From Streptomyces aurantiacus (GTDB lineage Bacteria; Actinomycetota; Actinomycetes; Streptomycetales; Streptomycetaceae), in NCBI RefSeq assembly GCF_027107535.1, contig NZ_CP114283.1, positions 5,828,001 through 5,892,000 on the forward strand: DNA of 64,000 nucleotides, written 5' to 3'. The position numbers were made by a program, and so were the translations under genes. This document shows, in pieces, positions 1-64,000 of this stretch. The notes below the pieces were generated by a model. That model searched no databases, was not told where the DNA came from, and saw only the letters and a list, made by a program, of their open reading frames with translations. Position 1 is the stretch's first letter, and each line of letters opens with the position of its first letter.

Positions 1-178
1 GCGGATAGGCGTAGAAGAGGGTGAGGTAGAGGACCACGGGGGCGAGGAATCCCCAGGCGGCCCATTGCTGGGAGGTGGGGCGGCGGGTGGTGGTGCGTGC
101 CGGGGCCGGGGCGGTGGTCGCCGCCCCGGCCCGTTCGTGCACGGGCGGTCGGTCCGGCAGCCGTGTCGTGTGCTTCAT
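1..178 (-). CDS. Sugar ABC transporter permease, N-terminal part (cut by window edge)
   Basis: The ATG is at 176-178 on the complement. About 59 residues are visible: a Pro/Thr/Arg-rich cytoplasmic tail followed by the start of the first membrane segment (WGFLAPVVLYLTLFYAYP). That N-terminus is typical of MalF/UgpA-type permeases of carbohydrate importers. The gene begins only 19 bases after the stop of the binding-protein gene, so the two are co-transcribed. The rest of the permease lies outside the window. No ATPase gene is visible; Streptomyces sugar importers usually share one ATPase (MsiK). Confidence 0.85.
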   Translation of the reverse strand, partial: MKHTTRLPDRPPVHERAGAATTAPAPARTTTRRPTSQQWAAWGFLAPVVLYLTLFYAYP

Positions 179-197
179 CGGCGGGTCGGGGATTCGG

Positions 198-1445
198 CTA
201 CTTGACGGCGGACTGTGCGGACCCGAGCGCGTCCTTGGGCGACGCCGACCCGCTGAGGGCCCTCTGGACCGCCTTCCACAACTGCTCGGAGATCTTGGGG
301 TACTTGGTGCCGAGGTCGTCACTGGTGCGCCCCTTGGCCGCCTTGACCGCGTCGACCCAGGGCTTCAGCTTGGCGTCGGCGGCCACCTGCTTGTCCTGGA
401 CCGCGGCGGTGGGGGCGACGTAGGACAGGGTGGTGTCGGTGGCGAGCAGGTTCTGCGCGCTCGTCAGGCAGGACACGAGCTTCTGCGAGGTGGCGTAGCG
501 GTCGGTCTCGCCCTGCACCGGGACGGTGACGAACTCACCGCCCGTCGGGGCCGCGGCGTTGCCGCCCTCGGCGCCCGGGACGGGGATGACTCCGTAGTCG
601 AAGCCGGCCTTCTCGGCGCCCGCGAGCTGCCAGGTGCCGTTCTCGGCGAACGCGTAGTCGCCGCTCGCGAACTCCTGCCAGCTGGTGGTCTGGGTGTTGT
701 TGATGACCGAGTTGGGGGCGTAGCCCTTCTTCAGCCAGTCGTTCCACAGTGACAGCGCCGAGACGGCCTCGGCCGAGTCCAGTTCGGTCAGTTGGGCGCC
801 CGCGCCCCAGAACCACGGAAGGAACTGGAAGCTGCCCTCCTCGGTCCCGGTCGCGGAGAAGGTGATGCCCTTCTTGCCCGCCGCGTCGACCTTCGCCAGA
901 GCCGCGGTCAGTGTCTTCCAGTCCGTGACGGAGGCTATGTCCACTCCGGCCTTCTTCAGCACCGCCTTGTTGTAGTAGAGGGCCAGGGTGTTCGCACCAA
1001 TCGGTGTGCCGTACGTCTTTCCGTCCGTCTGTCCCGCGGCGAGGAGGTTGGGGTCCACCTGCGAGGTGTCCAGCTTGTTGTCGTCGGTCGTGGTCAGCAC
1101 CCCTGCCTCGGCGAGGGTCGACACGACCGGGTTGTCGACGACGAGGACGTCCGCGGAGTTGTCCTGCTGCGCCGCCAGCAGTGCCTTGTTGGTCAGGTCA
1201 CTGGTGTCGAAGGCCGTCCGCTTCACCTTCACGCCGGCCTTGGTGCCGCAGTCGTCGAGCAGCTCGGCCCATTCCGAGCTCTTGTCGAACTGCGGATACG
1301 GGTCCCAGACGGTGTACGTGCCGCTGTCCGCGGCCTTCGCGGAGCTGCCGCTCCCGCCGCCCGAGGAACAGGCGGTGGCGCCGGTGGTGACGGCTACGAC
1401 GGTGAGGGCTGCGGCGGTGAGACGCCGGCCGGCAGATCTGTTCAT
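198..1445 (-). CDS. Sugar ABC transporter substrate-binding lipoprotein
   Basis: A 415-residue family-1 extracellular solute-binding protein. The start is the ATG at 1445, preceded by AGAGGAAC; a longer reading from 1556 has no ribosome site. Residues 1-26 form a lipoprotein signal with the lipid-modified Cys in GATAC at about residue 26, then a Gly/Ser linker. Motifs such as YGTPIGANTLALYYNK and the WNDWLKKGYAP region are typical of oligosaccharide or monosaccharide binders. It is tandem with the permease and downstream of the LacI gene. The divergent secreted glycosidase suggests the ligand is a product of that enzyme; the sugar itself cannot be read from sequence. Confidence 0.9.
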   Translation of the reverse strand: MNRSAGRRLTAAALTVVAVTTGATACSSGGGSGSSAKAADSGTYTVWDPYPQFDKSSEWAELLDDCGTKAGVKVKRTAFDTSDLTNKALLAAQQDNSADVLVVDNPVVSTLAEAGVLTTTDDNKLDTSQVDPNLLAAGQTDGKTYGTPIGANTLALYYNKAVLKKAGVDIASVTDWKTLTAALAKVDAAGKKGITFSATGTEEGSFQFLPWFWGAGAQLTELDSAEAVSALSLWNDWLKKGYAPNSVINNTQTTSWQEFASGDYAFAENGTWQLAGAEKAGFDYGVIPVPGAEGGNAAAPTGGEFVTVPVQGETDRYATSQKLVSCLTSAQNLLATDTTLSYVAPTAAVQDKQVAADAKLKPWVDAVKAAKGRTSDDLGTKYPKISEQLWKAVQRALSGSASPKDALGSAQSAVK

Positions 1446-1488
1446 GGTGGGTTCCTCTTGGTTTTCGGCACAGGGGTGCCCCGGGACC

Positions 1489-1502
1489 GGCACACGTGTG
1501 CC
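1489..1502. promoter_or_regulatory. 14-bp palindrome GGCACACGTGTGCC upstream of the binding-protein gene
   Basis: A perfect 14-bp inverted repeat, 44 bases upstream of the binding-protein ATG, in the 175-base gap behind the LacI gene. It does not resemble the CGAACCGGTTCG operators of this locus. It may be an independent operator or chance symmetry. Confidence 0.3.
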
Positions 1503-1620
1503 CTGGGAGGGGTCGTTGCGGCGGCTGGGCTCGCCGGACCGGACGGTCGGCCGCACGGGCCGCCGACGTGGGGCGTGGACGGGGAACGGGAGGGCGAAGC
1601 GGACTGCGCGGGGTGGGTGG

Positions 1621-2676
1621 TCAGGAAGTGGTGGAGGGACCGAAGTCGGGGGCCGGGTCGGCCGGCCTGGTACCGGCGGGCGCGGTGCTCGCTCGCAACG
1701 AGATCGGCGGCGCGAGCAGATGGTGCCGAGCCGGGGTGCCGGGGTGGTCGAGCCGCTCGACGAGCAACTCGACGGCGAGGCGGCCCATCTGTTCCGCCGG
1801 TACGTCGGCCGCGGTGAGCTGCGGAGTCACCGTCTCGGCCCACCGGCTCGCCACGACGCCGGTGACGGAGAAGTCGCGTGGCACATGGCGGCCGGCCGCG
1901 GCCAGCCCTCGGTAGAGGCCGCCGAGCGCGGCCTCGTTCAGGGTGACCAGGGCGGTGGTGGCGGGGTCGTCGTGCAGGATCCGTTCCAGGCAGGCGAGGC
2001 CGGAGGCGGCGTCGTCCCCGCAGCAGTACGTCCGGACGGTCAGCCCGCGCTCCGCCGCGGCCTTGGTGAAGCCTTCGAGCCCTCGATGGGCGGACTCGTA
2101 CCCGGCCCGCAGGAGTTGCTCGGGCCGGTTCACGAAGGCGATCCTGCGGTGGCCCAGGTCCGCGAGGTGGTGCACGCACGCCGCCGCGAGTGCCGTGTGG
2201 TCCAGGCCCACCCACCAGCTGCCCTGCGGGTTGGCGGTGCGGCCGATGGCGACGGAGGGGAAGTCCACCGCGGCGAGGTGATCGAGCCGGTCGTCCTCGA
2301 GGCGGATCTCCATCAGGATCGCGCCGTCGACCCTGCGTTCGCCCAGCAGCCGCTGGAACGAGCGGTCGCTGTCCGCGCCGCTCGGCGAGAGCAGCACGTC
2401 GTAGTCGTAGGCCGCGGCGGCTTCCGTGACGCTGCCGATGAAGTCCAGCTGCATGCCGGTGTAGTGGTTCCCGGCCGGCGGGAAGACCAGACCGATGGTG
2501 TTGGTCCGGCCGTTGGCGAGGGCCCGCGCACTGGCGTTGGGCTGGTAGCCCAGCTCGTCGATGACCTGTTGGATCTTCTGGCGGGTGTCCTCGGACACGG
2601 GGCGCTTACCGCTCAGCGCGTAGGACACGGTGCTCCGCGAGACACCGGCCCGCCTGGCAATCTCACCGATGTTCAC
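1621..2676 (-). CDS. LacI-family transcriptional regulator of the glycosidase/importer locus
   Basis: 351 residues. Residues 1-50 are a classic LacI helix-turn-helix and hinge (IGEIARRAGVSRSTVSYALS, then the YQPNASARALA hinge). The rest is a periplasmic-binding-protein-like sensor domain. The ATG lies next to a promoter region with two CGAACCGGTTCG palindromes; two more lie before the divergent glycosidase. CCGG-centred palindromes are the usual LacI-type operator, so autoregulation and repression of the glycosidase are the likely role, relieved by a sugar. It is followed by the importer genes on the same strand. Confidence 0.93.
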   Translation of the reverse strand: MNIGEIARRAGVSRSTVSYALSGKRPVSEDTRQKIQQVIDELGYQPNASARALANGRTNTIGLVFPPAGNHYTGMQLDFIGSVTEAAAAYDYDVLLSPSGADSDRSFQRLLGERRVDGAILMEIRLEDDRLDHLAAVDFPSVAIGRTANPQGSWWVGLDHTALAAACVHHLADLGHRRIAFVNRPEQLLRAGYESAHRGLEGFTKAAAERGLTVRTYCCGDDAASGLACLERILHDDPATTALVTLNEAALGGLYRGLAAAGRHVPRDFSVTGVVASRWAETVTPQLTAADVPAEQMGRLAVELLVERLDHPGTPARHHLLAPPISLRASTAPAGTRPADPAPDFGPSTTS

Positions 2677-2697
2677 GAGGCTCCTCGCCGGGAAGGG

Positions 2698-2711
2698 TCG
2701 AACCGGTTCGA
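2698..2711. promoter_or_regulatory. LacI operator 1 (TCGAACCGGTTCGA)
   Basis: Perfect 14-bp palindrome, 21 bases upstream of the LacI start codon. First of four copies of the CGAACCGGTTCG core in this intergenic region; its position suits autorepression. Confidence 0.8.
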
Positions 2712-2747
2712 TACTTCACAGGGACAAGACCGGACTGGTACCGATCG

Positions 2748-2761
2748 TCGAACCGGTTCGC
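2748..2761. promoter_or_regulatory. LacI operator 2 (CGAACCGGTTCG core)
   Basis: Second copy, with a perfect 12-bp core at 2749-2760. It sits about 50 bases (roughly five helical turns) from operator 1, on the LacI side of the intergenic region. Confidence 0.8.
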
Positions 2762-2980
2762 GTGAAGTGAAGGTAGGAGCAACCACGGCGGGTGTCAACG
2801 CCTCGCACCGAACTTCTCACAACGGACCGGGAGCCTTGGCATACGGACACATAACCCCCTGCGCGCCCGGCCACGCCCCTGCTCACGGGCCGGTCCGCCC
2901 TCGTACCGGATACGCGGGAACGCCCTGACTCCCTCCCGACGACCGACTCCGTACGGCCCGGGGGATCCATGACGAGGGTA

Positions 2981-3009
2981 TTGCTGACAGGTTTCCTCGG
3001 TGCTAGCTT
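2981..3009 (+). promoter_or_regulatory. Candidate promoter of the glycosidase gene
   Basis: TTGCTG at 2981-2986, a 17-base spacer and TAGCTT at 3004-3009 resemble a housekeeping-sigma promoter. Operator 3 begins 4 bases downstream, over the expected start point, which is a repressing arrangement. The leader to the GTG start would be about 350 bases. No other gene is seen in 2677-3361. Confidence 0.5.
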
Positions 3010-3012
3010 CCC

Positions 3013-3024
3013 CGAACCGGTTCG
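3013..3024. promoter_or_regulatory. LacI operator 3 (CGAACCGGTTCG)
   Basis: Perfect 12-bp palindrome directly downstream of the candidate -10 element of the glycosidase promoter. Confidence 0.8.
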
Positions 3025-3234
3025 ACGAAGTAGCGGGTACTCACCACATCCTTCGAGGCGTTGCCCCGAAGCGCTGCAGAGCGCCCCGACTCTGTGCGCC
3101 CTCCGGCCGGAGGGTGCTGCCGAACGCCTGCCGCACCTGCATGCGGCCGGCCTCGCCGAGGCCGGCCGGCAGCCCACAACCCGCAAGCCTGTGCGTCACC
3201 GAACTGACGTGGCCCCGGTCGCGCCGTGCGAAGT

Positions 3235-3246
3235 CGAACCGGTTCG
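3235..3246. promoter_or_regulatory. LacI operator 4 (CGAACCGGTTCG)
   Basis: Fourth copy; symmetry extends to 16 bp (GTCGAACCGGTTCGAC, 3233-3248). It lies in the long leader of the glycosidase gene, 222 bp from operator 3, so looping or a roadblock is possible. Confidence 0.8.
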
Positions 3247-3361
3247 ACCCCCGTCAACCACTCCCCCGACAGGACGGCGCCGGATCTCTGAACACCGGCC
3301 CCGAACGTACGAGGCGCATCAGATCCAGTGTCCGAGAAGCACGGAATCCACGGAGACCTCA

Positions 3362-6046
3362 GTGCGATACAGAAGAAGAACGATCGGAGCCGGCGCCGCG
3401 GTGGCGGCCGTCCTCACCACCATGCTTGCCGTACCGTCCGCCGGCATGGCGCAGGCAGCGGAACAGGAACGGCTCGTGATCGATCTCGGCACCGACACCG
3501 GCGCCTTCCACGGCGGGGCCAGCGGCTCGCTGTACGGGATCTACGGCGACGGGGCACCGAGCCGCAACCTCATCGAGGGCATGCACCTGCGCACGGTGTC
3601 CACCAAGGCGCAGGACGGTCCGCAGCACCCCGGCGCGGACGCGCTGGAGATCCTGCCTCCGTTCGTGGACTCCGGTGGCAAGGACGTCTACATCTACATG
3701 ACGGACATCTACCGGGGCTTCCCGTACGAGTGGCCGGGTGCCGACGGTCCCGCGAGGCTCGCCGACTTCCAGGAGAAGATCAAGAAGCAGGTCCGGCAGG
3801 TCCTGACCATGGGCGGCTACCAGGACCACGTCGTCTACGTCCCCTTCAACGAACCCGAAGGGAACATGTTCGGCACCGGCAACTGGAGTTACGACAAGAC
3901 CTCCTGGCTCTCGGACCCCAAGGACTTCTTCGCGGCCTGGAAGGAGACCTACCGCCTCATCAGGAGCATGGACCCGGACGCACGGATCGCAGGCCCGAAC
4001 ACCTCCGTCCTCTACGACCAGGTCAAGGGCTTCCTGCAGTACGCCAAGGCCAACGACGTCGTCCCGGACGTGATGACCTGGCACGAGTTGTCCAGCCCCG
4101 CCGCGGTCCGCACGAGCGTCGCCAGGTACCGGCAGTGGGAGCGCGAGATCGGCATCGGTCCACTGCCCATCAACGTCAACGAGTACGGGCACAACTACCA
4201 CCTCTCCGTCCCCGGTCAGGTGGTGCAGTGGGTCTCCGCCATCGAGGACTCCAAGATCGACGCGGATCTGGCCTACTGGAACATCGACGGCAACCTCAAC
4301 GACTCGGCCGTCGACGCCAACAAGGGCAACGGCCAGTGGTGGCTGTTCAACGCCTACGGCCAGATGACCGGCCACACCGTGCGGGTGACCGCCCCGCACC
4401 CCAACCAGCAGTACACCCTCCAGGGTGTGGCCACGCTCGACGAGGAGAAGAAGCAGTCCCGGGCCATCTTCGGCGGCAAGGCCGGTGACGCCGACATCGT
4501 CTTCGACAACGTGGACCCGAAGCTGTTCGGGAAGACGGTCCACGCCACCGTCCAGGAGATCCCGTGGACCGGGCAGGTCGGCGACTCGGCGCAGCCTCTG
4601 CGACTCGCCGACCAGGAGGTCCGGGTCGGCGCCGACGGCACCGTCACCCTCCCCATGACCGGCATGAACGAGATGTCCGCCTACCAGGTCATCCTCTCCC
4701 CCGGCGGAAACGGCGGCGCACCCGCCGAGCCCTCCGTCGGCTGGCGCAAGACCTACGAGGCGGAGAACGCCGCCTACACCGGCAAGGGCTACTCCAGGAA
4801 CGGCCCCGAAGGCACACCCTCCGACGTCGGGAAGTTCGCGACGTCCGGCAACTACAACGTCGGCGGGCTGCGCACCGGCTCCGACGGCGTGCTCTCCTTC
4901 GACGTGGACGTCCCGCGGGACGGCACGTACGACCTGAGCGTCTTCGCCAACTCCTACAACCTGTACGACCTCGTCAAGGAGCAGGGGCCGACCAACGTCT
5001 TCCTGCGCGTCGACGGCGGCTCTCCGCAGGAGCTGCGGCTGCCGCTCGGTTACAAGTGGGTGGTCTGGGGCCACACCGACACCACGGTGAGACTGACCGC
5101 CGGCAAGCACAAGATCACGCTGGCCGCACAGGACCCCGACCTCGGCGTCACCAAGGGCGATGCCATCATCGACAAGATCGACCTGTCACTGCGCGACGAG
5201 AACGTGACGCGGCCCGCGAGCTACGAGGCCGAGTACGCCACCCTCGCCGGAACCCGGCCCCGCTACGGCTATCCCGAGGTCTCGGGACCGGGTGCGGCCC
5301 CGCTGCCCAAGGGTGCCTCCGCGACCTTCTGGGTCCACTCCCCCGCCGACGGCGAGGCCGCCGTGTCCCTCGACCACCTCGGCGGCGGCCGGGCGAAGGT
5401 GTCCCTCAACGGCGAGAAGCTCGACATCCCCAAGGTGGGAGCCGCCAGGAAGGGCACGGACGTCGTGCGGATGTTCCTGTCCGCGGGCGTCAACAAGGTC
5501 ACCGTCACCGGCGCCTCGGGCCAACTGGTCCTCGACCGGCTGCGGGTCGCGCCGTCCAGCGGCAACCTGGTGCCCAAGGTGTACCAGGCGGAGGCCGGCA
5601 CGCTGAGCGGCGCCGCCAAGGCCACCGGGGCGTACACCTTCGCCACGGGCGGCAGGTCGGTCACCGACATCGGCAACGGAAAGGCCAACGCCCTCACCCT
5701 CGACGTCGTCGCCGAGCGGGCCGGACGGCACGCGGTGACCATCCGCTACTCCAACGCCGAACAGGCACCCGCCACCCACTACAACCCCGACCCGATCGCA
5801 CGCCATGCCGACCTCTCCGTGAACGGGGAAACGGCGCGCCGGATCCTGTTCCCGACCACCTTCCACTTCAACAGCTTCCGGGACCTGACCGTCCCCGTCA
5901 CGCTCAAGAAGGGCGCGAACCGACTCACCTTCACAGCCGATGAGTTGCCGGACTTCGACGGCGACACCCACAACCAGTACGGCCAGCGCTCCCCGTACGC
6001 GCCGGTGATCGACCAGGTCTCCGTCACGCCGCTGACGGAGAAGTAG
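3362..6046 (+). CDS. Secreted clan GH-A glycoside hydrolase with three C-terminal carbohydrate-binding-like modules
   Basis: 894 residues from the GTG at 3362, preceded by GGAG; the open frame extends upstream to 2969 but without signal peptide or ribosome site. Residues 1-38 are a signal peptide (RRR, a hydrophobic stretch, cleavage after MAQA). The catalytic domain has the two clan GH-A signatures: acid/base Glu164 in FNEPEG and nucleophile Glu274 in NVNEYGHN. Three beta-sandwich modules start near residues 463 (TYEAENA), 619 (SYEAEYA) and 739 (VYQAEAGT), all like CBM6/CBM35. The best guess is a GH39-like exo-acting enzyme on a plant or fungal polysaccharide; substrate unknown. LacI-controlled, and it probably feeds the adjacent importer. 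Confidence 0.82.
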   Translation: MRYRRRTIGAGAAVAAVLTTMLAVPSAGMAQAAEQERLVIDLGTDTGAFHGGASGSLYGIYGDGAPSRNLIEGMHLRTVSTKAQDGPQHPGADALEILPPFVDSGGKDVYIYMTDIYRGFPYEWPGADGPARLADFQEKIKKQVRQVLTMGGYQDHVVYVPFNEPEGNMFGTGNWSYDKTSWLSDPKDFFAAWKETYRLIRSMDPDARIAGPNTSVLYDQVKGFLQYAKANDVVPDVMTWHELSSPAAVRTSVARYRQWEREIGIGPLPINVNEYGHNYHLSVPGQVVQWVSAIEDSKIDADLAYWNIDGNLNDSAVDANKGNGQWWLFNAYGQMTGHTVRVTAPHPNQQYTLQGVATLDEEKKQSRAIFGGKAGDADIVFDNVDPKLFGKTVHATVQEIPWTGQVGDSAQPLRLADQEVRVGADGTVTLPMTGMNEMSAYQVILSPGGNGGAPAEPSVGWRKTYEAENAAYTGKGYSRNGPEGTPSDVGKFATSGNYNVGGLRTGSDGVLSFDVDVPRDGTYDLSVFANSYNLYDLVKEQGPTNVFLRVDGGSPQELRLPLGYKWVVWGHTDTTVRLTAGKHKITLAAQDPDLGVTKGDAIIDKIDLSLRDENVTRPASYEAEYATLAGTRPRYGYPEVSGPGAAPLPKGASATFWVHSPADGEAAVSLDHLGGGRAKVSLNGEKLDIPKVGAARKGTDVVRMFLSAGVNKVTVTGASGQLVLDRLRVAPSSGNLVPKVYQAEAGTLSGAAKATGAYTFATGGRSVTDIGNGKANALTLDVVAERAGRHAVTIRYSNAEQAPATHYNPDPIARHADLSVNGETARRILFPTTFHFNSFRDLTVPVTLKKGANRLTFTADELPDFDGDTHNQYGQRSPYAPVIDQVSVTPLTEK

Positions 6047-6066
6047 CCGCCCTGCCCTGCACGAAC

Positions 6067-6104
6067 GCCCGGGCGCCGACCCCGACAGGTCTCGGCGCCC
6101 GGGC
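6067..6104 (+). terminator. Terminator after the glycosidase gene
   Basis: Perfect 13-bp stem (GCCCGGGCGCCGA with its complement) around a 12-base loop, starting 20 bases after the stop codon. There is no T-tract, as usual in Streptomyces. Confidence 0.75.
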
Positions 6105-6209
6105 CTGCCGCACGCTGCATGCCGGGCGGACGGCCGAGCCGCCCGTCCAACGGCCGTTCCGACCTCGCCGGTGCCCGGTCCCGGTGCTGGCACCTGAAAT
6201 CGGCGTCGG

Positions 6210-6647
6210 TCACTGGGCGCCCCATGCCGTGACATGGTCGAGCACGAATCGGGCGAACTCGGCCGGCTGGAGGTTGAGTGCCAAGACGGCCGGGATGTCC
6301 GGCGTGACCCGGACCGGTTCGTGGACGCCGCTGTCGGGATCGTCGAGTTCGGGGCCGTGGCGGCGGCCCAGGTCCATGTCCAGCACGTCGGCGAGGAAGT
6401 AGTGCTGGACGACGGCGGTCGTCCTGCCCGGTTCGGTCAAGGTGAAGACCTCGGTGGCCGGGCCGATCGTGGCGCCGATCTCCTCCATGACCTCACGGCG
6501 CAGGGCCGCTTCGAGACCGGCGTCTTCGGGCTCGACGCTCCCGCCGACAGCAGTGCAGTACGGGAGGCAGCCAGGCCATCCCCGGCGCAGGAACACCAGC
6601 CGTCCGCCATCGAAAAGTATCGCGCGCGCCTTGTGACGGACCTTCAT
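6210..6647 (-). CDS. Nudix hydrolase
   Basis: 145 residues. The Nudix box lies at about residues 35-58 (GGSVEPEDAGLEAALRRE, then VMEEIG). The REVMEEIG core is intact, but the segment before it is about one residue longer than the canonical spacing. This superfamily cleaves nucleoside diphosphates linked to another moiety, with Mg2+. The C-terminal half contains a PD(S)GVHEP-like substrate loop. It stands alone on its strand, so the substrate cannot be inferred. Confidence 0.88.
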   Translation of the reverse strand: MKVRHKARAILFDGGRLVFLRRGWPGCLPYCTAVGGSVEPEDAGLEAALRREVMEEIGATIGPATEVFTLTEPGRTTAVVQHYFLADVLDMDLGRRHGPELDDPDSGVHEPVRVTPDIPAVLALNLQPAEFARFVLDHVTAWGAQ

Positions 6648-6834
6648 GTTCGCGACAGTAGTGCGCCCGCTCCGGCGGGGCCTGCCCTTCGTGGGCCTGC
6701 TTCACCCGACACCGTATTCGGTCGTCACGCGGCGGGCAGGGCTCCACCTGCGCGGCCCGGAGTGACCGGATCGGTCCGCTGCCGGACCCGATGCGGCCTG
6801 TCCCCGCACCGACCGCACGGCACAGGCTTGGGGC

Positions 6835-7434
6835 ATGACCCGAGCACTGATCGTCATCGATGTCCAGGAGTCCTTCCGCGCCCGTCCCCTGTGGGCGACG
6901 ATCTCCGACCCGAAGATCTCCGAGCAGGTGAACCGACTGGTCCAGATCTCCCGTCGGGCCGGGGACCTGGTGGTGTGGGTACTGCACTCCGAGCCGGGCT
7001 CCAGGGATGTCTTCGACCCGGCCCTCGGCCATGTCCGGCTCATGGAGGAGCTGGAACGAGCGGACGGGGAGCCGCTGATCCACAAGACCTCGCACAACGC
7101 CTTCACCACCACCAACCTGCAGCAGCTGCTCACCGAACGCGGAGTCCGCGAGCTCACCGTGTGCGGCATCCGCACCGAGCAGTGCGTGGAGACCACCACC
7201 CGCGTCGCCGGCGACCTCGGCTACCAGGTCACCTTCGTCACCGACGCCACCGCGACCAACCCCATCCCGCACCGCGACGCCCCCGCCGGGCAGAGCGTCG
7301 CCGACCTGCTGGCCGACCCCCGCACCCTGTCCGCCGAAGAGGTCATCAGGCGCACCGAGTACGCCCTGGCCGGACGCTTCGCCACCATCGCGACCGTCGA
7401 CGAGCTGGAGGCGGCGGCAGCGCATCGGGCATGA
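6835..7434 (+). CDS. Isochorismatase-family cysteine hydrolase
   Basis: 199 residues. The catalytic triad is readable: Asp9 (VIDVQESF), Lys84 (LIHKTSHNAF) and Cys117 (GIRTEQCVETT), with the usual cis-peptide-type region before it. Members hydrolyse isochorismate, nicotinamide or carbamoyl compounds; no siderophore genes are near, so this is a generic hydrolase. The GlxA-type regulator starts 10 bases downstream, which suggests a two-gene operon in which the regulator controls the hydrolase. Confidence 0.9.
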   Translation: MTRALIVIDVQESFRARPLWATISDPKISEQVNRLVQISRRAGDLVVWVLHSEPGSRDVFDPALGHVRLMEELERADGEPLIHKTSHNAFTTTNLQQLLTERGVRELTVCGIRTEQCVETTTRVAGDLGYQVTFVTDATATNPIPHRDAPAGQSVADLLADPRTLSAEEVIRRTEYALAGRFATIATVDELEAAAAHRA

Positions 7435-7444
7435 TGACCGAATC

Positions 7445-8353
7445 GTGAGCCACATCGTCTTCTTCCTGGTGCCCGGAGTCCACCTGCTGGACCTGGCCGG
7501 CCCCGCCCAGGTCTTCTCCACGGCCGCCGACTTCGGGCGCCCCTACACCCTCACCTACGTCGCCGAGCGGCCACAGATCCCCACCGCGCAGGGCCTGCCA
7601 CTCGTGGCCGGGCTCGACTGGCCCGAACTCGGGCCGGACGACCTGATCATGGTGCCCGGCTGGCGCACGGGCACGTCGCCCGACGGCCCGGCCATCGGCA
7701 CCGCGTCTCTGCGGGTTCTGCGGGACCACCACGCCCGGGGCGGCACGGTGGCCAGCGTCTGCGCCGGAGCCGAAGCGCTCGGCCGCGCCGGTCTCCTCGA
7801 CGGCCGGCGCTGCACCACGCACCACGACGTGCAGGACGAGCTGGCCGAACACCACCCACGGGCGGTCGTCGTCCGTGACGTCCTGTTCACCTCCGACGAC
7901 CGAGTGATCACCTCGGCCGGCATCGCCAGCGGCATCGACCTGGCGCTGCATCTGGTCGCGTCCCGGCACGGCCCTGCCGTGGCCGCCCAGGTGGCCCGGG
8001 AGATGGTCGTCTACGCCCGCCGCAACGGCCACGAACCGCAGTCCAGCGCGATGCTCCGGCACCGCTCCCACCTCGACGACACCGTGCACCACACACAGGA
8101 CCTCATCGACGCCCGCTTCGACCAGCCACTCCCGCTCGCCGCTCTGGCGTCGGCCGCCGGGGTGAGCGAACGCACCCTCACCCGCCTCTTCACCCGTGCC
8201 ACCGGACTCACCCCTCTGCGCTACCAGCAGACCCTCCGCCTGGAACGCGCCCAGCACCTCATCAGCCACGGCACGACGATCGACGCCGCCGCCCGCTCGG
8301 TGGGCTTCGAGGACCCACGCATGCTGCGCCGTCTCCGCGCCCGCACAGCCTGA
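7445..8353 (+). CDS. GlxA-type transcriptional regulator (DJ-1/PfpI domain plus AraC helix-turn-helix)
   Basis: 302 residues with a GTG start. Residues 1-180 are a DJ-1/PfpI-like domain with the nucleophile-elbow Cys in ASVCAGAEALG. Residues 205-300 are an AraC-type double helix-turn-helix (LAALASAAGVSERTLTRLFT and a second motif near DAAARSVGFEDPRML). Such proteins sense small metabolites, often amines or aldehydes. It follows the isochorismatase-like gene after 10 bases. Confidence 0.9.
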   Translation: MSHIVFFLVPGVHLLDLAGPAQVFSTAADFGRPYTLTYVAERPQIPTAQGLPLVAGLDWPELGPDDLIMVPGWRTGTSPDGPAIGTASLRVLRDHHARGGTVASVCAGAEALGRAGLLDGRRCTTHHDVQDELAEHHPRAVVVRDVLFTSDDRVITSAGIASGIDLALHLVASRHGPAVAAQVAREMVVYARRNGHEPQSSAMLRHRSHLDDTVHHTQDLIDARFDQPLPLAALASAAGVSERTLTRLFTRATGLTPLRYQQTLRLERAQHLISHGTTIDAAARSVGFEDPRMLRRLRARTA

Positions 8354-8432
8354 CCGGGCCAGGGACGCAGACCCAGGGCCCGAGACGGCACACCCTTGGC
8401 ATCTCCGCGCTCCGCCGGGGAGGATCACAGGC

Positions 8433-9191
8433 ATGGCACCCCAGGCAGACCACGCCCGAGCCCTGTCCTTCGACGCAGTCGCCACGCAGTACGCCGCCGT
8501 CCGCCCGGGCTATCCGCCGGCTCTTTTCGACGCTCTCGAGGAACTCGCCGGCCGGGCGCTGACCGGCGCCGACGTGCTGGACTGCGGGGCCGGCACCGGC
8601 ATCGCCACCCGGCTGCTGCGCGAGCGGGGCGCCCACGTCGTCGCCCTGGAGCCGGGCGCCGGTATGGCATCACAGCTGCGCCGGACCGAGCCGGCCGTCC
8701 CGCTGGTGCGGGGCGAGGGAAACCACCTGCCCTTCGCCTCCGGCAGCTTCGACGTCATCACGTACGCCCAGGCCTGGCACTGGACCGACCCGGCCCACTC
8801 CGTTCCCGAGGCACTGCGTGTGCTGCGCCCTCACGGCGTACTGGCCCTGTGGTGGAACCAGGCCGACTCCCGCGTCGACTGGGTCCAGGCCGAGGAGGAC
8901 CGCCTCGCGCCCTTCACTCGCGGCTACCCGACGACCGTGGCCGAGCTGTTCACCTCGTTTCCGGTGCGGGTGACCACCCGTGAGATCACGTGGTCGCGCC
9001 GGATCACTGTGGAGGAGCGCATCGGCAACCTCGGCACACATTCGCATTTCGTGGTCATGGACCCCGAGGAGCGGGCCGAGCTCCTCGGCGTGAACCGTGC
9101 CGCGCTGACGCGGCTCTTCCCCGACGGGGACCTCGACGAGCCGTACCGGTGCGGTCTGACCGTCGTGCGGTCAGCCACCGCCCAGGAATGA
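8433..9191 (+). CDS. Class I SAM-dependent methyltransferase
   Basis: 252 residues from the ATG at 8433; an in-frame upstream extension overlaps the previous gene and has no ribosome site. The AdoMet-binding motif I is VLDCGAGTGIA at about residues 49-59, followed by a motif II acidic loop (VVALEPG) and a post-I region (FDVITYAQAWHWTDP) of the ubiE/Methyltransf_11 type. Substrate unknown. It is probably expressed separately from the GlxA gene, from which an 80-base gap separates it. Confidence 0.85.
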   Translation: MAPQADHARALSFDAVATQYAAVRPGYPPALFDALEELAGRALTGADVLDCGAGTGIATRLLRERGAHVVALEPGAGMASQLRRTEPAVPLVRGEGNHLPFASGSFDVITYAQAWHWTDPAHSVPEALRVLRPHGVLALWWNQADSRVDWVQAEEDRLAPFTRGYPTTVAELFTSFPVRVTTREITWSRRITVEERIGNLGTHSHFVVMDPEERAELLGVNRAALTRLFPDGDLDEPYRCGLTVVRSATAQE

Positions 9192-9367
9192 CCGGGGCCG
9201 ACGACGAACCGTGTTGCCGGTTCGACCGCGGCTGAGCCGGACAAGGCCGCACCCACACGTGGTGCCACGCCGCGCGGGCGAGAGGAATTCGGTGGCGCCC
9301 CGTGAGCCGAGCCATTAGCTTCCGCCTGTGCACAACGAGGTACGAGACGCGAACGAGGGAGCCGGGC

Positions 9368-10087
9368 ATGGAGATCGACGGCGTGCGGACCGACCGTCTG
9401 GGCTTGCTTCTCGACCAGTTCGACCGTGCCAGGGAGATGGCCGAGGTGCGCCTGACGGGGCTCAGCGACGAGGAGTTCCTGTGGGAGCCCGTGCCCGACT
9501 GCTGGTCGCTCCGGCGCCGGAACGAGGCAGCGACGCCCAGGGCCTTCGGGCCGGGCGAGTGGGTGCTCGACCTGGGCGCCCCGGACATCCCGGCGAACGA
9601 GTACGCGGAGGTCGCCCGGCAGGCCGCCGGAGGTATGAGCGTCACCAAGATCGCCGATGACTGGAGCGTGAGTGCCGAGCGGGTCGAGCAGATCCTCGCC
9701 CACACCGGTGCGCCGGGGCCCGACAGGACGCCGGTCACGACCATCGCCTGGCGGCTGGCGCACCTGCACTTCGAGTTCGCCGGCGCCTGGGAGTGGACCT
9801 TCGGCGAGCGACGGCAGGATCCGAAGCTGCTGGTCGACTTCACCCCCTCCGCCGCATTGGCGGTCGAGCGGTTCTGGGAGGAGATCGACCGCTGGCGCGC
9901 CCGACTCGGCAGCGTCACCGACGAGCAGCTCGACACGGTCGGCTTCTCCCGGTATCCGTACGGCTCCCACTCCGAGGAACCCTTCATCAGTGTGCTGTCG
10001 GGGGACAACCTCGAGTTCATCCACCACATGGCCGAGATCGCGTTGCTCCGCGACCTGTGGCAGGCCCGCTTCACGACGTCCGGGTAG
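9368..10087 (+). CDS. DinB-family metalloenzyme-like protein
   Basis: 239 residues from the ATG at 9368, preceded by GAGGGAG. The four-helix DinB fold is indicated by the opening segment (LLDQFDRAREMAEVRL), an early Trp in CWSLRR, and conserved His near AHLHFEF and FIHHMAEIALLRDL, positions that bind metal in this superfamily. Bacterial DinB/YfiT proteins include thiol transferases, but most are uncharacterised. A central insertion of about 60 residues (VTKIADDWSVSAERVEQIL) resembles a small helical insert found in some actinobacterial members. Confidence 0.75.
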   Translation: MEIDGVRTDRLGLLLDQFDRAREMAEVRLTGLSDEEFLWEPVPDCWSLRRRNEAATPRAFGPGEWVLDLGAPDIPANEYAEVARQAAGGMSVTKIADDWSVSAERVEQILAHTGAPGPDRTPVTTIAWRLAHLHFEFAGAWEWTFGERRQDPKLLVDFTPSAALAVERFWEEIDRWRARLGSVTDEQLDTVGFSRYPYGSHSEEPFISVLSGDNLEFIHHMAEIALLRDLWQARFTTSG

Positions 10088-10199
10088 GCCGAGGCACACC
10101 ACCACGGTGAACCCCCACGCCGCATGACACGCGGTGAGAGTGGCACACGGGACGTCGGACGTGAGCCCGACCGTCGGGCCCGCAGGACGGAGTTGGACG

Positions 10200-10886
10200 A
10201 TGTCGGTCGATCTCGTGGGATTCCTCGGCGTGGTGATGCTCGCCTACCTGGTGCCCGGGCCCGACTTCCTGGTGATCGTGCGGGCGGCCGCTCGGCGGCC
10301 TTCGCTGGGCAGAGCGGCCGCCCTGGGTGCGCAGACCGGGCTCTGCGTCCACATGTGTGCCGCCGCCCTGGGTCTGTCGGTGATCGCCACCAGGTCGGCC
10401 TACGCGTTCACCGCGATCAAGTTGGTGGGCGCCGCCTACCTGGTCTACCTGGGCGTACGGGCTCTGCTCGACGCCCGGCGCGGCGCCGCTGGGCGGCACG
10501 CCCCGCACGCCGCGCGGCGGGGAACCCCGGCCGGGGCGTCCACGCCGGAGGACACGGACGGGGCCGGCCCGAGCGCGGCCGCCGACGACGATCGCCGTGG
10601 CAGTTTCGTGGAGGGCTTCCTGACCAACGTCCTCAATCCCAAAGCAGCCCTGTTCTTCCTCAGCATCCTGCCCCAGTTCGTCGACCGGAGCGGCTCGCTC
10701 ACCGAACAGATCTTCCTTCTCGGCGCGCTCGACGTCGTCATCGGAGTCTTCTACTGGCTGGGGCTCGTGGGCCTCGCCGCCCGCCTGCGGTCCGTGCTGG
10801 GCCGCCCGGCCTGGCGGCGCCGCTGGGAGCCGATCACCGGCTGCGTCTTCATCGCCATCGGCATTTCCGTCGCCGCGACGGAGTGA
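10200..10886 (+). CDS. LysE-family translocator
   Basis: 228 residues, ATG at 10200. Five to six hydrophobic segments, with the hallmark PGPDFLVIVR near residue 18 and the second motif NPKAALFFLSILPQFVD near residue 145. The family exports amino acids (Lys, Thr, homoserine lactone). A hydrophilic loop at about residues 90-135 is unusually long and rich in Ala, Asp and Arg. It converges on the decayed copper locus. Confidence 0.9.
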   Translation: MSVDLVGFLGVVMLAYLVPGPDFLVIVRAAARRPSLGRAAALGAQTGLCVHMCAAALGLSVIATRSAYAFTAIKLVGAAYLVYLGVRALLDARRGAAGRHAPHAARRGTPAGASTPEDTDGAGPSAAADDDRRGSFVEGFLTNVLNPKAALFFLSILPQFVDRSGSLTEQIFLLGALDVVIGVFYWLGLVGLAARLRSVLGRPAWRRRWEPITGCVFIAIGISVAATE

Positions 10887-10984
10887 CGGCGGACGCCGCT
10901 GCCGACCGGGCCGACATGGAGGACGTCCTGTCCGGGCCGGGGCCGAACGGCCTCTGGATTCATGCCTGCTGGGGCGTGGCCGGG

Positions 10985-11236
10985 TCACGTTCCCTCCTGG
11001 CCCGGGCGGACCACGACGGCGGGGTACTTCACCGGTCCGCCGCGTTCGAAGTGCAGGGTGAAGGTCACGAGGTCACCGGCCTGCCAGTCCGCGTTCGCCG
11101 GCACGATCACGTCGAGGCCGCTCGGGGACATGGCGATGCTTGCGCCTGCCGGGACGGGGACCGGGGCCACCGTCCGGGCGGAGGCCGACCGGGCGCCGGT
11201 CATGCGGTGGCTGCTGAGCCTGGCGGCTCCGTCGGC
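10985..11236 (-). pseudogene. Remnant: C-terminal part of a PCu(A)C-type copper chaperone
   Basis: The frame reads VPVPAGASIAMSPSG, then DLVTFTLHFERGG and VVVRPG. That is the C-terminal beta-sandwich pattern of periplasmic Cu(I) chaperones of the PCu(A)C family. Signal peptide and Met/His copper site are gone. An ATG at 11203 overlaps the stop of the upstream truncated ATPase (ATGA), but the recognisable homology extends upstream of that ATG to about 11233. This shows a deletion that removed the N-terminal part and fused it to the ATPase remnant. Confidence 0.65.
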
Positions 11237-12147
11237 ACCTCGGCCGGGCCGCTCTCGCCGGTGACCAGGGACAGGTCGACGGCGGAACTGCCCTCCACCA
11301 CCTCGCCGTCGGTGGCGACCCGCTCCCCCGGCCGCACGACGAAGACGTGTCCGGCCCGCAACTCCTCGACGGGGATGAGCCGTTCGGTGCCGTCTTCGCG
11401 TACCGACACCTCCTTGGCGGCGAGTTGGGCCAGCGAGCGCAGCGCGGCCCCGGTCCCGCCCCGGGCTCGCGCCTCGAGGAAGCGGCCCGCCAGCACGAAC
11501 AGGGGTACGCCGACGGCCGCTTCGAGGTAGATGTGCGCGACACCGTCCGGGGCGGAGGGCACGAGGGTGAACGGCATCCGCATCCCGGGGTCGCCCGCCC
11601 CTCCGAGGAACAGCGCGTACGCCGACCAGGCGAAGGAGGCCACCACGCCCAGCGACACCAGGGTGTCCATGGTCGCCGTGGAGTGCCGCAGTCCTCGTAC
11701 CGCCCGTACGTGGAAGGGCCGGGAGCTCCACACGACGACGGGCGCGGTGAGGGCGAAGCACAGCCACTGCCAGTTGCGGAACTGGAGAGCGGGCGCCATC
11801 GACAGGACGAGCACGGGCAGCGCGAGCAGGGCCGTGACGACGAGCCGGTCACGCTCCGGCCGTGTGTCCTCGGGCTCGTCGTGGTCCGCGGGCCCCTGCT
11901 TCCTCTGCTGGGGCGGTTCGGGCAGGGTGGCCGTGTACCCGGCCTTCTCGACGGTCGCGACGAGTTGGCCGGTACCGATGTCCGCCGGATGGGTCACGCG
12001 GGCCCGGCCGGTGGCCAGGTTGACGCTCGCCGTGACCCCGTCCAGCTTGCCGAGCTTCTTCTCGACACGGTTCACGCAGGCCGCGCAGGTCATTCCGCCG
12101 ACAGCCAGATCGGTGACCACCAGAACGGCCGCTGGTTCCGCGCCCAT
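11200..12147 (-). pseudogene. Truncated copper-type P1B ATPase (ends just after TGES)
   Basis: 315 residues against roughly 700-800 for the family. Present: an HMA metal-binding domain with CAAC (GGMTCAACVNRVEKKL), four membrane segments and the actuator motif TGES at residues 296-299. After about residue 304 the sequence changes to PTEPPGSAATA and stops. The membrane CPC motif, the DKTGT phosphorylation site and the nucleotide domain are all missing, so it cannot pump. The break at about 11237 is where the copper-chaperone remnant begins in another frame, which points to one deletion joining two genes. Confidence 0.85.
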
Positions 12148-12398
12148 CAGCGGTCCCCCTCGTGCATACCGTCCATGCCGCCCATGTCCCCGGTGTTCTC
12201 GGCCTCTCCGGTGCCGCTGCCGCTCGTGCCGGGGCCGTGCATTGCGGGTGCGACGGGTCCGACGGAGGCTCCGGCGGCGTACGCGCCTGTGAAGATCAGC
12301 GCCAGCAGCAGGAGGAAGCCGCAGAGCGCGGGCGGGGGTACCGCCGTCCGCAGGAACGCGGCCGCGCCGGGTGTCGAGGATTGCCGGGACTCGTCCAT
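12147..12398 (-). CDS. Small Met/His-tailed membrane protein upstream of the ATPase remnant
   Basis: 83 residues from the ATG at 12398 (GGGAGAAG upstream). One membrane helix at about residues 22-44 (LCGFLLLLALIFTGAYAAGA) and a C-terminal tail with Met, His and Asp (GDMGGMDGMHEGD) that could bind copper. Its stop overlaps the ATPase start (TGATG), so the two were translationally coupled. The tail and the context suggest a copper-handling accessory; no named family was recognised. Confidence 0.6.
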   Translation of the reverse strand: MDESRQSSTPGAAAFLRTAVPPPALCGFLLLLALIFTGAYAAGASVGPVAPAMHGPGTSGSGTGEAENTGDMGGMDGMHEGDR

Positions 12399-12711
12399 CA
12401 ACCGCTTCTCCCGATGACGTCGTACGGCGTCACTCGGATCGCGCCGTACCGACTCAGTGGTCGGGCCGACCGAGAATCGAGTTCCTCTCGGCTTCTATGG
12501 CGCACGTCACACGCATGGCATCCGTTGGCATGTCGCTCCAGGAGGCGGACGCGGCCGAAGGCCGCGACGGATCGACTCGCCGTGTCGGGGCCGCGTCCAG
12601 GCCTCGTCGAGGCGAGCGCGGCCGGTGAGGCGGAGATCACGAAGGCCGCGAGGGCAAGGTCACAGCCCCTGCCTCTGCTGTGACTCGACGAATCTGCCCT
12701 AGCATCCGAGC

Positions 12712-14520
12712 ATGACGGTCCTGCCCAATGACGGGCTCTCGCTGGCCGCCGAGTTCCCTTCCGCGACACATGAGCAGTGGCGACGCCTGGTGGCGGGCGT
12801 GCTGAGCAAGTCGGGCAAGGTGGTCTCGGACGAGACGGCGGAGGCAGCCCTGTCCACCGCGCTGGAGGACGGGCTCACCACCCGCCCGCTGTACACGGCG
12901 CTCGACGACGCCCCTGATCCCGGCCTTCCCGGCTTCGCACCCTTTGTACGAGGCGGCCGCCCCGAAGGAAACACCGTCGGCGGCTGGGGCGTACGGCAGC
13001 GGCACACGACGGCCGACTCCGGCGCGGTGCTCGCGGACCTGGAGAACGGCGTCACCTCGCTCTGGCTGGTCGTCGGCGAGGGCGGTTTCCCCGTGTCCTC
13101 GCTCGCGCGAGTCCTCGAGGGTGTCTACCTCGACCTGGCGCCCGTCGTCCTCGACGCGGGACGTGACACCGAGTCCGCCGCGCGGGAGCTGCTGCGACTG
13201 TACGAGGAGCGCGGCATCGCCAAGGAGGCCGTACGCGGCAGCCTCGGCGCGGACCCGCTCGGCCATGAGGCACGTACCGGCGAGGCGTTGGACTTCGCAC
13301 CGGCCGCCGCTCTCGCCCGGCAGAGCGCCGAGGAGTACCCGGGGCTGCGCGCCCTGACCGTGGACGCGCTGCCGTACCACGAGGCGGGAGGCTCGGCCGC
13401 GCAGGAGCTGGGCGCGTCCCTGGCGACCGGTGTCGCCTACCTGCGGAAGCTGACCGAGGCGGGGCTCACCGTCGAACAGGCCTGTGCGCAACTGGAGTTC
13501 CGGTACGCGGCCACCGCCGACCAGTTCCTGACCGTCGCCAAGCTGCGCGCCGCGCGCCGGCTGTGGGCGCGCGTCGCCGAGGTGTGCGCGGCGCCGGGGG
13601 CGGGCGCGCAGGTGCAGCACGCCGTGACCTCACCGGTGATGATGTCGCGCCGCGACCCGTGGGTGAACATGCTGCGCACGACCATCGCCACGCTCGCCGC
13701 CGGAGTGGGCGGCGCCGACGCCGTCACCGTGCTCCCCTTCGACCACGCCCTCGGTCTGCCGGACGCCTTCGCGCGCCGTATCGCCCGCAACACCTCGACG
13801 ATCCTGGTCGAGGAGTCGCATCTGGCGCGAGTGATCGACCCGGCAGGCGGCTCCTGGTACGTGGAGCGGCTCACGGACGAACTCGCCCACGCGGGCTGGG
13901 AGTTCTTCCGGCACATCGAGGGCCAGGGCGGTCAGGCGGCCGCCCTGCGCTCGGGCCGTCTCGGCGAGGACCTGGCGAACACCTGGGAGGCCCGCACCGC
14001 GAAGCTCGCCAAGCGGCGCGAGCCCATCACCGGGGTCAGCGAGTTCCCGAACCTCGCCGAGCGACCGGTCGAGCGTGAACCCGCACCCGAGCCGCCGTCC
14101 GGGGGCCTTCCGAAGGTGCGGCGCGACGAGGCGTACGAGTCCCTGCGTGCCCGTTCCGACGCGCACCTCGCCGCCACCGGAGCCCGGCCGCGTGTCTACC
14201 TGGCCACCATCGGCCCCGCCGCCGCCCACTCCGCCCGCACCGCGTTCGTCTCGAACCTCTTCCAGGCCGGCGGCATCGAACCCGTCACGGAGGGCACCTT
14301 CGAGGGCAGTGGGGCCACCGAGGTGTGCCTGTGCTCCAGCGACGCGCTGTACGAGGAGCAGGCCGACAGCACCGCCCACGACCTCAAGGCGGCAGGCGCC
14401 CGGCATGTGTTCCTCGCCGGCCGCCCCGGGCAGTACACGGACGTCGACGCGTACGTCTTCGCGGGCTGCGACGCCGTGGCCGTGCTCTGTTCCACCCTCG
14501 ACCGCATGGGAGTGTCCTGA
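12712..14520 (+). CDS. mutA: Methylmalonyl-CoA mutase small subunit
   Basis: 602 residues, the usual size for the alpha/small chain. It carries the mutase TIM-barrel pattern ([37 protein letters not shown]) and a C-terminal cobalamin-fold domain without the DxHxxG ligand, as expected for this non-catalytic subunit. With MutB it interconverts methylmalonyl-CoA and succinyl-CoA. No ribosome site precedes the ATG; a -10-like TAGCAT at 12700-12705 lies only 6 bases upstream, so the mRNA may be leaderless. The stop overlaps mutB (TGATG). The 310-base gap 12402-12711 holds this promoter and nothing else recognised. Confidence 0.95.
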
Positions 14521-16694
14521 TGGGAATCCCCGACTTCTCCGGAATCGAGCTGGGGAAGCCGACCTCCGGCGGCGCGACCGACGACTGGCATGCGGCCGTC
14601 AAGGCGGCGTCCGGCGGCGACGAGACGTTCTGGGAGACCCCGGAGGGCATCGCCGTCAAGCCGCTCTACACCGGCCGTGACCTGGAGGGTCTGGACTTCC
14701 TGGGGACCTATCCGGGCGTCGCGCCGTTCCTGCGCGGCCCGTACCCCACCATGTACGTCAACCAGCCCTGGACGATCCGGCAGTACGCGGGCTTCTCGAC
14801 GGCCGAGGAGTCCAACGCCTTCTACCGGCGCAACCTCGCCGCCGGCCAGAAGGGCCTGTCGGTCGCGTTCGACCTGCCCACCCACCGCGGCTACGACAGC
14901 GACCACCCGCGGGTGACGGGTGACGTCGGCATGGCGGGCGTGGCCATCGACTCGATCCTCGACATGCGGCAGCTCTTCGACGGCATCCCGCTCGACAGGA
15001 TGACCGTGTCGATGACGATGAACGGTGCCGTGCTGCCCGTCCTCGCGCTGTACATCGTGGCGGCGGAGGAGCAGGGCGTACCGCCGGAGAAGCTGGCCGG
15101 GACCATCCAGAACGACATCCTCAAGGAGTTCATGGTCCGCAACACCTACATCTATCCGCCGAAGCCGTCGATGCGGATCATCTCCGACATCTTCGCCTAC
15201 ACCTCGCAGCGGATGCCGCGCTACAACTCCATCTCGATCTCGGGATATCACATCCAGGAGGCGGGCGCGACGGCCGACCTGGAGCTGGCGTACACGCTCG
15301 CGGACGGCGTGGAGTACATCCGTGCGGGGCGTGAAGTCGGCCTGGACGTCGACGCGTTCGCACCGCGGCTCTCCTTCTTCTGGGCGATCGGCATGAACTT
15401 CTTCATGGAGATCGCCAAGATGCGGGCCGCGCGGCTGCTGTGGGCGAAGCTGGTGCGGCAGTTCGACCCGCAGAACCCCAAGTCCCTCTCCCTGCGCACC
15501 CATTCACAGACCTCCGGCTGGTCGCTGACCGCGCAGGACGTGTTCAACAACGTGACCCGTACGTGCGTCGAGGCCATGGCGGCCACCCAGGGCCACACCC
15601 AGTCGCTGCACACCAACGCCCTCGACGAGGCGCTCGCGCTGCCCACCGACTTCTCGGCGCGCATCGCCCGCAACACCCAGCTGCTCATCCAGCAGGAGTC
15701 GGGCACGACCCGGGTCATCGACCCGTGGGGCGGCAGCGCCTACGTGGAGAGGCTCACGCACGACCTCGCGCGGCGGGCCTGGCAGCACATCGAGGAGGTC
15801 GAGGCGGCGGGCGGCATGGCCAAGGCCATCGACGCGGGCATCCCCAAGCTGCGCATCGAGGAGGCCGCGGCCCGCACCCAGGCCCGGATCGACTCCGGGC
15901 GCCAGCCGGTGATCGGTGTCAACAAGTACCGCGTCGAGACCGACGAGCAGATCGACGTCCTCAAGGTCGACAACTCCTCCGTGCGCACCCAGCAGATCGA
16001 GAAGCTGCGGCGGCTGCGGGCCGAGCGCGACCCGCGGGCGTGCCAGGACGCGCTGGACGCCCTGACGCGGGCGGCCGGAGGCGAGGGCAACCTGCTGGAG
16101 CTGGCGGTGAACGCGGCCCGCGCCAAGGCCACCGTCGGGGAGATCTCCGACGCCCTGGAGAAGGTCTACGGGCGGCACGCGGGACAGATCCGTACGATCT
16201 CCGGCGTGTACCGCAACGAAGCAGGCGAGTCCCCGTCCGTCGACCGCACCCGCACGCTGGTGGACTCCTTCGAGGAGGCCGAGGGGCGCCGCCCGCGCAT
16301 CCTGGTCGCCAAGATGGGCCAGGACGGCCACGACCGCGGCCAGAAGGTGATCGCCACCGCCTTCGCCGACCTCGGTTTCGACGTGGACGTCGGCCCGTTG
16401 TTCCAGACGCCCGGCGAGGTGGCACGCCAGGCGGTGGAGGCGGACGTGCACATCGTCGGTGTCTCGTCGCTCGCCGCCGGCCATCTCACCCTCGTGCCGG
16501 CGCTGCGGGAGGAACTGGCGGCGGAGGGCCGGCAGGACATCATGATCGTCGTGGGCGGGGTGATCCCGCCGCAGGACGTGCCGACCCTGCTGGAGATGGG
16601 TGCGGCAGCCGTGTTCCCGCCCGGGACGGTGATCCCCGACGCCGCGTACGACCTCGTTCAGCGTCTCGCGACCGACCTCGGGCACGACCTGTGA
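14520..16694 (+). CDS. mutB: Methylmalonyl-CoA mutase large (catalytic) subunit
   Basis: 724 residues. The N-terminal substrate-binding barrel has the RGPYPTMY and [11 protein letters not shown] motifs. The C-terminal B12 domain carries the DxHxxG cobalamin ligand as DGHDRG at about residues 601-606 and the GVSSLAAGH segment. It needs adenosylcobalamin and interconverts (R)-methylmalonyl-CoA and succinyl-CoA, supplying propionate catabolism or polyketide extender units. It is translationally coupled to mutA in front and meaB behind (4-base overlaps). Confidence 0.98.
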
Positions 16695-17674
16695 TCGAAC
16701 TCGACACCTATGTCGAGGGTGTGCTCGGCGGGAAGCGGGCGCTCATCGCGCGCGCCATCACCCTCGTCGAGTCCACCCGCCCCCAACACCGGGAACTGGC
16801 ACAGGAGTTGCTCACCGAGCTGCTCCCGCACAGCGGGCGGGCCCGGCGGATCGGTGTCAGTGGTGTGCCGGGCGTGGGCAAGTCGACGTTCATCGACGCG
16901 TTCGGCACGATGCTGACCGCGCTGGGGCACCGGGTGGCGGTGCTGGCCGTGGACCCGTCCTCCAGCCGGACCGGCGGCTCGATCCTGGGTGACAAGACCC
17001 GGATGGAACGCCTGGCCGTGGACCCGGCGGCCTTCATCCGGCCCTCCCCCACGGCCGGCACCCTCGGCGGGGTCGCCAAGGCGACCCGCGAGTCGATCGT
17101 CGTCATGGAGGCGGCGGGCTACGACGTGGTGCTGGTGGAGACGGTCGGCGTCGGCCAGTCGGAGACCGCGGTCTCGAACATGGTCGACTCCTTCCTGCTG
17201 CTGACGCTGGCCCGCACCGGCGACCAGCTCCAGGGCATCAAGAAGGGCGTCCTGGAGCTGGCCGACGTGATCGCCGTCAACAAGGCCGACGGGCCGCACG
17301 AACGAGACGCCCAGGCCGCCGCACGGGAGCTGGCGGGCGCCCTGCGGCTGATGCACGGCAAGGACGCGGCCTGGACCCCGCCCGTGCTGAGCTGCAGCGC
17401 CCGCGAGTCGGCCGGCCTGGACACCGTCTGGCAGCGCCTCGAACAGCACATCACGCTCCTCGACTCCACCGGCCGGCTCGCCGCGAAGCGCCGCGACCAG
17501 CAGGTCGACTGGACCTGGACGATGGTCCGCGACGAGCTGCTCGGCCGTCTGCACGCCGATCCCGCCGTACGCGCCCTCGCACCGATGCTCGAACAGCGAG
17601 TACGCGACGGCGAGTTGACAGCCACGCTCGCCGCCGAGCAGATCCTGCGGGCGTTCGGCGACACGGCACGATGA
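16691..17674 (+). CDS. meaB: MeaB, GTPase chaperone of methylmalonyl-CoA mutase
   Basis: 327 residues from the GTG at 16691, which overlaps the mutB stop. G3E-family P-loop GTPase: Walker [10 protein letters not shown] near residue 57, switch motif in [28 protein letters not shown], and NKAD as the base-specificity motif. MeaB gates cofactor loading and protects the mutase from inactivation. Its place as third gene of the operon is the standard actinobacterial arrangement. Confidence 0.97.
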
Positions 17675-17794
17675 CCCGTCCACGAGCCGAGGCCGACGAC
17701 GACGGCCGGAGCACGCACTGACCGCCTTTCCGCCGGATCGGGACGGCGGGCGAACCTCTCGGAGAGGCGGAACGCGACAGTGACGATCAGTGGG

Positions 17795-18124
17795 TCACGA
17801 ACTGCTGTCACGCACGTCGAGTGCGGCCCAGGGGTCGTCGACCTCCTGCGCCCCGGCCGCCGCCTCCTGAGCTGCCGCCTCGGCGGCCGCCGCCCGGGCC
17901 CGCTCCTGGAACGCCACGGCCCGGCGCGCCTTGGCGATGACCTCCATATGGTCCGCACCGAACGTCGCGGCGTCCAGCCGGGCGTTGAAGGCGGTCACCA
18001 CCTCCGGACTGATCGTCTCGAGAGCGGCGCGCAGCTCGGCGAGCGTCTGCGGGCCCTCGACGTTTTCGAACCCGTACAGGTCCGAAGATGTTTCGGGGCT
18101 CGGCTCGTGCGGTAGCGCGGACAT
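17795..18124 (-). CDS. Small acidic helical protein, DUF6247-like
   Basis: 109 residues from the ATG at 18124 with a strong GGGAGGT site. The pattern LAELRAALETISPEVVTAFN resembles the DUF6247 group, common in Streptomyces next to toxin-like or regulatory genes. The C-terminal third is an Ala/Glu-rich helix that could be a coiled coil, ending in VDDPWAALDV. No partner gene is adjacent; it converges with meaB. Function unknown. Confidence 0.6.
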   Translation of the reverse strand: MSALPHEPSPETSSDLYGFENVEGPQTLAELRAALETISPEVVTAFNARLDAATFGADHMEVIAKARRAVAFQERARAAAAEAAAQEAAAGAQEVDDPWAALDVRDSSS

Positions 18125-18408
18125 GTGTGTGACCTCCCGTTGTGATGCAGCCACGGTACGCGGTGGTTATGGCCGCTGTGCAGGGGGACAAGGCTCGCAG
18201 CACGAGGGCGGCTCGCGGACCACGCACTCCCCTGCCGCGTCGCGCCGCTCACGCTCGGCCCTCGCGGGAAGCGCCTCATGTGCTCGTCGTGACCGAGCGA
18301 AAGCAGCCGATCTCAGAACGGATGCCCTCCTCGCGAGACAAGTCCGGTCCATATCCGTACCGAACGGTGTCAACGGCCGAGCCGTACACCGCGGAAGGAA
18401 TGTCCAGG

Positions 18409-19668
18409 ATGGATCCCTTCGCCGCCGTACCACGCGCCCTCGCGGCAGAAATCACCGGACATATGCGCATGTCTTTGGAGGAGGTCTCCGAAGAGGTGGA
18501 GCGCGAGGTCCGGGAGGGCGTTCCGGAGTACTCACGCCCGTCGGACGAGATCTACGTGCGTACGCTGAGAGCCGGCGTCGTGGACGCCCTCGCCCTGTTC
18601 ATCGACCGGATCGCCGAGCCCGGCCGCGACTGGGGCCGCGTCGCCCACGCGTACGAGGAGATCGGCCGGGGCGAGGCCGTGGAGGGGCGGAGTCTGGACA
18701 CCCTGCAGACCGCCCTGCGACTCGGCGGCCGGGTGGCGTGGCGGCGGATGGGCCTTCTCGCCGAGCAACTGCAGCTCGACTCGCACGTGGTGGCGGCGCT
18801 GGGCGAGGCGGCGATCCTGCACATGCACGAGATCGCCGAGGCCGCCACGGCCGGCTACACGGAGGAGCGGCTGCGCAACGACGGCGAGCTGGCACGCCGC
18901 CGAAAACGGCTACTCGACCTGCTGTTCGCCGAGTCCCCGGCCTCGCCCGAGGCCACACGGGAACTCGCGCACGCCGCGCGGTGGTCGGTGCCCCGCCGGG
19001 TCGCCGTGCTGGTCTTCGACAACGCGGCGCAGACCGACGAAGAGGAACGGCTGCTGCTGCCGGCGGGAGTGCTGGCCGACACCGACAGCCGCCCGGCCCG
19101 CCTCCTGCTCCCCGACCCGGACAGGTCGGGTGCCTGGTCGGGGCGTCCGTCGCTCCTCGCGCTCCGGGACAAGCCGACCGCGATCGGGCCGACGGTCCCG
19201 CTCACCGAAGCCCGGGACTCGCTGCGCTGGGCGACGCGAGCCCTGGATCTCGTACGCAGCGGGGTGCTGTCCCTGGACATGGGGGTCGTGCGGTGCGCGG
19301 ATCACCTGCCGACGCTGCTGCTGCACGCCGACGAACCACTGCTGCGCAGGGTCTCGCGCCGCATTCTCGTACCGCTGGACGATGTGCAGACTCCGCAGCG
19401 CGAGCGGCTGGCGGAGACGCTGCTCGCGTGGCTGCAGAGCGGCAACAGCGTCGCCGTCGCGACGCGCCTGCACATCCATCCGCAGACGGTGCGCTACCGC
19501 CTGCGCCAGCTGGAGAAGCTGTTCGGCGACCGTCTGCGTGATCCGCAGAGCCGATTCGAACTGGAACTCGCTCTCCGGGCGGGGGCCGAGCCCGGCCGGT
19601 CCGGGGGCGGGGCCGTGGACGCGTCGGCGGTCCCGCCGCCTCCGCGGCTCCGGTCCGCCGGCCCCTGA
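18409..19668 (+). CDS. PucR-family transcriptional regulator
   Basis: 419 residues from the ATG at 18409 (AAGGA 9 bases upstream); an ATG at 18400 is too close to that site. The central region resembles the CdaR GGDEF-like domain. The last 70 residues hold the PucR helix-turn-helix (LLAWLQSGNSVAVATRLHIH, then TVRYRLRQLEKLFGDRL). Such proteins usually activate neighbouring catabolic or secondary-metabolism genes. Here no operon is attached, and the gene downstream is a cutinase behind a terminator. Confidence 0.88.
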   Translation: MDPFAAVPRALAAEITGHMRMSLEEVSEEVEREVREGVPEYSRPSDEIYVRTLRAGVVDALALFIDRIAEPGRDWGRVAHAYEEIGRGEAVEGRSLDTLQTALRLGGRVAWRRMGLLAEQLQLDSHVVAALGEAAILHMHEIAEAATAGYTEERLRNDGELARRRKRLLDLLFAESPASPEATRELAHAARWSVPRRVAVLVFDNAAQTDEEERLLLPAGVLADTDSRPARLLLPDPDRSGAWSGRPSLLALRDKPTAIGPTVPLTEARDSLRWATRALDLVRSGVLSLDMGVVRCADHLPTLLLHADEPLLRRVSRRILVPLDDVQTPQRERLAETLLAWLQSGNSVAVATRLHIHPQTVRYRLRQLEKLFGDRLRDPQSRFELELALRAGAEPGRSGGGAVDASAVPPPPRLRSAGP

Positions 19669-19779
19669 CGTCGGGGGTCCGCGGCCCATCCGACCGTCCG
19701 GGCCCGGCCTCGGCGCCACGGCAGGCGAGGCCGCCGCGAGGAGGAGCGGTTCGCAGAAGCAGTGGGTCGTTGTGCGTGA

Positions 19780-19807
19780 GGACGGGCCGGCCGGAGATGG
19801 CCCGTCC
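19780..19807 (+). terminator. Hairpin after the PucR gene
   Basis: 9-bp perfect stem (GGACGGGCC with GGCCCGTCC) and a 10-base loop, about 110 bases after the stop. The rest of the 327-base gap 19669-19995 is comparatively AT-rich near 19850-19925 and probably contains the cutinase promoter; no gene was seen. Confidence 0.55.
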
Positions 19808-19995
19808 CCCCGCACGTCTGGTCCGTACCGGCGGCGAGGCTGTACTCATTTTCGGCAAGAGATTGCACCCGCGTACTGTCATCGCCTCTCTAACGCCGTA
19901 CGCGCACGGCCATTTACGTTCTGGGGAACCCCAATGACAGCGCGGCATCCTCCGCCTCGTACGGTCGGCCGCGCACGACGTACAGAGGAACCCCC

Positions 19996-20670
19996 ATGCG
20001 CCAGTCCTCAGCCCACCGTCGGCGGCGACGACCGGTGGTACGCCTCTCCGCGGCCGCCGCCCTCCTGGCCGGCGGAGGTGGTGTGATCGCCCTGACCGCT
20101 CCGGGCGCGTCGGCCGCCTGCTCCGACATCGAAGTCGTCTCGGCCCGCGGCACGTTCGAGCCCGGCACCCTCGGAACGATCGTGGGCGACCCGGTGTTCT
20201 CCGCGCTGCAGAAGCGCCTCACCGGCAAGAACCTCACGAGTCACAAGGTCGACTATCCGGCCGACCTGAGCCTCGGCTCGAGCGCCCAGGGCAACACCGA
20301 CCTGGTCAACCACGTGAAGAGCCAGGCGAGTTCCTGCCCGGCTCAGAAATTCATCCTGGTCGGTTACTCGCAGGGCGCGAACGTGGTGGACAACTCCATC
20401 GGCATCAGCAGCGCCGGCTCGCCGGTCGGCGGCGCGATCACCGCCACCATTCCCGACGACGTCGAGCCGAAGGTCTCCGCGGTGCTCCTCTTCGGCAATC
20501 CGATCCGGTCACTGGGGAAGAGCGTCACCGGAACGTACGCGGACCGCACCCATGACGTCTGCGCCCAGGGCGACCCGGTCTGCGAAAGCGGCGGCAACGA
20601 CACTCTGGCCCACCTGAGTTACCGCGACGACGCGGAGGAGGCGGCCGCCTTCGCAGCCGGCAAAGTCTGA
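19996..20670 (+). CDS. Secreted cutinase-family serine esterase
   Basis: 224 residues with an Arg-rich signal peptide ending in GASA (about residue 40). The catalytic triad reads as Ser125 in GYSQG, Asp193 in GDPVC and His206 in AHLSY. Four Cys (about 42, 114, 189, 196) match the two conserved disulfides. The family hydrolyses cutin, polyesters and lipids. AGAGGAAC precedes the ATG. Encoded alone between two hairpins, so monocistronic. Confidence 0.93.
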   Translation: MRQSSAHRRRRRPVVRLSAAAALLAGGGGVIALTAPGASAACSDIEVVSARGTFEPGTLGTIVGDPVFSALQKRLTGKNLTSHKVDYPADLSLGSSAQGNTDLVNHVKSQASSCPAQKFILVGYSQGANVVDNSIGISSAGSPVGGAITATIPDDVEPKVSAVLLFGNPIRSLGKSVTGTYADRTHDVCAQGDPVCESGGNDTLAHLSYRDDAEEAAAFAAGKV

Positions 20671-20695
20671 CGCACCCACTCCTGAAGCGGCTTCG

Positions 20696-20727
20696 AAGTG
20701 CCCGGCGGCGACGGCTGCCGGGCACTT
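20696..20727 (+). terminator. Terminator after the cutinase gene
   Basis: 11-bp stem (AAGTGCCCGGC with GCCGGGCACTT) and a 10-base loop, followed by TTTCC, 26 bases after the stop codon. The remaining part of 20728-20996 shows only a plausible promoter region for the next gene. Confidence 0.75.
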
Positions 20728-20996
20728 TCCGTCGCGGCCGCGGCACCCGCGCCGATGGCCCCGGTCGCCCGGCGTCGCATGACAGTCAGCCCCGGTCGGC
20801 CCGCTCCCGGACCCACGACGCGGTCACACTCCGAGTTCTTACGAGACCCTGACGCGATGATCAGATTCCTCCGTCCCGACAGCCCCATGGACAACTCTGG
20901 TTCCTGAACAGGACCTCGACACAAGCGTCGACTTCTTCCTGGGCCTGATCCACGTCGTGAAGTGGCAGATCACCCGGAGGAGTTCGGAGGAGAACC

Positions 20997-22502
20997 ATGC
21001 GGCCCCACACACGTAAGCGGTCGAAGACCACGAGCGGCAAGGTCATGGCCGCCGCTGCGGCTCTCACCCTCGGAGCGGGCGGGCTGGTGGTCGTCAACGT
21101 CTACGCCTCCGCCCATGAGACATCAGGCGGCAACACCGTCAAGCAGTCCCAGGGCGGGGTCGGCCGGGCCGCCGCGTCGCAGGCCTCGACCATCGACTGC
21201 CCCGACGTCGGCAGCGGGCTGCGGCAGGTGCCGGACCAGGCCCGTGCGGAGGTCGACAGGGAACTCGCCGCACTGGACACCCAAATCTCCGAGGCCTACC
21301 GGAGGCTGCAGGGTTCGGCTCGGGCCATACAGCAGGACAGCGGCTTCGCGAACAACGCGATCATGAATCCCCTCAAGGACAAGCGGGTCGCGACGATCGA
21401 CCGGATAGTGGTCGCCATCGGCAGGCAGGGGGACAGGCCCCAGGGCCTCGGGTCACTGGCCGCCTGTACGCTGCGCGCCTCCGGCAACCAGGGCGACACC
21501 GGAAACGGCCAGGAGCAGGGCCAGGGAGAGGGGCAGGAGCAGGGCGGCGGGCAGGGTCAGCCCGCCGACGGAGGACAGGTCGCAGGCAACGGGCCCGTCG
21601 CCGCCGACTTCGTCGACATCACCTCGGCCCAGCCCAACGTGGCGCCACCCCGCCGGTCGAAGCAGGCCTCCCGCGGGACCTTCACCACCCGGTGCGGAGT
21701 CAACGAGAACAAGCTGTACAACTCCGACAACGTCATCGTCGCGCCCGGTGTGGACAACGGCGCGCACCACACGCACGACTACGTCGGCAACCAGGCGAAC
21801 GACGCGTTCGCCGACAACGACGACTTCGCGGGCGGCGCGACGACATGCCAGAACCAGGGTGACAAGTCCTCCTACTACTGGCCGGTCCTGCGCCTGCAGG
21901 ACGGCACCGAGGAGTTCGACGCCACGCAGCAGGGCGGCGGCGCCGAGGGCAACACCGGCAAGATCCTCACGGCGTCGGAGGTGACGCTGGACTACGTGGG
22001 CAACGCCCGCAGCCGGGTCGTGGCCATGCCCAGGTTCCTGCGGATCATCACCGGTGACGCCAAGGCGTTCACCAACGGCACCACGAACGCCAACGCGGCC
22101 TGGAGCTGCACCGGTTTCGAGGACCGCCAGCTCACGGACAAGTACCCGGTCTGTCCCGAGGGCAGCAGCCTGGTGCGGACGTCGAAGTTCCAGAGCTGCT
22201 GGGACGGCCAGAACGCCGACAGTGCCAATCACCGCGCCCACGTCGCGTTCGCCGATCCGAAGTCGGGTGCCTGCCCGAGTGGCTTCAAGGCCGTTCCCCA
22301 GCTCGTGCAGCGGCTCGTCTACGACGTGGACGCTCCCAGCCTCGACGACGGCGGCCGGACCAGCCCGTTCTACGCGGTGGACGGCTTCCCGGAGCAGATG
22401 CACAAGCCGGTCACGGACCACGGCGACTTCGTCAACGTCTTCGACGAGCAGCTGATGAACAAGATGGTCCAGTGCATCAACACCGGCCGCAAGTGCCAGT
22501 GA
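20997..22502 (+). CDS. DUF1996 secreted or anchored protein
   Basis: 501 residues with GGAGGAG upstream. Residues 17-38 are a hydrophobic signal or anchor after a basic N-terminus. A helical region (to about 155) is followed by a Gly/Gln/Glu-rich linker ([18 protein letters not shown], about 165-185). Then comes the DUF1996 domain: [43 protein letters not shown]. The conserved His and Asp suggest a metal or catalytic site, but the family has no established bacterial function; fungal relatives are secreted. Confidence 0.88.
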
Positions 22503-22562
22503 ACCCCCGGCCCTGAGCCGCTGTCCCCGGCCGCGACCACGGCCGGCGAGGCGCACGGCTGG

Positions 22563-22621
22563 GACCGGGACACGTGTGGGCGACGGATGGCGTACATCCG
22601 TCGCCCACACGTGTCCCGGTC
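22563..22621. terminator. Exceptionally strong 27-bp stem terminator
   Basis: A perfect 27-bp inverted repeat (left arm 22563-22589, right arm 22595-22621) with loop GCGTA, 60 bases after the DUF1996 stop. It should work in both directions. It separates the DUF1996 gene from the decayed region beyond. Confidence 0.9.
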
Positions 22622-22788
22622 TCATGGCGCGTCCGTGGACCTGGCGGCCCGTCGTGGTCCCGGTCGGCCTCGCGCGACGGCGGCGCCCCTGCCGCGATGA
22701 GTTCCGCCGGGCCGGGAGTCTGCCGTGGTCACTGTCGTAGAGGGCCGCGTACGGCGCTGCCCGGCACCGGAACATCGCGGAGGACTCG

Positions 22789-22993
22789 ATGACGACCACC
22801 CCGAGTGACCCGGTCGGCGTTGCCCGGCCGCCCGCCCGTCGTCGGCCTGGCCGACTGGCAGGCCGCACGTGACGAGCTCCTGATCCGCGAGAAGGCCCAC
22901 ACCCGGGAGGGCGAGGCCCTTGCCACGGCCCGTCGCCGACTGCCGATGGCGGAGCTCGACGGGACGGTCGAGGTCGTGGGAGGACCACCCCGG
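22789..22993 (+). pseudogene. DUF899 family N-terminal remnant
   Basis: A good start survives (GGAGGA, then the ATG at 22789, encoding MTTTPSDPVGVARP). The frame must shift near 22830 to continue as PPVVGLADWQAARDELLIRE and ARRRLPMAELDGTVEVVG. Those are the diagnostic N-terminal motifs of DUF899 thioredoxin-like proteins. Homology stops at about 22993; the Cys-containing fold that should follow is absent. At least one frameshift and a deletion; about 70 of some 230 residues remain. Confidence 0.7.
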
Positions 22994-23247
22994 GGGCCTC
23001 CGGTGATCGGCGCCCCGGCCAGGGCGACCCCTCCGGGGGCGCCGCCAGGCCTGCTGGTACTGGCGTTCGGACGCCGCCGGTGTCGCCACCTGGGGGCCGA
23101 CCAGCCGCCCCGTGCCGCAGTGGACGCGCCCCGGGGCGACAACCGTGGAAACTCTCGGCCGGCACGGCCACCCCACCACTGACGCACCTCGTCGACGGCG
23201 TCGGCGAGGTGCCCCGCGCCGGACTCACCCCGCCGCGGGGCCCGTGA

Positions 23248-24360
23248 TCAGGCCCCGGCCACCGGCAGTGTCACTTCGAATCGGCAGCCGCCCGGGACGT
23301 TGCGCACCGCCGCCTGACCTCGGTGTGCCTCGACGATGCCCCGGACGATGGCGAGACCGAGGCCGGCACCGGCCGGCGGGGTGCGGGCGTGCGTGCCACG
23401 CCAGCCGGTGTCGAAGACCCGCGGCAGGTCCTCCTCGGGGATACCGCCGCAGCCGTCCGTGACGGACAGGACCACACCGTCCGGGGAGCGCTCGACGGCG
23501 ACCGCGACCGTACCGTCCGAAGGGGTCCGGCGGATCGCGTTGACCAGCAGATTCCCCAGCACCCGGCTCATCTCCTTGCCGTCCACCTCGACCGGTACCG
23601 GTTCGATGCGGTCGCCGACCAGCCATACCCCGTACTCGCGGGCGAGGGCGTCCGCTCCCGCGAGGGCGTCGCCGACGAGGTCGTACACGGACATACGCGC
23701 AGGGGAGAGAGCGAGCGCCCCGGCGTGGATACGGGAGAGTTCGAAGAGGTCGCCCACCATGTCGTTGAGGCGTTCGACCTCCGTCCGCATCTGGCGGAGA
23801 TAGCGCTGGGGGTCGGCGGCGACGCCGTCCTCCAGCGCCTCGGACATGGCGCGGAGCCCGGCGAGCGGAGTGCGCAGGTCGTGCGAGATCCACGCGACGA
23901 GTTCGCGTCTCGATGTCTCCAGGGCGCGCTCGCGGTCCCGGGACTCCGCCAGCTTCGCGCTGGTCATGGCCAGCTCCCGGCTCAGCTCGGAGAGCTCGGC
24001 GGTCACCGAGCCCGCGGGCGCCGCGAAATGACCACCCTCACCGAAGGAGCGGGCGGCCGCGGTGATCGCCCGGCTGCCCGCGACGACCCGGCGGCCGAGC
24101 AGCAGTGCGGTGGCCAGGGAGACGACCGCCGCCATCGCGACGACCATGGTGACGACGGTCAGGTCGTGCGAGTTCAGGAACATGGCCCAGGCCACGGCCA
24201 GCGTGCCCGCGAGCATGGACGCCACGGCCACCGCCACGACCACCGTGAGGGACGCCGTCAGTGAGCGTCGCCGGATCAGCCACAGCACACCCGCCCCGAG
24301 CAGCCCGGCCACGACGGCTCCGAGAAGGGCGAAGAGGGCGATCAGCAGGAAGTCGAGCAC
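23248..24360 (-). CDS. Sensor histidine kinase of a two-component system
   Basis: 370 residues from the GTG at 24360, 2 bases after the response-regulator stop. Three hydrophobic segments (about 4-29, 35-60 and 66-88) with only very short loops between them, so there is no extracytoplasmic sensor domain; sensing is probably in the membrane or through a partner. A HAMP-like linker leads to HisKA with His160 (AWISHDLRTPLAGLR) and a HATPase domain with LGNLLVNAIRRTP, DGCGGIPEEDL and GAGLGLAIV. It is co-transcribed with the OmpR-type regulator and belongs to the GACGTC-N3-GTTTCGT group. Confidence 0.92.
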   Translation of the reverse strand: MLDFLLIALFALLGAVVAGLLGAGVLWLIRRRSLTASLTVVVAVAVASMLAGTLAVAWAMFLNSHDLTVVTMVVAMAAVVSLATALLLGRRVVAGSRAITAAARSFGEGGHFAAPAGSVTAELSELSRELAMTSAKLAESRDRERALETSRRELVAWISHDLRTPLAGLRAMSEALEDGVAADPQRYLRQMRTEVERLNDMVGDLFELSRIHAGALALSPARMSVYDLVGDALAGADALAREYGVWLVGDRIEPVPVEVDGKEMSRVLGNLLVNAIRRTPSDGTVAVAVERSPDGVVLSVTDGCGGIPEEDLPRVFDTGWRGTHARTPPAGAGLGLAIVRGIVEAHRGQAAVRNVPGGCRFEVTLPVAGA

Positions 24361-24362
24361 GG

Positions 24363-25112
24363 TCAGACCGCCTCCTCGTGTGGTGTGACGTCGAAGCGGT
24401 AGCCCACTCCCCACACCGTCTGGATCAGTCGAGGGCGGGCCGGGTCGTCCTCCACCTTGCCCCGCAGCCGCCGTACGTGGACGGTGACGGTGGACAGGTC
24501 GCCGAAGTCCCAGCCCCACACCTCACGCATCAGCTCTTCGCGGCTGTAGGCGCGGCCCTGGTTGCGCAGGAGGAACACGAGAAGGTCGAACTCGCGCAGG
24601 GTGAGGCCGAGTTCGATGCCGTTCTTGGTGGCGCGGCGGGCGGCCGGGTCGGCGGTGATACCCGCCGCGTGCACGGGCTGGGCGGCGGGGGCGGGCCGGG
24701 TCCGACGCAGGACCGACTCGACCCGCAGCACCAGCTCACGAGGGCTGAAGGGCTTCGTGACGTAGTCGTCGGCGCCCACTTCCAGGCCGAGGATCCGGTC
24801 CCCCTCGTCACCGCGGGCGGTGAGCATGATGACCGGCACGGGTCCGCGGGCCCGGATCCGGCGGCACACCTCCAGGCCGTCCATGCCGGGCAGCATCAGG
24901 TCCAGTACCACCAGGTCCGGCCGGTGCGCGGCGGCCCGCGCGAGCGCGGACGGCCCGTCCTCGGCCCGGTCGACCTCGTACCCGGCGCGGTCGAGGTAGC
25001 CGGAGACGACCTCGGCGACGGTGGGGTCGTCGTCCACGACGAGGACGCGGGGCGCGCCCGCGTGTCCGCGAGGAGCGGAGCCGGAGCCCGGGGGTTCGTG
25101 CGGTTGCTGCAT
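24363..25112 (-). CDS. OmpR-family response regulator
   Basis: 249 residues. Receiver domain with the acidic pair in VVDDDP, phosphoacceptor Asp71 (VVLDLMLPGMDG), Thr in MLTAR and Lys in VTKPFSP. The C-terminal winged helix is of the OmpR/PhoB type (LTLREFDLLVFLLRN, SREELMREVWGWD, TVHVRRLRGKVE). The start lies 47 bases from a copy of the GACGTC-N3-GTTTCGT element, which recurs before the surrounding envelope-type genes. This makes the regulator the prime candidate for binding it. A 22-residue Pro/Gly-rich tail precedes the receiver. Confidence 0.95.
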   Translation of the reverse strand: MQQPHEPPGSGSAPRGHAGAPRVLVVDDDPTVAEVVSGYLDRAGYEVDRAEDGPSALARAAAHRPDLVVLDLMLPGMDGLEVCRRIRARGPVPVIMLTARGDEGDRILGLEVGADDYVTKPFSPRELVLRVESVLRRTRPAPAAQPVHAAGITADPAARRATKNGIELGLTLREFDLLVFLLRNQGRAYSREELMREVWGWDFGDLSTVTVHVRRLRGKVEDDPARPRLIQTVWGVGYRFDVTPHEEAV

Positions 25113-25159
25113 GACCGCAGCTTGCCACCCGTCGCGCCCGGGTGCGTCGGCCCCTCCGC

Positions 25160-25180
25160 GACGTCCTTGTTTCGTAAGGA
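25160..25180 (+). promoter_or_regulatory. Shared regulatory element, copy 1 (GACGTC-N3-GTTTCGT-AAGGA)
   Basis: Located 47 bases upstream of the response-regulator ATG. The same 21-base pattern recurs at 26631, 30546 and, more weakly, 32145. It overlaps a second symmetrical sequence, GGACCTGAGGTCC (25178-25190), seen only here. Element and positional conservation are direct observations; binding by the neighbouring regulator is inference. Confidence 0.65.
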
Positions 25181-25229
25181 CCTGAGGTCCACGTGGTTCG
25201 CCAGCTCGCGGCAGGCCGGGCTTACGCCG

Positions 25230-26582
25230 TCACCATCCCGTCAGCAGCAGATGATTGACGAGGAGGGCGAGGACCGCCTGGGCGGTGAGCCAGGCGCGGG
25301 GCCGGGTCAGGAACGCGCACGCGGGGAGCAGCCACAGCGCGAACGGCAGCCAGATGCGTTCCGTCTCCGCCTTGCTCATCCCGGAGAGGTCGGCGGTGAG
25401 GAGTGCGAGCAGAGCGGCGGCCACGAGCAGGGCGAGCCGGGCGTCGGGGGTGACGGCGACCGAGCGCAGGCACCTGCGGAAGCCCTTGCGCACCGGAGCC
25501 GTGCCGGCCCGCCGCAGGCCCGCGACGGTCGCCGGGCCGATCACCAGGACCGTGCACGCGATGTTCGCCCACACCCAGTACCCGAACGGCCGGATCCCGC
25601 CGGCCCCTTGGTAGTACCGGGTGACGAGCAGCCGGTACGCCTCCCACCAGTTGAAGCCCGCGAACGTGAACGCGGCCGGCACGACGACGAATCCGGCGAT
25701 GAGCCACGGGAGCGGTCGGAGCCTTCGGGAGCCGAGCAGCAGGACGCCGCCGGCGATCACCGCGAGCAGGGTCAGCCCGTACGACAGATACGCGGTGAGG
25801 CCGAAGAGGAGCCCGGAGGCGAGGCCTGCCGACCGTGGGCGGTGTCCTGTGAGCGCAAGGGCGAGGAACGCGACGGCCCAGGCGGCGACCGCCGCGAAGT
25901 ACCCGTCCGCGGAGGTGCCCATCCACACGGCTGCCGGGGCCAGGACCATGAAGGGCGCGGCCCGGCGGGCGAGTGCCTCTCCGCACAGTGCGCGCACGGT
26001 GACGAGGACCGCCAACGCCGCTGTCGCCCCGACGGTGACGCACCAGACGCCCGCCCACGCCCCGCCCGCCAGGCCGAGCCGGTCGAGGAGGGCGAAGGTG
26101 AGGGTGGCCGCGGGTGGGTGTCCGGCGACGTGCGCGGGCCAGGCGTCCGGTGAGTGCATCAGGATGTGTTGGGTGAAGTCGCGCAGGGCGGCCGGGATGT
26201 CATGGAAGCGGTTGACGGGGTCGATGACCTGGAGGTACTCGTACTTGGTCGTCAGCCGCCGGGCGACACCGCGCTGCCATCCGTCGACCAGCGCGAGCGA
26301 GAACGTCCATGCCAGGGCGGTACCCCACGCCGTGACCAGCAGGGCCCGCCAGGGCAGCCGGGCGGCGACGCGCGGCCCGTACGCGACGACGGCGACGGCG
26401 ACGATGATCGCGGCGGGGGTGCCCGGGCCGGCGTGCGGCTCCCAGTAGGCGTACAGGGGTGGCCACCTGACACGAAGGGTTCCGTACCGGTGCTCCATGA
26501 CGGTGCCGATCACAGCCGCCGTCGTGACGAGCAGCGCTGCGGCCAGGGCCGCGAACAGGTCGCGGAGAAGATCGCGGTTCAC
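25230..26582 (-). CDS. Polytopic membrane protein, GT-C glycosyltransferase-like
   Basis: 450 residues, GTG start at 26582, about ten membrane helices. The topology (one helix, then a long loop with WEPHAGPG, and VAGHPPAATLTFALL in a later loop) and the sparse charged loops resemble GT-C mannosyl- or arabinosyltransferases that use polyprenyl-phosphate sugars. The expected catalytic Asp in the first loop is not obvious (VRWPPLYAYWEPH has Glu). A -10-like TAGCGT lies 6-7 bases before the GTG, so translation may be leaderless. Divergent from the molybdopterin oxidoreductase, with an element of the shared motif between them. Confidence 0.7.
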   Translation of the reverse strand: MNRDLLRDLFAALAAALLVTTAAVIGTVMEHRYGTLRVRWPPLYAYWEPHAGPGTPAAIIVAVAVVAYGPRVAARLPWRALLVTAWGTALAWTFSLALVDGWQRGVARRLTTKYEYLQVIDPVNRFHDIPAALRDFTQHILMHSPDAWPAHVAGHPPAATLTFALLDRLGLAGGAWAGVWCVTVGATAALAVLVTVRALCGEALARRAAPFMVLAPAAVWMGTSADGYFAAVAAWAVAFLALALTGHRPRSAGLASGLLFGLTAYLSYGLTLLAVIAGGVLLLGSRRLRPLPWLIAGFVVVPAAFTFAGFNWWEAYRLLVTRYYQGAGGIRPFGYWVWANIACTVLVIGPATVAGLRRAGTAPVRKGFRRCLRSVAVTPDARLALLVAAALLALLTADLSGMSKAETERIWLPFALWLLPACAFLTRPRAWLTAQAVLALLVNHLLLTGW

Positions 26583-26630
26583 ACCGGCACGCTAGGCCGG
26601 GGAGGGCCGGACGGGACTGCGGGGACCTCG

Positions 26631-26651
26631 GACGTCAGCGTTTCGTCATGA
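26631..26651 (+). promoter_or_regulatory. Shared regulatory element, copy 2 (GACGTC-N3-GTTTCGT-CATGA)
   Basis: Lies between divergent genes, 48 bases from the GTG of the membrane protein and 44 bases from the ATG of the oxidoreductase. Candidate -10 elements (TAGCGT on the minus strand, TACGGT on the plus strand) flank it at about 32-42 bases, so it sits next to both -35 regions. Confidence 0.65.
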
Positions 26652-26695
26652 GTTGCGGGCCCTGTCCTCGGCATGTCCCGGCCTACGGTCGGGGC

Positions 26696-27940
26696 ATGCG
26701 TGACCATCGACTCCCCACCTCCCCCGGTTTCTGGCGCAGCCCGTTGCGCGGCCCCTGGTTCACCTCCGTCCTCGGCATGGTGCTGCTCGTCGGGATCACG
26801 GTGCTGTTCGTGACGGGCCTTCTGTCGTACGCGGCCTACAACCCGGAGCTGTCGCCGGTGAACGACAAGACCCCGGACAAGGGTCTGCTCGGTTTCTACC
26901 TGTTCGCCTGGCCGACCGACCCGCCCTGGCTCTACCGGCTCACCCAGGGCGTCCACGTCACTCTCGGCATCGTGCTGATCCCCGTACTGCTGGCGAAACT
27001 GTGGTCGGTCCTGCCGAAGCTGTTCACCCTGCCGCCGGTGCGGTCGCTCGCGCACGCACTGGAGCGGGTCTCGCTGCTTCTGCTGGTCGGGGGCGCGCTG
27101 TTCGTGTTCGTCACGGGCGTGCTGAACGTCCAGCTCGACTACCTCTTCCCCGGCTCCTTCTATCCGCTGCACTTCTACGGGGCCTGGGTGTTCTTCGCGG
27201 CGTTCGTGACACACGCGGTGCTGCGGGTGCCGGCCGCGCTGCGCAATCTGCGGCACCTGCGCGGGGAGGGCAGCGAGGAGGGCAGCGAGCTGGTCTCCCC
27301 GGCTCCCGCCCCGCCCACCGTCTCGCGACGCGGCGCGCTCGGCCTCGTAGGCGGTGGTTCCCTGCTCCTGCTCGTGACGACGGCGGGGCGGAGCTTCGAC
27401 GGACCCCTGCGGGAGACAGCTCTGCTCGCTCCGCACGGCGGCCCCGAACCGGATTCGGGGCCCGGCGGCTTCCAGATCAACAAGACGGCCGCGTCGCGTG
27501 GGATCAGCGCGGCGGAGACGCGTGACGAGGCGTGGCGGCTGGTCGTCGAGGGGAACGGACGGACGGTTCGCCTGAGCCGGGCGGATCTCGCCCGACTCTC
27601 CCTGCACAGCGCCGCGTTGCCCATCGCCTGTGTGGAGGGGTGGTCGACGTCCGACCAGTCGTGGCGGGGTGTCCGCCTGCGGGACCTTGCGGCCCTGGTC
27701 GGGTACGAGCGCGGCGCGGCGCCCGACGTACTGGTGGAGTCGCTCCAGCGGCACGGGTCGTTCCGCCGGGCCGCTCTGCGCGACAACCAGGTGCGCGACC
27801 CGCGTGCCCTGCTCGCCCTGTTCGTCAACGGTGAGCCCCTGACCCCGGACCACGGCTATCCGGCGCGGATCATCGTGCCGGCCGCGCCCGGTGTGCTCAA
27901 CACCAAGTGGGTGGCTCGGATGACCTTCGGAGACCTGTGA
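26696..27940 (+). CDS. Membrane-anchored molybdopterin-dependent oxidoreductase (cytochrome-b-like anchor plus sulfite-oxidase-type domain)
   Basis: 414 residues from the ATG at 26696. Residues 20-200 form four to five membrane helices with His in HVTLG, HFYGAWVF and FVTHAVLR that could bind haem. A further hydrophobic stretch (about 220-240) leads to an extracytoplasmic domain of the sulfite oxidase/YedY type. Cys312 in ALPIACVEGWS is the probable molybdenum ligand. Such enzymes are fed electrons by the fused b-type module. Candidate -10 TACGGT lies 6 bases before the ATG (possibly leaderless). Coupled to the next gene by TGATG. Confidence 0.82.
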   Translation: MRDHRLPTSPGFWRSPLRGPWFTSVLGMVLLVGITVLFVTGLLSYAAYNPELSPVNDKTPDKGLLGFYLFAWPTDPPWLYRLTQGVHVTLGIVLIPVLLAKLWSVLPKLFTLPPVRSLAHALERVSLLLLVGGALFVFVTGVLNVQLDYLFPGSFYPLHFYGAWVFFAAFVTHAVLRVPAALRNLRHLRGEGSEEGSELVSPAPAPPTVSRRGALGLVGGGSLLLLVTTAGRSFDGPLRETALLAPHGGPEPDSGPGGFQINKTAASRGISAAETRDEAWRLVVEGNGRTVRLSRADLARLSLHSAALPIACVEGWSTSDQSWRGVRLRDLAALVGYERGAAPDVLVESLQRHGSFRRAALRDNQVRDPRALLALFVNGEPLTPDHGYPARIIVPAAPGVLNTKWVARMTFGDL

Positions 27941-28431
27941 TGCGACGACGTGCGACACGACGGCTTCCGGTGCGCCGGTACGCGGGGAGCCCGCTTCAAC
28001 TCCTGCTCCTGGCCTGCTCGTTCACTCTCGCCGGGTATGCGGGTGTGCGGCTGCTCGCAGACGACTGGCTCTCGGTCGCGCTGTGGTTCGTGGGCGCGGC
28101 GCTGGTGCACGACTTGGTGTTGCTGCCCCTGTACGCGGGCGCCGACCGGGCCGTCACGCGAGCGCTGGGCATGGCCGGCCGCCGGGAGTGGACGGTCTTC
28201 GTACGCGTCCCGGCGGCGCTCTCCGGTCTGCTGCTGCTGATCTGGTTTCCGTTGATCAGCGGGCAGGTGGCCGACCGCTATCGATCTGCCACCAGCATGT
28301 CCGGCGACGGGTTCCTGTCCCGTTGGCTGCTGATCACGGCGGTGCTGTTCGGCGGTTCGGCGGTACTGCTCCTGCTGAGGTCGCTGCGGTTGCGCAGGGC
28401 GACGAAGGAGCGGCCCCCGGCCGTCCACTGA
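27940..28431 (+). CDS. Small four-helix membrane protein coupled to the molybdopterin oxidoreductase
   Basis: 163 residues; its ATG overlaps the preceding stop. Four hydrophobic segments (about 15-33, 40-62, 85-108, 130-150) and an Arg-rich N-terminus. No recognised family and no haem motif beyond one His (LVHDLVLLPLYAG). The tight coupling suggests an assembly or electron-transfer partner of the oxidoreductase. Its last 154 bases overlap the convergent methyltransferase gene. Confidence 0.75.
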   Translation: MRRRATRRLPVRRYAGSPLQLLLLACSFTLAGYAGVRLLADDWLSVALWFVGAALVHDLVLLPLYAGADRAVTRALGMAGRREWTVFVRVPAALSGLLLLIWFPLISGQVADRYRSATSMSGDGFLSRWLLITAVLFGGSAVLLLLRSLRLRRATKERPPAVH

Positions 28432-29129
28432 CGCTCCGGGCGCCAGCCGGCGCGTGTCGCGAGCCGGAGCAGAGGCGGTGTGCCGAGGCGGGCCCAGGGG
28501 AAGTGCGGGCCGGCCGTGCCGTGAGTACCTGCGGCCAGGTGGACGACATGGACGGTGACCCGTTCGTCGACGTCTCCGTCCAGGACGGTCTCGACGAGCA
28601 ACAAGCCCTCTTGGTTGAGGAGTTGGGACATGCGCCGCAGGAGGGCCGCCGGATCACCGCCGATGCCGATGTTCCCGTCGATGAGAAGGGCGGTGTCCCA
28701 GCGCCCTTCTCCGGGGAGCGGTTCGAAGACCGAGCGCCGCAGCGCCTGGCCGCCGAGTCGCACGGTGCGGGCGACGGCTGCTTCGCTGACATCGACGCCC
28801 AGCGCGGGCCGGCCTCTGGCCGCGAGTTCCGCGACGAGCCGTCCCGGTCCGCACCCCACGTCGAGGACGGCCCCTTCGCAGTGGTCCAGAACCTTGATGT
28901 CGGTCGTGTCGGCGGTGGCGCACCAGCGTTCCACCTCCAGCGGCATCAGCCAGCCGTCGGTGCGGCGCAGGAAGAGCGGCCCGCGGCCGGTGGCCAGTGC
29001 CTCGGAGTACGGGTCGGCGGCCCACGGACGGGGGATGCCGACGGGCGCGAGGGGCCCGAGGGCCGCAGGGGGCGCGGGACGATCGGGGCCGGCCCCCCGA
29101 GACGACGTGATCTCGTGTGCGGTGCTCAT
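28278..29129 (-). CDS. Class I SAM-dependent methyltransferase of the glycosyltransferase operon
   Basis: 283 residues; start ATGA overlaps the DUF2064 stop. AdoMet motif I is VLDVGCGPGRLVAEL at about residues 88-102, then VDVSEAAV. The recognisable domain ends near SFVALRN at about residue 245. The last 35-40 residues run antisense through the end of the convergent membrane-protein gene and look non-conserved, so the stop has probably moved. Third gene of the operon with GT2 and DUF2064; the substrate is likely a glycolipid or sugar intermediate. Confidence 0.82.
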   Translation of the reverse strand: MSTAHEITSSRGAGPDRPAPPAALGPLAPVGIPRPWAADPYSEALATGRGPLFLRRTDGWLMPLEVERWCATADTTDIKVLDHCEGAVLDVGCGPGRLVAELAARGRPALGVDVSEAAVARTVRLGGQALRRSVFEPLPGEGRWDTALLIDGNIGIGGDPAALLRRMSQLLNQEGLLLVETVLDGDVDERVTVHVVHLAAGTHGTAGPHFPWARLGTPPLLRLATRAGWRPERQWTAGGRSFVALRNRSDLSRSSTAEPPNSTAVISSQRDRNPSPDMLVADR

Positions 29130-29743
29130 CGACGGGCAGCCGCCCCAAGACGTCCCAGCTCAGCGGCGAACCGGCTCTCCGGGGCCGCCAGGGCGACCGC
29201 CTCCGCGTCACGGGCCGTGTCCACGTCCCGGAGGCGCGGCAGCTCACGCACACGCAGGCCCGCGACGACGAGCCGCTCGAACTGCACGGCGCCCGTCGTG
29301 GGCGTCGACATCGGTACGCCGCGCAGCAGCCCGGGGTCGGGGTGGGCGAGCCCCAGCGCCCAGAAGCCGCCGTCCTCGGCCGGCCCGAAGTACGCGTCGC
29401 AGCCGGTGAAGTCCACGGTGAGCAGTTCCGGGGTCACCTGTGGGGTGTCCATGCCGATGAGCAGCGCGGGTCCGTCACAGGCGTCGAAGGCGGCGGCCAG
29501 CCGCTCGTCCAGGTCTCCCGCGCACTGCGGGACGACGTCGAAGCCGGGCGGCAGCCAGGGGCCCGGAGCGCCGTCGAGCACCAGCACACGACGCCGAGCG
29601 GGGGTGGCCGCCACCGCACACAGGGTGTCCGCGAGTGCCGCCTCGGCGAGCGCCGCAGCTTCCCCGGGCGTGAACGGCGGGGTGAGGCGGGTCTTGACCC
29701 GTCCCGGCCGCGGTTCCTTGGCGATGACGAGGAGTGTGGTCAC
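29126..29743 (-). CDS. DUF2064 (TIGR04282-type) nucleotidyltransferase/glycosyltransferase-like protein
   Basis: 205 residues from a GTG that overlaps the GT2 stop (GTGA). Opening motif LLVIAKEPRPGRVKTRLTPP and later ALLIGMDTPQVTPELL and GPAEDGGFWALGL are the signatures of this GT-A-fold family. It usually lies beside a GT2 gene of the kind found here, as in arsenosugar and rSAM-associated clusters. No radical-SAM gene is present in this cluster, so the product differs or is made elsewhere. Confidence 0.88.
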   Translation of the reverse strand: MTTLLVIAKEPRPGRVKTRLTPPFTPGEAAALAEAALADTLCAVAATPARRRVLVLDGAPGPWLPPGFDVVPQCAGDLDERLAAAFDACDGPALLIGMDTPQVTPELLTVDFTGCDAYFGPAEDGGFWALGLAHPDPGLLRGVPMSTPTTGAVQFERLVVAGLRVRELPRLRDVDTARDAEAVALAAPESRFAAELGRLGAAARR

Positions 29744-30498
29744 TGGGAGGTTCCTCCTGGAAGTACGGCGAATGAGCCGTTGACGGCCCCGTCGCGGGGG
29801 ACCGGTGGTTCGGCCAGGACCCGGCTCATGTCCCGTACCGCCTGCCAGGTGCCGCGCCAGGTGCCGGTGACCTTGGAGTCACCGGTGCGTGGCAGGTACG
29901 GCACGTCGTGCTCCACGACACGCCAGCCGGAGTCGGCGGCGCGGACGACCATCTGCAGCGGGTAGCCGCTGCGGCGGTCCGTGAGCGCGAGGCCGAGCAG
30001 TTGTTCGCGGCGGCCCGCACGGAGCGGTCCGAGGTCGTGCAGACGCAGCCCCGTGCGGCGGCGCATCATCCGTGCCAGCACGAGGTTGCCCGCCCTGGCG
30101 TGCGCGGGCCAGGTGCCACGGCCCTGCGGGCGGCGCCGCCCGAGCACGAGGTCGGACTCGCCCTGCTCCACCTCGCGGACGAAGGGCACGAGGAGGGACG
30201 GGTCGAGGGAGGCGTCGCAGTCGCAGAAGCACACGATGTCCGCGGTGGCCGCGGTCAGCCCGGCGTGGCAGGCGGCGCCGAAGCCGCGACGGGTCTCGTG
30301 CACGACGGTCGCGCCGAGGTTCCGGGCCAACTCCGGTGAGCCGTCCGTGGATCCGTTGTCCACCACCAGCGCACGCCATGTGGAGGGGATGCGGTCGAGC
30401 ACCCAGGGCAGGGCCTCGGCCTCGTTCAGACAGGGAAGAACCACGTCGACGGACGCCGTGGTCGTCGCCGCTTCCGATTGCGTTGCGGGAGAGGTCAT
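29740..30498 (-). CDS. Family 2 glycosyltransferase
   Basis: 252 residues from the ATG at 30498; an upstream GTG (30510) is also possible. GT-A fold: VDVVLPCLNEAEALPWVLD, VVDNGSTDGS and the metal-binding DxD pair Asp93/Asp95 in CFCDCDASLDP, similar to polyprenyl-phosphate glycosyltransferases. No C-terminal membrane anchor is seen. First gene of a three-gene operon with 4-base overlaps. A copy of the shared element lies 47 bases upstream, with a -10-like TAGGGT about 10 bases before the ATG. Confidence 0.9.
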   Translation of the reverse strand: MTSPATQSEAATTTASVDVVLPCLNEAEALPWVLDRIPSTWRALVVDNGSTDGSPELARNLGATVVHETRRGFGAACHAGLTAATADIVCFCDCDASLDPSLLVPFVREVEQGESDLVLGRRRPQGRGTWPAHARAGNLVLARMMRRRTGLRLHDLGPLRAGRREQLLGLALTDRRSGYPLQMVVRAADSGWRVVEHDVPYLPRTGDSKVTGTWRGTWQAVRDMSRVLAEPPVPRDGAVNGSFAVLPGGTSQ

Positions 30499-30545
30499 CA
30501 CGTGTTTCACCCTACGAAGACAAAGGGGATATAGCGGGCTCCGGC

Positions 30546-30566
30546 TTCTTACGAAACGCGGACGTC
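30546..30566 (-). promoter_or_regulatory. Shared regulatory element, copy 3 (GACGTC-N3-GTTTCGT-AAGAA)
   Basis: Reads GACGTC first on the minus strand, toward the GT2 operon, 47 bases from its ATG. In orientation and in distance to the -10-like sequence it matches copy 2 as seen from the oxidoreductase gene. The rest of the 308-base gap 30499-30806 shows no convincing gene. Confidence 0.65.
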
Positions 30567-30806
30567 GGGGCCGCGGGAGAGCGCGACCGGGGCATGCGGA
30601 AGCGGACCGCTTGCCTGAGTGGCGCAAGTCCCCGCACACCGGACCCACTTCATGGGGACACGACGTGACCCGGACACGGAAGACAGAGGGCTTCGCGCGA
30701 GGCACGGCCGGTTCACCACCGTCACCCGCGGGAACCCATGGATTGCACATCGCTTCGACCGGCCGGGAGTTGGAAGCACCATGCCTCGCGAAGAGAGCTG
30801 AATCCG

Positions 30807-31019
30807 ATGCCGACGCCTCAAGAGAGGTCACGGCGTGCGAGTACCGCGTTGCCGGCGACTTTCGCACTGGCCGTCGTTCTGAACCTGGCCGACGCGGTCT
30901 GGGACCCTTCCGGCGAGGCGTGGTTCGCCTCGCGCGTCGCCGTGTCGGTCCTCTTCACCGTCGCCCTGGTCGCGTTCGCGGCACAGCAGCTCAGGAACCG
31001 CGGACGCCAACGCCCTTGA
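30807..31019 (+). CDS. Small membrane protein, unknown
   Basis: 70 residues from the ATG at 30807, with AGAGAG upstream. Two hydrophobic stretches (about 12-25 and 38-58) and basic ends (RRAST, LRNRGRQRP). No family recognised. It lies alone between the divergent GT2 operon and the convergent SDR gene. Confidence 0.5.
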   Translation: MPTPQERSRRASTALPATFALAVVLNLADAVWDPSGEAWFASRVAVSVLFTVALVAFAAQQLRNRGRQRP

Positions 31020-31098
31020 GAACCGGCCGACCCTCGCTGCCTCATCGGCGCCGCCGGCCCGACAGCCGAGGAGCGCTCCCTCGCTGCCGGGCCGAGCG

Positions 31099-32094
31099 CT
31101 ACTCGCCGCGCAGCCTGGCCGTCGCGAATTCCCGCATGCCCTCCTCGAACCCGACTTCGGGTTTCCAGGCCAACTCGCCTCGCAGCCGCGCCGAGTCCGC
31201 CGTGATGTGGCGTACGTCCCCCAGTCGGTACTCCCCCGTCACCACGGGCTCAGGACCGCCGTAGGCGGAGGCCAGTGCCTGCGCCATCCGGCCGACCGTG
31301 TGGGGCTCGCCGCTGCCGGTGTTGTACGCGACCAGGGATCCGGCCCGGGGTCCGGCCTCCAGCGCGGCCACGTTCGCCGCCGCCACATCGCGTACGTGCA
31401 CGAAGTCCCGGCGCTGGCCCCCGTCCTCGAAGACGCGCGGGGCCTCGCCCCGGGCGAGTGCGGACCGGAAGAAGGACGCGACCCCCGCGTACGGGGTGTC
31501 GCGCGGCATGCCCGGCCCGTAGACGTTGTGGTAGCGCAACGAGATCGCGGAGCCGTCCGTGGACCGGGCCCACGCCGCCGCCAGATGCTCCTGGGCCAGC
31601 TTGGTCGTCGCGTACACGTTCCTGGGGTCGACCGGAGCGTCCTCGCCGACCAGCCCCGGCGTCAACGCCTCCTGGCACCGCGGGCACCGGGGCTCGAACC
31701 GCCCCGCGTCGAGGTCCGCCACGGTCCGGGGGCCGGGTCGCACGGTCCCGTGCCACTCGCAGGCGTACGAGCCCTCGCCGTACACCACCATCGACCCAGC
31801 CAGCACGAGCTGTCGTACTCCCGCGTCGGCCATGGCGGCGAGCAGCACCGCCGTACCGACGTCGTTGTGCGACACGTAGTCGACCGCGTCCGAGAACCCC
31901 TTCCCGAGCCCCACCATCGCCGCCTGATGACAGACGGCGTCCACGCCCGGCAGTGCGGCGGCGACCGCCGCCGCGTCGCGCACGTCCGGACCGTCGCGCA
32001 GGTCGAACACGACCGCCTCGTGCCCCCGCGCGGTCAGCGCCTCGACGACATGACACCCGATGAACCCGGCTCCGCCGGTGACCAGTACTCGCAT
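31099..32094 (-). CDS. Extended SDR (NAD-dependent epimerase/dehydratase) with an embedded Cys/His ribbon
   Basis: 331 residues from the ATG at 32094. Rossmann motif TGGAGFIG at residues 6-13, catalytic Tyr161/Lys165 in YATTK, and the nucleotide-sugar epimerase-type C-terminal part (RDFVHVRDVAAANVAAL). Between the Ser-containing strand (SMVVYGEG) and the Tyr there is an insert of about 45 residues with CxxH (Cys112, His115) and CxxC (Cys137, Cys140), likely a zinc ribbon. A -10-like TAGCGT lies 7 bases before the ATG (possibly leaderless). Probably makes or modifies a nucleotide sugar for the neighbouring glycosyltransferases. Confidence 0.88.
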   Translation of the reverse strand: MRVLVTGGAGFIGCHVVEALTARGHEAVVFDLRDGPDVRDAAAVAAALPGVDAVCHQAAMVGLGKGFSDAVDYVSHNDVGTAVLLAAMADAGVRQLVLAGSMVVYGEGSYACEWHGTVRPGPRTVADLDAGRFEPRCPRCQEALTPGLVGEDAPVDPRNVYATTKLAQEHLAAAWARSTDGSAISLRYHNVYGPGMPRDTPYAGVASFFRSALARGEAPRVFEDGGQRRDFVHVRDVAAANVAALEAGPRAGSLVAYNTGSGEPHTVGRMAQALASAYGGPEPVVTGEYRLGDVRHITADSARLRGELAWKPEVGFEEGMREFATARLRGE

Positions 32095-32144
32095 ACACGA
32101 GACGCTAGGACCACCAGCGCGTCGTGGGGCAGCCACGCGCCCAT

Positions 32145-32165
32145 GACGTCACAGGCCCGTAAGAC
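32145..32165 (+). promoter_or_regulatory. Weak fourth copy of the shared element, upstream of the SDR gene
   Basis: GACGTC-ACA-GGCCCGT-AAGAC: the GACGTC block, CGT and AAGA are kept, but three positions of GTTTCGT differ. It lies 50 bases from the SDR ATG in the same orientation and distance as copies 1 and 2 relative to their minus-strand genes. Confidence 0.4.
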
Positions 32166-32335
32166 CTCGGCAGCCCTCGGACCTCACCCCCGCGGACCCG
32201 CGCGAGTGGCCGTCGCCATCGTCCGCACGATGTCCACGACAGGGCACGACGAGCGGCTGACGCACCGACCGGGACGGCGCCGGGCGCCGACGCTTCCGTT
32301 TGCGGCCCAAAGGGTCCTCGCGGGAGGGTTCGGGG

Positions 32336-32788
32336 GTGACCACCCTGCTGATCGTGCATCACACGCCCTCGCCCAACTGCCAGGCGATGTTCGAAGCCGT
32401 CGTCTCCGGCGCGAACGACCCGGAGATCGAGGGCGTACGCGTTGTCCGACGGGCGGCGCTGGCCGCCACGGCCGCCGACGTGCTGGCCGCCGACGGATAC
32501 CTCCTCGGCACTCCGGCCAACCTGGGCTACATGTCCGGTGCCCTGAAGCACTTCTTCGACCAGGTCTACTACCCCTGCCTGGACGCGACACGAGGCCGAC
32601 CCTTCGGCTTCTACGTCCACGGGGGCAACGACGTCACCGGAGCGGTGCGGGGCATCGAGTCGCTCACCAAGGGCCTGGGCTGGCAGCGTTCCGCCGAGGC
32701 CGTGACCGTGACGGGCGAGCCGAACAAGGCGGACATCGAGGCGTGCCGGGAGCTGGGGGCCACCCTCGCCGCGGGGCTGATGAGCTGA
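32336..32788 (+). CDS. Flavodoxin-like NAD(P)H-dependent oxidoreductase
   Basis: 150 residues from the GTG at 32336 with GGGAGGG upstream. FMN-binding features of the flavodoxin fold: LLIVHHTPSPNCQAM at the N-terminus, then DGYLLGTPANLGYMSGALKHFFDQ and a third loop YVHGGND. Small WrbA/NADPH-dependent FMN reductase-like protein. Divergent from the SDR gene. Confidence 0.87.
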   Translation: MTTLLIVHHTPSPNCQAMFEAVVSGANDPEIEGVRVVRRAALAATAADVLAADGYLLGTPANLGYMSGALKHFFDQVYYPCLDATRGRPFGFYVHGGNDVTGAVRGIESLTKGLGWQRSAEAVTVTGEPNKADIEACRELGATLAAGLMS

Positions 32789-32978
32789 CCGAGTCGCCCG
32801 GAAGGGATGGGCAGGCGGGTCGCACGGAGGAGCCGGTACAGGCGCCGAGCACGTCCGCGGCAGCCCTGGTCAGCGACCGGACCCGGCAATGCGGACCCCG
32901 CGCCACGCACCGGGGCGGCTGCGCCGCTCGGCGCAGGACCGGAACGAATCCGATGTCTGCGAGAGGCGGTGGGTGGAC

Positions 32979-33845
32979 ATGTCCGCCGACTGGGAATGGG
33001 ACGAGACGCTGTTCGCGGGCACGGCGGCCCACTACCGGCGCGGAAGGCTGCCGTACGCCCCCGCCCTGGCGGACGTACTGGCCGAGACTCTCGGGCTCGA
33101 CGGACGAGGAACCCTCATCGACGTGGGATGCGGGCCGGGCACCCTCGCGCTGACCCTGGCGCACCTGTTCGGCGGGATCGTCGGTGTGGACCCGGACCGC
33201 GGGATGATCGCCGAAGCCTCCCGCGAAGCCGCCGAGCGTGCCCTGACCGGGAAGGCGCGGTGGGTGCGGGCCCGGGCGGAGGATCTGCCCGCCGGTCTCG
33301 GCACGTTCAGCGTCGCGGCCTTCGGCCAGTCGTTCCACTGGATGGACCGCGAGCTGGTGGCCGCGACCATCCGGGACATGCTCCGGCCCGGCGGGGCGCT
33401 CGTGCACATCTCCGACCTCAAGTCGGAGACGAGGTCGGTCGACGGGCTTGGGCATCCGGCAGTGCCCGGTGCGGACTTGGAGGAGTTGGTCAGGCGCTAT
33501 CTGGGGCCTGTCCGACGGGCCGGCCGAGGGGTGCTGCCGCGGGGAACGCCCGGCGATGAGGCTTCGGTGTTCGCCCGGGCGGGATTCGCCGGCCCCGAGC
33601 GTCATGTCGTCCCCGGCGGACAGGCACTGGAACGCACGAGTGACGACGTCGTCGCGGGGGTGTTCTCCATGTCGTTCTCGGCTCCGCACCTGTTCGGCCC
33701 GCGCCGCGACGACTTCGAGGCAGACCTGCGCCGGGTACTGCGGGAGGCGTCCCCCTCGGGTCTGTTCTCCGAACGCCTGCCGAGCACCGAGGTGTTCGTC
33801 TGGCGGAAGGGTCCTGCCGGGCCGACGTCTCCACCGGCCTCCTGA
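32979..33845 (+). CDS. Class I SAM-dependent methyltransferase
   Basis: 288 residues from the ATG at 32979 (GAGAGGCGGTG upstream). AdoMet motif I LIDVGCGPGTLALTLA at about residues 46-61, acidic VGVDPDRGM, and FSVAAFGQSFHWMDRE, the Methyltransf_11/ubiE pattern also found in the protein at 8433. Substrate unknown; 190 bases behind the flavodoxin-like gene, so probably separately transcribed. Confidence 0.87.
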   Translation: MSADWEWDETLFAGTAAHYRRGRLPYAPALADVLAETLGLDGRGTLIDVGCGPGTLALTLAHLFGGIVGVDPDRGMIAEASREAAERALTGKARWVRARAEDLPAGLGTFSVAAFGQSFHWMDRELVAATIRDMLRPGGALVHISDLKSETRSVDGLGHPAVPGADLEELVRRYLGPVRRAGRGVLPRGTPGDEASVFARAGFAGPERHVVPGGQALERTSDDVVAGVFSMSFSAPHLFGPRRDDFEADLRRVLREASPSGLFSERLPSTEVFVWRKGPAGPTSPPAS

Positions 33846-33941
33846 GCCCGCCAGGAAGGCATCCCACGGTCGGGCGATGAGGCGGGGGCTCCACGCCCAC
33901 CCGCCGTTCATGATGATGAACACCAATCACCTACACGTCTA

Positions 33942-33971
33942 TTGACGCCCCGCATCGCCAGCCTCTAACTT
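33942..33971 (+). promoter_or_regulatory. Candidate promoter of the pectate lyase gene
   Basis: TTGACG at 33942-33947 and CTAACT (33965-33970, 17-base spacer) or TAACTT (18-base spacer) make a good housekeeping-type promoter. A LacI-type palindrome begins 4-5 bases further on. The 342-base gap 33846-34187 holds this promoter, that operator and a leader of about 210 bases; no gene seen. Confidence 0.6.
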
Positions 33972-33975
33972 CCGG

Positions 33976-33987
33976 GAAAGCGCTTTC
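33976..33987. promoter_or_regulatory. LacI-type operator GAAAGCGCTTTC
   Basis: Perfect 12-bp palindrome with a central CG, the typical LacI/GalR and cre-like architecture, placed over the predicted start point of the pectate lyase transcript. No LacI gene lies nearby, so a regulator encoded elsewhere must act. It differs from the CGAACCGGTTCG operators near 3 kb. Confidence 0.7.
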
Positions 33988-34187
33988 TCCCCTTGCGATG
34001 CAGTGTCCCCGTCATGCGACCGGTTCATGTATTCGAACCTGCAACTTTGCCACATGCGAGACCCCGGAACTACGGGGCCGGCACGCCTCACCGGCAGCTC
34101 GGGCGCACTGAACGTCCCACCGCACAGTTCCTCGGCACTCGTTCACCGAACTCCGGTCGGACGAGCCAAGCAACCTGGAGACGAACG

Positions 34188-35762
34188 ATGCAACCGAGAC
34201 CAGTGACAGCGTCCCTCGCCCTCGTGGCCGGCACACTCGTCGCACTCTCCGGCACCACGGCACACGCCGCGACCACCCGGTACGAGGCCGAGACCTCCCC
34301 GGCGATCTGCACAGGCACCATCGACTCCGACTGGGCCGGCTACACCGGCAGCGGGTTCTGCAACGGCACCAACGCGACCGGCGCCCACGCGCAGTTCACG
34401 GTGACCGCAGCCGCGTCAGGAACGGCGACGCTCAAGGTCCGGTTCGCCAACGGAACCACCGCCGCGCGGCCCGCGAGTCTCACGGTGAACGGCTCGGCGG
34501 CCACCTCGGTCTCGTTCGAGGGCACCGGCGCCTGGGGGACATGGGCGACGAAGACGCTCACCGTGCCGGTGACGGCGGGCAGCAACACCATCCGCCTCAG
34601 CCCCACCAACGCGGGCGGCCTGCCCAACATCGACCACCTCGACGCCGAGACGGGCGACACGACCCCGCCGCCGTCGAGCAGCGCGCTGTACGTGGCACCG
34701 GGCGGCACCGACAGCGCGGCCGGAACACAGTCGGCACCGACGACACTCACCTCGGCGATCACCCGCATCACACCCGGCGGGACGATCTACATGCGCGGCG
34801 GGACCTACCGGCCCTCGCAGACCATCACCATCCCGGCGGGCAACAACGGCACCGCGAGCGCCCGGACGAAACTCTCCGCCTATCCGGGTGAGACCCCGGT
34901 GCTGGACTTCTCGGCCCAGAGCGAGGACACGGCGAACCGCGGGCTGGCCGTCAACGGATCGTACTGGCACGTCTCCGGCATCGTCGTCGAGCGGGCCGGC
35001 GACAACGGCATCTTCGTCGGCGGCAGCAACAACGTCTTCGAGCGCACGGTGACCCGCTACAACCGGGACACGGGTCTGCAGCTCTCGCGGATGCTGTCCA
35101 GTACCCCCAAGGAACAGTGGCCGTCCAACAACCTCGTCCTCGGCGCGGAGTCGCACGACAACGCCGACTCGGACGGCGAGGACGCCGACGGATTCGCTGC
35201 GAAGCTCACCTCCGGCCCCGGCAACGTCTTCCGTTACGCGGTGGCCCACAACAACATCGACGACGGCTGGGACCTCTACACCAAGTCGGACACGGGAGCC
35301 ATCGGCCCGGTGACGATCGAGGACTCCCTCGCCCTCGACAACGGCACCCTCAGCAACGGCGGCCAGGCCGGCAACGGCGACCGCAACGGCTACAAGCTCG
35401 GCGGCGAGGACATCGGGGTCAACCACGTCATCCGGCGCAACATCGCCTACAACAACGGCAAGCACGGGTTCACCTACAACAGGAACCTCGGCAGCATGAC
35501 GGTGTCGGACAACGTCAGCATCGACAACGAGGAGCGCAACTACTCGTTCGACGCGGGCAGTTCGGTGTTCCGCGGCAACACGTCGTGCCGCGGAGGCAGC
35601 GGGACGAACGACAGGATCGTGGGCAACACCGACAGCTCGAACCAGTTCTGGTCCGGCACGAACGGCTCCCGGTGCTCCTCGTACAGCGGCGCCCTCAAGT
35701 GGTCCTTCGCCGCGGACGGCCGCCTCGTGGTGACCTTCGGCGGCAACCAGGTCACGCCGTAA
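34188..35762 (+). CDS. Secreted family PL9 pectate lyase with N-terminal carbohydrate-binding module
   Basis: 524 residues from the ATG at 34188 (GGAGAC upstream). Signal peptide to about residue 28 (TTAHAA). A CBM35/CBM6-like module (residues 29-160) is followed by a short Pro/Ser linker and a right-handed beta-helix. PL9 signatures: Asp334 in DADGF, the calcium-binding cluster DDGWD at 358-362 and the probable catalytic base Lys403 in NGYKLGG. These correspond to the Ca2+ Asp set and Lys known in Pel9A-type enzymes. It depolymerises polygalacturonate by beta-elimination. Monocistronic, with a LacI-type operator upstream and a strong terminator behind. Confidence 0.92.
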   Translation: MQPRPVTASLALVAGTLVALSGTTAHAATTRYEAETSPAICTGTIDSDWAGYTGSGFCNGTNATGAHAQFTVTAAASGTATLKVRFANGTTAARPASLTVNGSAATSVSFEGTGAWGTWATKTLTVPVTAGSNTIRLSPTNAGGLPNIDHLDAETGDTTPPPSSSALYVAPGGTDSAAGTQSAPTTLTSAITRITPGGTIYMRGGTYRPSQTITIPAGNNGTASARTKLSAYPGETPVLDFSAQSEDTANRGLAVNGSYWHVSGIVVERAGDNGIFVGGSNNVFERTVTRYNRDTGLQLSRMLSSTPKEQWPSNNLVLGAESHDNADSDGEDADGFAAKLTSGPGNVFRYAVAHNNIDDGWDLYTKSDTGAIGPVTIEDSLALDNGTLSNGGQAGNGDRNGYKLGGEDIGVNHVIRRNIAYNNGKHGFTYNRNLGSMTVSDNVSIDNEERNYSFDAGSSVFRGNTSCRGGSGTNDRIVGNTDSSNQFWSGTNGSRCSSYSGALKWSFAADGRLVVTFGGNQVTP

Positions 35763-35803
35763 CCGATCCCACCGCCGACCGAGTGTCGGAGGCGGCAACG
35801 CCC

Positions 35804-35842
35804 CGGCCGGCCCGTCCGATGCATCCGGACGGGCCGGCCGGC
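35804..35842. terminator. Bidirectional terminator between pectate lyase and GNAT genes
   Basis: Perfect 16-bp stem (CCGGCCGGCCCGTCCG and complement) with a 7-base loop, lying between convergent genes. Confidence 0.85.
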
Positions 35843-35883
35843 CCGCGACCTGCACTGGACTTGTGCGTACGCAGGCGCCCTCG

Positions 35884-36411
35884 TCACGCTTCGAGGGCGC
35901 CTGTGTACGGCAGCCGCACCATGTAGATGTCGACCGGATCCTGGGCCTTTACGGTGAACCCGTGGCGCTCGTACAGCCGCCGGGCGGCGCTGCCCTGCAG
36001 GACGTTCAGGCGAACCAGCACGCCGTCGGCGTCGGCGTCGGCCAGCACCGTTCGCAGCACCGCCGATCCGAGCCCCCGGCCCTGCACACCCGGCGCGAGG
36101 TAGAAGTGTTCCAGCCACCGCCCGTCCTCGGCCGGCCGCATGGCGACGCAGCCCGCGAAGGCGCCACCGACCAGAACGACCGACGTGTGCCGGGAGGAGA
36201 AGGAGTCCCGCAGCCGCTGCCTGACCCGGTACTCGTCGAAACGGCCCAGCCGCTCCAGATCAGGGCGCATGACCGTCGCCCGCAACTCCACGATCGCCTC
36301 CACGTCCGCCGACTCGGCGGGACGCGTGGCCCATTGCAGGAGCCGGTCCGGCGCGGGGCCGGGCATCACCCGGCCCGCCTGTGTCTCGTCCACCTCTGTG
36401 CTCGCGTCCAT
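35884..36411 (-). CDS. GNAT-family N-acetyltransferase
   Basis: 175 residues. Acetyl-CoA-binding motif A is present as LEHFYLAPGVQGRGLGSAVL (the Q/RxxGxG loop is VQGRGLG), followed by VRLNVLQGSAARRLYERHGF, the motif B pattern. Substrate unknown. Confidence 0.92.
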   Translation of the reverse strand: MDASTEVDETQAGRVMPGPAPDRLLQWATRPAESADVEAIVELRATVMRPDLERLGRFDEYRVRQRLRDSFSSRHTSVVLVGGAFAGCVAMRPAEDGRWLEHFYLAPGVQGRGLGSAVLRTVLADADADGVLVRLNVLQGSAARRLYERHGFTVKAQDPVDIYMVRLPYTGALEA

Positions 36412-36475
36412 GGCCGGATTGTGTCAGTGGGCCGCGGCGACGACATGCGTCGCAGGAACGGTCACTGTGCCCCGC

Positions 36476-37117
36476 TCAGGGCGTGAGGCTCGCCTGCACC
36501 GCGGGTCCGTACCGTGCGACGACGAGGTCGAGCGGTGTCGCACGCAGTTCTTCGCCGCGCGCGATGCCGAACATCACTCCGAGGCCGAGCAGCATGCTCA
36601 CGGCGAGCTCGGCACGCAGGGCGGCGTCGGGGCCGTCGAGGCGCCGGACGAGCCGGTCGACCACCTGGGTACGGAAGTTGGCGCGGAGCGTGTCTCCCTG
36701 GCTGCCGTGGAGAGGGGCGAACACGATGCGTAGCAGAGGGTCGGCGCCCTGCTCTGTCTGGCTGACGAGTACGTGGCGGACCATGTGGCTCCCGAGGTCC
36801 GCCAGTGGTGCGTCCAGCAGGGCGGCCGCGTCCTGCGCGAAGGACATCACGTGCGCGAAGAGGGTCTCCTTGTTGCCGAAGTACTTCATGATCAGGGGTG
36901 GGCTGACACCGGCGCGTTCGGCCACGGCCTTGAGCGTGATGTCCCCGTGGGCATGACGTGCGAGGAGGTAGCGGGCCGCACGCAGGATCGCCGCCTTGGT
37001 GGCCTCGGCGTCCCTGCGCCCCGGGCCGCCGTCCGTCGCCTTTTCGAGCGCGGCCGCGGACTCCTGGGCCACTCCCGTCCGGTCCGGCACGGTGTCGACG
37101 GACTTCGTTGACCTCAT
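36476..37117 (-). CDS. TetR-family regulator of the MFS operon
   Basis: 213 residues. The N-terminal helix-turn-helix at about residues 40-85 (TLKAVAERAGVSPPLIMKYF) is preceded by an extra 35-residue polar tail. The ATG overlaps the stop of the truncated MFS gene (ATGA), so it is the second gene of that operon. Three palindromes of the TGAAT...ATTCA type upstream of the operon are the likely autoregulatory operators. Confidence 0.9.
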   Translation of the reverse strand: MRSTKSVDTVPDRTGVAQESAAALEKATDGGPGRRDAEATKAAILRAARYLLARHAHGDITLKAVAERAGVSPPLIMKYFGNKETLFAHVMSFAQDAAALLDAPLADLGSHMVRHVLVSQTEQGADPLLRIVFAPLHGSQGDTLRANFRTQVVDRLVRRLDGPDAALRAELAVSMLLGLGVMFGIARGEELRATPLDLVVARYGPAVQASLTP

Positions 37118-37839
37118 GACTGTCCTGCTCCCTCCAGCAACTTGTCCGCGGCCCGTCCACGGCGCCGCCGCGACGGCCGGCCGGGCTTGTGCGGCTCACT
37201 CCTGCCCGGTATCGCCAGGGCCATCGCGCACCCGGCCAGCGCGACCGCCCCGGCCATGGCGAAGGCCAGCTGATAACCGCGCAGACTGGGCAGGGACACT
37301 CCGCCGACCGGACCGGTGTGGTGCACCAGTATGGCGGCCACGGCGGCACTGCACACGGCCTGGCCGATGGTCCGCATCAGTACGTTGACGCCGCTGGCGG
37401 AGCCGGTCTGTTCGGCCGGTACCGCTCCCAGGATCAGGGTCGGCAGAGCGGAGTACGCCAGAGCCGTGCCGGCCGACACGATGGCTCCGCCCGGAATGAT
37501 CACCCACAGGTGACGGCTGTCCACGATCCGCGTCCCGTACCCGAAGACGATCACAACGGCCCCCAGCGCGAGCGTCACGCGTGGGCCGCGTGCCGTCGGG
37601 ATGCGGGCGGATACCGGCGACAGGAACAGCATGATCACGCCGCTGGGCAGCAGGCACAGTCCCGCTCCGACGATCGACAGGCCGAGGCCGTAGCCCGTGT
37701 TCGTCGGTGCCGGCACCAGTTGGGCCGTGACCAGGGAGTTGGCGTAGAAGGCGAACCCGACGAGCAGCGCGGTCAGGTGGGGCAGCGCCACCTGGGGCAG
37801 AGCGGCCAGCCTGGGGTCGACCAACGGCCGTGCGGCTCG
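37114..37839 (-). pseudogene. C-terminal half of a DHA2-type MFS drug transporter
   Basis: The frame has RAARPLVDPRLAALPQVAL followed by TM segments matching the second half of 14-helix MFS exporters (GFAFYANSLVTAQLV, PVSARI, ALPTLILGAVPAEQTGSASG). The first half, with the promoter-proximal start and the MFS signature motif, is missing. The frame upstream of about 37839 is translated operator sequence, so a deletion has joined the promoter region to the middle of the gene. It probably no longer transports. Confidence 0.8.
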
Positions 37840-37880
37840 GATCCTGCATGGGCACTTCCCTGAGCATGAGGCCCGGCATG

Positions 37881-37955
37881 GTGAATAGCAGTTCACCACG
37901 GTAGATGAATAGCTATTCACCAGCCACCGTCCGCTACGGATGAATTTCCATTCAC
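37881..37955. promoter_or_regulatory. Three TetR-type operators upstream of the MFS/TetR operon
   Basis: Sites at 37881-37896 (GTGAATAGCAGTTCAC), 37905-37920 (ATGAATAGCTATTCAC, with a perfect 14-bp core) and 37940-37955 (ATGAATTTCCATTCAC). Centres are about 24 and 35 bp apart. All share TGAA/TTCA arms around a 6-bp centre, a typical TetR architecture. Confidence 0.75.
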
Positions 37956-38085
37956 CCGGACTCCCGACGGTCGGCGCGAACCCTCACGAAGACACGACAC
38001 CTCTCCGGGCCCTCCGGACCACCGGCCGGCACGTCGGCGTCGCCCCCTGTTCCGCGCCGAGCTCACAGGGAGGACACCGGCTGCG

Positions 38086-38589
38086 CTACGAGGCGCTCGG
38101 GGCGGGGCTCGCCGTGCGCATGGCATTCAGGTCCTGGATGGTCCCTCCGACCTTCGCCCGCAGCGGCTCCAGCATCTTGGGCTTCGCACTGATGGCCCAC
38201 TGCGGGCCGACGAGGTACTTGCCTCCATAGATGGCGGCACTGTCGAGCCAGGTCAGCTTGTACTTCTCCGCGGGGAAGGTCGTGATGAGGTAGTCGCCCG
38301 CGGCAGTGCGGCAGACGCCCTCGCGCAGTTCCTCCGCGTCGGTTCGGATCTTGACCTTGCATCCGGTCAGGGCGGCGATCACCTCGACCTTCGCCGGAGC
38401 CACGACGCCGGCCGAGGGTGCGGTCCTCGCGGATGTCTTCGTCTGTTTGCTCTCGGCGGAGCCGTCCCCGTCCCCGCTGCAGGCAGTGGCCAGAGGAAGT
38501 AGCGCCAGGGTGCCGACGAGGGCGGCGCCGCGCACCGAGCGGGCGACGAGAGTGCGGCCGGTACGTCCTCGTGGTGGCTGCTGTGGCAC
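38086..38589 (-). CDS. Putative lipoprotein, unknown function
   Basis: 167 residues from the GTG at 38589 with GGAGAGG upstream; the longer open frame has no signal. Lipobox LATAC at about residue 33 (Cys), then a Ser/Lys/Thr-rich linker and a compact domain with two Cys (GCKVKIRTDAEELREGVC) that could form a disulfide. No family recognised. Exported and membrane-anchored. Confidence 0.75.
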   Translation of the reverse strand: MPQQPPRGRTGRTLVARSVRGAALVGTLALLPLATACSGDGDGSAESKQTKTSARTAPSAGVVAPAKVEVIAALTGCKVKIRTDAEELREGVCRTAAGDYLITTFPAEKYKLTWLDSAAIYGGKYLVGPQWAISAKPKMLEPLRAKVGGTIQDLNAMRTASPAPSAS

Positions 38590-38807
38590 GTGCCTCTCCG
38601 TATCCTGGCTGGTCCTGAGCGAGCGGGCATGACATCGACAGGGGGTACGGACAAGGGGGGCGGGCCGTTCACCGCCCGCGCCACCGAGGAGTCCCGCGGG
38701 GCCGCCCGACCGGGCGGCCCTCCGTCCGGCCGGACCGACGCGCGGGCGGCTCGCAAGGGTGGTCAACTGGCCGGAAGACTCAGTGCCTCTTCGCAAGGGA
38801 ACTCTGT

Positions 38808-39104
38808 ATGGCGATCGTCGTGGTTCTCGACATGCCCGGGATGACCCAGGCCAAGTACGAGCAGAGCGCGGAAAAGGTGGCCGGCCGGCCCGGCCCGGTC
38901 AAGAGCCCCGCCGACTGGCCGGTGGCCGGACTCATCTCGCACACGGCCGCCCCCACCGACACCGGCTGGCTGGTCGTGGACGTCTGGGAGTCCGAGGAGG
39001 CGTTCCAGCAGTTCGGGGAGACCCTCGTCCCGATCCTCCAGGAACTGGGCCTCTCGGACGTACAACCGCGGACCTACCCGGTGTTCAACGTGGTCACCCG
39101 TTAG
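38808..39104 (+). CDS. Small ABM-like (dimeric alpha/beta barrel) protein
   Basis: 98 residues, AAGGGAA upstream. The pattern MAIVVVLDMPGMTQAKYEQ ... LVVDVWESEEAFQQFGETL and the closing VFNVVTR fit the ferredoxin-like antibiotic-biosynthesis-monooxygenase superfamily. No cofactor or active-site residue can be named. Ends at a strong bidirectional terminator. Confidence 0.75.
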   Translation: MAIVVVLDMPGMTQAKYEQSAEKVAGRPGPVKSPADWPVAGLISHTAAPTDTGWLVVDVWESEEAFQQFGETLVPILQELGLSDVQPRTYPVFNVVTR

Positions 39105-39116
39105 GCCCGGTCCACA

Positions 39117-39142
39117 CGCCCGCCCCGGGCCCGGGGCGGGCG
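39117..39142. terminator. Bidirectional terminator (26-bp perfect palindrome)
   Basis: CGCCCGCCCCGGG followed directly by its complement, between convergent genes ending at 39104 and 39157. Confidence 0.8.
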
Positions 39143-39156
39143 AAGACATGGAGGGG

Positions 39157-40080
39157 TCAGAGCGCCGCGGGCGCTGCCGTGACCCCCATGACCAGTGAGT
39201 AGAGCGTGTCGTTCGCGGTGAGGAAGAGGCGGTTGCGCCGCGGGCCGCCGAAGCGGATGTTGGAGACCGTGTTGGGCACCAGGAGGCGGCCGAGGAGAGT
39301 GCCGTCGGGGGCGTAGCAGTGCACTCCGTCGTCCATGGCCGCGGCCCAGAGATGGCCCTGGTCGTCGAAGCGGAGGTTGTCGAAGCGGCCGCCCTCCACC
39401 CCTTTGATCTCGGCGAACACCCGGCCCTCGGAGAGGGTGCCGTCCGCGCGCACCTGGAATGCGCGGATCTGGCCGGCCCGGGTGTCGGAGACGTAGAGCT
39501 CGCTCTCGTCGAGTGAGAAGACCAGCCCGTTGGGAGCGCCGAAGCCGTCGGCCGCGAGGCGTACCTCGCCGGTGCCGGGGTCGATCCGGTAGACGTTGTT
39601 GGCGCCGATCTCACTCTCGCCGCGCACGCCCTCGTAGTCGCTGGTGATCCCGAAGTCCGGGTCCGAGAACCAGATCGAGCCGTCGGACTTCACCGCCGCG
39701 TCGTTCGGGCTGTTGAGGCGCTTGCCCCGGTAGCGGTCGGCGAGCACGGTGACCGAGCCGTCGTGTTCGGTGCGGGTGACCCGGCGATTGCCCTGCTCAC
39801 TGGTGATCAGACGACCTTCGCGGTCGAGGGTGTTGCCGTTGGAGTGCCCCGCGGGCGAGCGGAAGACGCTCACGGCACCGGTCACCTCGTCCCAGCGCAG
39901 CATGCGGTCGTTCGGGATGTCGCTCCAGATCAGCTGGCGCCAGGCCGGTACGTACAGCGGCCCCTCCGCCCAGCGCGACCCCACGTGGAGCGTCTCCAGC
40001 TGCAGATCACCCGCGGTGCACTTCTCCGTACGGAACCTGTCGTCGAGTACTTCGTACAGCGCGGGGCGACCAGTGGCCAT
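39157..40080 (-). CDS. SMP-30/gluconolactonase-family lactonase
   Basis: 307 residues forming a six-bladed beta-propeller. Metal-site residues are readable: Glu in SRWAEGPLYVP, Asn in LNSPNDAAVKSDGSIWFSDP, Asn in FGAPNGLVFS and Asp in YVSDTRAG. These match the Ca2+/Zn2+ ligands of gluconolactonases. No signal peptide. Divergent from an Lrp/AsnC gene, with a palindrome between them, so it is probably the target of that regulator in a sugar or amino-acid-derived lactone pathway. Confidence 0.92.
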   Translation of the reverse strand: MATGRPALYEVLDDRFRTEKCTAGDLQLETLHVGSRWAEGPLYVPAWRQLIWSDIPNDRMLRWDEVTGAVSVFRSPAGHSNGNTLDREGRLITSEQGNRRVTRTEHDGSVTVLADRYRGKRLNSPNDAAVKSDGSIWFSDPDFGITSDYEGVRGESEIGANNVYRIDPGTGEVRLAADGFGAPNGLVFSLDESELYVSDTRAGQIRAFQVRADGTLSEGRVFAEIKGVEGGRFDNLRFDDQGHLWAAAMDDGVHCYAPDGTLLGRLLVPNTVSNIRFGGPRRNRLFLTANDTLYSLVMGVTAAPAAL

Positions 40081-40124
40081 GTCCGCTCTCCTTACAGTCG
40101 ATTCCGGGTTCGGATCCTGAACAG

Positions 40125-40154
40125 CATCCTGTAACGAGCGAGTATTGCAGGATG
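40125..40154. promoter_or_regulatory. Inverted repeat between lactonase and Lrp/AsnC genes
   Basis: CATCCTGTAA at 40125-40134 and TTGCAGGATG at 40145-40154, arms matching at 9 of 10 positions around a 10-base AT-poor centre. It lies 45-75 bases from both starts; the probable operator of the Lrp/AsnC regulator. Confidence 0.6.
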
Positions 40155-40204
40155 TTGTATGGTCTACGCAAGGAACTCATGGGACTGGTTTGGTGGAGAG
40201 CGTC

Positions 40205-40645
40205 ATGGATGCTGTGGACCGGAAGTTGCTGAACCTCCTTCAGGAGGACGCCTCGCAGGCGTACGCCGCCCTGGGCAAGGAGGTCGGGCTCTCCGCCGGC
40301 GCGGCCCATGAGCGGGTGCGCAAGCTGCGCGAGTCGAGGGTGATCCGCCGCACGACCGTCGAGGTGGACCCCGGCGCGGTCGGCAGCGGGGTGCTGGCCT
40401 TCGTCATGGTCGACTCGTCGGCGTGGATGGGTGACTCCGGCGGGTGTTTCGCGGCGATCCCCGAGCTGCAGGAGGCCCACATCATCGCGGGCAGCGCATC
40501 GGTCCTGGTCAAGGTCCGGACAGGAACGACCGAGCAACTGCAGGACGTACTACGCCGCCTGTACGAGATCGACGGTGTGAGCGGCACCCACGCGACGGTG
40601 GTGCTGGAGACGTTCTTCGAAAGGCCGGTGTCGACAGGAGCCTGA
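40205..40645 (+). CDS. Lrp/AsnC-family transcriptional regulator
   Basis: 146 residues from the ATG at 40205 with GGAGAG upstream. N-terminal helix-turn-helix (VDRKLLNLLQEDASQAYAAL, GLSAGAAHERVRKLRE) and C-terminal RAM effector domain (AHIIAGSASVLVKVRTGTTE, GTHATVVLE). Single regulator divergent from the lactonase, likely responding to an amino acid or related ligand and acting on the palindrome between them. Confidence 0.93.
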   Translation: MDAVDRKLLNLLQEDASQAYAALGKEVGLSAGAAHERVRKLRESRVIRRTTVEVDPGAVGSGVLAFVMVDSSAWMGDSGGCFAAIPELQEAHIIAGSASVLVKVRTGTTEQLQDVLRRLYEIDGVSGTHATVVLETFFERPVSTGA

Positions 40646-40728
40646 CGGCCGGGGACACCTCGGCCGCGGGACCGGCGGCCGGGCGCTGTACACCCGTGCA
40701 CGATCACCCGCCCACAGCGAACAACAAA

Positions 40729-40756
40729 GGCAAGGGAGATAAATCATTCCCTTGCC
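40729..40756. terminator. Stem-loop between the Lrp gene and helR
   Basis: 9-bp perfect stem (GGCAAGGGA with TCCCTTGCC) around an AT-rich 10-base loop, about 84 bases after the Lrp stop and 24 bases before the rifamycin-associated element. Probably a terminator that insulates helR. Confidence 0.55.
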
Positions 40757-40779
40757 ACTCTTAACTTATAGCGCACCGG

Positions 40780-40798
40780 GGGGCTTGCCACAAGGCCC
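40780..40798 (+). promoter_or_regulatory. Rifamycin-associated element (RAE)
   Basis: The 19 bases match the known actinobacterial RAE consensus GGGGCTTGCNNCAAGNCCC at every fixed position. RAEs are linked to rifamycin-inducible resistance genes. It lies 60 bases before the helR GTG and after a stem-loop. Confidence 0.93.
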
Positions 40799-40858
40799 GG
40801 GTCCTACCGCAGAATCACTGGCCGTAAGCCGGAGCCTGAGACATAGGAGATTCGCGGA

Positions 40859-43120
40859 GTGCATGATTTGTTGTCGGATGACGGGCCGTGCGGTGGCGTC
40901 GAGCCGGTGGCACGGACTCGACCGCAGGCCGGAGTTGACGACACGAACGCTCTGACCGCCAGCGCGTTCGACCTCCCCGGCCACCTTTCCCCCAAGGCCG
41001 ACCCGGCACTGATCGCCGGCGACGACGCGCACTTCGCGGCCATGGCGGAGAGCCTCGAACAAACCATCACCGAACTGTCCGGCCGCCTCGACGCCGAGCT
41101 CAGGGCGCCCGGCGGCACGGGCCGGGCCGCGATGGAACGGGACGCGGAGATCCACCGCCTGACCGGTCGTCTGCGCGCCCTGCGCCGCTTCGGCCTGGAC
41201 CTGTGCCTCGGACACATCGTCGGCGCGGACGACCCCGAGCCCCTGTACATAGGGCGACTCGGCCTCACCGACAGCACCGGGCGTCGGCTGCTGATCGACT
41301 GGCGCTCCCCCGCGGCCGAGCCGTTCTTCGGAGCGACCCATGCCGACCCGATGGGCCTGGCGAGCCGCCGCAGGTACCGCTGGACCCGCGGCCGTATCAG
41401 TGACTACTGGGACGAGGTGTTCACCCAGGACGGGATTGTCGGCCACGCCGCGCTCGACGACCAGTCCGCCTTCATCGCCAGCCTCGGCAGCAACCGGTCG
41501 GCCGGGATGCGCGACGTGCTCGGCACCATCCAGGCCGACCAGGACGCCATCATCCGCGCGGGATCCCGCGGCGCTCTCGTCGTCGACGGCGGCCCGGGCA
41601 CGGGCAAGACCGTCGTGGCCCTGCACCGCTCCGCCTATCTCCTCCACTCCGACCCCCGTCTCGGTCACCGTCGGGGCGGAGTGCTGTTCGTCGGTCCGCA
41701 CCAGCCCTACCTGGCCTACGTCGCAGACGTCCTGCCCAGCCTCGGAGAGGAGGGCGTGCAGACCTGCACCCTGCGGGACCTCGTCGCCGAGGGGAACGCG
41801 GCAGCGACCGAGCCCGACCCGGACGTGGCCCTGCTGAAGTCCTCCGCGGACATGGTGAAGGCGATCGAGACGGCTGTCAGGTTCTACGAGGCGCCCCCCA
41901 CCGAGGGGATGACGGTCACGACCCCTTGGTCCGACATCTGGCTGAGCGCGGACGACTGGGCCGAGGCGTTCGGCGCACCGGGACCGGGAGCCCCGCACAA
42001 CGAAGCGCGTGACCAGGTCTGGGAGGAACTGGTCACGATCCTCATGGACAAGTTCGACGGTGACGTCTCGCCCGACCTGTTCCGGAAGTCGCTGCTGCAC
42101 GACAGGGAGCTGACCGGGGCCCTCCACAGCGCGTGGCCTCTGCTCGAAGCGACCGACCTCGTCGGGGACTTGTGGTCGGTGCCCGCCTACCTGCGGATGT
42201 GTGCTCCCTGGCTCGGCCCCGACGACGTCCGGAGCCTCCAGCGCACGGACACGCAGGCCTGGACGGTGTCCGATCTGCCGCTCCTGGACGCGGCACGACA
42301 GCGGCTCGGCGATCCGGAGGCGTCCCGCCGCAGGCGTCGGCACGAGGCGACGCTCGCCGCCCAGCGCGAGCGCATGACGCAGGTCGTGGACAACCTGATC
42401 GGGGCCGCCGCCGACTCCGGCGCCGACGGTGACGACGGCGAGGGCCTGGTGACGATGCTGCGCGGCAAGGACGCCCGGGTCAGCCTGGTCGACGAGTCCG
42501 AACTGGCCCCCGACGAGCGGGATCTGCTCGCCGGCCCGTTCGCGCACATCGTCGTGGACGAGGCACAGGAACTGACCGACGCCGAGTGGCAGATGCTGCT
42601 GCTGCGCTGCCCGTCCCGGAGTTTCACCATTGTCGGGGACCGCGCCCAGGCCAGGCACGGGTTCACGGAGTCCTGGCGGGAACGGCTCGAGCGGGTCGGG
42701 CTCGACCGGGTCGACGTGACCTCCCTGACCATCAACTACCGGACGCCGGAAGAGGTCATGGCGGAGGCCGAGCCGGTCATCCGGGCCGCCCTCCCGGACG
42801 CCAACGTGCCGACCTCCATCCGCAGCAGCAACATTCCCGTCGTACACGGATCCGTCGCGGATCTGGACTCGGTTGTCGACGACTGGCTCGGTTCGCATGC
42901 CGACGGGATCGCCTGCGTCATCGGCGATCCCGCGTTCCGGGACACACCCCGCGTCCGGTCACTGACCCCGGAGCTGTCGAAGGGGCTCGAGTTCGACCTG
43001 GTCGTCCTCGTCGATCCGCAGGCGTTCGGCACGGGGACCGAAGGAGCGGTCGACCGCTATGTCGCGATGACCCGGGCGACGCGTCAACTCGTCGTCCTCA
43101 CGAGCGGGTGGACACAATGA
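40859..43120 (+). CDS. helR: HelR, helicase-like RNA polymerase protector against rifamycins
   Basis: 753 residues from a GTG (AGGAG upstream); the first 30 or so residues are probably a non-conserved extension. UvrD-like superfamily-1 architecture: Walker A GGPGTGKT at residues 244-251, Walker B VVDEAQE, motif III GDRAQ, motif V/VI-like ELSKGLEFDLVVL and YVAMTRAT. HelD-type N-terminal and finger insertions fit. HelR proteins bind RNA polymerase and dislodge rifamycins; the perfect RAE upstream supports this assignment over a DNA helicase. Monocistronic. Confidence 0.93.
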   Translation: MHDLLSDDGPCGGVEPVARTRPQAGVDDTNALTASAFDLPGHLSPKADPALIAGDDAHFAAMAESLEQTITELSGRLDAELRAPGGTGRAAMERDAEIHRLTGRLRALRRFGLDLCLGHIVGADDPEPLYIGRLGLTDSTGRRLLIDWRSPAAEPFFGATHADPMGLASRRRYRWTRGRISDYWDEVFTQDGIVGHAALDDQSAFIASLGSNRSAGMRDVLGTIQADQDAIIRAGSRGALVVDGGPGTGKTVVALHRSAYLLHSDPRLGHRRGGVLFVGPHQPYLAYVADVLPSLGEEGVQTCTLRDLVAEGNAAATEPDPDVALLKSSADMVKAIETAVRFYEAPPTEGMTVTTPWSDIWLSADDWAEAFGAPGPGAPHNEARDQVWEELVTILMDKFDGDVSPDLFRKSLLHDRELTGALHSAWPLLEATDLVGDLWSVPAYLRMCAPWLGPDDVRSLQRTDTQAWTVSDLPLLDAARQRLGDPEASRRRRRHEATLAAQRERMTQVVDNLIGAAADSGADGDDGEGLVTMLRGKDARVSLVDESELAPDERDLLAGPFAHIVVDEAQELTDAEWQMLLLRCPSRSFTIVGDRAQARHGFTESWRERLERVGLDRVDVTSLTINYRTPEEVMAEAEPVIRAALPDANVPTSIRSSNIPVVHGSVADLDSVVDDWLGSHADGIACVIGDPAFRDTPRVRSLTPELSKGLEFDLVVLVDPQAFGTGTEGAVDRYVAMTRATRQLVVLTSGWTQ

Positions 43121-43157
43121 GAGCCACGTTCGCTCCCGACCGCGCCAGGAGCCACCC

Positions 43158-43505
43158 GTGTCCGTCCGCCGCGTCATGCCCGACATCCGAACAGAGGCAA
43201 TGGAGGAGAGCCGCGACTTCTACGGTCTCCTGGGGTTCGAGGAGGTCATGAACCTCGGCTGGGTCATGACGCTGGCCTCTCCTTCCAACCCCACGGCGCA
43301 AGTCACCTTCATGACCCACGACAGGTCCGCGCCGGTCGTGCCCGACATGAGCGTCGAGGTGGACGACGTGGACGCGGCCTACGCGACGCTGCGGGAGAGC
43401 GGCGCGGAGATCGTGCACCCCCTGCAGGACGAGGAGTGGGGGGTGCGCCGCTTCTTCGTCCGTGACCCCAACGGCAGGGTGGTCAACGTGCTGAGTCACC
43501 GATGA
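43158..43505 (+). CDS. VOC-family (glyoxalase/bleomycin-resistance fold) protein
   Basis: 115 residues from the GTG at 43158 with AGGAG 6 bases upstream. Two beta-alpha-beta-beta-beta units: ESRDFYGLLGFEEVM and the closing FFVRDPNGRVVNVLSH. The closing segment has Asp/Asn but few of the usual metal His/Glu, so a binding rather than catalytic role is likely. 37 bases behind helR, so it may be read from the same RAE promoter. Confidence 0.88.
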   Translation: MSVRRVMPDIRTEAMEESRDFYGLLGFEEVMNLGWVMTLASPSNPTAQVTFMTHDRSAPVVPDMSVEVDDVDAAYATLRESGAEIVHPLQDEEWGVRRFFVRDPNGRVVNVLSHR

Positions 43506-43530
43506 CCGATCCCCGACCGGCCCGGCCCGG

Positions 43531-43755
43531 CACCTCGGGCAACTCATCGACCAGTACGACACGGAGGGCGTCCACGGCTGTTTCGTCTTCACCTTCGCCA
43601 TGCCCGACTTCCCGCATCACGACGACCCTCGCGCCGACCTCGACAAGGCGGGCTTCGGATTCGTGGCCGTGGCCGGCCCGACCCGCCCCAAGGAGGCGTT
43701 CCACGAGGTCGCACGGCGGTACCGCGACCTCGCCGTGAGGAGAAGGCGGAAGTGA
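43531..43755 (+). pseudogene. C-terminal remnant of a TIM-barrel 'abortive phage infection'-annotated protein
   Basis: In frame with the stop at 43753-43755: HLGQLIDQYDTEGVHGCFVF, TFAMPDFPHHDDPRADLDKAG, then PKEAFHEVARRY. This is the C-terminal end of Streptomyces glycosidase-like proteins commonly annotated as abortive infection proteins. No start codon or upstream barrel remains; the frame opens directly behind the VOC gene. About 75 of several hundred residues survive. Confidence 0.55.
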
Positions 43756-43817
43756 CCGAGTGGGACGAACCGCGCCCCGCCGGTCCGCTCGGAGTGGCGC
43801 CCTTCTAGGGTTTCGCC

Positions 43818-44597
43818 ATGACCTCGCAGCCCTACCTCGCAGAACTGTTCTCCCTGGCCGGACGGGTCGCCCTGGTGACCGGCGGCAGCTCCGGCATCGG
43901 CCGTGCCGTCTCCGAGGCCCTCGCCCGCGCGGGGGCGAGCGTCGTCATCGTGGCGCGCAGGGAAGCGGAACTGACTGCCACGGTCGAGGAGCTCGCCGCC
44001 CTCGGCTGCCGCGCGGCCTGGGTCAGCGGCGACCTGAGCACCCGCGCCGGCGTACGAGAGATTGCCGAGCAGGCAGCCGAAGTCTTCGGCGAGCCCGACA
44101 TCCTCGTCAACTGCGCCGGGGTCAACCTGCGGCCGCCCATGAGTGAGCTGAGCGAAGAGGTCTGGGACAGCACCATGGCGCTGAACCTGGACGCCCCCTT
44201 CCTGCTGGGCCAGCGTTTCGGCCCGGCCATGGCCGAGCGGGGTCACGGGCGGATCATCCACATCACCTCCCAGCAGGCCCACCGCGCCTTCGTGCAGAGC
44301 GGCGCCTACGGCGTGTCCAAGGGAGCGCTCGAATCGCTGGCCCGCTCGCAGGCGGAGGCCTGGTCCCCGCACGGCGTCACCGTCAACACGCTGGTGCCGG
44401 GCTTCGTGATGACGCCGCTGAACCGGCGCCTGTCGTCCGACCCCGACAAGGTCGCGGCCCTGGCCGCGCGCACGCTGGCCGGGCGCAACGGGCTGGCGGA
44501 GGACTTCGCGGGCGCGGCGGTCTTCCTGGCGAGCGGTGCCTCGGCGTACGTCACCGGCCAGGCGATCCACGTCGACGGCGGCTTCTCCGTCCACTGA
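43818..44597 (+). CDS. Short-chain dehydrogenase/reductase
   Basis: 259 residues. Classical SDR: cofactor motif TGGSSGIGRAV near residue 21, NCAG, catalytic Ser in HITSQQAHR and YxxxK as YGVSKGALE, with the C-terminal YVTGQAIHVDGGFSVH. An Arg in the loop after the second strand (VIVARREAEL) suggests NADP(H). Substrate unknown; monocistronic. Confidence 0.92.
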   Translation: MTSQPYLAELFSLAGRVALVTGGSSGIGRAVSEALARAGASVVIVARREAELTATVEELAALGCRAAWVSGDLSTRAGVREIAEQAAEVFGEPDILVNCAGVNLRPPMSELSEEVWDSTMALNLDAPFLLGQRFGPAMAERGHGRIIHITSQQAHRAFVQSGAYGVSKGALESLARSQAEAWSPHGVTVNTLVPGFVMTPLNRRLSSDPDKVAALAARTLAGRNGLAEDFAGAAVFLASGASAYVTGQAIHVDGGFSVH

Positions 44598-44675
44598 CAC
44601 CACCGGCAGGTCCCGGGTCGACGGACATCTGCCGTCGGCCCTTCCGGTTCGCTCCCTGCCCCGGACACTGAGGGC

Positions 44676-45128
44676 GTGGAGTTCGCCGTCTTCATGACTC
44701 TGCCCGGGTTGGTCATCGCGCCGACCGTCGTGGCCTTCGTGGATCAGCTGCTGCTCCGTGCCGGGCGGGCCGGACTCCTGCCGTGGCGCAACAGCGCCCG
44801 GCAGGGCCAGATATCGGCGACCGGGTTCGAGCAGCTCCATGCGGCGAGCTTCTCGCCCGGGAAGCAGAACGAACTCAAGGAGCGGCAGTCGTCCCTGCTG
44901 TTGCGGGACGACGAGGAGGACGGGGCTCCGCCGAACCTCACATCGGTGGATCTGGAGGGAGGCCTCGCGGTCGTCCGGATGTCGCGGGCCGACCGTTGGA
45001 AGGCCCGCAGGCTTTCAGGTCCGAAGGCGCGGGAGCCGGGGCCCGCCAGGAGTCCGAGGCCGCGCCGAAGTCACTGCGGTCGGCGCAGTCCCGCGACGAG
45101 AAGGTCGACAAGACGGCGTGCGTCGTAG
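44676..45128 (+). CDS. DUF6191-like small membrane protein
   Basis: 150 residues from a GTG. One N-terminal membrane helix (VFMTLPGLVIAPTVVAFV), then a conserved-looking hydrophilic part (WRNSARQGQISATGFEQLHA, SPGKQNELKERQSSLLLRDD) ending near AVVRMSRADRW, where relatives usually stop. The last 40 residues are Arg-rich, low-complexity, and overlap the convergent TetR gene by 58 bases. This suggests loss of the original stop codon. Confidence 0.65.
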   Translation: MEFAVFMTLPGLVIAPTVVAFVDQLLLRAGRAGLLPWRNSARQGQISATGFEQLHAASFSPGKQNELKERQSSLLLRDDEEDGAPPNLTSVDLEGGLAVVRMSRADRWKARRLSGPKAREPGPARSPRPRRSHCGRRSPATRRSTRRRAS

Positions 45129-45694
45129 CGGGGGTCGCTTCCCGCGCCGACGCAGAGGTTCCCGACGCCGCGCATGAGCACGTAGGCCTCCAGGCCGGGG
45201 TCGATCTCTCCGGCGGCCTCCGCGGCTTCGAGCAACTGGGCACAGACGGGCACGAGGCGGTCGAGGAAGTACGCGTGCAGCGCGTCGAAGCCGGCGTTGT
45301 CGGACTGCAGCACGGCGGCGAGGCCGTGCTTGGTGACCAGGAAGTCGACGAAGAGGTTCACCCACTGCCCCAGCGCGGCGTGCGGTGTCGCGCTGGTCGC
45401 CAGCAGGGCGGGACCGGCCTCGGCGCAGGCGTCGACCTGGTGCCGGTACACGGCGATGATGAGATCCGCCCGCGTCGGGAAGTGGCGGTAGATCGTGCCC
45501 AGGCCGACGCCTGCCTGGGCCGCGATGTCGCGTACCGGCGCTTCCACACCTGACGTGACGAAGACCGAGGCGGCCGCGTCGAGCAGGGCCTCCTTGTTCC
45601 GCCGGGCGTCCTTCCGCTTGGACTGGGCCGCCTGCCCTGCGCCCTCGTCGCTGCCGCTCACCGCGCCGCTCCTTTCCGCTGCCGGACTTGCCAT
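45071..45694 (-). CDS. TetR-family regulator with two operator boxes at its own promoter
   Basis: 207 residues from the ATG at 45694. DNA-binding domain at about residues 28-72 (VRDIAAQAGVGLGTIYRHFP). C-terminal ligand domain with MRGVGNLCVG and RRLVDLLVAGLR, like regulators of SDR or efflux genes. Two CGGAAC...GTTCCG palindromes lie in its own promoter, and no divergent gene is next to it, so it is at least autoregulated; other targets unknown. Confidence 0.92.
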   Translation of the reverse strand: MASPAAERSGAVSGSDEGAGQAAQSKRKDARRNKEALLDAAASVFVTSGVEAPVRDIAAQAGVGLGTIYRHFPTRADLIIAVYRHQVDACAEAGPALLATSATPHAALGQWVNLFVDFLVTKHGLAAVLQSDNAGFDALHAYFLDRLVPVCAQLLEAAEAAGEIDPGLEAYVLMRGVGNLCVGAGSDPRYDARRLVDLLVAGLRRPQ

Positions 45695-45696
45695 AT

Positions 45697-45735
45697 CGGA
45701 ACCATGTTCCGTATTCTTTCCGGAACGATGTTCCG
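45697..45735. promoter_or_regulatory. Two TetR operators
   Basis: CGGAACCATGTTCCG at 45697-45711 and CGGAACGATGTTCCG at 45721-45735, centres 24 bp apart. Arms are identical and perfectly symmetrical around a 3-base centre. The first begins 2 bases upstream of the ATG. Confidence 0.8.
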
Positions 45736-45875
45736 TTTGCTCATGATGCCAGAGCGGGGACCTGGCGACCAAGCCACGCATCGCCCTCACGCTTCATGGT
45801 CATGCAGTACCGCACGTCGGGCCGCGCCGAGTGCGGGTCAGCTCCCTCGCGTTCGGCGCGACGCACCCGCCCCTC

Positions 45876-46838
45876 TCAGTCCGGCGAGGCAGCTACCGCG
45901 GCGGTGAGACGGGCCGTCAGTTCCTGGATGTGGCACACGAGTTCGGGGGGCTCGTGCACCTCGAAGCGATACCCCAGCAGACCCACGTACAGGGCGAGTT
46001 CGCTCAGCGAGTCCGACCCCGCGGACAGGGAACACGTGAAGTCGTCGACGTACTCCAGCACGCCGACGGTCGGCGGGATCTGCTCCGCGACGACGGCGAG
46101 GGGCACATGGAGTGTGAAGCGGCCCCGGTACCGGTAGGCCGAGGTGGAGATCCCACGCGCCGTGTGCTCGACGAAACCGGCCTCGGGGGCCTCACGCGGA
46201 GTGAAGCGCGGACCGGTGGGGATGCGCGGCCGGAGCCGGTCGACACGGAAGGTCCGCCAGTCGTCGCGATCCAGGTCCCAGGCGATGAGGTACCAGCGTC
46301 GGCCGGTGTGGACGAGGCGATGCGGCTCGGTTCGGCGGACGTCGGGCGCGCCGTCACGGCCGGTGTAGTCGAACCGCAGCTGCTCGTGGACGCGGCAGGC
46401 CGTGGCGAGGGCGATCAGTACGTCGGCGTCGATCGCGGGGCCGCCGACGGGCATCGTGTCGGTGACCGACCGCAGCGTGTCGACCCGGTGCCTCAGCCGT
46501 GCGGGCAGTACCTGCCGAAGCTTGGTCAGCGCGCGCAGCGAGCTCTCCTCGATGCCGGAGACCGTACCGCCGGCCGCCGCACGCAGACCGATCGCGACGG
46601 CGACCGCCTCGTCGTCGTCCAGAAGCAGCGGCGGCAGGTCCGCCCCCGCCCCGAGCCGGTATCCGGCCACGCCGGGCGTCGCGTCGACGGGGTAGCCGAG
46701 GGCGCGCAGCTTGTCGATGTCGCGGCGGACCGTGCGCACGTCGATGCCGAGCCGGGCCGCGAGGTCCGCACCCGTCCGGTCGTGCGGTGCCTGGAGCAGG
46801 GACAGCAGGCGCAGCAGCCGCGCGGAGGTTTCCAGCAT
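45876..46838 (-). CDS. WYL-domain transcriptional regulator
   Basis: 320 residues. N-terminal helix-turn-helix of the DeoR/YafY type (RLLRLLSLLQAPHDRTGADL, DVRTVRRDIDKLRALGYPVD). A WYL domain follows (RRWYLIAWDLDRDDWRTFRVDRL), and then a C-terminal WCX extension. WYL proteins sense nucleotides or other small ligands. Divergent from the epoxide hydrolase, with only 63 bases between starts, so it likely controls that gene. Confidence 0.92.
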   Translation of the reverse strand: MLETSARLLRLLSLLQAPHDRTGADLAARLGIDVRTVRRDIDKLRALGYPVDATPGVAGYRLGAGADLPPLLLDDDEAVAVAIGLRAAAGGTVSGIEESSLRALTKLRQVLPARLRHRVDTLRSVTDTMPVGGPAIDADVLIALATACRVHEQLRFDYTGRDGAPDVRRTEPHRLVHTGRRWYLIAWDLDRDDWRTFRVDRLRPRIPTGPRFTPREAPEAGFVEHTARGISTSAYRYRGRFTLHVPLAVVAEQIPPTVGVLEYVDDFTCSLSAGSDSLSELALYVGLLGYRFEVHEPPELVCHIQELTARLTAAVAASPD

Positions 46839-46901
46839 GCGGAGAAGTATTCCAGTCGGCTAGGGCGGAACCTGTCCTCTTTGCCTCCTAGCCTTGTACT
46901 C

Positions 46902-48068
46902 ATGACCACAGCAGCGCACGACGCCGTCCACCCCTTCCGGATCGACATCCCGCAGTCCGAGCTCGACGCCCTCCACGCGAAGCTGGACGCGGCCCGCTGG
47001 CCCGCTCCGCTGCCGGGAGACGGCTGGGACACCGGCGTGCCGGTGTCCTGGCTGCGCGAACTGGCCGACCACTGGCGCCACGGCTACGACTGGCGCAGGG
47101 CGGAGCGGGAGCTCAACGAGTTCCCGCAGTTCACCACCGTCATCGACGGCCAGCGCATCCACTTCCTGCATGTGCGCTCCTCCGAACCCGACGCCACCCC
47201 TCTGGTCCTCACCCACGGCTGGCCGGGCTCGGTGGTCGAGTTCCTCGACCTGATCGGCCCGCTCACCGACCCCCGCGCGCACGGCGGAGACCCTTCGGAC
47301 GCCTTCCACGTGGTGATCCCGGCCCTGCCCGGCTTCGGGTTCTCCGGCCCGACGTCGGAAGCCGGCTGGGACACCACCCGGATCGCCCGGGCCTGGGCCG
47401 AGTTGATGCGGCGACTCGGGTACCGGCGGTACGGCGCCCAGGGCGGTGACATCGGCGCCGCCGTCGCCCCGGAACTGGGGCGGGTGGCACCGGCCCACGT
47501 CATCGGCGTCCATGTCAACGGCGGCCCGGGGCCCATGCCTCCCATGCCGCTGCCGGAGGCGGAACGTGCAGCCCTCACCGATCTCGAACGGGACCGGATC
47601 GCCCGCATCGAGGCGTTCATGCAGGAGGAATTCGGCTACATCGCCATCCAGTCCACGCGCCCGCAGACCGTGGGCCACGGTCTCACCGACTCCCCCGTCG
47701 GCCAGCTCGCCTGGATCATGGACAAGTTCCGGGAATGGACCCACCCCCGTCCGACCCTTCCCGAGCAGGTCATCGACCGGGACCGTCTGCTGACGAACGT
47801 CATGCTCTACTGGCTCACCCGCACGGCGGCGTCGGCGGCCTACGTCGGTTACGCCCAGCAGGCCGCCTGGGGCGCGCCCAAGGCGAACTCCGGTGTCCCC
47901 ACGGCGGCGATCGTCTTCGCGCACGACGTCGGCATCCGGCGGTACGCGGAGCGGGAGAACACCATCGTGCGGTGGACGGACGTGGACCGCGGCGGCCACT
48001 TCGCGGCGCTGGAGGAGCCCGGGACACTCACCGGTGACATCAGGGAGTTCTTCCGCTCGCTGCGGTGA
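46902..48068 (+). CDS. Epoxide hydrolase (EHN-domain alpha/beta hydrolase)
   Basis: 388 residues from the ATG at 46902. EHN domain in residues 8-105 (PFRIDIPQSELDALHAKLD), then an alpha/beta-hydrolase fold. Oxyanion HGWPGS, nucleophile Asp in AQGGDIGAAVAPELG, catalytic His in DRGGHFAALEEP and cap-domain Tyr candidates near LTRTAASAAYVGY. The family opens epoxides by water addition. A -10-like TAGCCT lies about 7 bases before the ATG and no ribosome site is seen, so the mRNA may be leaderless. Confidence 0.93.
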   Translation: MTTAAHDAVHPFRIDIPQSELDALHAKLDAARWPAPLPGDGWDTGVPVSWLRELADHWRHGYDWRRAERELNEFPQFTTVIDGQRIHFLHVRSSEPDATPLVLTHGWPGSVVEFLDLIGPLTDPRAHGGDPSDAFHVVIPALPGFGFSGPTSEAGWDTTRIARAWAELMRRLGYRRYGAQGGDIGAAVAPELGRVAPAHVIGVHVNGGPGPMPPMPLPEAERAALTDLERDRIARIEAFMQEEFGYIAIQSTRPQTVGHGLTDSPVGQLAWIMDKFREWTHPRPTLPEQVIDRDRLLTNVMLYWLTRTAASAAYVGYAQQAAWGAPKANSGVPTAAIVFAHDVGIRRYAERENTIVRWTDVDRGGHFAALEEPGTLTGDIREFFRSLR

Positions 48069-48292
48069 CGCGCGCGATCCGCTGCCCGCGTGCCCGCGGA
48101 GGTCAGGACCGAGGAAGACCCGTGGTCATGGGTGCGTCGGCCGCATCGTCCGGCGGGCGGTCCCGTCGAGGACCGTGGCGCAAAGGTGCCGCCGTCCCGA
48201 ACCCGTCGCTTCGGCAGGGTTGTACCGCAGGGCATGGGTACTCGCGCCGCACGCGCACACCGATGCGCCCTCCCCAGAAGGGCTGGACTGCC

Positions 48293-48748
48293 ATGACGAC
48301 GCGCACTCGTACTGCGACCAAAACCCCCGTACAGCAGGCGGCGTTCCTGGTAGGAGCCGTGTTCCTGCTGGTCGGCATCCTCGGGTTCGTCCCGGGGATC
48401 ACCACGGACTACGGCACGATGGAGTTCGCCTCGCACGACTCGGGCGCCGAGCTTCTCGGGATCTTCCAGATCTCCGTCCTGCACAACCTCGTCCACCTCG
48501 CTTTCGGCGTGGCGGGCCTCGCGCTGGCCCGCAGCGCGTCCGGGGCCAACACCTACCTGCTCGCCGGAGGCGCCGTCTACCTGGTGCTGTGGCTGTACGG
48601 CCTGATCATCGACCATCACAGCGCCGCCAACTTCGTACCCCTGAACACGGCCGACGACTGGCTGCACTTCGTTCTCGGCGTCGGCATGATCGCACTGGCC
48701 GTGCTGCTCACCCGTCGGAACACCGGTGCGGGCGGCGTCCGCCGGTAG
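48293..48748 (+). CDS. DUF4383 membrane protein
   Basis: 151 residues from the ATG at 48293, AGAAGGG upstream. Four membrane helices, with the family pattern FLVGAVFLLVGILGFVPGIT, LGIFQISVLHNLVHLAFGVAGL and WLHFVLGVGMI, including conserved His in the second and fourth helices. Function not established. Monocistronic. Confidence 0.9.
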   Translation: MTTRTRTATKTPVQQAAFLVGAVFLLVGILGFVPGITTDYGTMEFASHDSGAELLGIFQISVLHNLVHLAFGVAGLALARSASGANTYLLAGGAVYLVLWLYGLIIDHHSAANFVPLNTADDWLHFVLGVGMIALAVLLTRRNTGAGGVRR

Positions 48749-48818
48749 GCACCGGGAAGCTGCTGCGCGCGTCCGCCGCAGGCCTGCGGGGGCGGCCGGC
48801 TGCGGACACGGCGACCGA

Positions 48819-49019
48819 CTCAACGCGACCACTGACCTGCACAGCGGCGCCCAGCTCATGTACTACGGCGGCGATGTCGTGCAGGCGGCCCTGGCCGTGG
48901 TGGTGGGAGTGGGCTGGTACACGGCCGGCAGACGTGCCCGGGCTCGTCGTTCGCGTCAGGACGCGAAGGTCCGCTCCGGTCCGGGACCGGTCCTCGCAGA
49001 TCGCGCCAGCGTGCGTTGA
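48819..49019 (+). pseudogene. C-terminal remnant of a CtaG-type cytochrome c oxidase assembly protein
   Basis: The frame reads NATTDLHSGAQLMYYGGDVV followed by a membrane helix and an Arg-rich end. This is the last-helix pattern of the actinobacterial CtaG-like copper-delivery membrane proteins. Six or more upstream helices are missing and the preceding DNA belongs to the DUF4383 gene. The remainder of 49020-49196 shows no gene. Confidence 0.55.
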
Positions 49020-49196
49020 ACGACATGCACACCGTCGGCAAGCAGTCGGCTCCATCGTGTTGCACGGACATTTCGCTGGGTACTCCGCAGCCATGGCACA
49101 CCACTACGACGCCGCGTCGCCGGCCGGCCGCGCATGCGCGACCGACAGCACCCAGTGTGCGGTCCAGGACGGGCCGCCCCCGCACCGGAGCAGCAG

Positions 49197-49910
49197 ATGA
49201 CGACCGAGGACATGGAAGCGGCGCGGCTGGTTGCGAAGTCGGTCGTGGGAGCGCCCGCCAGGGAGGTCCCGCAGCGCTTGTGCAGGGCGTTGTGCGAGAC
49301 GCTGGGAGCCGATGGAGCGACTCTGTCGCTGCTCACCGACACGCCGTCGCGGCAGATGCTCGCGGCCTCGGACGACACCGCGCTGCTGCTGGAAGAGATT
49401 CAGTTCACCGTCTGCGAGGGCCCGTGCGTCAGCGCCGCGGCCACCGGCGAGCCCGTACTGGTGGACGACCTGCGGTACTCGCTGTCTCCCTGGCCCCTCT
49501 TCGGAGCGAGCATGCGGGAGAAGCTGCCTCAGGTGACCTCGGTGTACGCCTTCCCCCTCTTCTTCGGCGACTACGTTCTTGGGTCCATCGACCTGCTGGG
49601 CCTCCGATCCCACACGCTCGACAGGAGCATCCTGGCCCAGGCGTCGCACGCGGCCGACGCGGTGGCCGCCGCTCTCCTGCCGAACCGTGACCTGCTCATC
49701 ACCGGCCGGGAAGCCCCCGCCGGGGAACCCGAAGAGGTCGTCCGCGCCCACTGGTTCGACGTCCGCCGCGCCGTCGGCCTGGTGGTCTCCCGGCGAGGAC
49801 TCAGTCCGGAGAACGCTCTGGCCGTCATGCGCGCCAAGGCGTTCCGTACCGGGAGGACCCTGGCCGACATCACCGCGGACATTCTCCGACAGCCGCCCCG
49901 CACGACGTGA
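49197..49910 (+). CDS. GAF-ANTAR regulatory protein (GAF first)
   Basis: 237 residues from the ATG at 49197. A GAF domain spans about residues 20-165 (TVCEGPCVSAAATGEPVLVD, SVYAFPLFFGDYVLGSIDLL). The ANTAR RNA-binding domain is at about 180-230 (RRAVGLVVSRRGLSPENALA, DITADILR). ANTAR proteins bind paired hairpins in nascent RNA and prevent termination. Its stop codon lies in a tandem 8-bp repeat. A second ANTAR protein follows 200 bases later. Confidence 0.9.
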   Translation: MTTEDMEAARLVAKSVVGAPAREVPQRLCRALCETLGADGATLSLLTDTPSRQMLAASDDTALLLEEIQFTVCEGPCVSAAATGEPVLVDDLRYSLSPWPLFGASMREKLPQVTSVYAFPLFFGDYVLGSIDLLGLRSHTLDRSILAQASHAADAVAAALLPNRDLLITGREAPAGEPEEVVRAHWFDVRRAVGLVVSRRGLSPENALAVMRAKAFRTGRTLADITADILRQPPRTT

Positions 49911-49926
49911 CGACGTGACGACGTGA
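49903..49926 (+). repeat. Three tandem copies of CGACGTGA at a stop codon
   Basis: Perfect 8-bp unit repeated three times (49903-49926), then a partial copy. The first copy contains the stop of the GAF-ANTAR gene. Copy-number change by slippage should leave the protein end almost unchanged, since each unit carries TGA. Confidence 0.85.
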
Positions 49927-50114
49927 CGACGACGGTCTCCTGACCGTCTGCACGAGCGGTCTCACAGCGAGCAGGGACGGCGGGACGGTCAGTTCGATCG
50001 ACGAGCGCCCGGCTAGGCTCGGTTGCAGTGCTTGGGAAGCAGGTACGGCGGCGGCGGCTCGGTTGAGCCGAGCGCCTCCGCGTCATTGCCTGCGCCCGGA
50101 GGGAAGCACCCTGC

Positions 50115-50990
50115 ATGAATCAGTTGTCCCAGCCCCCTGCCGAAGAAGGCTGCCCGGCCGCTGGTCCTGACACCGGCCTCGGCTCCGGCTCCGGCGCATC
50201 GCGGTGGCGGCAGAACGATCTCGACCAGCGCAACCGCCTGTACGGCCACCATGGCGTGGCCCGCGCTCAGGAAGTACTGGTCAAGCGCTACGGTTTCGCT
50301 TCGACCGGGGAGGCGTTCGCTCTGCTGAAGGACATCTCCCAGCGGTGCAACATCAAGCTCGCCACGCTCGCCGACGCGGTCGTGCGCACGCCGGCCCCCG
50401 ATCACGACACGGAGCTGTGGTTTCCCAACCGGCCCCGCTACGACCCGCCCGGACTTCCCTTTCTGCCCGGCGGCCGGGACAGACACACGAGTCAGGGCCT
50501 TGTCCTGAAGGCGGTCCTGCACCGCGTGCTGTCCATCACCCAGACGCCCATGGGCAACGTCCAGCTGGCCGAGAGCGGCCGGCTGCGCCTGGCCCGGCAC
50601 GCCGGACTCAACAAGTACTTCACGGACTTCTTCGCCTTCGTGGACGCCTCCACCACCCTGTGTTCGCAGGCGGCCGCCGAGCGCCGGCAGGTCACCGTGC
50701 GGGACGTCGCGACCTCGCCGTTGTTCGACGAGGCCTCCCGGCATGCCGTCCTGCAGGCGAACAGCCGGGCCGCCCACAGTGTTCCGCTGGTCAACCGGGC
50801 GGGCGTGCCGCTGGGAATGGTGTCCTCGCACCATGAACAGCCCCTCGCCGGCTTCACCCACGCCCAGTTGGCGGCACTGTGGCAGACGGGCGTCGACTCC
50901 GGGCGCTGGCTGTCCTGGCACTGGAACACCGTCGTCCTGGACGCCCTGGAGCAACTCCACACCACAGCGAGGAACGGCACACGGAACTGA
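50115..50990 (+). CDS. ANTAR-GAF regulatory protein (ANTAR first)
   Basis: 291 residues. The ANTAR domain comes first (about 36-100: GVARAQEVLVKRYGFASTGE, ALLKDISQRCNIKLATLADA). A GAF-like domain follows (about 130-265: GRLRLARHAGLNKYFTDFFA, RDVATSPLFDEASRHAVLQA, SVPLVNRAGVPLGMVSSHHE). This order is the reverse of the protein encoded just upstream. The gap 49911-50114 contains part of the 8-bp repeat and the promoter region. Confidence 0.85.
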   Translation: MNQLSQPPAEEGCPAAGPDTGLGSGSGASRWRQNDLDQRNRLYGHHGVARAQEVLVKRYGFASTGEAFALLKDISQRCNIKLATLADAVVRTPAPDHDTELWFPNRPRYDPPGLPFLPGGRDRHTSQGLVLKAVLHRVLSITQTPMGNVQLAESGRLRLARHAGLNKYFTDFFAFVDASTTLCSQAAAERRQVTVRDVATSPLFDEASRHAVLQANSRAAHSVPLVNRAGVPLGMVSSHHEQPLAGFTHAQLAALWQTGVDSGRWLSWHWNTVVLDALEQLHTTARNGTRN

Positions 50991-51159
50991 CGGTCACCAC
51001 AGCGGACTTCCGCCGGTGTGGAGCCCTTCACGGCGGTCCTTCACCGGACGGTCCTTCACCTGCGCAGCGCGACGATCCACCGGCCGGGCGACCGCCCACG
51101 GGGCGCCGCCACCACCGACCGGCGTACGGCTGGTCGCAGCCGCCGAAGGCGTCAGCCGC

Positions 51160-51570
51160 TCAAGCCGTGGTGACCCGGTCCCTGTGCAGGCGCACGCGCA
51201 GGGACCGGGTGAACTCCTCCGCCTGCGCCAGTTGGGTGCGGAGCCTCTCCACCCGCTCGGCTGCGCCCTGCTCGTAACCGCGGACGCGCTCCAGCAGAGC
51301 CCGCCGCGCGCCCGGCGTCAGCTCCTCGCCGGAGTCGAGACGGTCGGTGGCATCCAGCAGGTCGCGCATCTCGTCCAGCGTGAGATCGAGCGGCTTCATA
51401 CGGCGGATGACCGTCAGACGGGCGACGTCGTCCTCGGTGTAGAGGCGAAAGCCTCCCTGGGAACGGGCGGAGGGGGTGACCAGACCGGTCATCTCGTAGT
51501 GGCGGATGGAGCGCAGCGACAGCCCCGTCCGCGTGGCGACCTCGCCGATCTGCATGTGCACACTGCTCAT
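51160..51570 (-). CDS. MerR-family regulator
   Basis: 136 residues. N-terminal winged helix (MQIGEVATRTGLSLRSIRHY, RLYTEDDVARLTVIRRMKP) and a dimerisation coiled coil at about 75-125 (ALLERVRGYEQGAAERVERL). No Cys metal site, so a drug- or redox-type effector is more likely than a metal. A 24-bp perfect palindrome lies 56 bases before its ATG and upstream of the divergent SulP gene. Confidence 0.92.
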   Translation of the reverse strand: MSSVHMQIGEVATRTGLSLRSIRHYEMTGLVTPSARSQGGFRLYTEDDVARLTVIRRMKPLDLTLDEMRDLLDATDRLDSGEELTPGARRALLERVRGYEQGAAERVERLRTQLAQAEEFTRSLRVRLHRDRVTTA

Positions 51571-51626
51571 TCGGGCGCCCTTCCTCAGCGGTGCCTGCCG
51601 TCCGTGCGTGGACGGCCGACGGCGAT

Positions 51627-51650
51627 CTCTACCGTGACGTCACGGTAGAG
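51627..51650. promoter_or_regulatory. MerR-type operator (24-bp perfect palindrome)
   Basis: Arms CTCTACCGTGAC and its complement, fully symmetrical. The flanking TAGAGT/TAGAGAT could serve as a -10 element in either direction, as expected when a MerR dimer sits in a promoter spacer between divergent genes. Confidence 0.8.
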
Positions 51651-51777
51651 TATGTGATCATCGGTCCGCTCCATGCCGTTCCCACTCCCACGGTGCGCAA
51701 AAGATCATTCCCGGGGCCGAGAGCCGTGTCGGGGCCGACGGTGCCCCCGACGAAGACCGATGTCCGCAGGAGAGAGC

Positions 51778-51822
51778 GTGCGCATGCCCATGACGCCCCG
51801 CGCCGCCGTCTGCCCGCCGTGA
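51778..51822 (+). CDS. Candidate Cys-containing leader peptide upstream of the SulP transporter
   Basis: A 14-codon frame, GTG start with AGGAGAG 5-11 bases upstream, encoding a short peptide ending RAAVCPP and then TGA. It lies in the 330-base leader of the SulP gene, 164 bases before its start. Actinobacterial sulfur genes often carry short Cys-ending leader peptides that attenuate expression by cysteine supply; the ribosome site and the CPP end fit, but conservation is untested. Confidence 0.4.
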   Translation: MRMPMTPRAAVCPP

Positions 51823-51986
51823 CCCTTCGCCCCTGAGCAGCGTCCGGACCGCGTGGTCGCACCCGCTGCCGCTTTCCGACTCCGGCCCACCGATCGTGGG
51901 CTTCGCGGGTGGCCGTCCCGGCCCTCCTGCCTCTTCCCGCCCGCCCGCGTGACGCCGGGCGTGCCCGAGCACGACAGGTACCTTCC

Positions 51987-53492
51987 GTGTCCACGTCCGC
52001 ACTGTCCCCGGCCGCACGATTGCGCGGCCTGCGCCCCGACTGGCTGTCCGACCCGAAGGTCTGGCGTACCGAGGTCCTGGCCGGCCTGGTGGTCGCGCTC
52101 GCCCTGATCCCCGAGGCGATCTCGTTCTCCGTCATCGCCGGGGTCGATCCGGCCATCGGCCTGTTCGCGTCGTTCACCATGGCCGTGACCATCTCCGTCG
52201 TCGGCGGACGCCGCGCGATGATCTCCGCCGCCACCGGCGCCGTCGCCCTGGTCATCGCTCCGCTCAATCGCGAGCACGGCCTGGGGTACCTGGTCGCCGC
52301 CGTCATCCTGGCCGGTGTCTTCCAGATCGCTCTCGGCGCGATCGGCGTCGCGAAGCTGATGAGGTTCGTGCCCCGCAGCGTGATGGTCGGCTTCGTCAAC
52401 TCCCTCGCCATCCTGATCTTCATGGCGCAGGTCCCCGAGCTGCACGACGTGCCCTGGCCCGTCTACCCGCTGATCGCCGGCGGCCTCGCCCTCATGGTGT
52501 TCTTCCCGAAGGTCACCACCGTGGTCCCGGCGCCGCTCGTGTCCATCGTGATCCTCACCGTCATCACCGTCGCCGCCGGGATCGCGGTACCGACCGTGGG
52601 GGACAAGGGTGACCTGCCGTCCTCCCTGCCGGTACCCGGCCTGCCGGACGTGCCCTTCACGATGGACACCCTGACGACCGTCGCCCCCTACGCGCTCGCC
52701 ATGGCGCTGGTCGGCCTGATGGAGTCGCTGATGACGGCCAAGCTGGTCGACGACATCACGGACACCCACTCCTCCAAGACCCGGGAGTCGATCGGGCAGG
52801 GCATCGCCAACATCGTCACCGGCTTCTTCGGCGGAATGGGCGGCTGCGCCATGATCGGCCAGACGATGATCAACGTGAAGGTCTCCGGTGCCCGCACCCG
52901 CCTGTCGACCTTCCTCGCCGGTGCGTTCCTGATGGTGCTGTGCATCGTCTTCGGCCCGGTCGTCTCCGACATCCCCATGGCCGCCCTGGTCGCCGTCATG
53001 GTCATGGTGTCCTTCGCTACGTTCGACTGGCACTCCGTCGCCCCGAAGACGCTCAGGCGGATGCCCTCCGGGGAGATCGCCGTCATGGTCGTCACCGTCG
53101 CCTGCGTGGTCGCCACCGCCAACCTCGCCATCGGTGTCGTCGTCGGCTCCGTCACCGCCATGGTCATCTTCGCCAGGCGCGTGGCCCACCTCGCCGATGT
53201 CACCTCGGTCACCGATCCGGACGGCACCCAGGTCGTCTACTCCGTCACCGGTGAGCTGTTCTTCGCCTCCTCCAACGACCTCGTCGGCCGGTTCGGCTAC
53301 GCCACCGACCCCGACAAGGTCGTCATCGACCTGACCGCCGCACACATCTGGGACGCCTCGTCCGTGGCCGCCCTGGACGCCGTCGAGACCAAGTACGCCC
53401 AGCGCGGCAAGACGGTCGAGATCATCGGCCTCAACGAGCCGAGCGCCCGCATCCACGAGAACCTGAGCGGCGAACTGACCGGCGGCCACTGA
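51987..53492 (+). CDS. SulP-family anion transporter with STAS domain
   Basis: 501 residues from the GTG at 51987. Ten to twelve membrane helices with the SulP signature (GLVVALALIPEAISFSVIAG, FVNSLAILIFMAQVPEL, GQGIANIVTGFFGGMGG). The cytoplasmic STAS domain starts near residue 415 (VYSVTGELFFASSNDLVGRF, VVIDLTAAHIWDASSVAALD). The family moves sulfate, bicarbonate or dicarboxylates. Upstream are a MerR palindrome and a possible Cys leader peptide, which favours a sulfur anion. Confidence 0.93.
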   Translation: MSTSALSPAARLRGLRPDWLSDPKVWRTEVLAGLVVALALIPEAISFSVIAGVDPAIGLFASFTMAVTISVVGGRRAMISAATGAVALVIAPLNREHGLGYLVAAVILAGVFQIALGAIGVAKLMRFVPRSVMVGFVNSLAILIFMAQVPELHDVPWPVYPLIAGGLALMVFFPKVTTVVPAPLVSIVILTVITVAAGIAVPTVGDKGDLPSSLPVPGLPDVPFTMDTLTTVAPYALAMALVGLMESLMTAKLVDDITDTHSSKTRESIGQGIANIVTGFFGGMGGCAMIGQTMINVKVSGARTRLSTFLAGAFLMVLCIVFGPVVSDIPMAALVAVMVMVSFATFDWHSVAPKTLRRMPSGEIAVMVVTVACVVATANLAIGVVVGSVTAMVIFARRVAHLADVTSVTDPDGTQVVYSVTGELFFASSNDLVGRFGYATDPDKVVIDLTAAHIWDASSVAALDAVETKYAQRGKTVEIIGLNEPSARIHENLSGELTGGH

Positions 53493-53530
53493 CCTGCTCT
53501 GCCGCTCCCCTCGCCGCTCCCGCCCTTGCG

Positions 53531-54367
53531 TCAGCCCTTCACCGCGCCGGCGGTGAGGCCCTGGACGATGTGTCGGCTGGCGAAGGCGAACAGCACCATC
53601 GTGGGCAGAATGGTGAGCACCGCCGCCGCGGACATCGAGCCCCAGTCGATGTTGAAGCTGGAGATGAACCCGTTCAGGGCCGTGGGGACCGTCTTGTTGG
53701 CGTCGCTGTTCATCAGCGTCACCGACAGGAACAGCTCGTTCCAGCAGTTGACGAAGTTGAAGATGAACGCGGCCACGATCCCGGGCCGCATCACCGGCAG
53801 CAGCACCCGGAACAGCGCTCCGAACCGGGACAGGCCGTCGATCATGGCGGCCTCCTCCAGCGCGTCCGGGATGTTCTCGAAGAACCCGCGGAGCATCACC
53901 GTGCAGAACGGGATGCAGACCGCGATGTAGACGAGGATGAGCCCGAGCCGGTTGTCGACCATCTTGAGGTCGGTCATGAGCAGGTACAGCGGCCCCAGCG
54001 CGATGAACGTCGGGATCATCTGGGTCACCAGGGCCGCCATCAGCAGGGCCGACTTGGTGCGGAACTCGAACCGGGCCAGCACGTACGCCGACAGCATCGA
54101 GATGACGGTGGCGACGGCGCCCGCGACGGTGGCGATGATGAGGCTGTTGGTGAGGTAGACACCGAAGTCGGCCTTGCCGAACAGCCCGCTGTAGTTCTCC
54201 AGCGAGAAGTGTTCGGGCCAGTAGGCGATCGGGAAGGCGAAGATGTCGCCGGGCGCCTTCAGCGACGTCACGGTGATCCAGTAGAGGGGGAAGACGGTGA
54301 AGACCAGCCACAACCCCAGGAAGGTGAACTTGGCGGCCCGCCCCGCCGTGGACTCCTTGCCGATCAC
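53531..54367 (-). CDS. Sugar ABC transporter permease (MalG type)
   Basis: 278 residues, GTG start overlapping the previous stop (GTGA). Six membrane helices. The EAA loop with coupling-helix pattern is EEAAMIDGLSRFGALFRVLLP, followed by MRPGIVAAFIFNFV. Last gene of the importer operon. No ATPase follows; the convergent SulP gene ends 38 bases away. Confidence 0.95.
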   Translation of the reverse strand: MIGKESTAGRAAKFTFLGLWLVFTVFPLYWITVTSLKAPGDIFAFPIAYWPEHFSLENYSGLFGKADFGVYLTNSLIIATVAGAVATVISMLSAYVLARFEFRTKSALLMAALVTQMIPTFIALGPLYLLMTDLKMVDNRLGLILVYIAVCIPFCTVMLRGFFENIPDALEEAAMIDGLSRFGALFRVLLPVMRPGIVAAFIFNFVNCWNELFLSVTLMNSDANKTVPTALNGFISSFNIDWGSMSAAAVLTILPTMVLFAFASRHIVQGLTAGAVKG

Positions 54368-55377
54368 GGCTTCACCTCTCGCTTCTCGCGCGTGGCCAGG
54401 AGGAAGAAGACCGCGAACACCATCAGGGTGGCGACGACGATGAGTCCGAGCGCGGAGGCCCTGCCGTAGTCGCCCTGCTGCGTGATCTTGATCATCCAGG
54501 TGGTCACGATGTGCGTCTCGTTGTTCGGTCCGCCGCCGGTCATCCCGAAGATCAGATCGGGGAAGTTGAAGATCCAGATGATCCGCAGCAGCACGGTCAG
54601 CGCGAGCGTGACCCGGATGTACGGAATGGTGATCTGGAACAGTGTGCGCACCTTGCCGGCGCCGTCGAGCGCGGCCGCCTCGTACAGCTCCTCGGGGATG
54701 GACTGCAGCGCGGCCAGGATCATGATCGTGAAGAAGGTGACCCCGTACCAGACGTTGGCGACCACGACGGCGAACATCGCCGTCTTTGGGTCGGCCAGCC
54801 AGGCCACCGGTTCGTCGATCAGGCCGGCCTTCTGGAGCAGGTCGTTGACGACGCCGAACTCACTGTTGAACATCCAGCGGAACAGGATGCCGATGAGGAA
54901 GCCGGAGATCGCCCAGGGGAAGAAGATCAACGCCTGGTAGAGGCCCCTGAAGCGGAACTTCCTGCGCAGCCACAGCGCGAGGGCGAAGCCGATCACCAGC
55001 TGGGGCACGATCGAACCGAACACCCAGATGCCGGTGTTGCCCAGCACGGTTCCCCAGGCGGGGTCGGCGAAGACGTCCCGGAAGTTCTTCAGTCCCACCC
55101 AGGAGGTGTCGGTCAGGTCCGTCAGCTTCCAGTTGCGGAAGGCCATCTGGCTGCCGGCGATCATCGGGTAGTACGTGAAGACCGCCACGAAGATCGCGGC
55201 CGGAGCCATGAAGAGGGCGATGAGGAAGCCGCGCCGGGCGGTGAACTCCGGCTTGCGGCGGCCTTGTTGCACCGTGCGGGCGGGCCGGGCGCCCCCGTTG
55301 CCGGAGGCCCCCGCCGCTGCCGTCCGCCGTGTCTTCGTCGGTTCCGTCGGTTCCGTCGTTTCGGACGCGGTGGGCAT
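54364..55377 (-). CDS. Sugar ABC transporter permease (MalF type)
   Basis: 337 residues from the ATG at 55377; the longer open frame is translated from the binding-protein gene region. A Thr/Ala/Arg-rich cytoplasmic tail of about 50 residues precedes six membrane helices. EAA motif in ELYEAAALDGAGKVRTLFQI and ITIPYIRVTLALTVLLRIIW. Partner of the MalG-type permease; begins 2 bases behind the binding-protein stop. Confidence 0.95.
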   Translation of the reverse strand: MPTASETTEPTEPTKTRRTAAAGASGNGGARPARTVQQGRRKPEFTARRGFLIALFMAPAAIFVAVFTYYPMIAGSQMAFRNWKLTDLTDTSWVGLKNFRDVFADPAWGTVLGNTGIWVFGSIVPQLVIGFALALWLRRKFRFRGLYQALIFFPWAISGFLIGILFRWMFNSEFGVVNDLLQKAGLIDEPVAWLADPKTAMFAVVVANVWYGVTFFTIMILAALQSIPEELYEAAALDGAGKVRTLFQITIPYIRVTLALTVLLRIIWIFNFPDLIFGMTGGGPNNETHIVTTWMIKITQQGDYGRASALGLIVVATLMVFAVFFLLATREKREVKP

Positions 55378-55379
55378 GG

Positions 55380-56684
55380 CTAGTTCTCCTGCTGCCGCTT
55401 CTCGATCCAGTACGTGTCCCAGCCGGCCAGCAGTTCCTTGGGCGTCGCCTTGCCGAGCACCATCTTCTGGATGTCGGCGTCGGCCTTCTGCTGCCACTCG
55501 GCCCACCAGGCGACGCCGCGCGGCTGGCTGACGTTGAGGTAGGTGTCCGGGTTCTCCGTCATGGTGACGTAGCTGGACCACGGGCCGGTCTTGTAGAAGG
55601 GGTCCTCGGTGGCCGACTTGAGGATCGGCACCAGGCTGTTCTTCTTGGTGAAGTTCGTCGACGCCTCGCCCTCGGAGAGGAACTCGACCAGCTTCACGGC
55701 CTCGGCCTTGTTCTTGCTGCCCTTCGCGACGCCCCATCCGGCGGTGGCCAGCGGCTGGACGGTCTTGCCGCTGGGGCCCGCCACCAGCGGGGCGGTGCTC
55801 CACTGGTCCTTCTTGATGGACTTGGACTCCGAGACGGTGGCGATCACTTCGGGGTCCTGCAGCAGGAAGGCCGTGGAACCGTTCGAGAAGCCCTCGACCA
55901 TCTCCGGGTAGCCCCAGGAGACGGACGACTTCGGGGACGCGTCCTTGAACAGCTTGAGATAGGTCTGCATGGCGTCGAGCGCCTCGGGCGCGGAGAAGAT
56001 CGTGCTGCCGTCCTTCAGCTTGAAGCCGTCGGCGGGGTCGATCTCGTCGGCTACGTACGCCTCGATGACGGCCGTGGCGTTGCCCTGGGCGTTGGCTCCG
56101 CCGCGGAAGGCGTACCCGAAGCGGCGCTTGCCGGGATCGTGGATGGCGGAGGCCTGTTCCAGCAGTTCGTCCCAGGTGGCCGGCGGCTTGCTGAAGCCGG
56201 CCTCCTTGATCAGGTCGGTGCGGTAGAAGACGCTCAGGCCGTAGAAACCGTACGGGACGAAGTACGTCTTGCCGTCGGCGTCCTCGGAGGCCTTGACCGC
56301 GTTTTCCGTCATCGCCTTCCAGCCCTTCCAGGCCTTGAGGTCCGGCTTCATGTCGTACAGCCAGCCGTTGTTCGACCAGGGCCCCACCGTCGTGTCCCGC
56401 ACTTCGAGGGTGTCCACGCCGCTGCCGGACTGGAGCATCTGCTGGATCTTCTGGTCGGCCTGTTCGGTGGGCGGCGAGATCAGGTTGACCTTGATCTTGG
56501 GGTTCTGCTGCTCGAAGTCCCCTATGAGGCCCTTCAGCAGGTCCGTGCGTGCGGGGTTCGTCAGGCTCTCGACCATGTTGAGAGTGACCGTCCCGTCGGC
56601 CTGCGAGCCGCTCATGCTGGAGCAGCCGGTCAGGACCATCGTGGCGGCTGTGCCGAGGGCGAGAGCTGCCGTCCTTGTTCTCAT
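55380..56684 (-). CDS. Sugar ABC transporter substrate-binding lipoprotein
   Basis: 434 residues from the ATG at 56684. Lipobox LTGC at Cys21. Family-1 solute-binding fold: LVPILKSATEDPFY, ATWDELLEQASAIHD, FLLQDPEVIATV. Close to the aminotransferase gene in the same direction (76 bases), so importer and enzyme probably form one operon under the GntR regulator. The ligand may be an amino sugar, given the PLP enzyme. Confidence 0.93.
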   Translation of the reverse strand: MRTRTAALALGTAATMVLTGCSSMSGSQADGTVTLNMVESLTNPARTDLLKGLIGDFEQQNPKIKVNLISPPTEQADQKIQQMLQSGSGVDTLEVRDTTVGPWSNNGWLYDMKPDLKAWKGWKAMTENAVKASEDADGKTYFVPYGFYGLSVFYRTDLIKEAGFSKPPATWDELLEQASAIHDPGKRRFGYAFRGGANAQGNATAVIEAYVADEIDPADGFKLKDGSTIFSAPEALDAMQTYLKLFKDASPKSSVSWGYPEMVEGFSNGSTAFLLQDPEVIATVSESKSIKKDQWSTAPLVAGPSGKTVQPLATAGWGVAKGSKNKAEAVKLVEFLSEGEASTNFTKKNSLVPILKSATEDPFYKTGPWSSYVTMTENPDTYLNVSQPRGVAWWAEWQQKADADIQKMVLGKATPKELLAGWDTYWIEKRQQEN

Positions 56685-56760
56685 CGTGCCGACCTCTTCC
56701 GTGGTTACGGCCGCGCTGGCTGCGGCTTCGGTCAGGGCGTCGCGCGGGCGCGGGGTGCGC

Positions 56761-58014
56761 CTACGACAGCCCGGGGTGTTCGTGGGCCGTCCTGGCCCAC
56801 TGGCCGAGGAGGGGGACGCAGTCCTCGGCGAAGTACTCGTAGTCGGCGGCGGTGTTGTAGACGTGTGCGGACAGCCGCATGTAGCCGGTGCCGCCGAAGC
56901 TGGTGAAGGCCGCCTCCACTCCCAGCTCGCGGGCCGCCCGGTCGCGCAGCGCGTCGGCCTCGACGCGGCTGCCCGCCAGGCCCGCCGGCAGCCGTACCAG
57001 CCGCATGCCGGGAACGGGCATGCCCACGTCGACGGCGCCGGAGACACCGGTCAGTTCGGCGAAGGCGGCGCCGATGACGCGCTCGGCGTAGCCGGCCAGG
57101 TCGTCCATGTACCGGCGGGCGGTCTGCCAGCCCCAGGTGCGTTCGATGAATTCCAGAGCCGTGGTGGCCGCGAGGTAGCCGGTGGTGTCCACCGTGCCCT
57201 GCTGGTCGAAGCGGTCGGGGTAGGGATCGGCGGCGCCCCAGGAGTCGATCAGGGGGTAGAGCTCCTCACGCAGCGCGCCGCGGGCGACCAGCGCGGCGGT
57301 ACCGCGGGGCGCACAGCCCCACTTGTGCAGGTTGCCGACCCAGAAGTCGCACGTCAGGCCGTCCAGCGGGGCCTCGATCAGGCCGGGGGCGTGCGCGCCG
57401 TCCACCAGCAGGGGAACACCCCGCCGCCGTGCCTCCGCGCCGATCCGCTCCACCGGCAGCCGGCGGGCGGTCGCGGAGGTGATCTGGTCGACGACGATCA
57501 GGTCCGTGTCCTCGTCGATCTCGGCGACCACGGCCTCGTACGCCTGCTCCTCGTCCGCGTCCAGCGGCACCCTGGCGGTACGCACCTCGCCGCCCCAGCG
57601 CCGGGCAAGGCGCTCGGCGCCCATGGTCACGGCGCCGTAGCCGTGATCGGTCACCACGATCCCGCCGCCGCGTCGGCGCGGCAGCGAGGCGAACACGACG
57701 CTGACGCCGGCGCTCGCGTTCGGCACGAGGGCGACGTCGTCGGGGGCGACATGCAGAAAGGCCGCGAGATCGACCCGCGCGTCGGCGATCCGCTGCGGCA
57801 GCGCGGGGAACCACACCACCGGCGAGCTGTCCATCTCGGCGCGGAACTCGTTCTGCCGCTCCTGCGCCACCAGGGGGACGGCCCCGAACGAGCCGTGGTT
57901 GAGGTGCTTCATGACGGGGTCCAACGACCATGCCCGGGAGGCAGGTCGGCCGTCGGCCAGCAGCAAGGGGCGTGGGGCGGTGGTGACCTCGGTCTCGCTC
58001 ACATCACTCCACAT
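56761..58014 (-). CDS. Class-V PLP aminotransferase (isopenicillin-N-epimerase-like)
   Basis: 417 residues if started at the ATG at 58014; an in-frame GTG at 58002 with GGAG just before it is an alternative. Fold-type I, class V: HLNHGSFGAVPLVAQERQ, PNASAGVSVVFAS, VDQITSATARRLPVERIG, LLVDGAHAPGLIEA, and the PLP Lys in DFWVGNLHKWGCAPRG. Relatives act as epimerases, cysteine desulfurases or lyases on amino acids. First gene of the presumed operon with the sugar importer, divergent from the GntR regulator. Confidence 0.9.
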   Translation of the reverse strand: MWSDVSETEVTTAPRPLLLADGRPASRAWSLDPVMKHLNHGSFGAVPLVAQERQNEFRAEMDSSPVVWFPALPQRIADARVDLAAFLHVAPDDVALVPNASAGVSVVFASLPRRRGGGIVVTDHGYGAVTMGAERLARRWGGEVRTARVPLDADEEQAYEAVVAEIDEDTDLIVVDQITSATARRLPVERIGAEARRRGVPLLVDGAHAPGLIEAPLDGLTCDFWVGNLHKWGCAPRGTAALVARGALREELYPLIDSWGAADPYPDRFDQQGTVDTTGYLAATTALEFIERTWGWQTARRYMDDLAGYAERVIGAAFAELTGVSGAVDVGMPVPGMRLVRLPAGLAGSRVEADALRDRAARELGVEAAFTSFGGTGYMRLSAHVYNTAADYEYFAEDCVPLLGQWARTAHEHPGLS

Positions 58015-58036
58015 CTACCGAACCCGGATGTCCGCC

Positions 58037-58165
58037 AGACATCAGACTCCCGGCGGGACACGTATGATGACTCGGCATCCTGGCATGGCATTTTCGACCC
58101 ACGCAAGGGTTCTGCAGCGGTAGTCATCAGATGACTTTCGGTCGACACGTCTGAGACATCAGACG
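58037..58165. promoter_or_regulatory. GntR-type operator cluster
   Basis: Three related elements between divergent genes: AGACATCAGAC at 58037-58047; AGTCATCAGATGACT at 58122-58136, a perfect odd palindrome; and AGACATCAGAC at 58154-58164 within CGTCTGA-N4-TCAGACG (58148-58165). The common core is ATCAGA. The second and third flank the GntR promoter, the first the aminotransferase start. Confidence 0.7.
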
Positions 58166-58225
58166 ACTCGCTAGAGTGCCCGAGAGGTTACGGTGATGCC
58201 GCCGGACCGTCAGGGGAGGAATCGG

Positions 58226-58939
58226 ATGTCCGCAGTCGACAAGGCGTTCCACGGCCTGCGTCACATGATCGCGACGGGGCGTCTCGGTCCGGGAGAGCGC
58301 ATTCCGCCCGAGGCCGAGCTCGGCGAGGAACTCGGTGTCTCACGGGGCCCGTTGCGCGAGGCCGTGCGGATGCTCGCCGCCCTGGGCGTGGTCGAGCCGC
58401 GGCACGGTTCGGGGACCTACGTGTCCCAGCTCCGGCCGGAGGACGTCATCGGAAGCCTCTCCCTGACGCTCGAACTCCTGCCGCTGCCCGGCCTGCTGGA
58501 GGTGTACGAGATCCGGCGGGTCCTGGAGGCGCACGTCGCGGCCAAGGCCGCCGCACGCCGGACCCCCGAGACGGTGAAGTCGCTCTTCGCCCTCATCGAG
58601 GCGATGGAAGCCACCGACGACCCCACCGAGGCCTCGGAGCTCGACCACCGCTTCCACGCCGAGATCGCCCAGGCGGCCGAGAACCCCACCCTCGCCTCCC
58701 TGCTCTCGGTCTTCCGGGCCCGCTCCCGCAAGTACCAGATCTTCACCCTCCCGGAGGGCCCGGAGCTGCGGCGCAAGAGCGACGCGGATCACCGCGTCCT
58801 GGCCACCGCGATCGCCGACCGCGATCCCGGTGCCGCCGCCGGTGCCGCCGAGGCCCACGTCTCCCAGACGGAGCGCTGGCTGCGCGCCTTCATGCCACCC
58901 GTGGAGGAGGACGGCGGAGCCGCCGCCGCCCGGGACTGA
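58226..58939 (+). CDS. GntR/FadR-family transcriptional regulator
   Basis: 237 residues from the ATG at 58226 with GGGGAGGA upstream. Winged helix at about 8-72 (GERIPPEAELGEELGVSRGP, EPRHGSGTYV) and an all-helical FCD domain with the metal-binding pattern ELDHRFHAEIAQAAENP, DADHRVLATAIADRD, AAGAAEAHVSQTERWL (His at three positions). It likely senses a carboxylate or amino-acid ligand and represses the divergent aminotransferase/importer operon and itself. Confidence 0.95.
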   Translation: MSAVDKAFHGLRHMIATGRLGPGERIPPEAELGEELGVSRGPLREAVRMLAALGVVEPRHGSGTYVSQLRPEDVIGSLSLTLELLPLPGLLEVYEIRRVLEAHVAAKAAARRTPETVKSLFALIEAMEATDDPTEASELDHRFHAEIAQAAENPTLASLLSVFRARSRKYQIFTLPEGPELRRKSDADHRVLATAIADRDPGAAAGAAEAHVSQTERWLRAFMPPVEEDGGAAAARD

Positions 58940-58962
58940 ACGCCCTGCCGGACAATGGGGCG

Positions 58963-59691
58963 ATGAGTGACGGTACTTCGCCGCCGAGGGCCCAACCGCC
59001 GCCGCGGCTGTTCGAGGACGACGAGCTGACCGGCCATTCAGTGGTGGCCAACAGCACCATGAACCGCGAACGGGGCCTGGCGGGCGTCAACAGCTACACG
59101 CGGGAACTGGGCTTCGATCCCGCCGAGTTCCTCACCGGGCAGGGCCCGGCCCCGTCCTGGCTGGACCTGTGCAGCGGGGAGGGCCTCGCCCTGCGCTCGG
59201 CGGCGCGGCAGCTTCCCGGGGCCTCGCTCACCGGTGTGGACCTGGTCGGCCCGCTGCGGTGGCCGCCGGTGCCCGACGGCCTCGAACTCGTCACCGCGGA
59301 CCTCGGCCGATGGTCCCCGAAGCGCCGCTACGACCTCATCACCTGTGTCCACGGACTGCACTACATCGGGGACCGGCTGGGCCTGTTGGAGCGGTCCGCC
59401 TCCTGGCTCACGGACACCGGCCTGCTCGTCGCCCATCTCGATCCCTCGGCCCTGCGGCGGCCCGACGGCACCGACGCCTCCCGCACGGTCCTGGCGGCAC
59501 TGCGCGCCGCGGGCTTCCGGTACTCGGCCCGCCATCACCGCCTGAGTCTGCGGGGCGGGCGCCAGGTCGTCCTGCCGTTCGCCTACCTCGGTGCCGACCC
59601 GCACGCCGGCCCCAACTACACGGGTCAGCCGACCGTCGCGTCCTACTACCGCGCGACGACACCGGAAGGCCGTCCCGCCGCACCGGGGTAG
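58963..59691 (+). CDS. Class I SAM-dependent methyltransferase-like protein
   Basis: 242 residues, 23 bases behind the GntR stop. Motif I is SWLDLCSGEGLALRSAA at about residues 65-81, with VDLVGPLRWPP and ITCVHGLHYIGDRLGLLERS. NRERGLAGVNSYTRELGFD near the N-terminus is unusual for generic methyltransferases. Possibly co-transcribed with the GntR gene. Substrate unknown. Confidence 0.82.
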   Translation: MSDGTSPPRAQPPPRLFEDDELTGHSVVANSTMNRERGLAGVNSYTRELGFDPAEFLTGQGPAPSWLDLCSGEGLALRSAARQLPGASLTGVDLVGPLRWPPVPDGLELVTADLGRWSPKRRYDLITCVHGLHYIGDRLGLLERSASWLTDTGLLVAHLDPSALRRPDGTDASRTVLAALRAAGFRYSARHHRLSLRGGRQVVLPFAYLGADPHAGPNYTGQPTVASYYRATTPEGRPAAPG

Positions 59692-59738
59692 TCCCTCACC
59701 GGAGCGGACGAACCGCCGCGCCCCGGCTGCCGCCCCGG

Positions 59739-60209
59739 TCATCCCTGCCGGCGGGAGAGGCGCCGCGCCAACGGGGGAATGATCACTGCTGCCGCCACCA
59801 CGTGGGACACGGCCAGCACGACCTGTGTGGAGAGCGCGGTGTGCGGGGCGACGGCCGGACCCGCGAGGGACAGCACGGTCAGTGCGACGGTGGTCACCAC
59901 GAAGGTGCGGGCGGGCCGCCCGGCCCAGCGGGCGAGGGCCACCGCCAGGACGATCCCGACGATCGACCAGAACACCACGCCCCCGGCGAAGCCGCCGACG
60001 GGAATCGCGGCTGCTTCCGTGTCCCCGGGACCGGCCGCTTCCATCGGTACGCCGGCGCCCCTGGCGATCAGCGCGAAGCCCTCGGTCACGAGGGCGCCGG
60101 CTGCGACGGTCAGGGCGCCGACCTGCCAGACGGGCCGCGTGGCGAGGAACCGGGTCGGTCCGGACACGGACTGGGCGGTGTGCTGCTTCTGGGACGCGGT
60201 GACGCTCAT
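59739..60209 (-). CDS. DUF6069 membrane protein
   Basis: 156 residues from the ATG at 60209 with AGGAGA upstream. Four membrane helices (about 30-50, 72-92, 98-118, 126-148) with GGFAGGVVFWSIVGIVLAVA and the H-S/T pattern VLAVSHVVAAAVIIP typical of DUF6069. Function not established. Confidence 0.82.
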   Translation of the reverse strand: MSVTASQKQHTAQSVSGPTRFLATRPVWQVGALTVAAGALVTEGFALIARGAGVPMEAAGPGDTEAAAIPVGGFAGGVVFWSIVGIVLAVALARWAGRPARTFVVTTVALTVLSLAGPAVAPHTALSTQVVLAVSHVVAAAVIIPPLARRLSRRQG

Positions 60210-60340
60210 GGCACGGTCTCCTGTCGGTCGTTCGTGGCTGGTTGACTTCCACAGAACAGACCGGAGTTCGTCCGAGAACTGAGCGGTCTCCGGACGAAGT
60301 TCTTCGGGACGGGCGTCGGCCGGCCCGCGGTGGCGGGTCC

Positions 60341-60373
60341 CGTTCAACTCGCCGCCGCACGGCGAGTTGAACG
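60341..60373 (-). terminator. Terminator of the flavoprotein gene
   Basis: Perfect 14-bp stem (CGTTCAACTCGCCG with complement) and a 5-base loop, 36 bases beyond the stop of the flavoprotein gene and upstream of the DUF6069 gene. Confidence 0.8.
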
Positions 60374-60409
60374 AGAGCCACGCCGGCGAGCCCTCGCGGG
60401 CTCGTCGGT

Positions 60410-62203
60410 TCAGGTCCCGGTCGCCCGGGCGGCCGCGCGGCCCGCCACGCGGCCCGAGAAGAGGCAGCCCCCGAGGAAGGTGCCCTCCAGGGAGCGGTAT
60501 CCGTGTACGCCGCCGCCGCCGAAGCCCGAGACCTCTCCGGCCGCGTACAGTCCCGCGACCGGGGTGCCGGTCGCGTCGAGGACGCGGCCGGACAGGTCGG
60601 TCTGGAGGCCTCCGAGGGTCTTGCGGGTGAGGATGTTGAGGCGAACGGCGATGAGCGGCCCGGCACTCGGGTCCATGATCTTGTGGGCGGCGGCCGTGCG
60701 GCTGATGGTGTCCCCGGGATAGGCGAGGGCGTTACGGATGCCCATGACCTGGAGGTCCTTGCTGTAGGGGTTGTCCATCTCCCGGTCGCGCGCGTCGATC
60801 TGCCGCTTGAGGTCGGCCTGGTCGATCAGGCCGTCCCCGGTCAGCTTGTTCATGCCGCGGACGAGTTCGGACAGTGTCGTGGCGACGACGAAGTCCACAC
60901 CGTTCTTCTTGAACTTCTCGATCGGCTCCGGGGTCTGCCAGACGCGGGAGAGCAGCATCCAGATGTTCTTCTCGGTGAGGTCCGGGTTCTGCTCGGAGCC
61001 GGAGAGCGCGAACTCCTTGGCGATGATCTTCTGGGTGGTGACGAACCAGGAGTAGTCGTACCCGGTGTCGGTGATCGACTTGAGCGTGTGCAGGGTGTCG
61101 TAACCGGGCATGTCGGGCGCGCTGAACCGCTTGCCGGTCGCGTCGAACCACATGGACGACGGGCCCGGCAGGATGCGGATGCCGTGGTCGGGCCAGATCG
61201 GGTCGTAGTTCCTGAGGCCCTCGGTGTAGTGCCACATGCGGTCGGGGTTGACGATCCGGCCGCCCGCCTTCTCGGTGATCGCGAGCATGCGGCCGTCGAC
61301 GTGTGCCGGCACGCCGGTGATCATCGACTTGGGCGCGGTGCCGAGACGGGCCGGCCAGTTCTGCCGTACGAGATCGTGGTTGGCGCCGATGCCGCCGGAG
61401 GTGACGATCACGACCGGGGCACGCAGTTCGAACTCGCCGACGACGGTACGGGAACTGCGCTTGCCGCGGGTGACGGAGCTTGGCTCCAGGACCGCGCCGC
61501 GTACGCCGGTGACGGTGCCGCCCGACGTCACGATCCCGTCGACGCGGTGCCGGAACCTGAAGGTCACCCTGCCGTCCTCGACGGCGGCCCGGACCTTCTT
61601 CTCGAACGGCTCGACGACCGCGGGTCCCGTGCCCCAGGTGACGTGGAAGCGGGGCACCGAGTTGCCGGGTCCGTCCGCGAGGCCGCCGCCGCGCTCGGCC
61701 CAGCCGACGATGGGGAACCACTGCATCCCGAGGCCCGCGAGCCAGTCGTGCTTCTCCCCGGAGGCGAAGTCGACGTACGCCTCGGCCCACTTGTGGGCCC
61801 AGTGGTCCTGACCGGACTTCTCGTCGATGCCACGGTCGAAGCCGGCCGTGCCCAGCCAGTCCTGCCAGGCCAGTTCCCTGGAGTCCTTGACGCCCATCAG
61901 CCGTTGTTCGGGGGAATTGACGAAGAACAGGCCGCCGAAGGACCAGAACGCCTGCCCGCCCAGGTTCGACTCCGGTTCCTGGTCGAGGAGCAGCACCTTC
62001 CGTCCCGCCGCGGCCAGTTCCGCCGTCGCGACCAGTCCGGCGAGTCCGCCGCCGACGACGATCGCGTCCGCGTCAGCCGACGCGGCCGAGGCGGCGAAGG
62101 CCGGGGCCGTCGCCTGCCCGAGGGCTGCACCGGCGACCGCGCCGCCCGTCGCCGTCAGGGCGCGACGCCGCGTGATCTCGGCCGAGGCCGCGGAGTTCTC
62201 CAT
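60410..62203 (-). CDS. Tat-exported FAD-binding dehydrogenase (KstD/fumarate-reductase type)
   Basis: 597 residues. Tat signal with TRRRALTATGGAVAGAALG and cleavage near AFAAS. FAD dinucleotide motif VVGGGLAGLVATAELAAAG at about residues 47-65, then ALAYPGDTI and the C-terminal FAD motif GLYAAGEVSGFGGGGVHGYR. The group includes 3-ketosteroid 1-dehydrogenases and flavocytochrome-c-type reductases; export makes a steroid dehydrogenase less certain. Divergent PucR regulator 182 bases away likely controls it. Confidence 0.88.
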   Translation of the reverse strand: MENSAASAEITRRRALTATGGAVAGAALGQATAPAFAASAASADADAIVVGGGLAGLVATAELAAAGRKVLLLDQEPESNLGGQAFWSFGGLFFVNSPEQRLMGVKDSRELAWQDWLGTAGFDRGIDEKSGQDHWAHKWAEAYVDFASGEKHDWLAGLGMQWFPIVGWAERGGGLADGPGNSVPRFHVTWGTGPAVVEPFEKKVRAAVEDGRVTFRFRHRVDGIVTSGGTVTGVRGAVLEPSSVTRGKRSSRTVVGEFELRAPVVIVTSGGIGANHDLVRQNWPARLGTAPKSMITGVPAHVDGRMLAITEKAGGRIVNPDRMWHYTEGLRNYDPIWPDHGIRILPGPSSMWFDATGKRFSAPDMPGYDTLHTLKSITDTGYDYSWFVTTQKIIAKEFALSGSEQNPDLTEKNIWMLLSRVWQTPEPIEKFKKNGVDFVVATTLSELVRGMNKLTGDGLIDQADLKRQIDARDREMDNPYSKDLQVMGIRNALAYPGDTISRTAAAHKIMDPSAGPLIAVRLNILTRKTLGGLQTDLSGRVLDATGTPVAGLYAAGEVSGFGGGGVHGYRSLEGTFLGGCLFSGRVAGRAAARATGT

Positions 62204-62385
62204 GGGGTGCCTTCCGGACAGGTGCGAGGGGTGCGGGAGACACCGGGGATGTTCCTGCGACGACCGTGCTGTTACCGTCGGTAGCCCACAGGGAATCAGG
62301 TCGTCACGGCAATGTGGTAGTGGCCGGAGACCAACGTGACGCCGGTTTCGTTGTGGCCCGGCAACAGCGCGGACGGAGAAGGACC

Positions 62386-63567
62386 ATGACTGTCGTCCAC
62401 GAACGCGAGCCGGTCACGGAGATCCTGCGAACGATGGCCGTCGACGGCGGCGTGTGCGGTGAACTCGTCCGCGCGGCCCGGACCCACTCCCCCGAAGTCG
62501 CCCGGCTCACCGAAGCGGAGAGCCTCTCCCACGTCACCGCGCTGATCCGAGCCGCCGGCGAGTGGTTCGCCACCTTCGACGGGATCGAGCAACAGGACTT
62601 CACAGCCGCCCTGTTACTGGGAGCCGACCGGGCGGGCCAGGGCGTCGCGATGACCGCGGTCCTGCGGGGCGTCCAGGCCGCCCTCAACCGCGCCGTGGAG
62701 ATCACCGTCGGCCGCTGCCGAGCGGCGGGAGTGGCGGACGGCACCGTTCTCGACGTCGTGCTGCGCCTGAACGAGTACGGCGACGCGATCGAGCGCCATG
62801 TGATCAACGGATACCGTGCCGCCGAGCGGGCCACACCGCACGAGACGGCCGAGGTCCGCACGCACGTGCTCCGGAGGCTGCTGGTCGGCGGCGTCGTGCC
62901 GTCCCCCCTGGAGATGGCCGGAGCCGGGATGCGGCCCGGCCGCGGGCCGTTCCACTGCCTTGTCACGGGCGCCGACGATCCCGCGTCCGTGCGCATTCTC
63001 ACGGACCGTCTGTCCGGCCCCGGCACGGTCCTCGGCCTCGTCGAGGGACGACTGGCCGGCCTGTGCCACCGGATGCCCGAAGGCCCGGAAGCAGAGATGC
63101 CGGCTCTGGTCGTGGTCTCACCGGCCGCTCCGCTGGAGGAGATCCGGCCGCTGTACCGCCTGTGCGTCCGCGCCGTGGAGATCGGTGTGCGGCGAGGACG
63201 TCACGGCCTGTACGAACTGACCGACCTCGCCGCCGAGATCGCCCTCGCCGACCAGCCGCTCATGGGCGCGCATCTGAGTACCCGGCTCCTGGGAGCCCTC
63301 GACCGGGCGGACGGCTTCCACCACCAACTGGCGCTCACCGCCCTGACGTTCCTGGACAACGGAAGACGCCTGGACCAGACCGCGACAGCCCTGTTCACCC
63401 ACCCCAACACCGTCCGGTACCGGCTCGGCCGCCTGCAGCAGATCACCGGGCACACACCGACCGACCTCACGTCCGGGCCTCTCTCCGAACCCCTGAGCAC
63501 CCTGAACTGGTGGTGGGCCCTGACCACCTGGCTCGGCGAGGACCGGGATCCCCCCTCCCCGTCGTGA
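62386..63567 (+). CDS. PucR-family transcriptional regulator
   Basis: 393 residues from the ATG at 62386 with GGAGAAGGA upstream. RsbRD/GAF-like N-terminus (AAGEWFATFDGIEQQDFTAA), central CdaR-like domain, and a C-terminal PucR helix-turn-helix (LTFLDNGRRLDQTATALFTH, TVRYRLGRLQQITGH). It ends with a Trp-rich tail (LNWWWALTTWLG). Divergent from the Tat flavoprotein, its probable target. Confidence 0.9.
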   Translation: MTVVHEREPVTEILRTMAVDGGVCGELVRAARTHSPEVARLTEAESLSHVTALIRAAGEWFATFDGIEQQDFTAALLLGADRAGQGVAMTAVLRGVQAALNRAVEITVGRCRAAGVADGTVLDVVLRLNEYGDAIERHVINGYRAAERATPHETAEVRTHVLRRLLVGGVVPSPLEMAGAGMRPGRGPFHCLVTGADDPASVRILTDRLSGPGTVLGLVEGRLAGLCHRMPEGPEAEMPALVVVSPAAPLEEIRPLYRLCVRAVEIGVRRGRHGLYELTDLAAEIALADQPLMGAHLSTRLLGALDRADGFHHQLALTALTFLDNGRRLDQTATALFTHPNTVRYRLGRLQQITGHTPTDLTSGPLSEPLSTLNWWWALTTWLGEDRDPPSPS

Positions 63568-63597
63568 TGGCCGACAGGGAGGGGGAAGCCGGTTCGT

Positions 63598-64000
63598 TCA
63601 GGTGCCAGGACCCGGGTTGAGCTCTCCCTTCCGGTTACGGCGGGCCAGCAGGCCCTGGGCGCGGCTCAGACCGGTGGGAAGGTTCTTGCGCAGGGCGGCC
63701 CGGGCGGCGTTGGAACCAGGGGCCCCGTGCACACCGCCTCCCGGATGCGCCGAGGCGGATGCCAGGTAGAGGTTCTTGACCGGGGTCTCCGGGCGCCCCG
63801 TCCCCGGTACGGGCCGGAAGACGAGCTGCTGGTGCAGGGCCGTGGTGCCGCCGTTGATGGCACCCCCGTACAGATTGGCGTCCATGGCCTGCAGCGTGGG
63901 CGGGGCCAGGATCCGGCGGGCCCGGATCAGAGAACGGAACCCGGGCGCGAAACGCTCGACCTGCCGCTCGACCCGGTCGGCCATGAGCTCCTGTTCCTTC
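63598..64000 (-). CDS. Phytoene-desaturase-like FAD oxidoreductase, C-terminal part (cut by window edge)
   Basis: About 134 residues visible, with the frame open to the window edge. The pattern QVERFAPGFRSLIRARRILA, GGAINGGTTALHQQLVFRPV, NLYLASASAHPGGGVHGAPG is the C-terminal FAD-site signature of CrtI-like NAD(P)/FAD oxidoreductases. The tail is Arg-rich. Carotenoid genes are not visible here, and most such Streptomyces proteins are uncharacterised. Confidence 0.85.
   Translation of the reverse strand, partial: KEQELMADRVERQVERFAPGFRSLIRARRILAPPTLQAMDANLYGGAINGGTTALHQQLVFRPVPGTGRPETPVKNLYLASASAHPGGGVHGAPGSNAARAALRKNLPTGLSRAQGLLARRNRKGELNPGPGT

Follow-up and report, generated by a model that had tools for sequence, protein, structure and literature searches.

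The 64,000-nucleotide stretch of the Streptomyces aurantiacus genome analysed here (the window) contains what we best read, from sequence comparisons, as a putative autoregulated two-component regulon with a common operator at the predicted leaderless promoters of genes for a membrane molybdo-oxidoreductase and for sugar transfer. It is very probable that the shared element, GACGTC-N3-GTTTCGT, serves as operator for the OmpR/PhoB-type response regulator (RR) encoded next to it, which would activate its own operon and the surrounding transcription units.

Table 1. Features of the cluster in window coordinates. PSSM, score by a position-specific matrix trained on sites before MOX and GT2 at the same loci as those scored.
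Feature	Position	Strand	Remarks
HK, sensor histidine kinase	23248..24366	-	HisKA, HATPase_c; hydropathy, conservation
RR, OmpR/PhoB-type response regulator	24363..25112	-	Response_reg, Trans_reg_C above cutoff
GTC, membrane glycosyltransferase of GT-C fold	25230..26582	-	predicted leaderless GTG start; predicted structure
MOX, membrane-anchored molybdopterin oxidoreductase (sulfite oxidase superfamily)	26696..27940	+	Oxidored_molyb
MEM, small membrane protein	27940..28431	+	overlaps MOX stop codon; conserved beside MOX
MT, SAM-dependent methyltransferase	28278..29129	-	Methyltransf_23; ORF as listed, 3' end overlaps MEM
DUF2064 (CofC-like) protein	29126..29743	-	PF09837
GT2, family 2 glycosyltransferase	29740..30501	-	Glycos_transf_2; GTG or ATG (30498) start
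SDR, NAD-dependent nucleotide-sugar epimerase/dehydratase	31099..32094	-	Epimerase, 150 bits
Operator 1	25160..25175	+	before RR, backward relative to RR; exact match; PSSM 32.1
Operator 2	26631..26646	+	common to divergent GTC and MOX; exact match; PSSM 35.4
Operator 3	30551..30566	-	before GT2; exact match; PSSM 35.0
Operator 4, SDR class	32145..32160	+	reads CTTACGGGCCTGTGACGT on - strand; 67/69 SDR upstream regions
-10 box of GTC, TAGCGT	26589..26594	-	conserved
-10 box of MOX, TACGGT	26684..26689	+	conserved
-10 box of GT2, TAGGGT	30509..30514	-	conserved

Gene content of the cluster

Judged by sequence, RR and HK are predicted to form a two-component system of the OmpR/PhoB family: RR contains a receiver (Response_reg, 116.2 bits; cutoff, 30.2) and a winged-helix domain (Trans_reg_C, 95.3 bits; cutoff, 26.2), the adjoining gene encodes a kinase (HisKA, 62.8 bits; HATPase_c, 80 bits), and the operator is an 11-bp direct repeat. 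Hydropathy and conservation place three hydrophobic segments close to the N-terminal end of HK, with almost no extracytoplasmic loop. MOX is assigned by Oxidored_molyb (PF00174, 89.1 bits; cutoff, 24), with Cys312 invariant in 22 aligned sequences and a conserved His; its structure model has a mean pLDDT of 56, too weak for fold claims. Neither GTC nor the overlapping ORF MEM has a Pfam or NCBIfam match; the predicted structure of GTC shows a GT-C membrane fold resembling those of AglB, ALG12, PMT, and ArnT. GT2 resembles polyprenyl-phosphate sugar synthases, with its best NCBIfam matches below cutoff.

The putative operator element

The sequence-only reading of this DNA had proposed that GACGTC-N3-GTTTCGT recurs around the two-component system, with the first copy preceding the RR gene, and three exact copies bear this out. 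The forward-strand positions given for it (25160 and 26631) are correct, whereas 30546, given for the reverse-strand copy, is the end of a longer match whose core is operator 3. The whole 9.9-Mb genome contains four exact copies, three of them inside one 5.4-kb stretch of the window and the fourth in a duplicate of the same cluster, where it has a one-mismatch partner 3.8 kb off; a reversed control motif has no exact match in the genome. Among 295 Streptomyces genomes, the exact element occurs in 179 and the control in one. Both checks from the sequence-only reading that were run, a genome-wide scan and a comparison of intergenic regions between orthologous loci, thus came out strongly in its favour, its refuting outcome of no conservation was not observed, and a chance origin of the element is rejected by the genome scan, the reversed control, the multi-genome counts, and the comparison of upstream regions. 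On the opposite strand, the element reads as a direct repeat, TKACG-N6-KGACG, with an 11-bp period in three site classes, which fits the expectation for an OmpR/PhoB-type regulator.

Operator 4 has three mismatches to the element and scores only 4.2 by the matrix of the other site classes. It would be insignificant alone, because a window scan at up to three mismatches gave 22 matches against 25.3 expected, and it is rescued by the presence of an SDR-class site in 67 of 69 SDR upstream regions; the copy suspected at 32145 is thus present, but as a third genuine class rather than a degenerate one. At up to two mismatches, the S. aurantiacus genome contains at least 186 matches versus at least 111 for the reversed control, and therefore no further regulon member is claimed in this genome.

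Upstream regions were compared across genomes, leaving out regions shorter than 200 bases, matches below 55% identity, and matches starting after residue 25. The operator is conserved before the cluster genes at a fixed distance and in a fixed orientation, and is kept in related genera as well. Regions without a site were found upstream of MOX (L067, L080, L083, L086, L089, L090, and L096), GT2 (L067, L080, and L094), GTC (L067, L080, L083, and L092), and RR (L019, L029, and L032, all three with a site before GT2). Three of the MOX regions (L086, L089, and L090) belong to MOX genes at separate loci in genomes encoding RR, and no site was found there.

Promoter geometry and orientation

At all five promoters of the window, the operator centre lies 55–61 bp from the start codon (RR, 55.5; GTC, 56.5; MOX, 57.5; SDR, 58.5; GT2, 57.5 from GTG or 60.5 from ATG). 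The near-constant short distance noticed earlier is thereby upheld, although the near edges are 48–53 rather than 44–50 bases from the start codons. TANNNT boxes are situated 12–16 bases before the start codons of GTC, MOX, GT2, and SDR (TAGCGT, TACGGT, TAGGGT, and TAGCGT, respectively), as had been noted, but the weak box ascribed to the RR promoter was not recovered: no TANNNT box was found there at 12–16 bases, nor a -10 at a fixed distance in the cross-genome comparison. The same comparison revealed no conserved -35 consensus at the target promoters. The promoters of GTC, MOX, GT2, and SDR are predicted from these sequences to be leaderless.

The unequal orientation of the motif, which had been flagged as needing explanation, is explained by operators shared between divergent genes. 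The usual gene order places one operator between GTC and MOX and another between GT2 and RR, each being forward for one gene of the pair and backward for the other; in the S. aurantiacus window, the GT2/RR pair has been split by a rearrangement.

Autoregulation and shared operators are also compatible with the same regulator and operator acting in the opposite sense, with RR repressing the cluster until a signal releases it. The position of a site near -57 is not in itself proof of activation. We nevertheless consider repression unlikely, since the operator, centred ~57 bp ahead of the predicted starts, does not overlap the -10 box, and the missing -35 consensus is expected of promoters needing help.

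Regulator and operator across Streptomyces genomes

An RR ortholog is encoded in 236 of the 295 genomes. By hand count from printed rows, a relaxed motif is present in 192 of these 236 (absent in 44) and in 11 of the 59 genomes without RR (absent in 48). When 30 of the 44 were followed up, a variant site was found beside RR in 25 (in L178, L181, and L194, three of these, the site runs into the variable N-terminal end of RR), and no site beside RR in five. The RR genes of G052 and G064 have no site beside either. Three of the 48 genomes lacking both RR and the relaxed motif still encode MOX, two without the operator there and one (G214) with it. Among the 11 genomes with the motif alone, G164, G035, G240, G024, G194, G092, and G292 were inspected either at the site or at RR, and G151 at the site, leaving out G047, G062, and G170.

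Streptomyces bohaiensis and S. albidoflavus, which are on separate branches of the tree and have no RR ortholog, account for the two SDR regions without a site; the operator is missing before their MOX, GT2, and GTC as well, with a half-decayed remnant in S. bohaiensis, and the GTC–MOX site is lost in two further genomes without RR (G129 and G116). The joint loss of regulator and operators in separate lineages provides a clean natural example of regulon decay. Both species retain the target genes and -10-like boxes, an observation compatible with repression or activation.

The proposed link between the element and this particular response regulator is accordingly supported by their co-loss, by the 11-bp direct repeat suited to the OmpR/PhoB family, and by the persistence of the site beside RR even in genomes with a different gene order. 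Binding by another protein, with the RR gene merely one target, is very unlikely on these grounds, even though some RR genes lack a site of their own and a site occurs where RR was not found (G024, G194, G092, G292, and the 81% complete G214, searched at E 1e-80); the absence of RR is uncertain in G024 and G194, whose contigs end inside the cluster, and in the incomplete G214. It is scarcely credible that the element serves as a sigma-factor -35 or as another core promoter part: it does lie upstream of a conserved -10 at four promoters, but the near edge of operator 2 is 37–38 bases from the -10 boxes of GTC and MOX, too far for a -35, which is rejected on this distance, and a single copy with two conserved half-sites serves two divergent genes.

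A model for the regulon

On the favoured reading that RR binds the operator, a phosphorylated head-to-tail dimer would bind the two half-sites of TKACG-N6-KGACG, 11 bp apart, and thus sit ~57 bp upstream of the predicted leaderless start sites. From there, RR may activate promoters having a TAGNGT or TACGGT -10 box and no recognisable -35, those of RR–HK itself (autoregulation), GTC, MOX–MEM, GT2–DUF2064–MT, and SDR, with one operator, in the usual gene order, driving each of the divergent pairs GTC/MOX and GT2/RR. The signal is presumably an envelope or redox cue sensed within the membrane. The near-equal spacing on two sides offers a test bed for bidirectional activation by an asymmetric dimer.

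Comparison with known systems

The closest solved relatives of RR by sequence are MtrA (2gwr) and RegX3 (2oqr); its best NCBIfam match, MtrA (NF040689), is below cutoff (241 of 300 bits), as is PhoB (TIGR02154, 228.4 of 296.2 bits). The S. coelicolor counterpart might conceivably be SCO0551/0552; SatKR was rejected as such, being a NarL-type system. The literature searched, which included few subscription journals, contained no paper devoted to SCO0551/0552 and none on this two-component system. A system of 236 of the 295 sampled Streptomyces genomes, absent from those papers, hereby gains a predicted operator, regulon, and signal hypothesis. In the S. coelicolor table of a 2022 review, 11 of the 23 OmpR-type regulators are without a name (PMC9739842).

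In the cited sections of PMC9302797, the OmpR-type system HprSR of E. coli lies beside hiuH-msrPQ and controls it; its neighbour, too, is a molybdoenzyme of the sulfite oxidase superfamily that has a membrane partner, and the boxes of the system occupy the intergenic stretch separating hprR from the enzyme operon. However, in contrast to the direct repeat of the S. aurantiacus operator, the HprR box, CATTACAAAATTGTAATG, forms an inverted repeat, and those sections name no glycosylation genes, which the S. aurantiacus cluster has (PMC9302797). With 28.6 bits, MOX falls far short of the MsrP cutoff of 207 bits, and its own membrane part is fused to it. PhoP, whose PHO box half-site is GTTCACC, differs from the S. 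aurantiacus RR in half-site and target genes. According to the cited part of PMC7866108, PhoP of S. coelicolor likewise belongs to the OmpR family of regulators, and its targets are preceded by direct repeat units of 11 nucleotides. CutRS and CssRS are likewise described in the portion of PMC12802291 used here as two-component systems that are conserved in Streptomyces and serve in envelope-related stress; CutR differs, as stated there, in binding TAWATAAA, in that no site for it was found at the cutRS promoter, and in targets including htrA3 and htrB.

Single candidate regulon members (L263 and L264) were unconvincing. The sequence GACGTCCC[CT]GTTTCGT between pfkA-like and CtaG-like genes of three genomes (labels from our reading of the translations; L126, L133, and L136) was rejected, having neither the flanking bases nor the cluster genes. 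Tentatively, the system may serve family-wide in envelope redox/glycan stress: a kinase sensing within the membrane would tie molybdoenzymes of the sulfite oxidase type, together with cytochrome-b-like partners in the membrane, to polyprenyl-linked sugar transfer (GT2, GT-C, and epimerase), and a single asymmetric operator would drive a divergent pair of leaderless promoters from almost the same distance. Six examined genomes, two from Streptomyces and four from two other genera, also have this operator before a second, unlinked molybdoenzyme–cytochrome b561 operon, with the unlinked MOX2 proteins scoring 60.1 and 49.6 of the 207 bits of the MsrP cutoff.

Conservation and architecture of the operator

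The element GACGTC-N3-GTTTCGT, the predicted operator of the OmpR/PhoB-type response regulator (RR), was compared in the 80 top-ranking loci, out of over 500, that encode the membrane-anchored molybdopterin oxidoreductase (MOX), in which the usual gene order is GTC(-) operator MOX(+) MEM(+) MT(-) DUF2064(-) GT2(-) operator RR(+) HK(+) SDR(-) (GTC, GT-C-fold membrane glycosyltransferase; MEM, small membrane protein; MT, methyltransferase; DUF2064, CofC-like protein; GT2, family 2 glycosyltransferase; HK, sensor histidine kinase; SDR, nucleotide-sugar epimerase/dehydratase; L and G numbers denote loci and genomes compared). In 1.59 Mb of these loci, matches with at most one mismatch numbered 136 near cluster genes (102 exact, 34 one-mismatch) and none elsewhere; with two mismatches, 21 lay near cluster genes versus 12 elsewhere. 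The strict pattern occurs in 179 of 295 Streptomyces genomes (reversed control, 1/295) and the relaxed pattern in 203 (control, 2/295), so that both the orthologous intergenic regions and the scan beyond the window bear out the element proposed in the sequence-only reading. Across the family, 91 of 200 genomes from 8 of 17 genera carry the relaxed pattern (control, 4/200); of seven loci opened in another genus, L215, L219, and L222 have it between GTC and MOX, L217, L220, and L223 before RR, and L216 before GT2.

Column profiles of 74 MOX and 70 GT2 sites separated two operator classes, GACGTCAGCGTTTCGTCATG at MOX/GTC and CGACGTCCGCGTTTCGTAAGGA at GT2/RR, and the SDR promoter carries a separate class, CTTACGGANNNRTGACGT. 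Written on the strand opposite to that used initially, the three classes are TGACGAAACGC-TGACGTC, TTACGAAACGC-GGACGTC, and TTACGGACCCG-TGACGTG, all composed of two half-sites spaced 11 bp. Streptomyces PhoP sites are similarly described as direct repeat units of 11 nucleotides each (PMC7866108). The SDR-promoter copy, earlier called degenerate, is a genuine site: the SDR-class pattern TTAC-N7-KGAY was found upstream of SDR in 67 of 69 regions (drawn from 67 loci, the window, and a second cluster copy) versus 3/6900 shuffled controls, with its centre 58–60 bp from the ATG in 66/67 (1–2 bp closer by a second way of counting).

In the window, the operator centre lies 55.5–60.5 bp from the start codon at every promoter. 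TANNNT boxes are located 12–16 bases ahead of the start codon at four of the five promoters, in agreement with the −10-like elements originally noticed, and leaderless transcripts are therefore predicted from these four. In multi-locus profiles, a −10 box stands at a near-fixed distance from the operator towards MOX, GT2, and GTC; no fixed-distance −10 was seen on the RR side, nor any conserved −35 consensus.

Selected features with coordinates
Feature	Locus	Position	Strand	Remark
SDR-promoter operator	window	32145	+	SDR class
Second copy of whole cluster	L017	G000:C2:3578000-3597000		adjoins RpoA-like gene; both operators present
Recurring variant GNCGTAAGNNTTTCGTCA, both half-sites TKACG-like	L017	13800		additional site upstream of SDR
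Same variant	L027	16959		additional site upstream of SDR
Same variant	L176	356
Same variant	L178	351

Orientation of the operator

Among sites scoring ≥10 with the operator scoring matrix (PSSM), the operator is forward at 71/71 MOX and 69/69 GT2 sites and reversed at 63/63 RR and 58/58 GTC sites (78, 72, 66, and 62 regions examined, respectively), although these per-gene orientation and site counts are not independent, because the MOX and GT2 sites used to train the matrix come from the same loci. Random windows of these loci gave 0/493 in the scan. This dependence does not extend to the SDR test, the RR-less lineages, the other genera, or the 30 genomes opened for follow-up. At sites scoring this high, each gene has one invariable operator orientation. 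In the usual order, GT2 and RR have a single operator between them, as do GTC and MOX, so each operator has to read both ways. The window and S. canus V4I20 (L018) have RR-HK on the other side of GTC, with separate operators for RR and GT2; the unequal motif orientation noted before is thus real and explained by the shared operators of the usual divergent order.

Probable link between the response regulator and the operator

An RR ortholog (E ≤1e-80) is present in 236 of the 295 Streptomyces genomes, and by hand count the relaxed motif occurs in 192/236 of these versus 11/59 without RR. Of the 44 RR-containing genomes that lack the relaxed pattern, 30 were inspected: a variant operator (PSSM ≥10) lies beside RR in 25, a site is present only away from RR in L176, and none was found anywhere in the RR locus in L180, L197, L201, and L203. 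Counting against the link are RR-negative genomes with the motif, of which eight of 11 (all but G047, G062, and G170) were followed up. G164, G035, and G240 contain an RR that is divergent, split over two frames, or matched in part, and contigs end inside the cluster in G024 and G194. In G292 (L124/L208), a membrane-protein ORF truncated at the contig end is preceded by a high-scoring operator (34.4); the match in G151 scores <8, and G092 has a site without any cluster gene beside it. Outside these 11, G214 (81% complete) keeps a site with no RR hit. Also against the link, MOX of the RR-containing genomes of L086, L089, and L090 lies at a separate locus without a site; L083 has no more than a weak match before MOX.

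The strongest evidence for RR as the probable binder is the co-loss of RR and operators. S. bohaiensis (L067) and S. albidoflavus (L080) have retained GTC, MOX, GT2, and SDR, but their best genomic RR match is 48–49% identical; they are exactly the two operator-less SDR regions of 69, and the operator is also absent before MOX, GT2, and GTC. In a four-protein tree of 70 sequences, the two branch apart, beside L074 and L082, both with RR and sites. The RR-negative genomes G129 (nearest to L067) and G116 (nearest to L081, L093, and L097) keep MOX and lack the operator in the GTC-MOX promoter region. By eye, the old operator place of S. bohaiensis reads GACGTCAGCCGTTTGC, with one half kept, the other decayed, and −10 boxes on both sides. 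Where RR lies elsewhere in the genome (L040, L047, L093, and L094), operators are kept before at least one target. The GDLSTVTVHVRRLR stretch of RR, taken as its recognition helix, is ≥95% conserved across 63 aligned sequences.

Conservation and co-loss argue for the regulon originally proposed; the observation stands, its interpretation is supported, and the orientation question is answered. The system would be an autoregulated OmpR-type regulon of an ordinary kind, for which the comparative evidence is unusually clean; no description of it was found in the literature searched.

Proposed function, second copy, and further putative targets

Taken together, GT2, GT-C, and the epimerase point to the transfer of lipid-linked sugars outside the membrane. 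MOX is a member of the sulfite oxidase superfamily, with one invariant Cys and several invariant His, and falls below the MsrP, SorA, SorT, and SoxC cutoffs. HK shows three hydrophobic segments with almost no loop outside the membrane, a build shared with intramembrane-sensing envelope-stress kinases. E. coli HprSR-msrPQ offers the nearest precedent (PMC9302797).

The second cluster copy has an interrupted kinase frame and an open RR frame with the same GDLSTVTVHVRRLR stretch; hence, the window kinase may serve the regulators of both copies. Two-frame splits, either real or sequencing errors, also occur in the kinase of L039 and L069 and the regulator of L206.

In G052 and G064, RR-HK lies 4–5 kb from MOX2, a different Oxidored_molyb protein that carries an operator and has a cytochrome b561 protein after it. 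Those 13–14 kb showed no further cluster gene, and RR has no site of its own there. The pair with a site near the MOX2 start also occurs in G400, G388, G335, and G471 (two other genera); for G335 and G471, where the predicted start directly adjoins the site, the start codons are uncertain. Among nine stretches examined, five hold this pair, two are canonical GTC-MOX sites, and the remaining two are L225 and L227. In G070, RR and a third oxidoreductase (39% to MOX) are divergent genes that flank a site. Given the MOX, MOX2, and G070 sites, molybdo-oxidoreductases are the most recurrent operator target among the loci seen. MOX2-cytochrome b561 operator loci unlinked to the canonical cluster are L146, L214, L224, L228, L230, L231, and L232. 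In L225 and L227, from two genomes, GACGTCAGACTTTCGTCACTCAATC precedes a gene reading as ECF sigma-factor-like.
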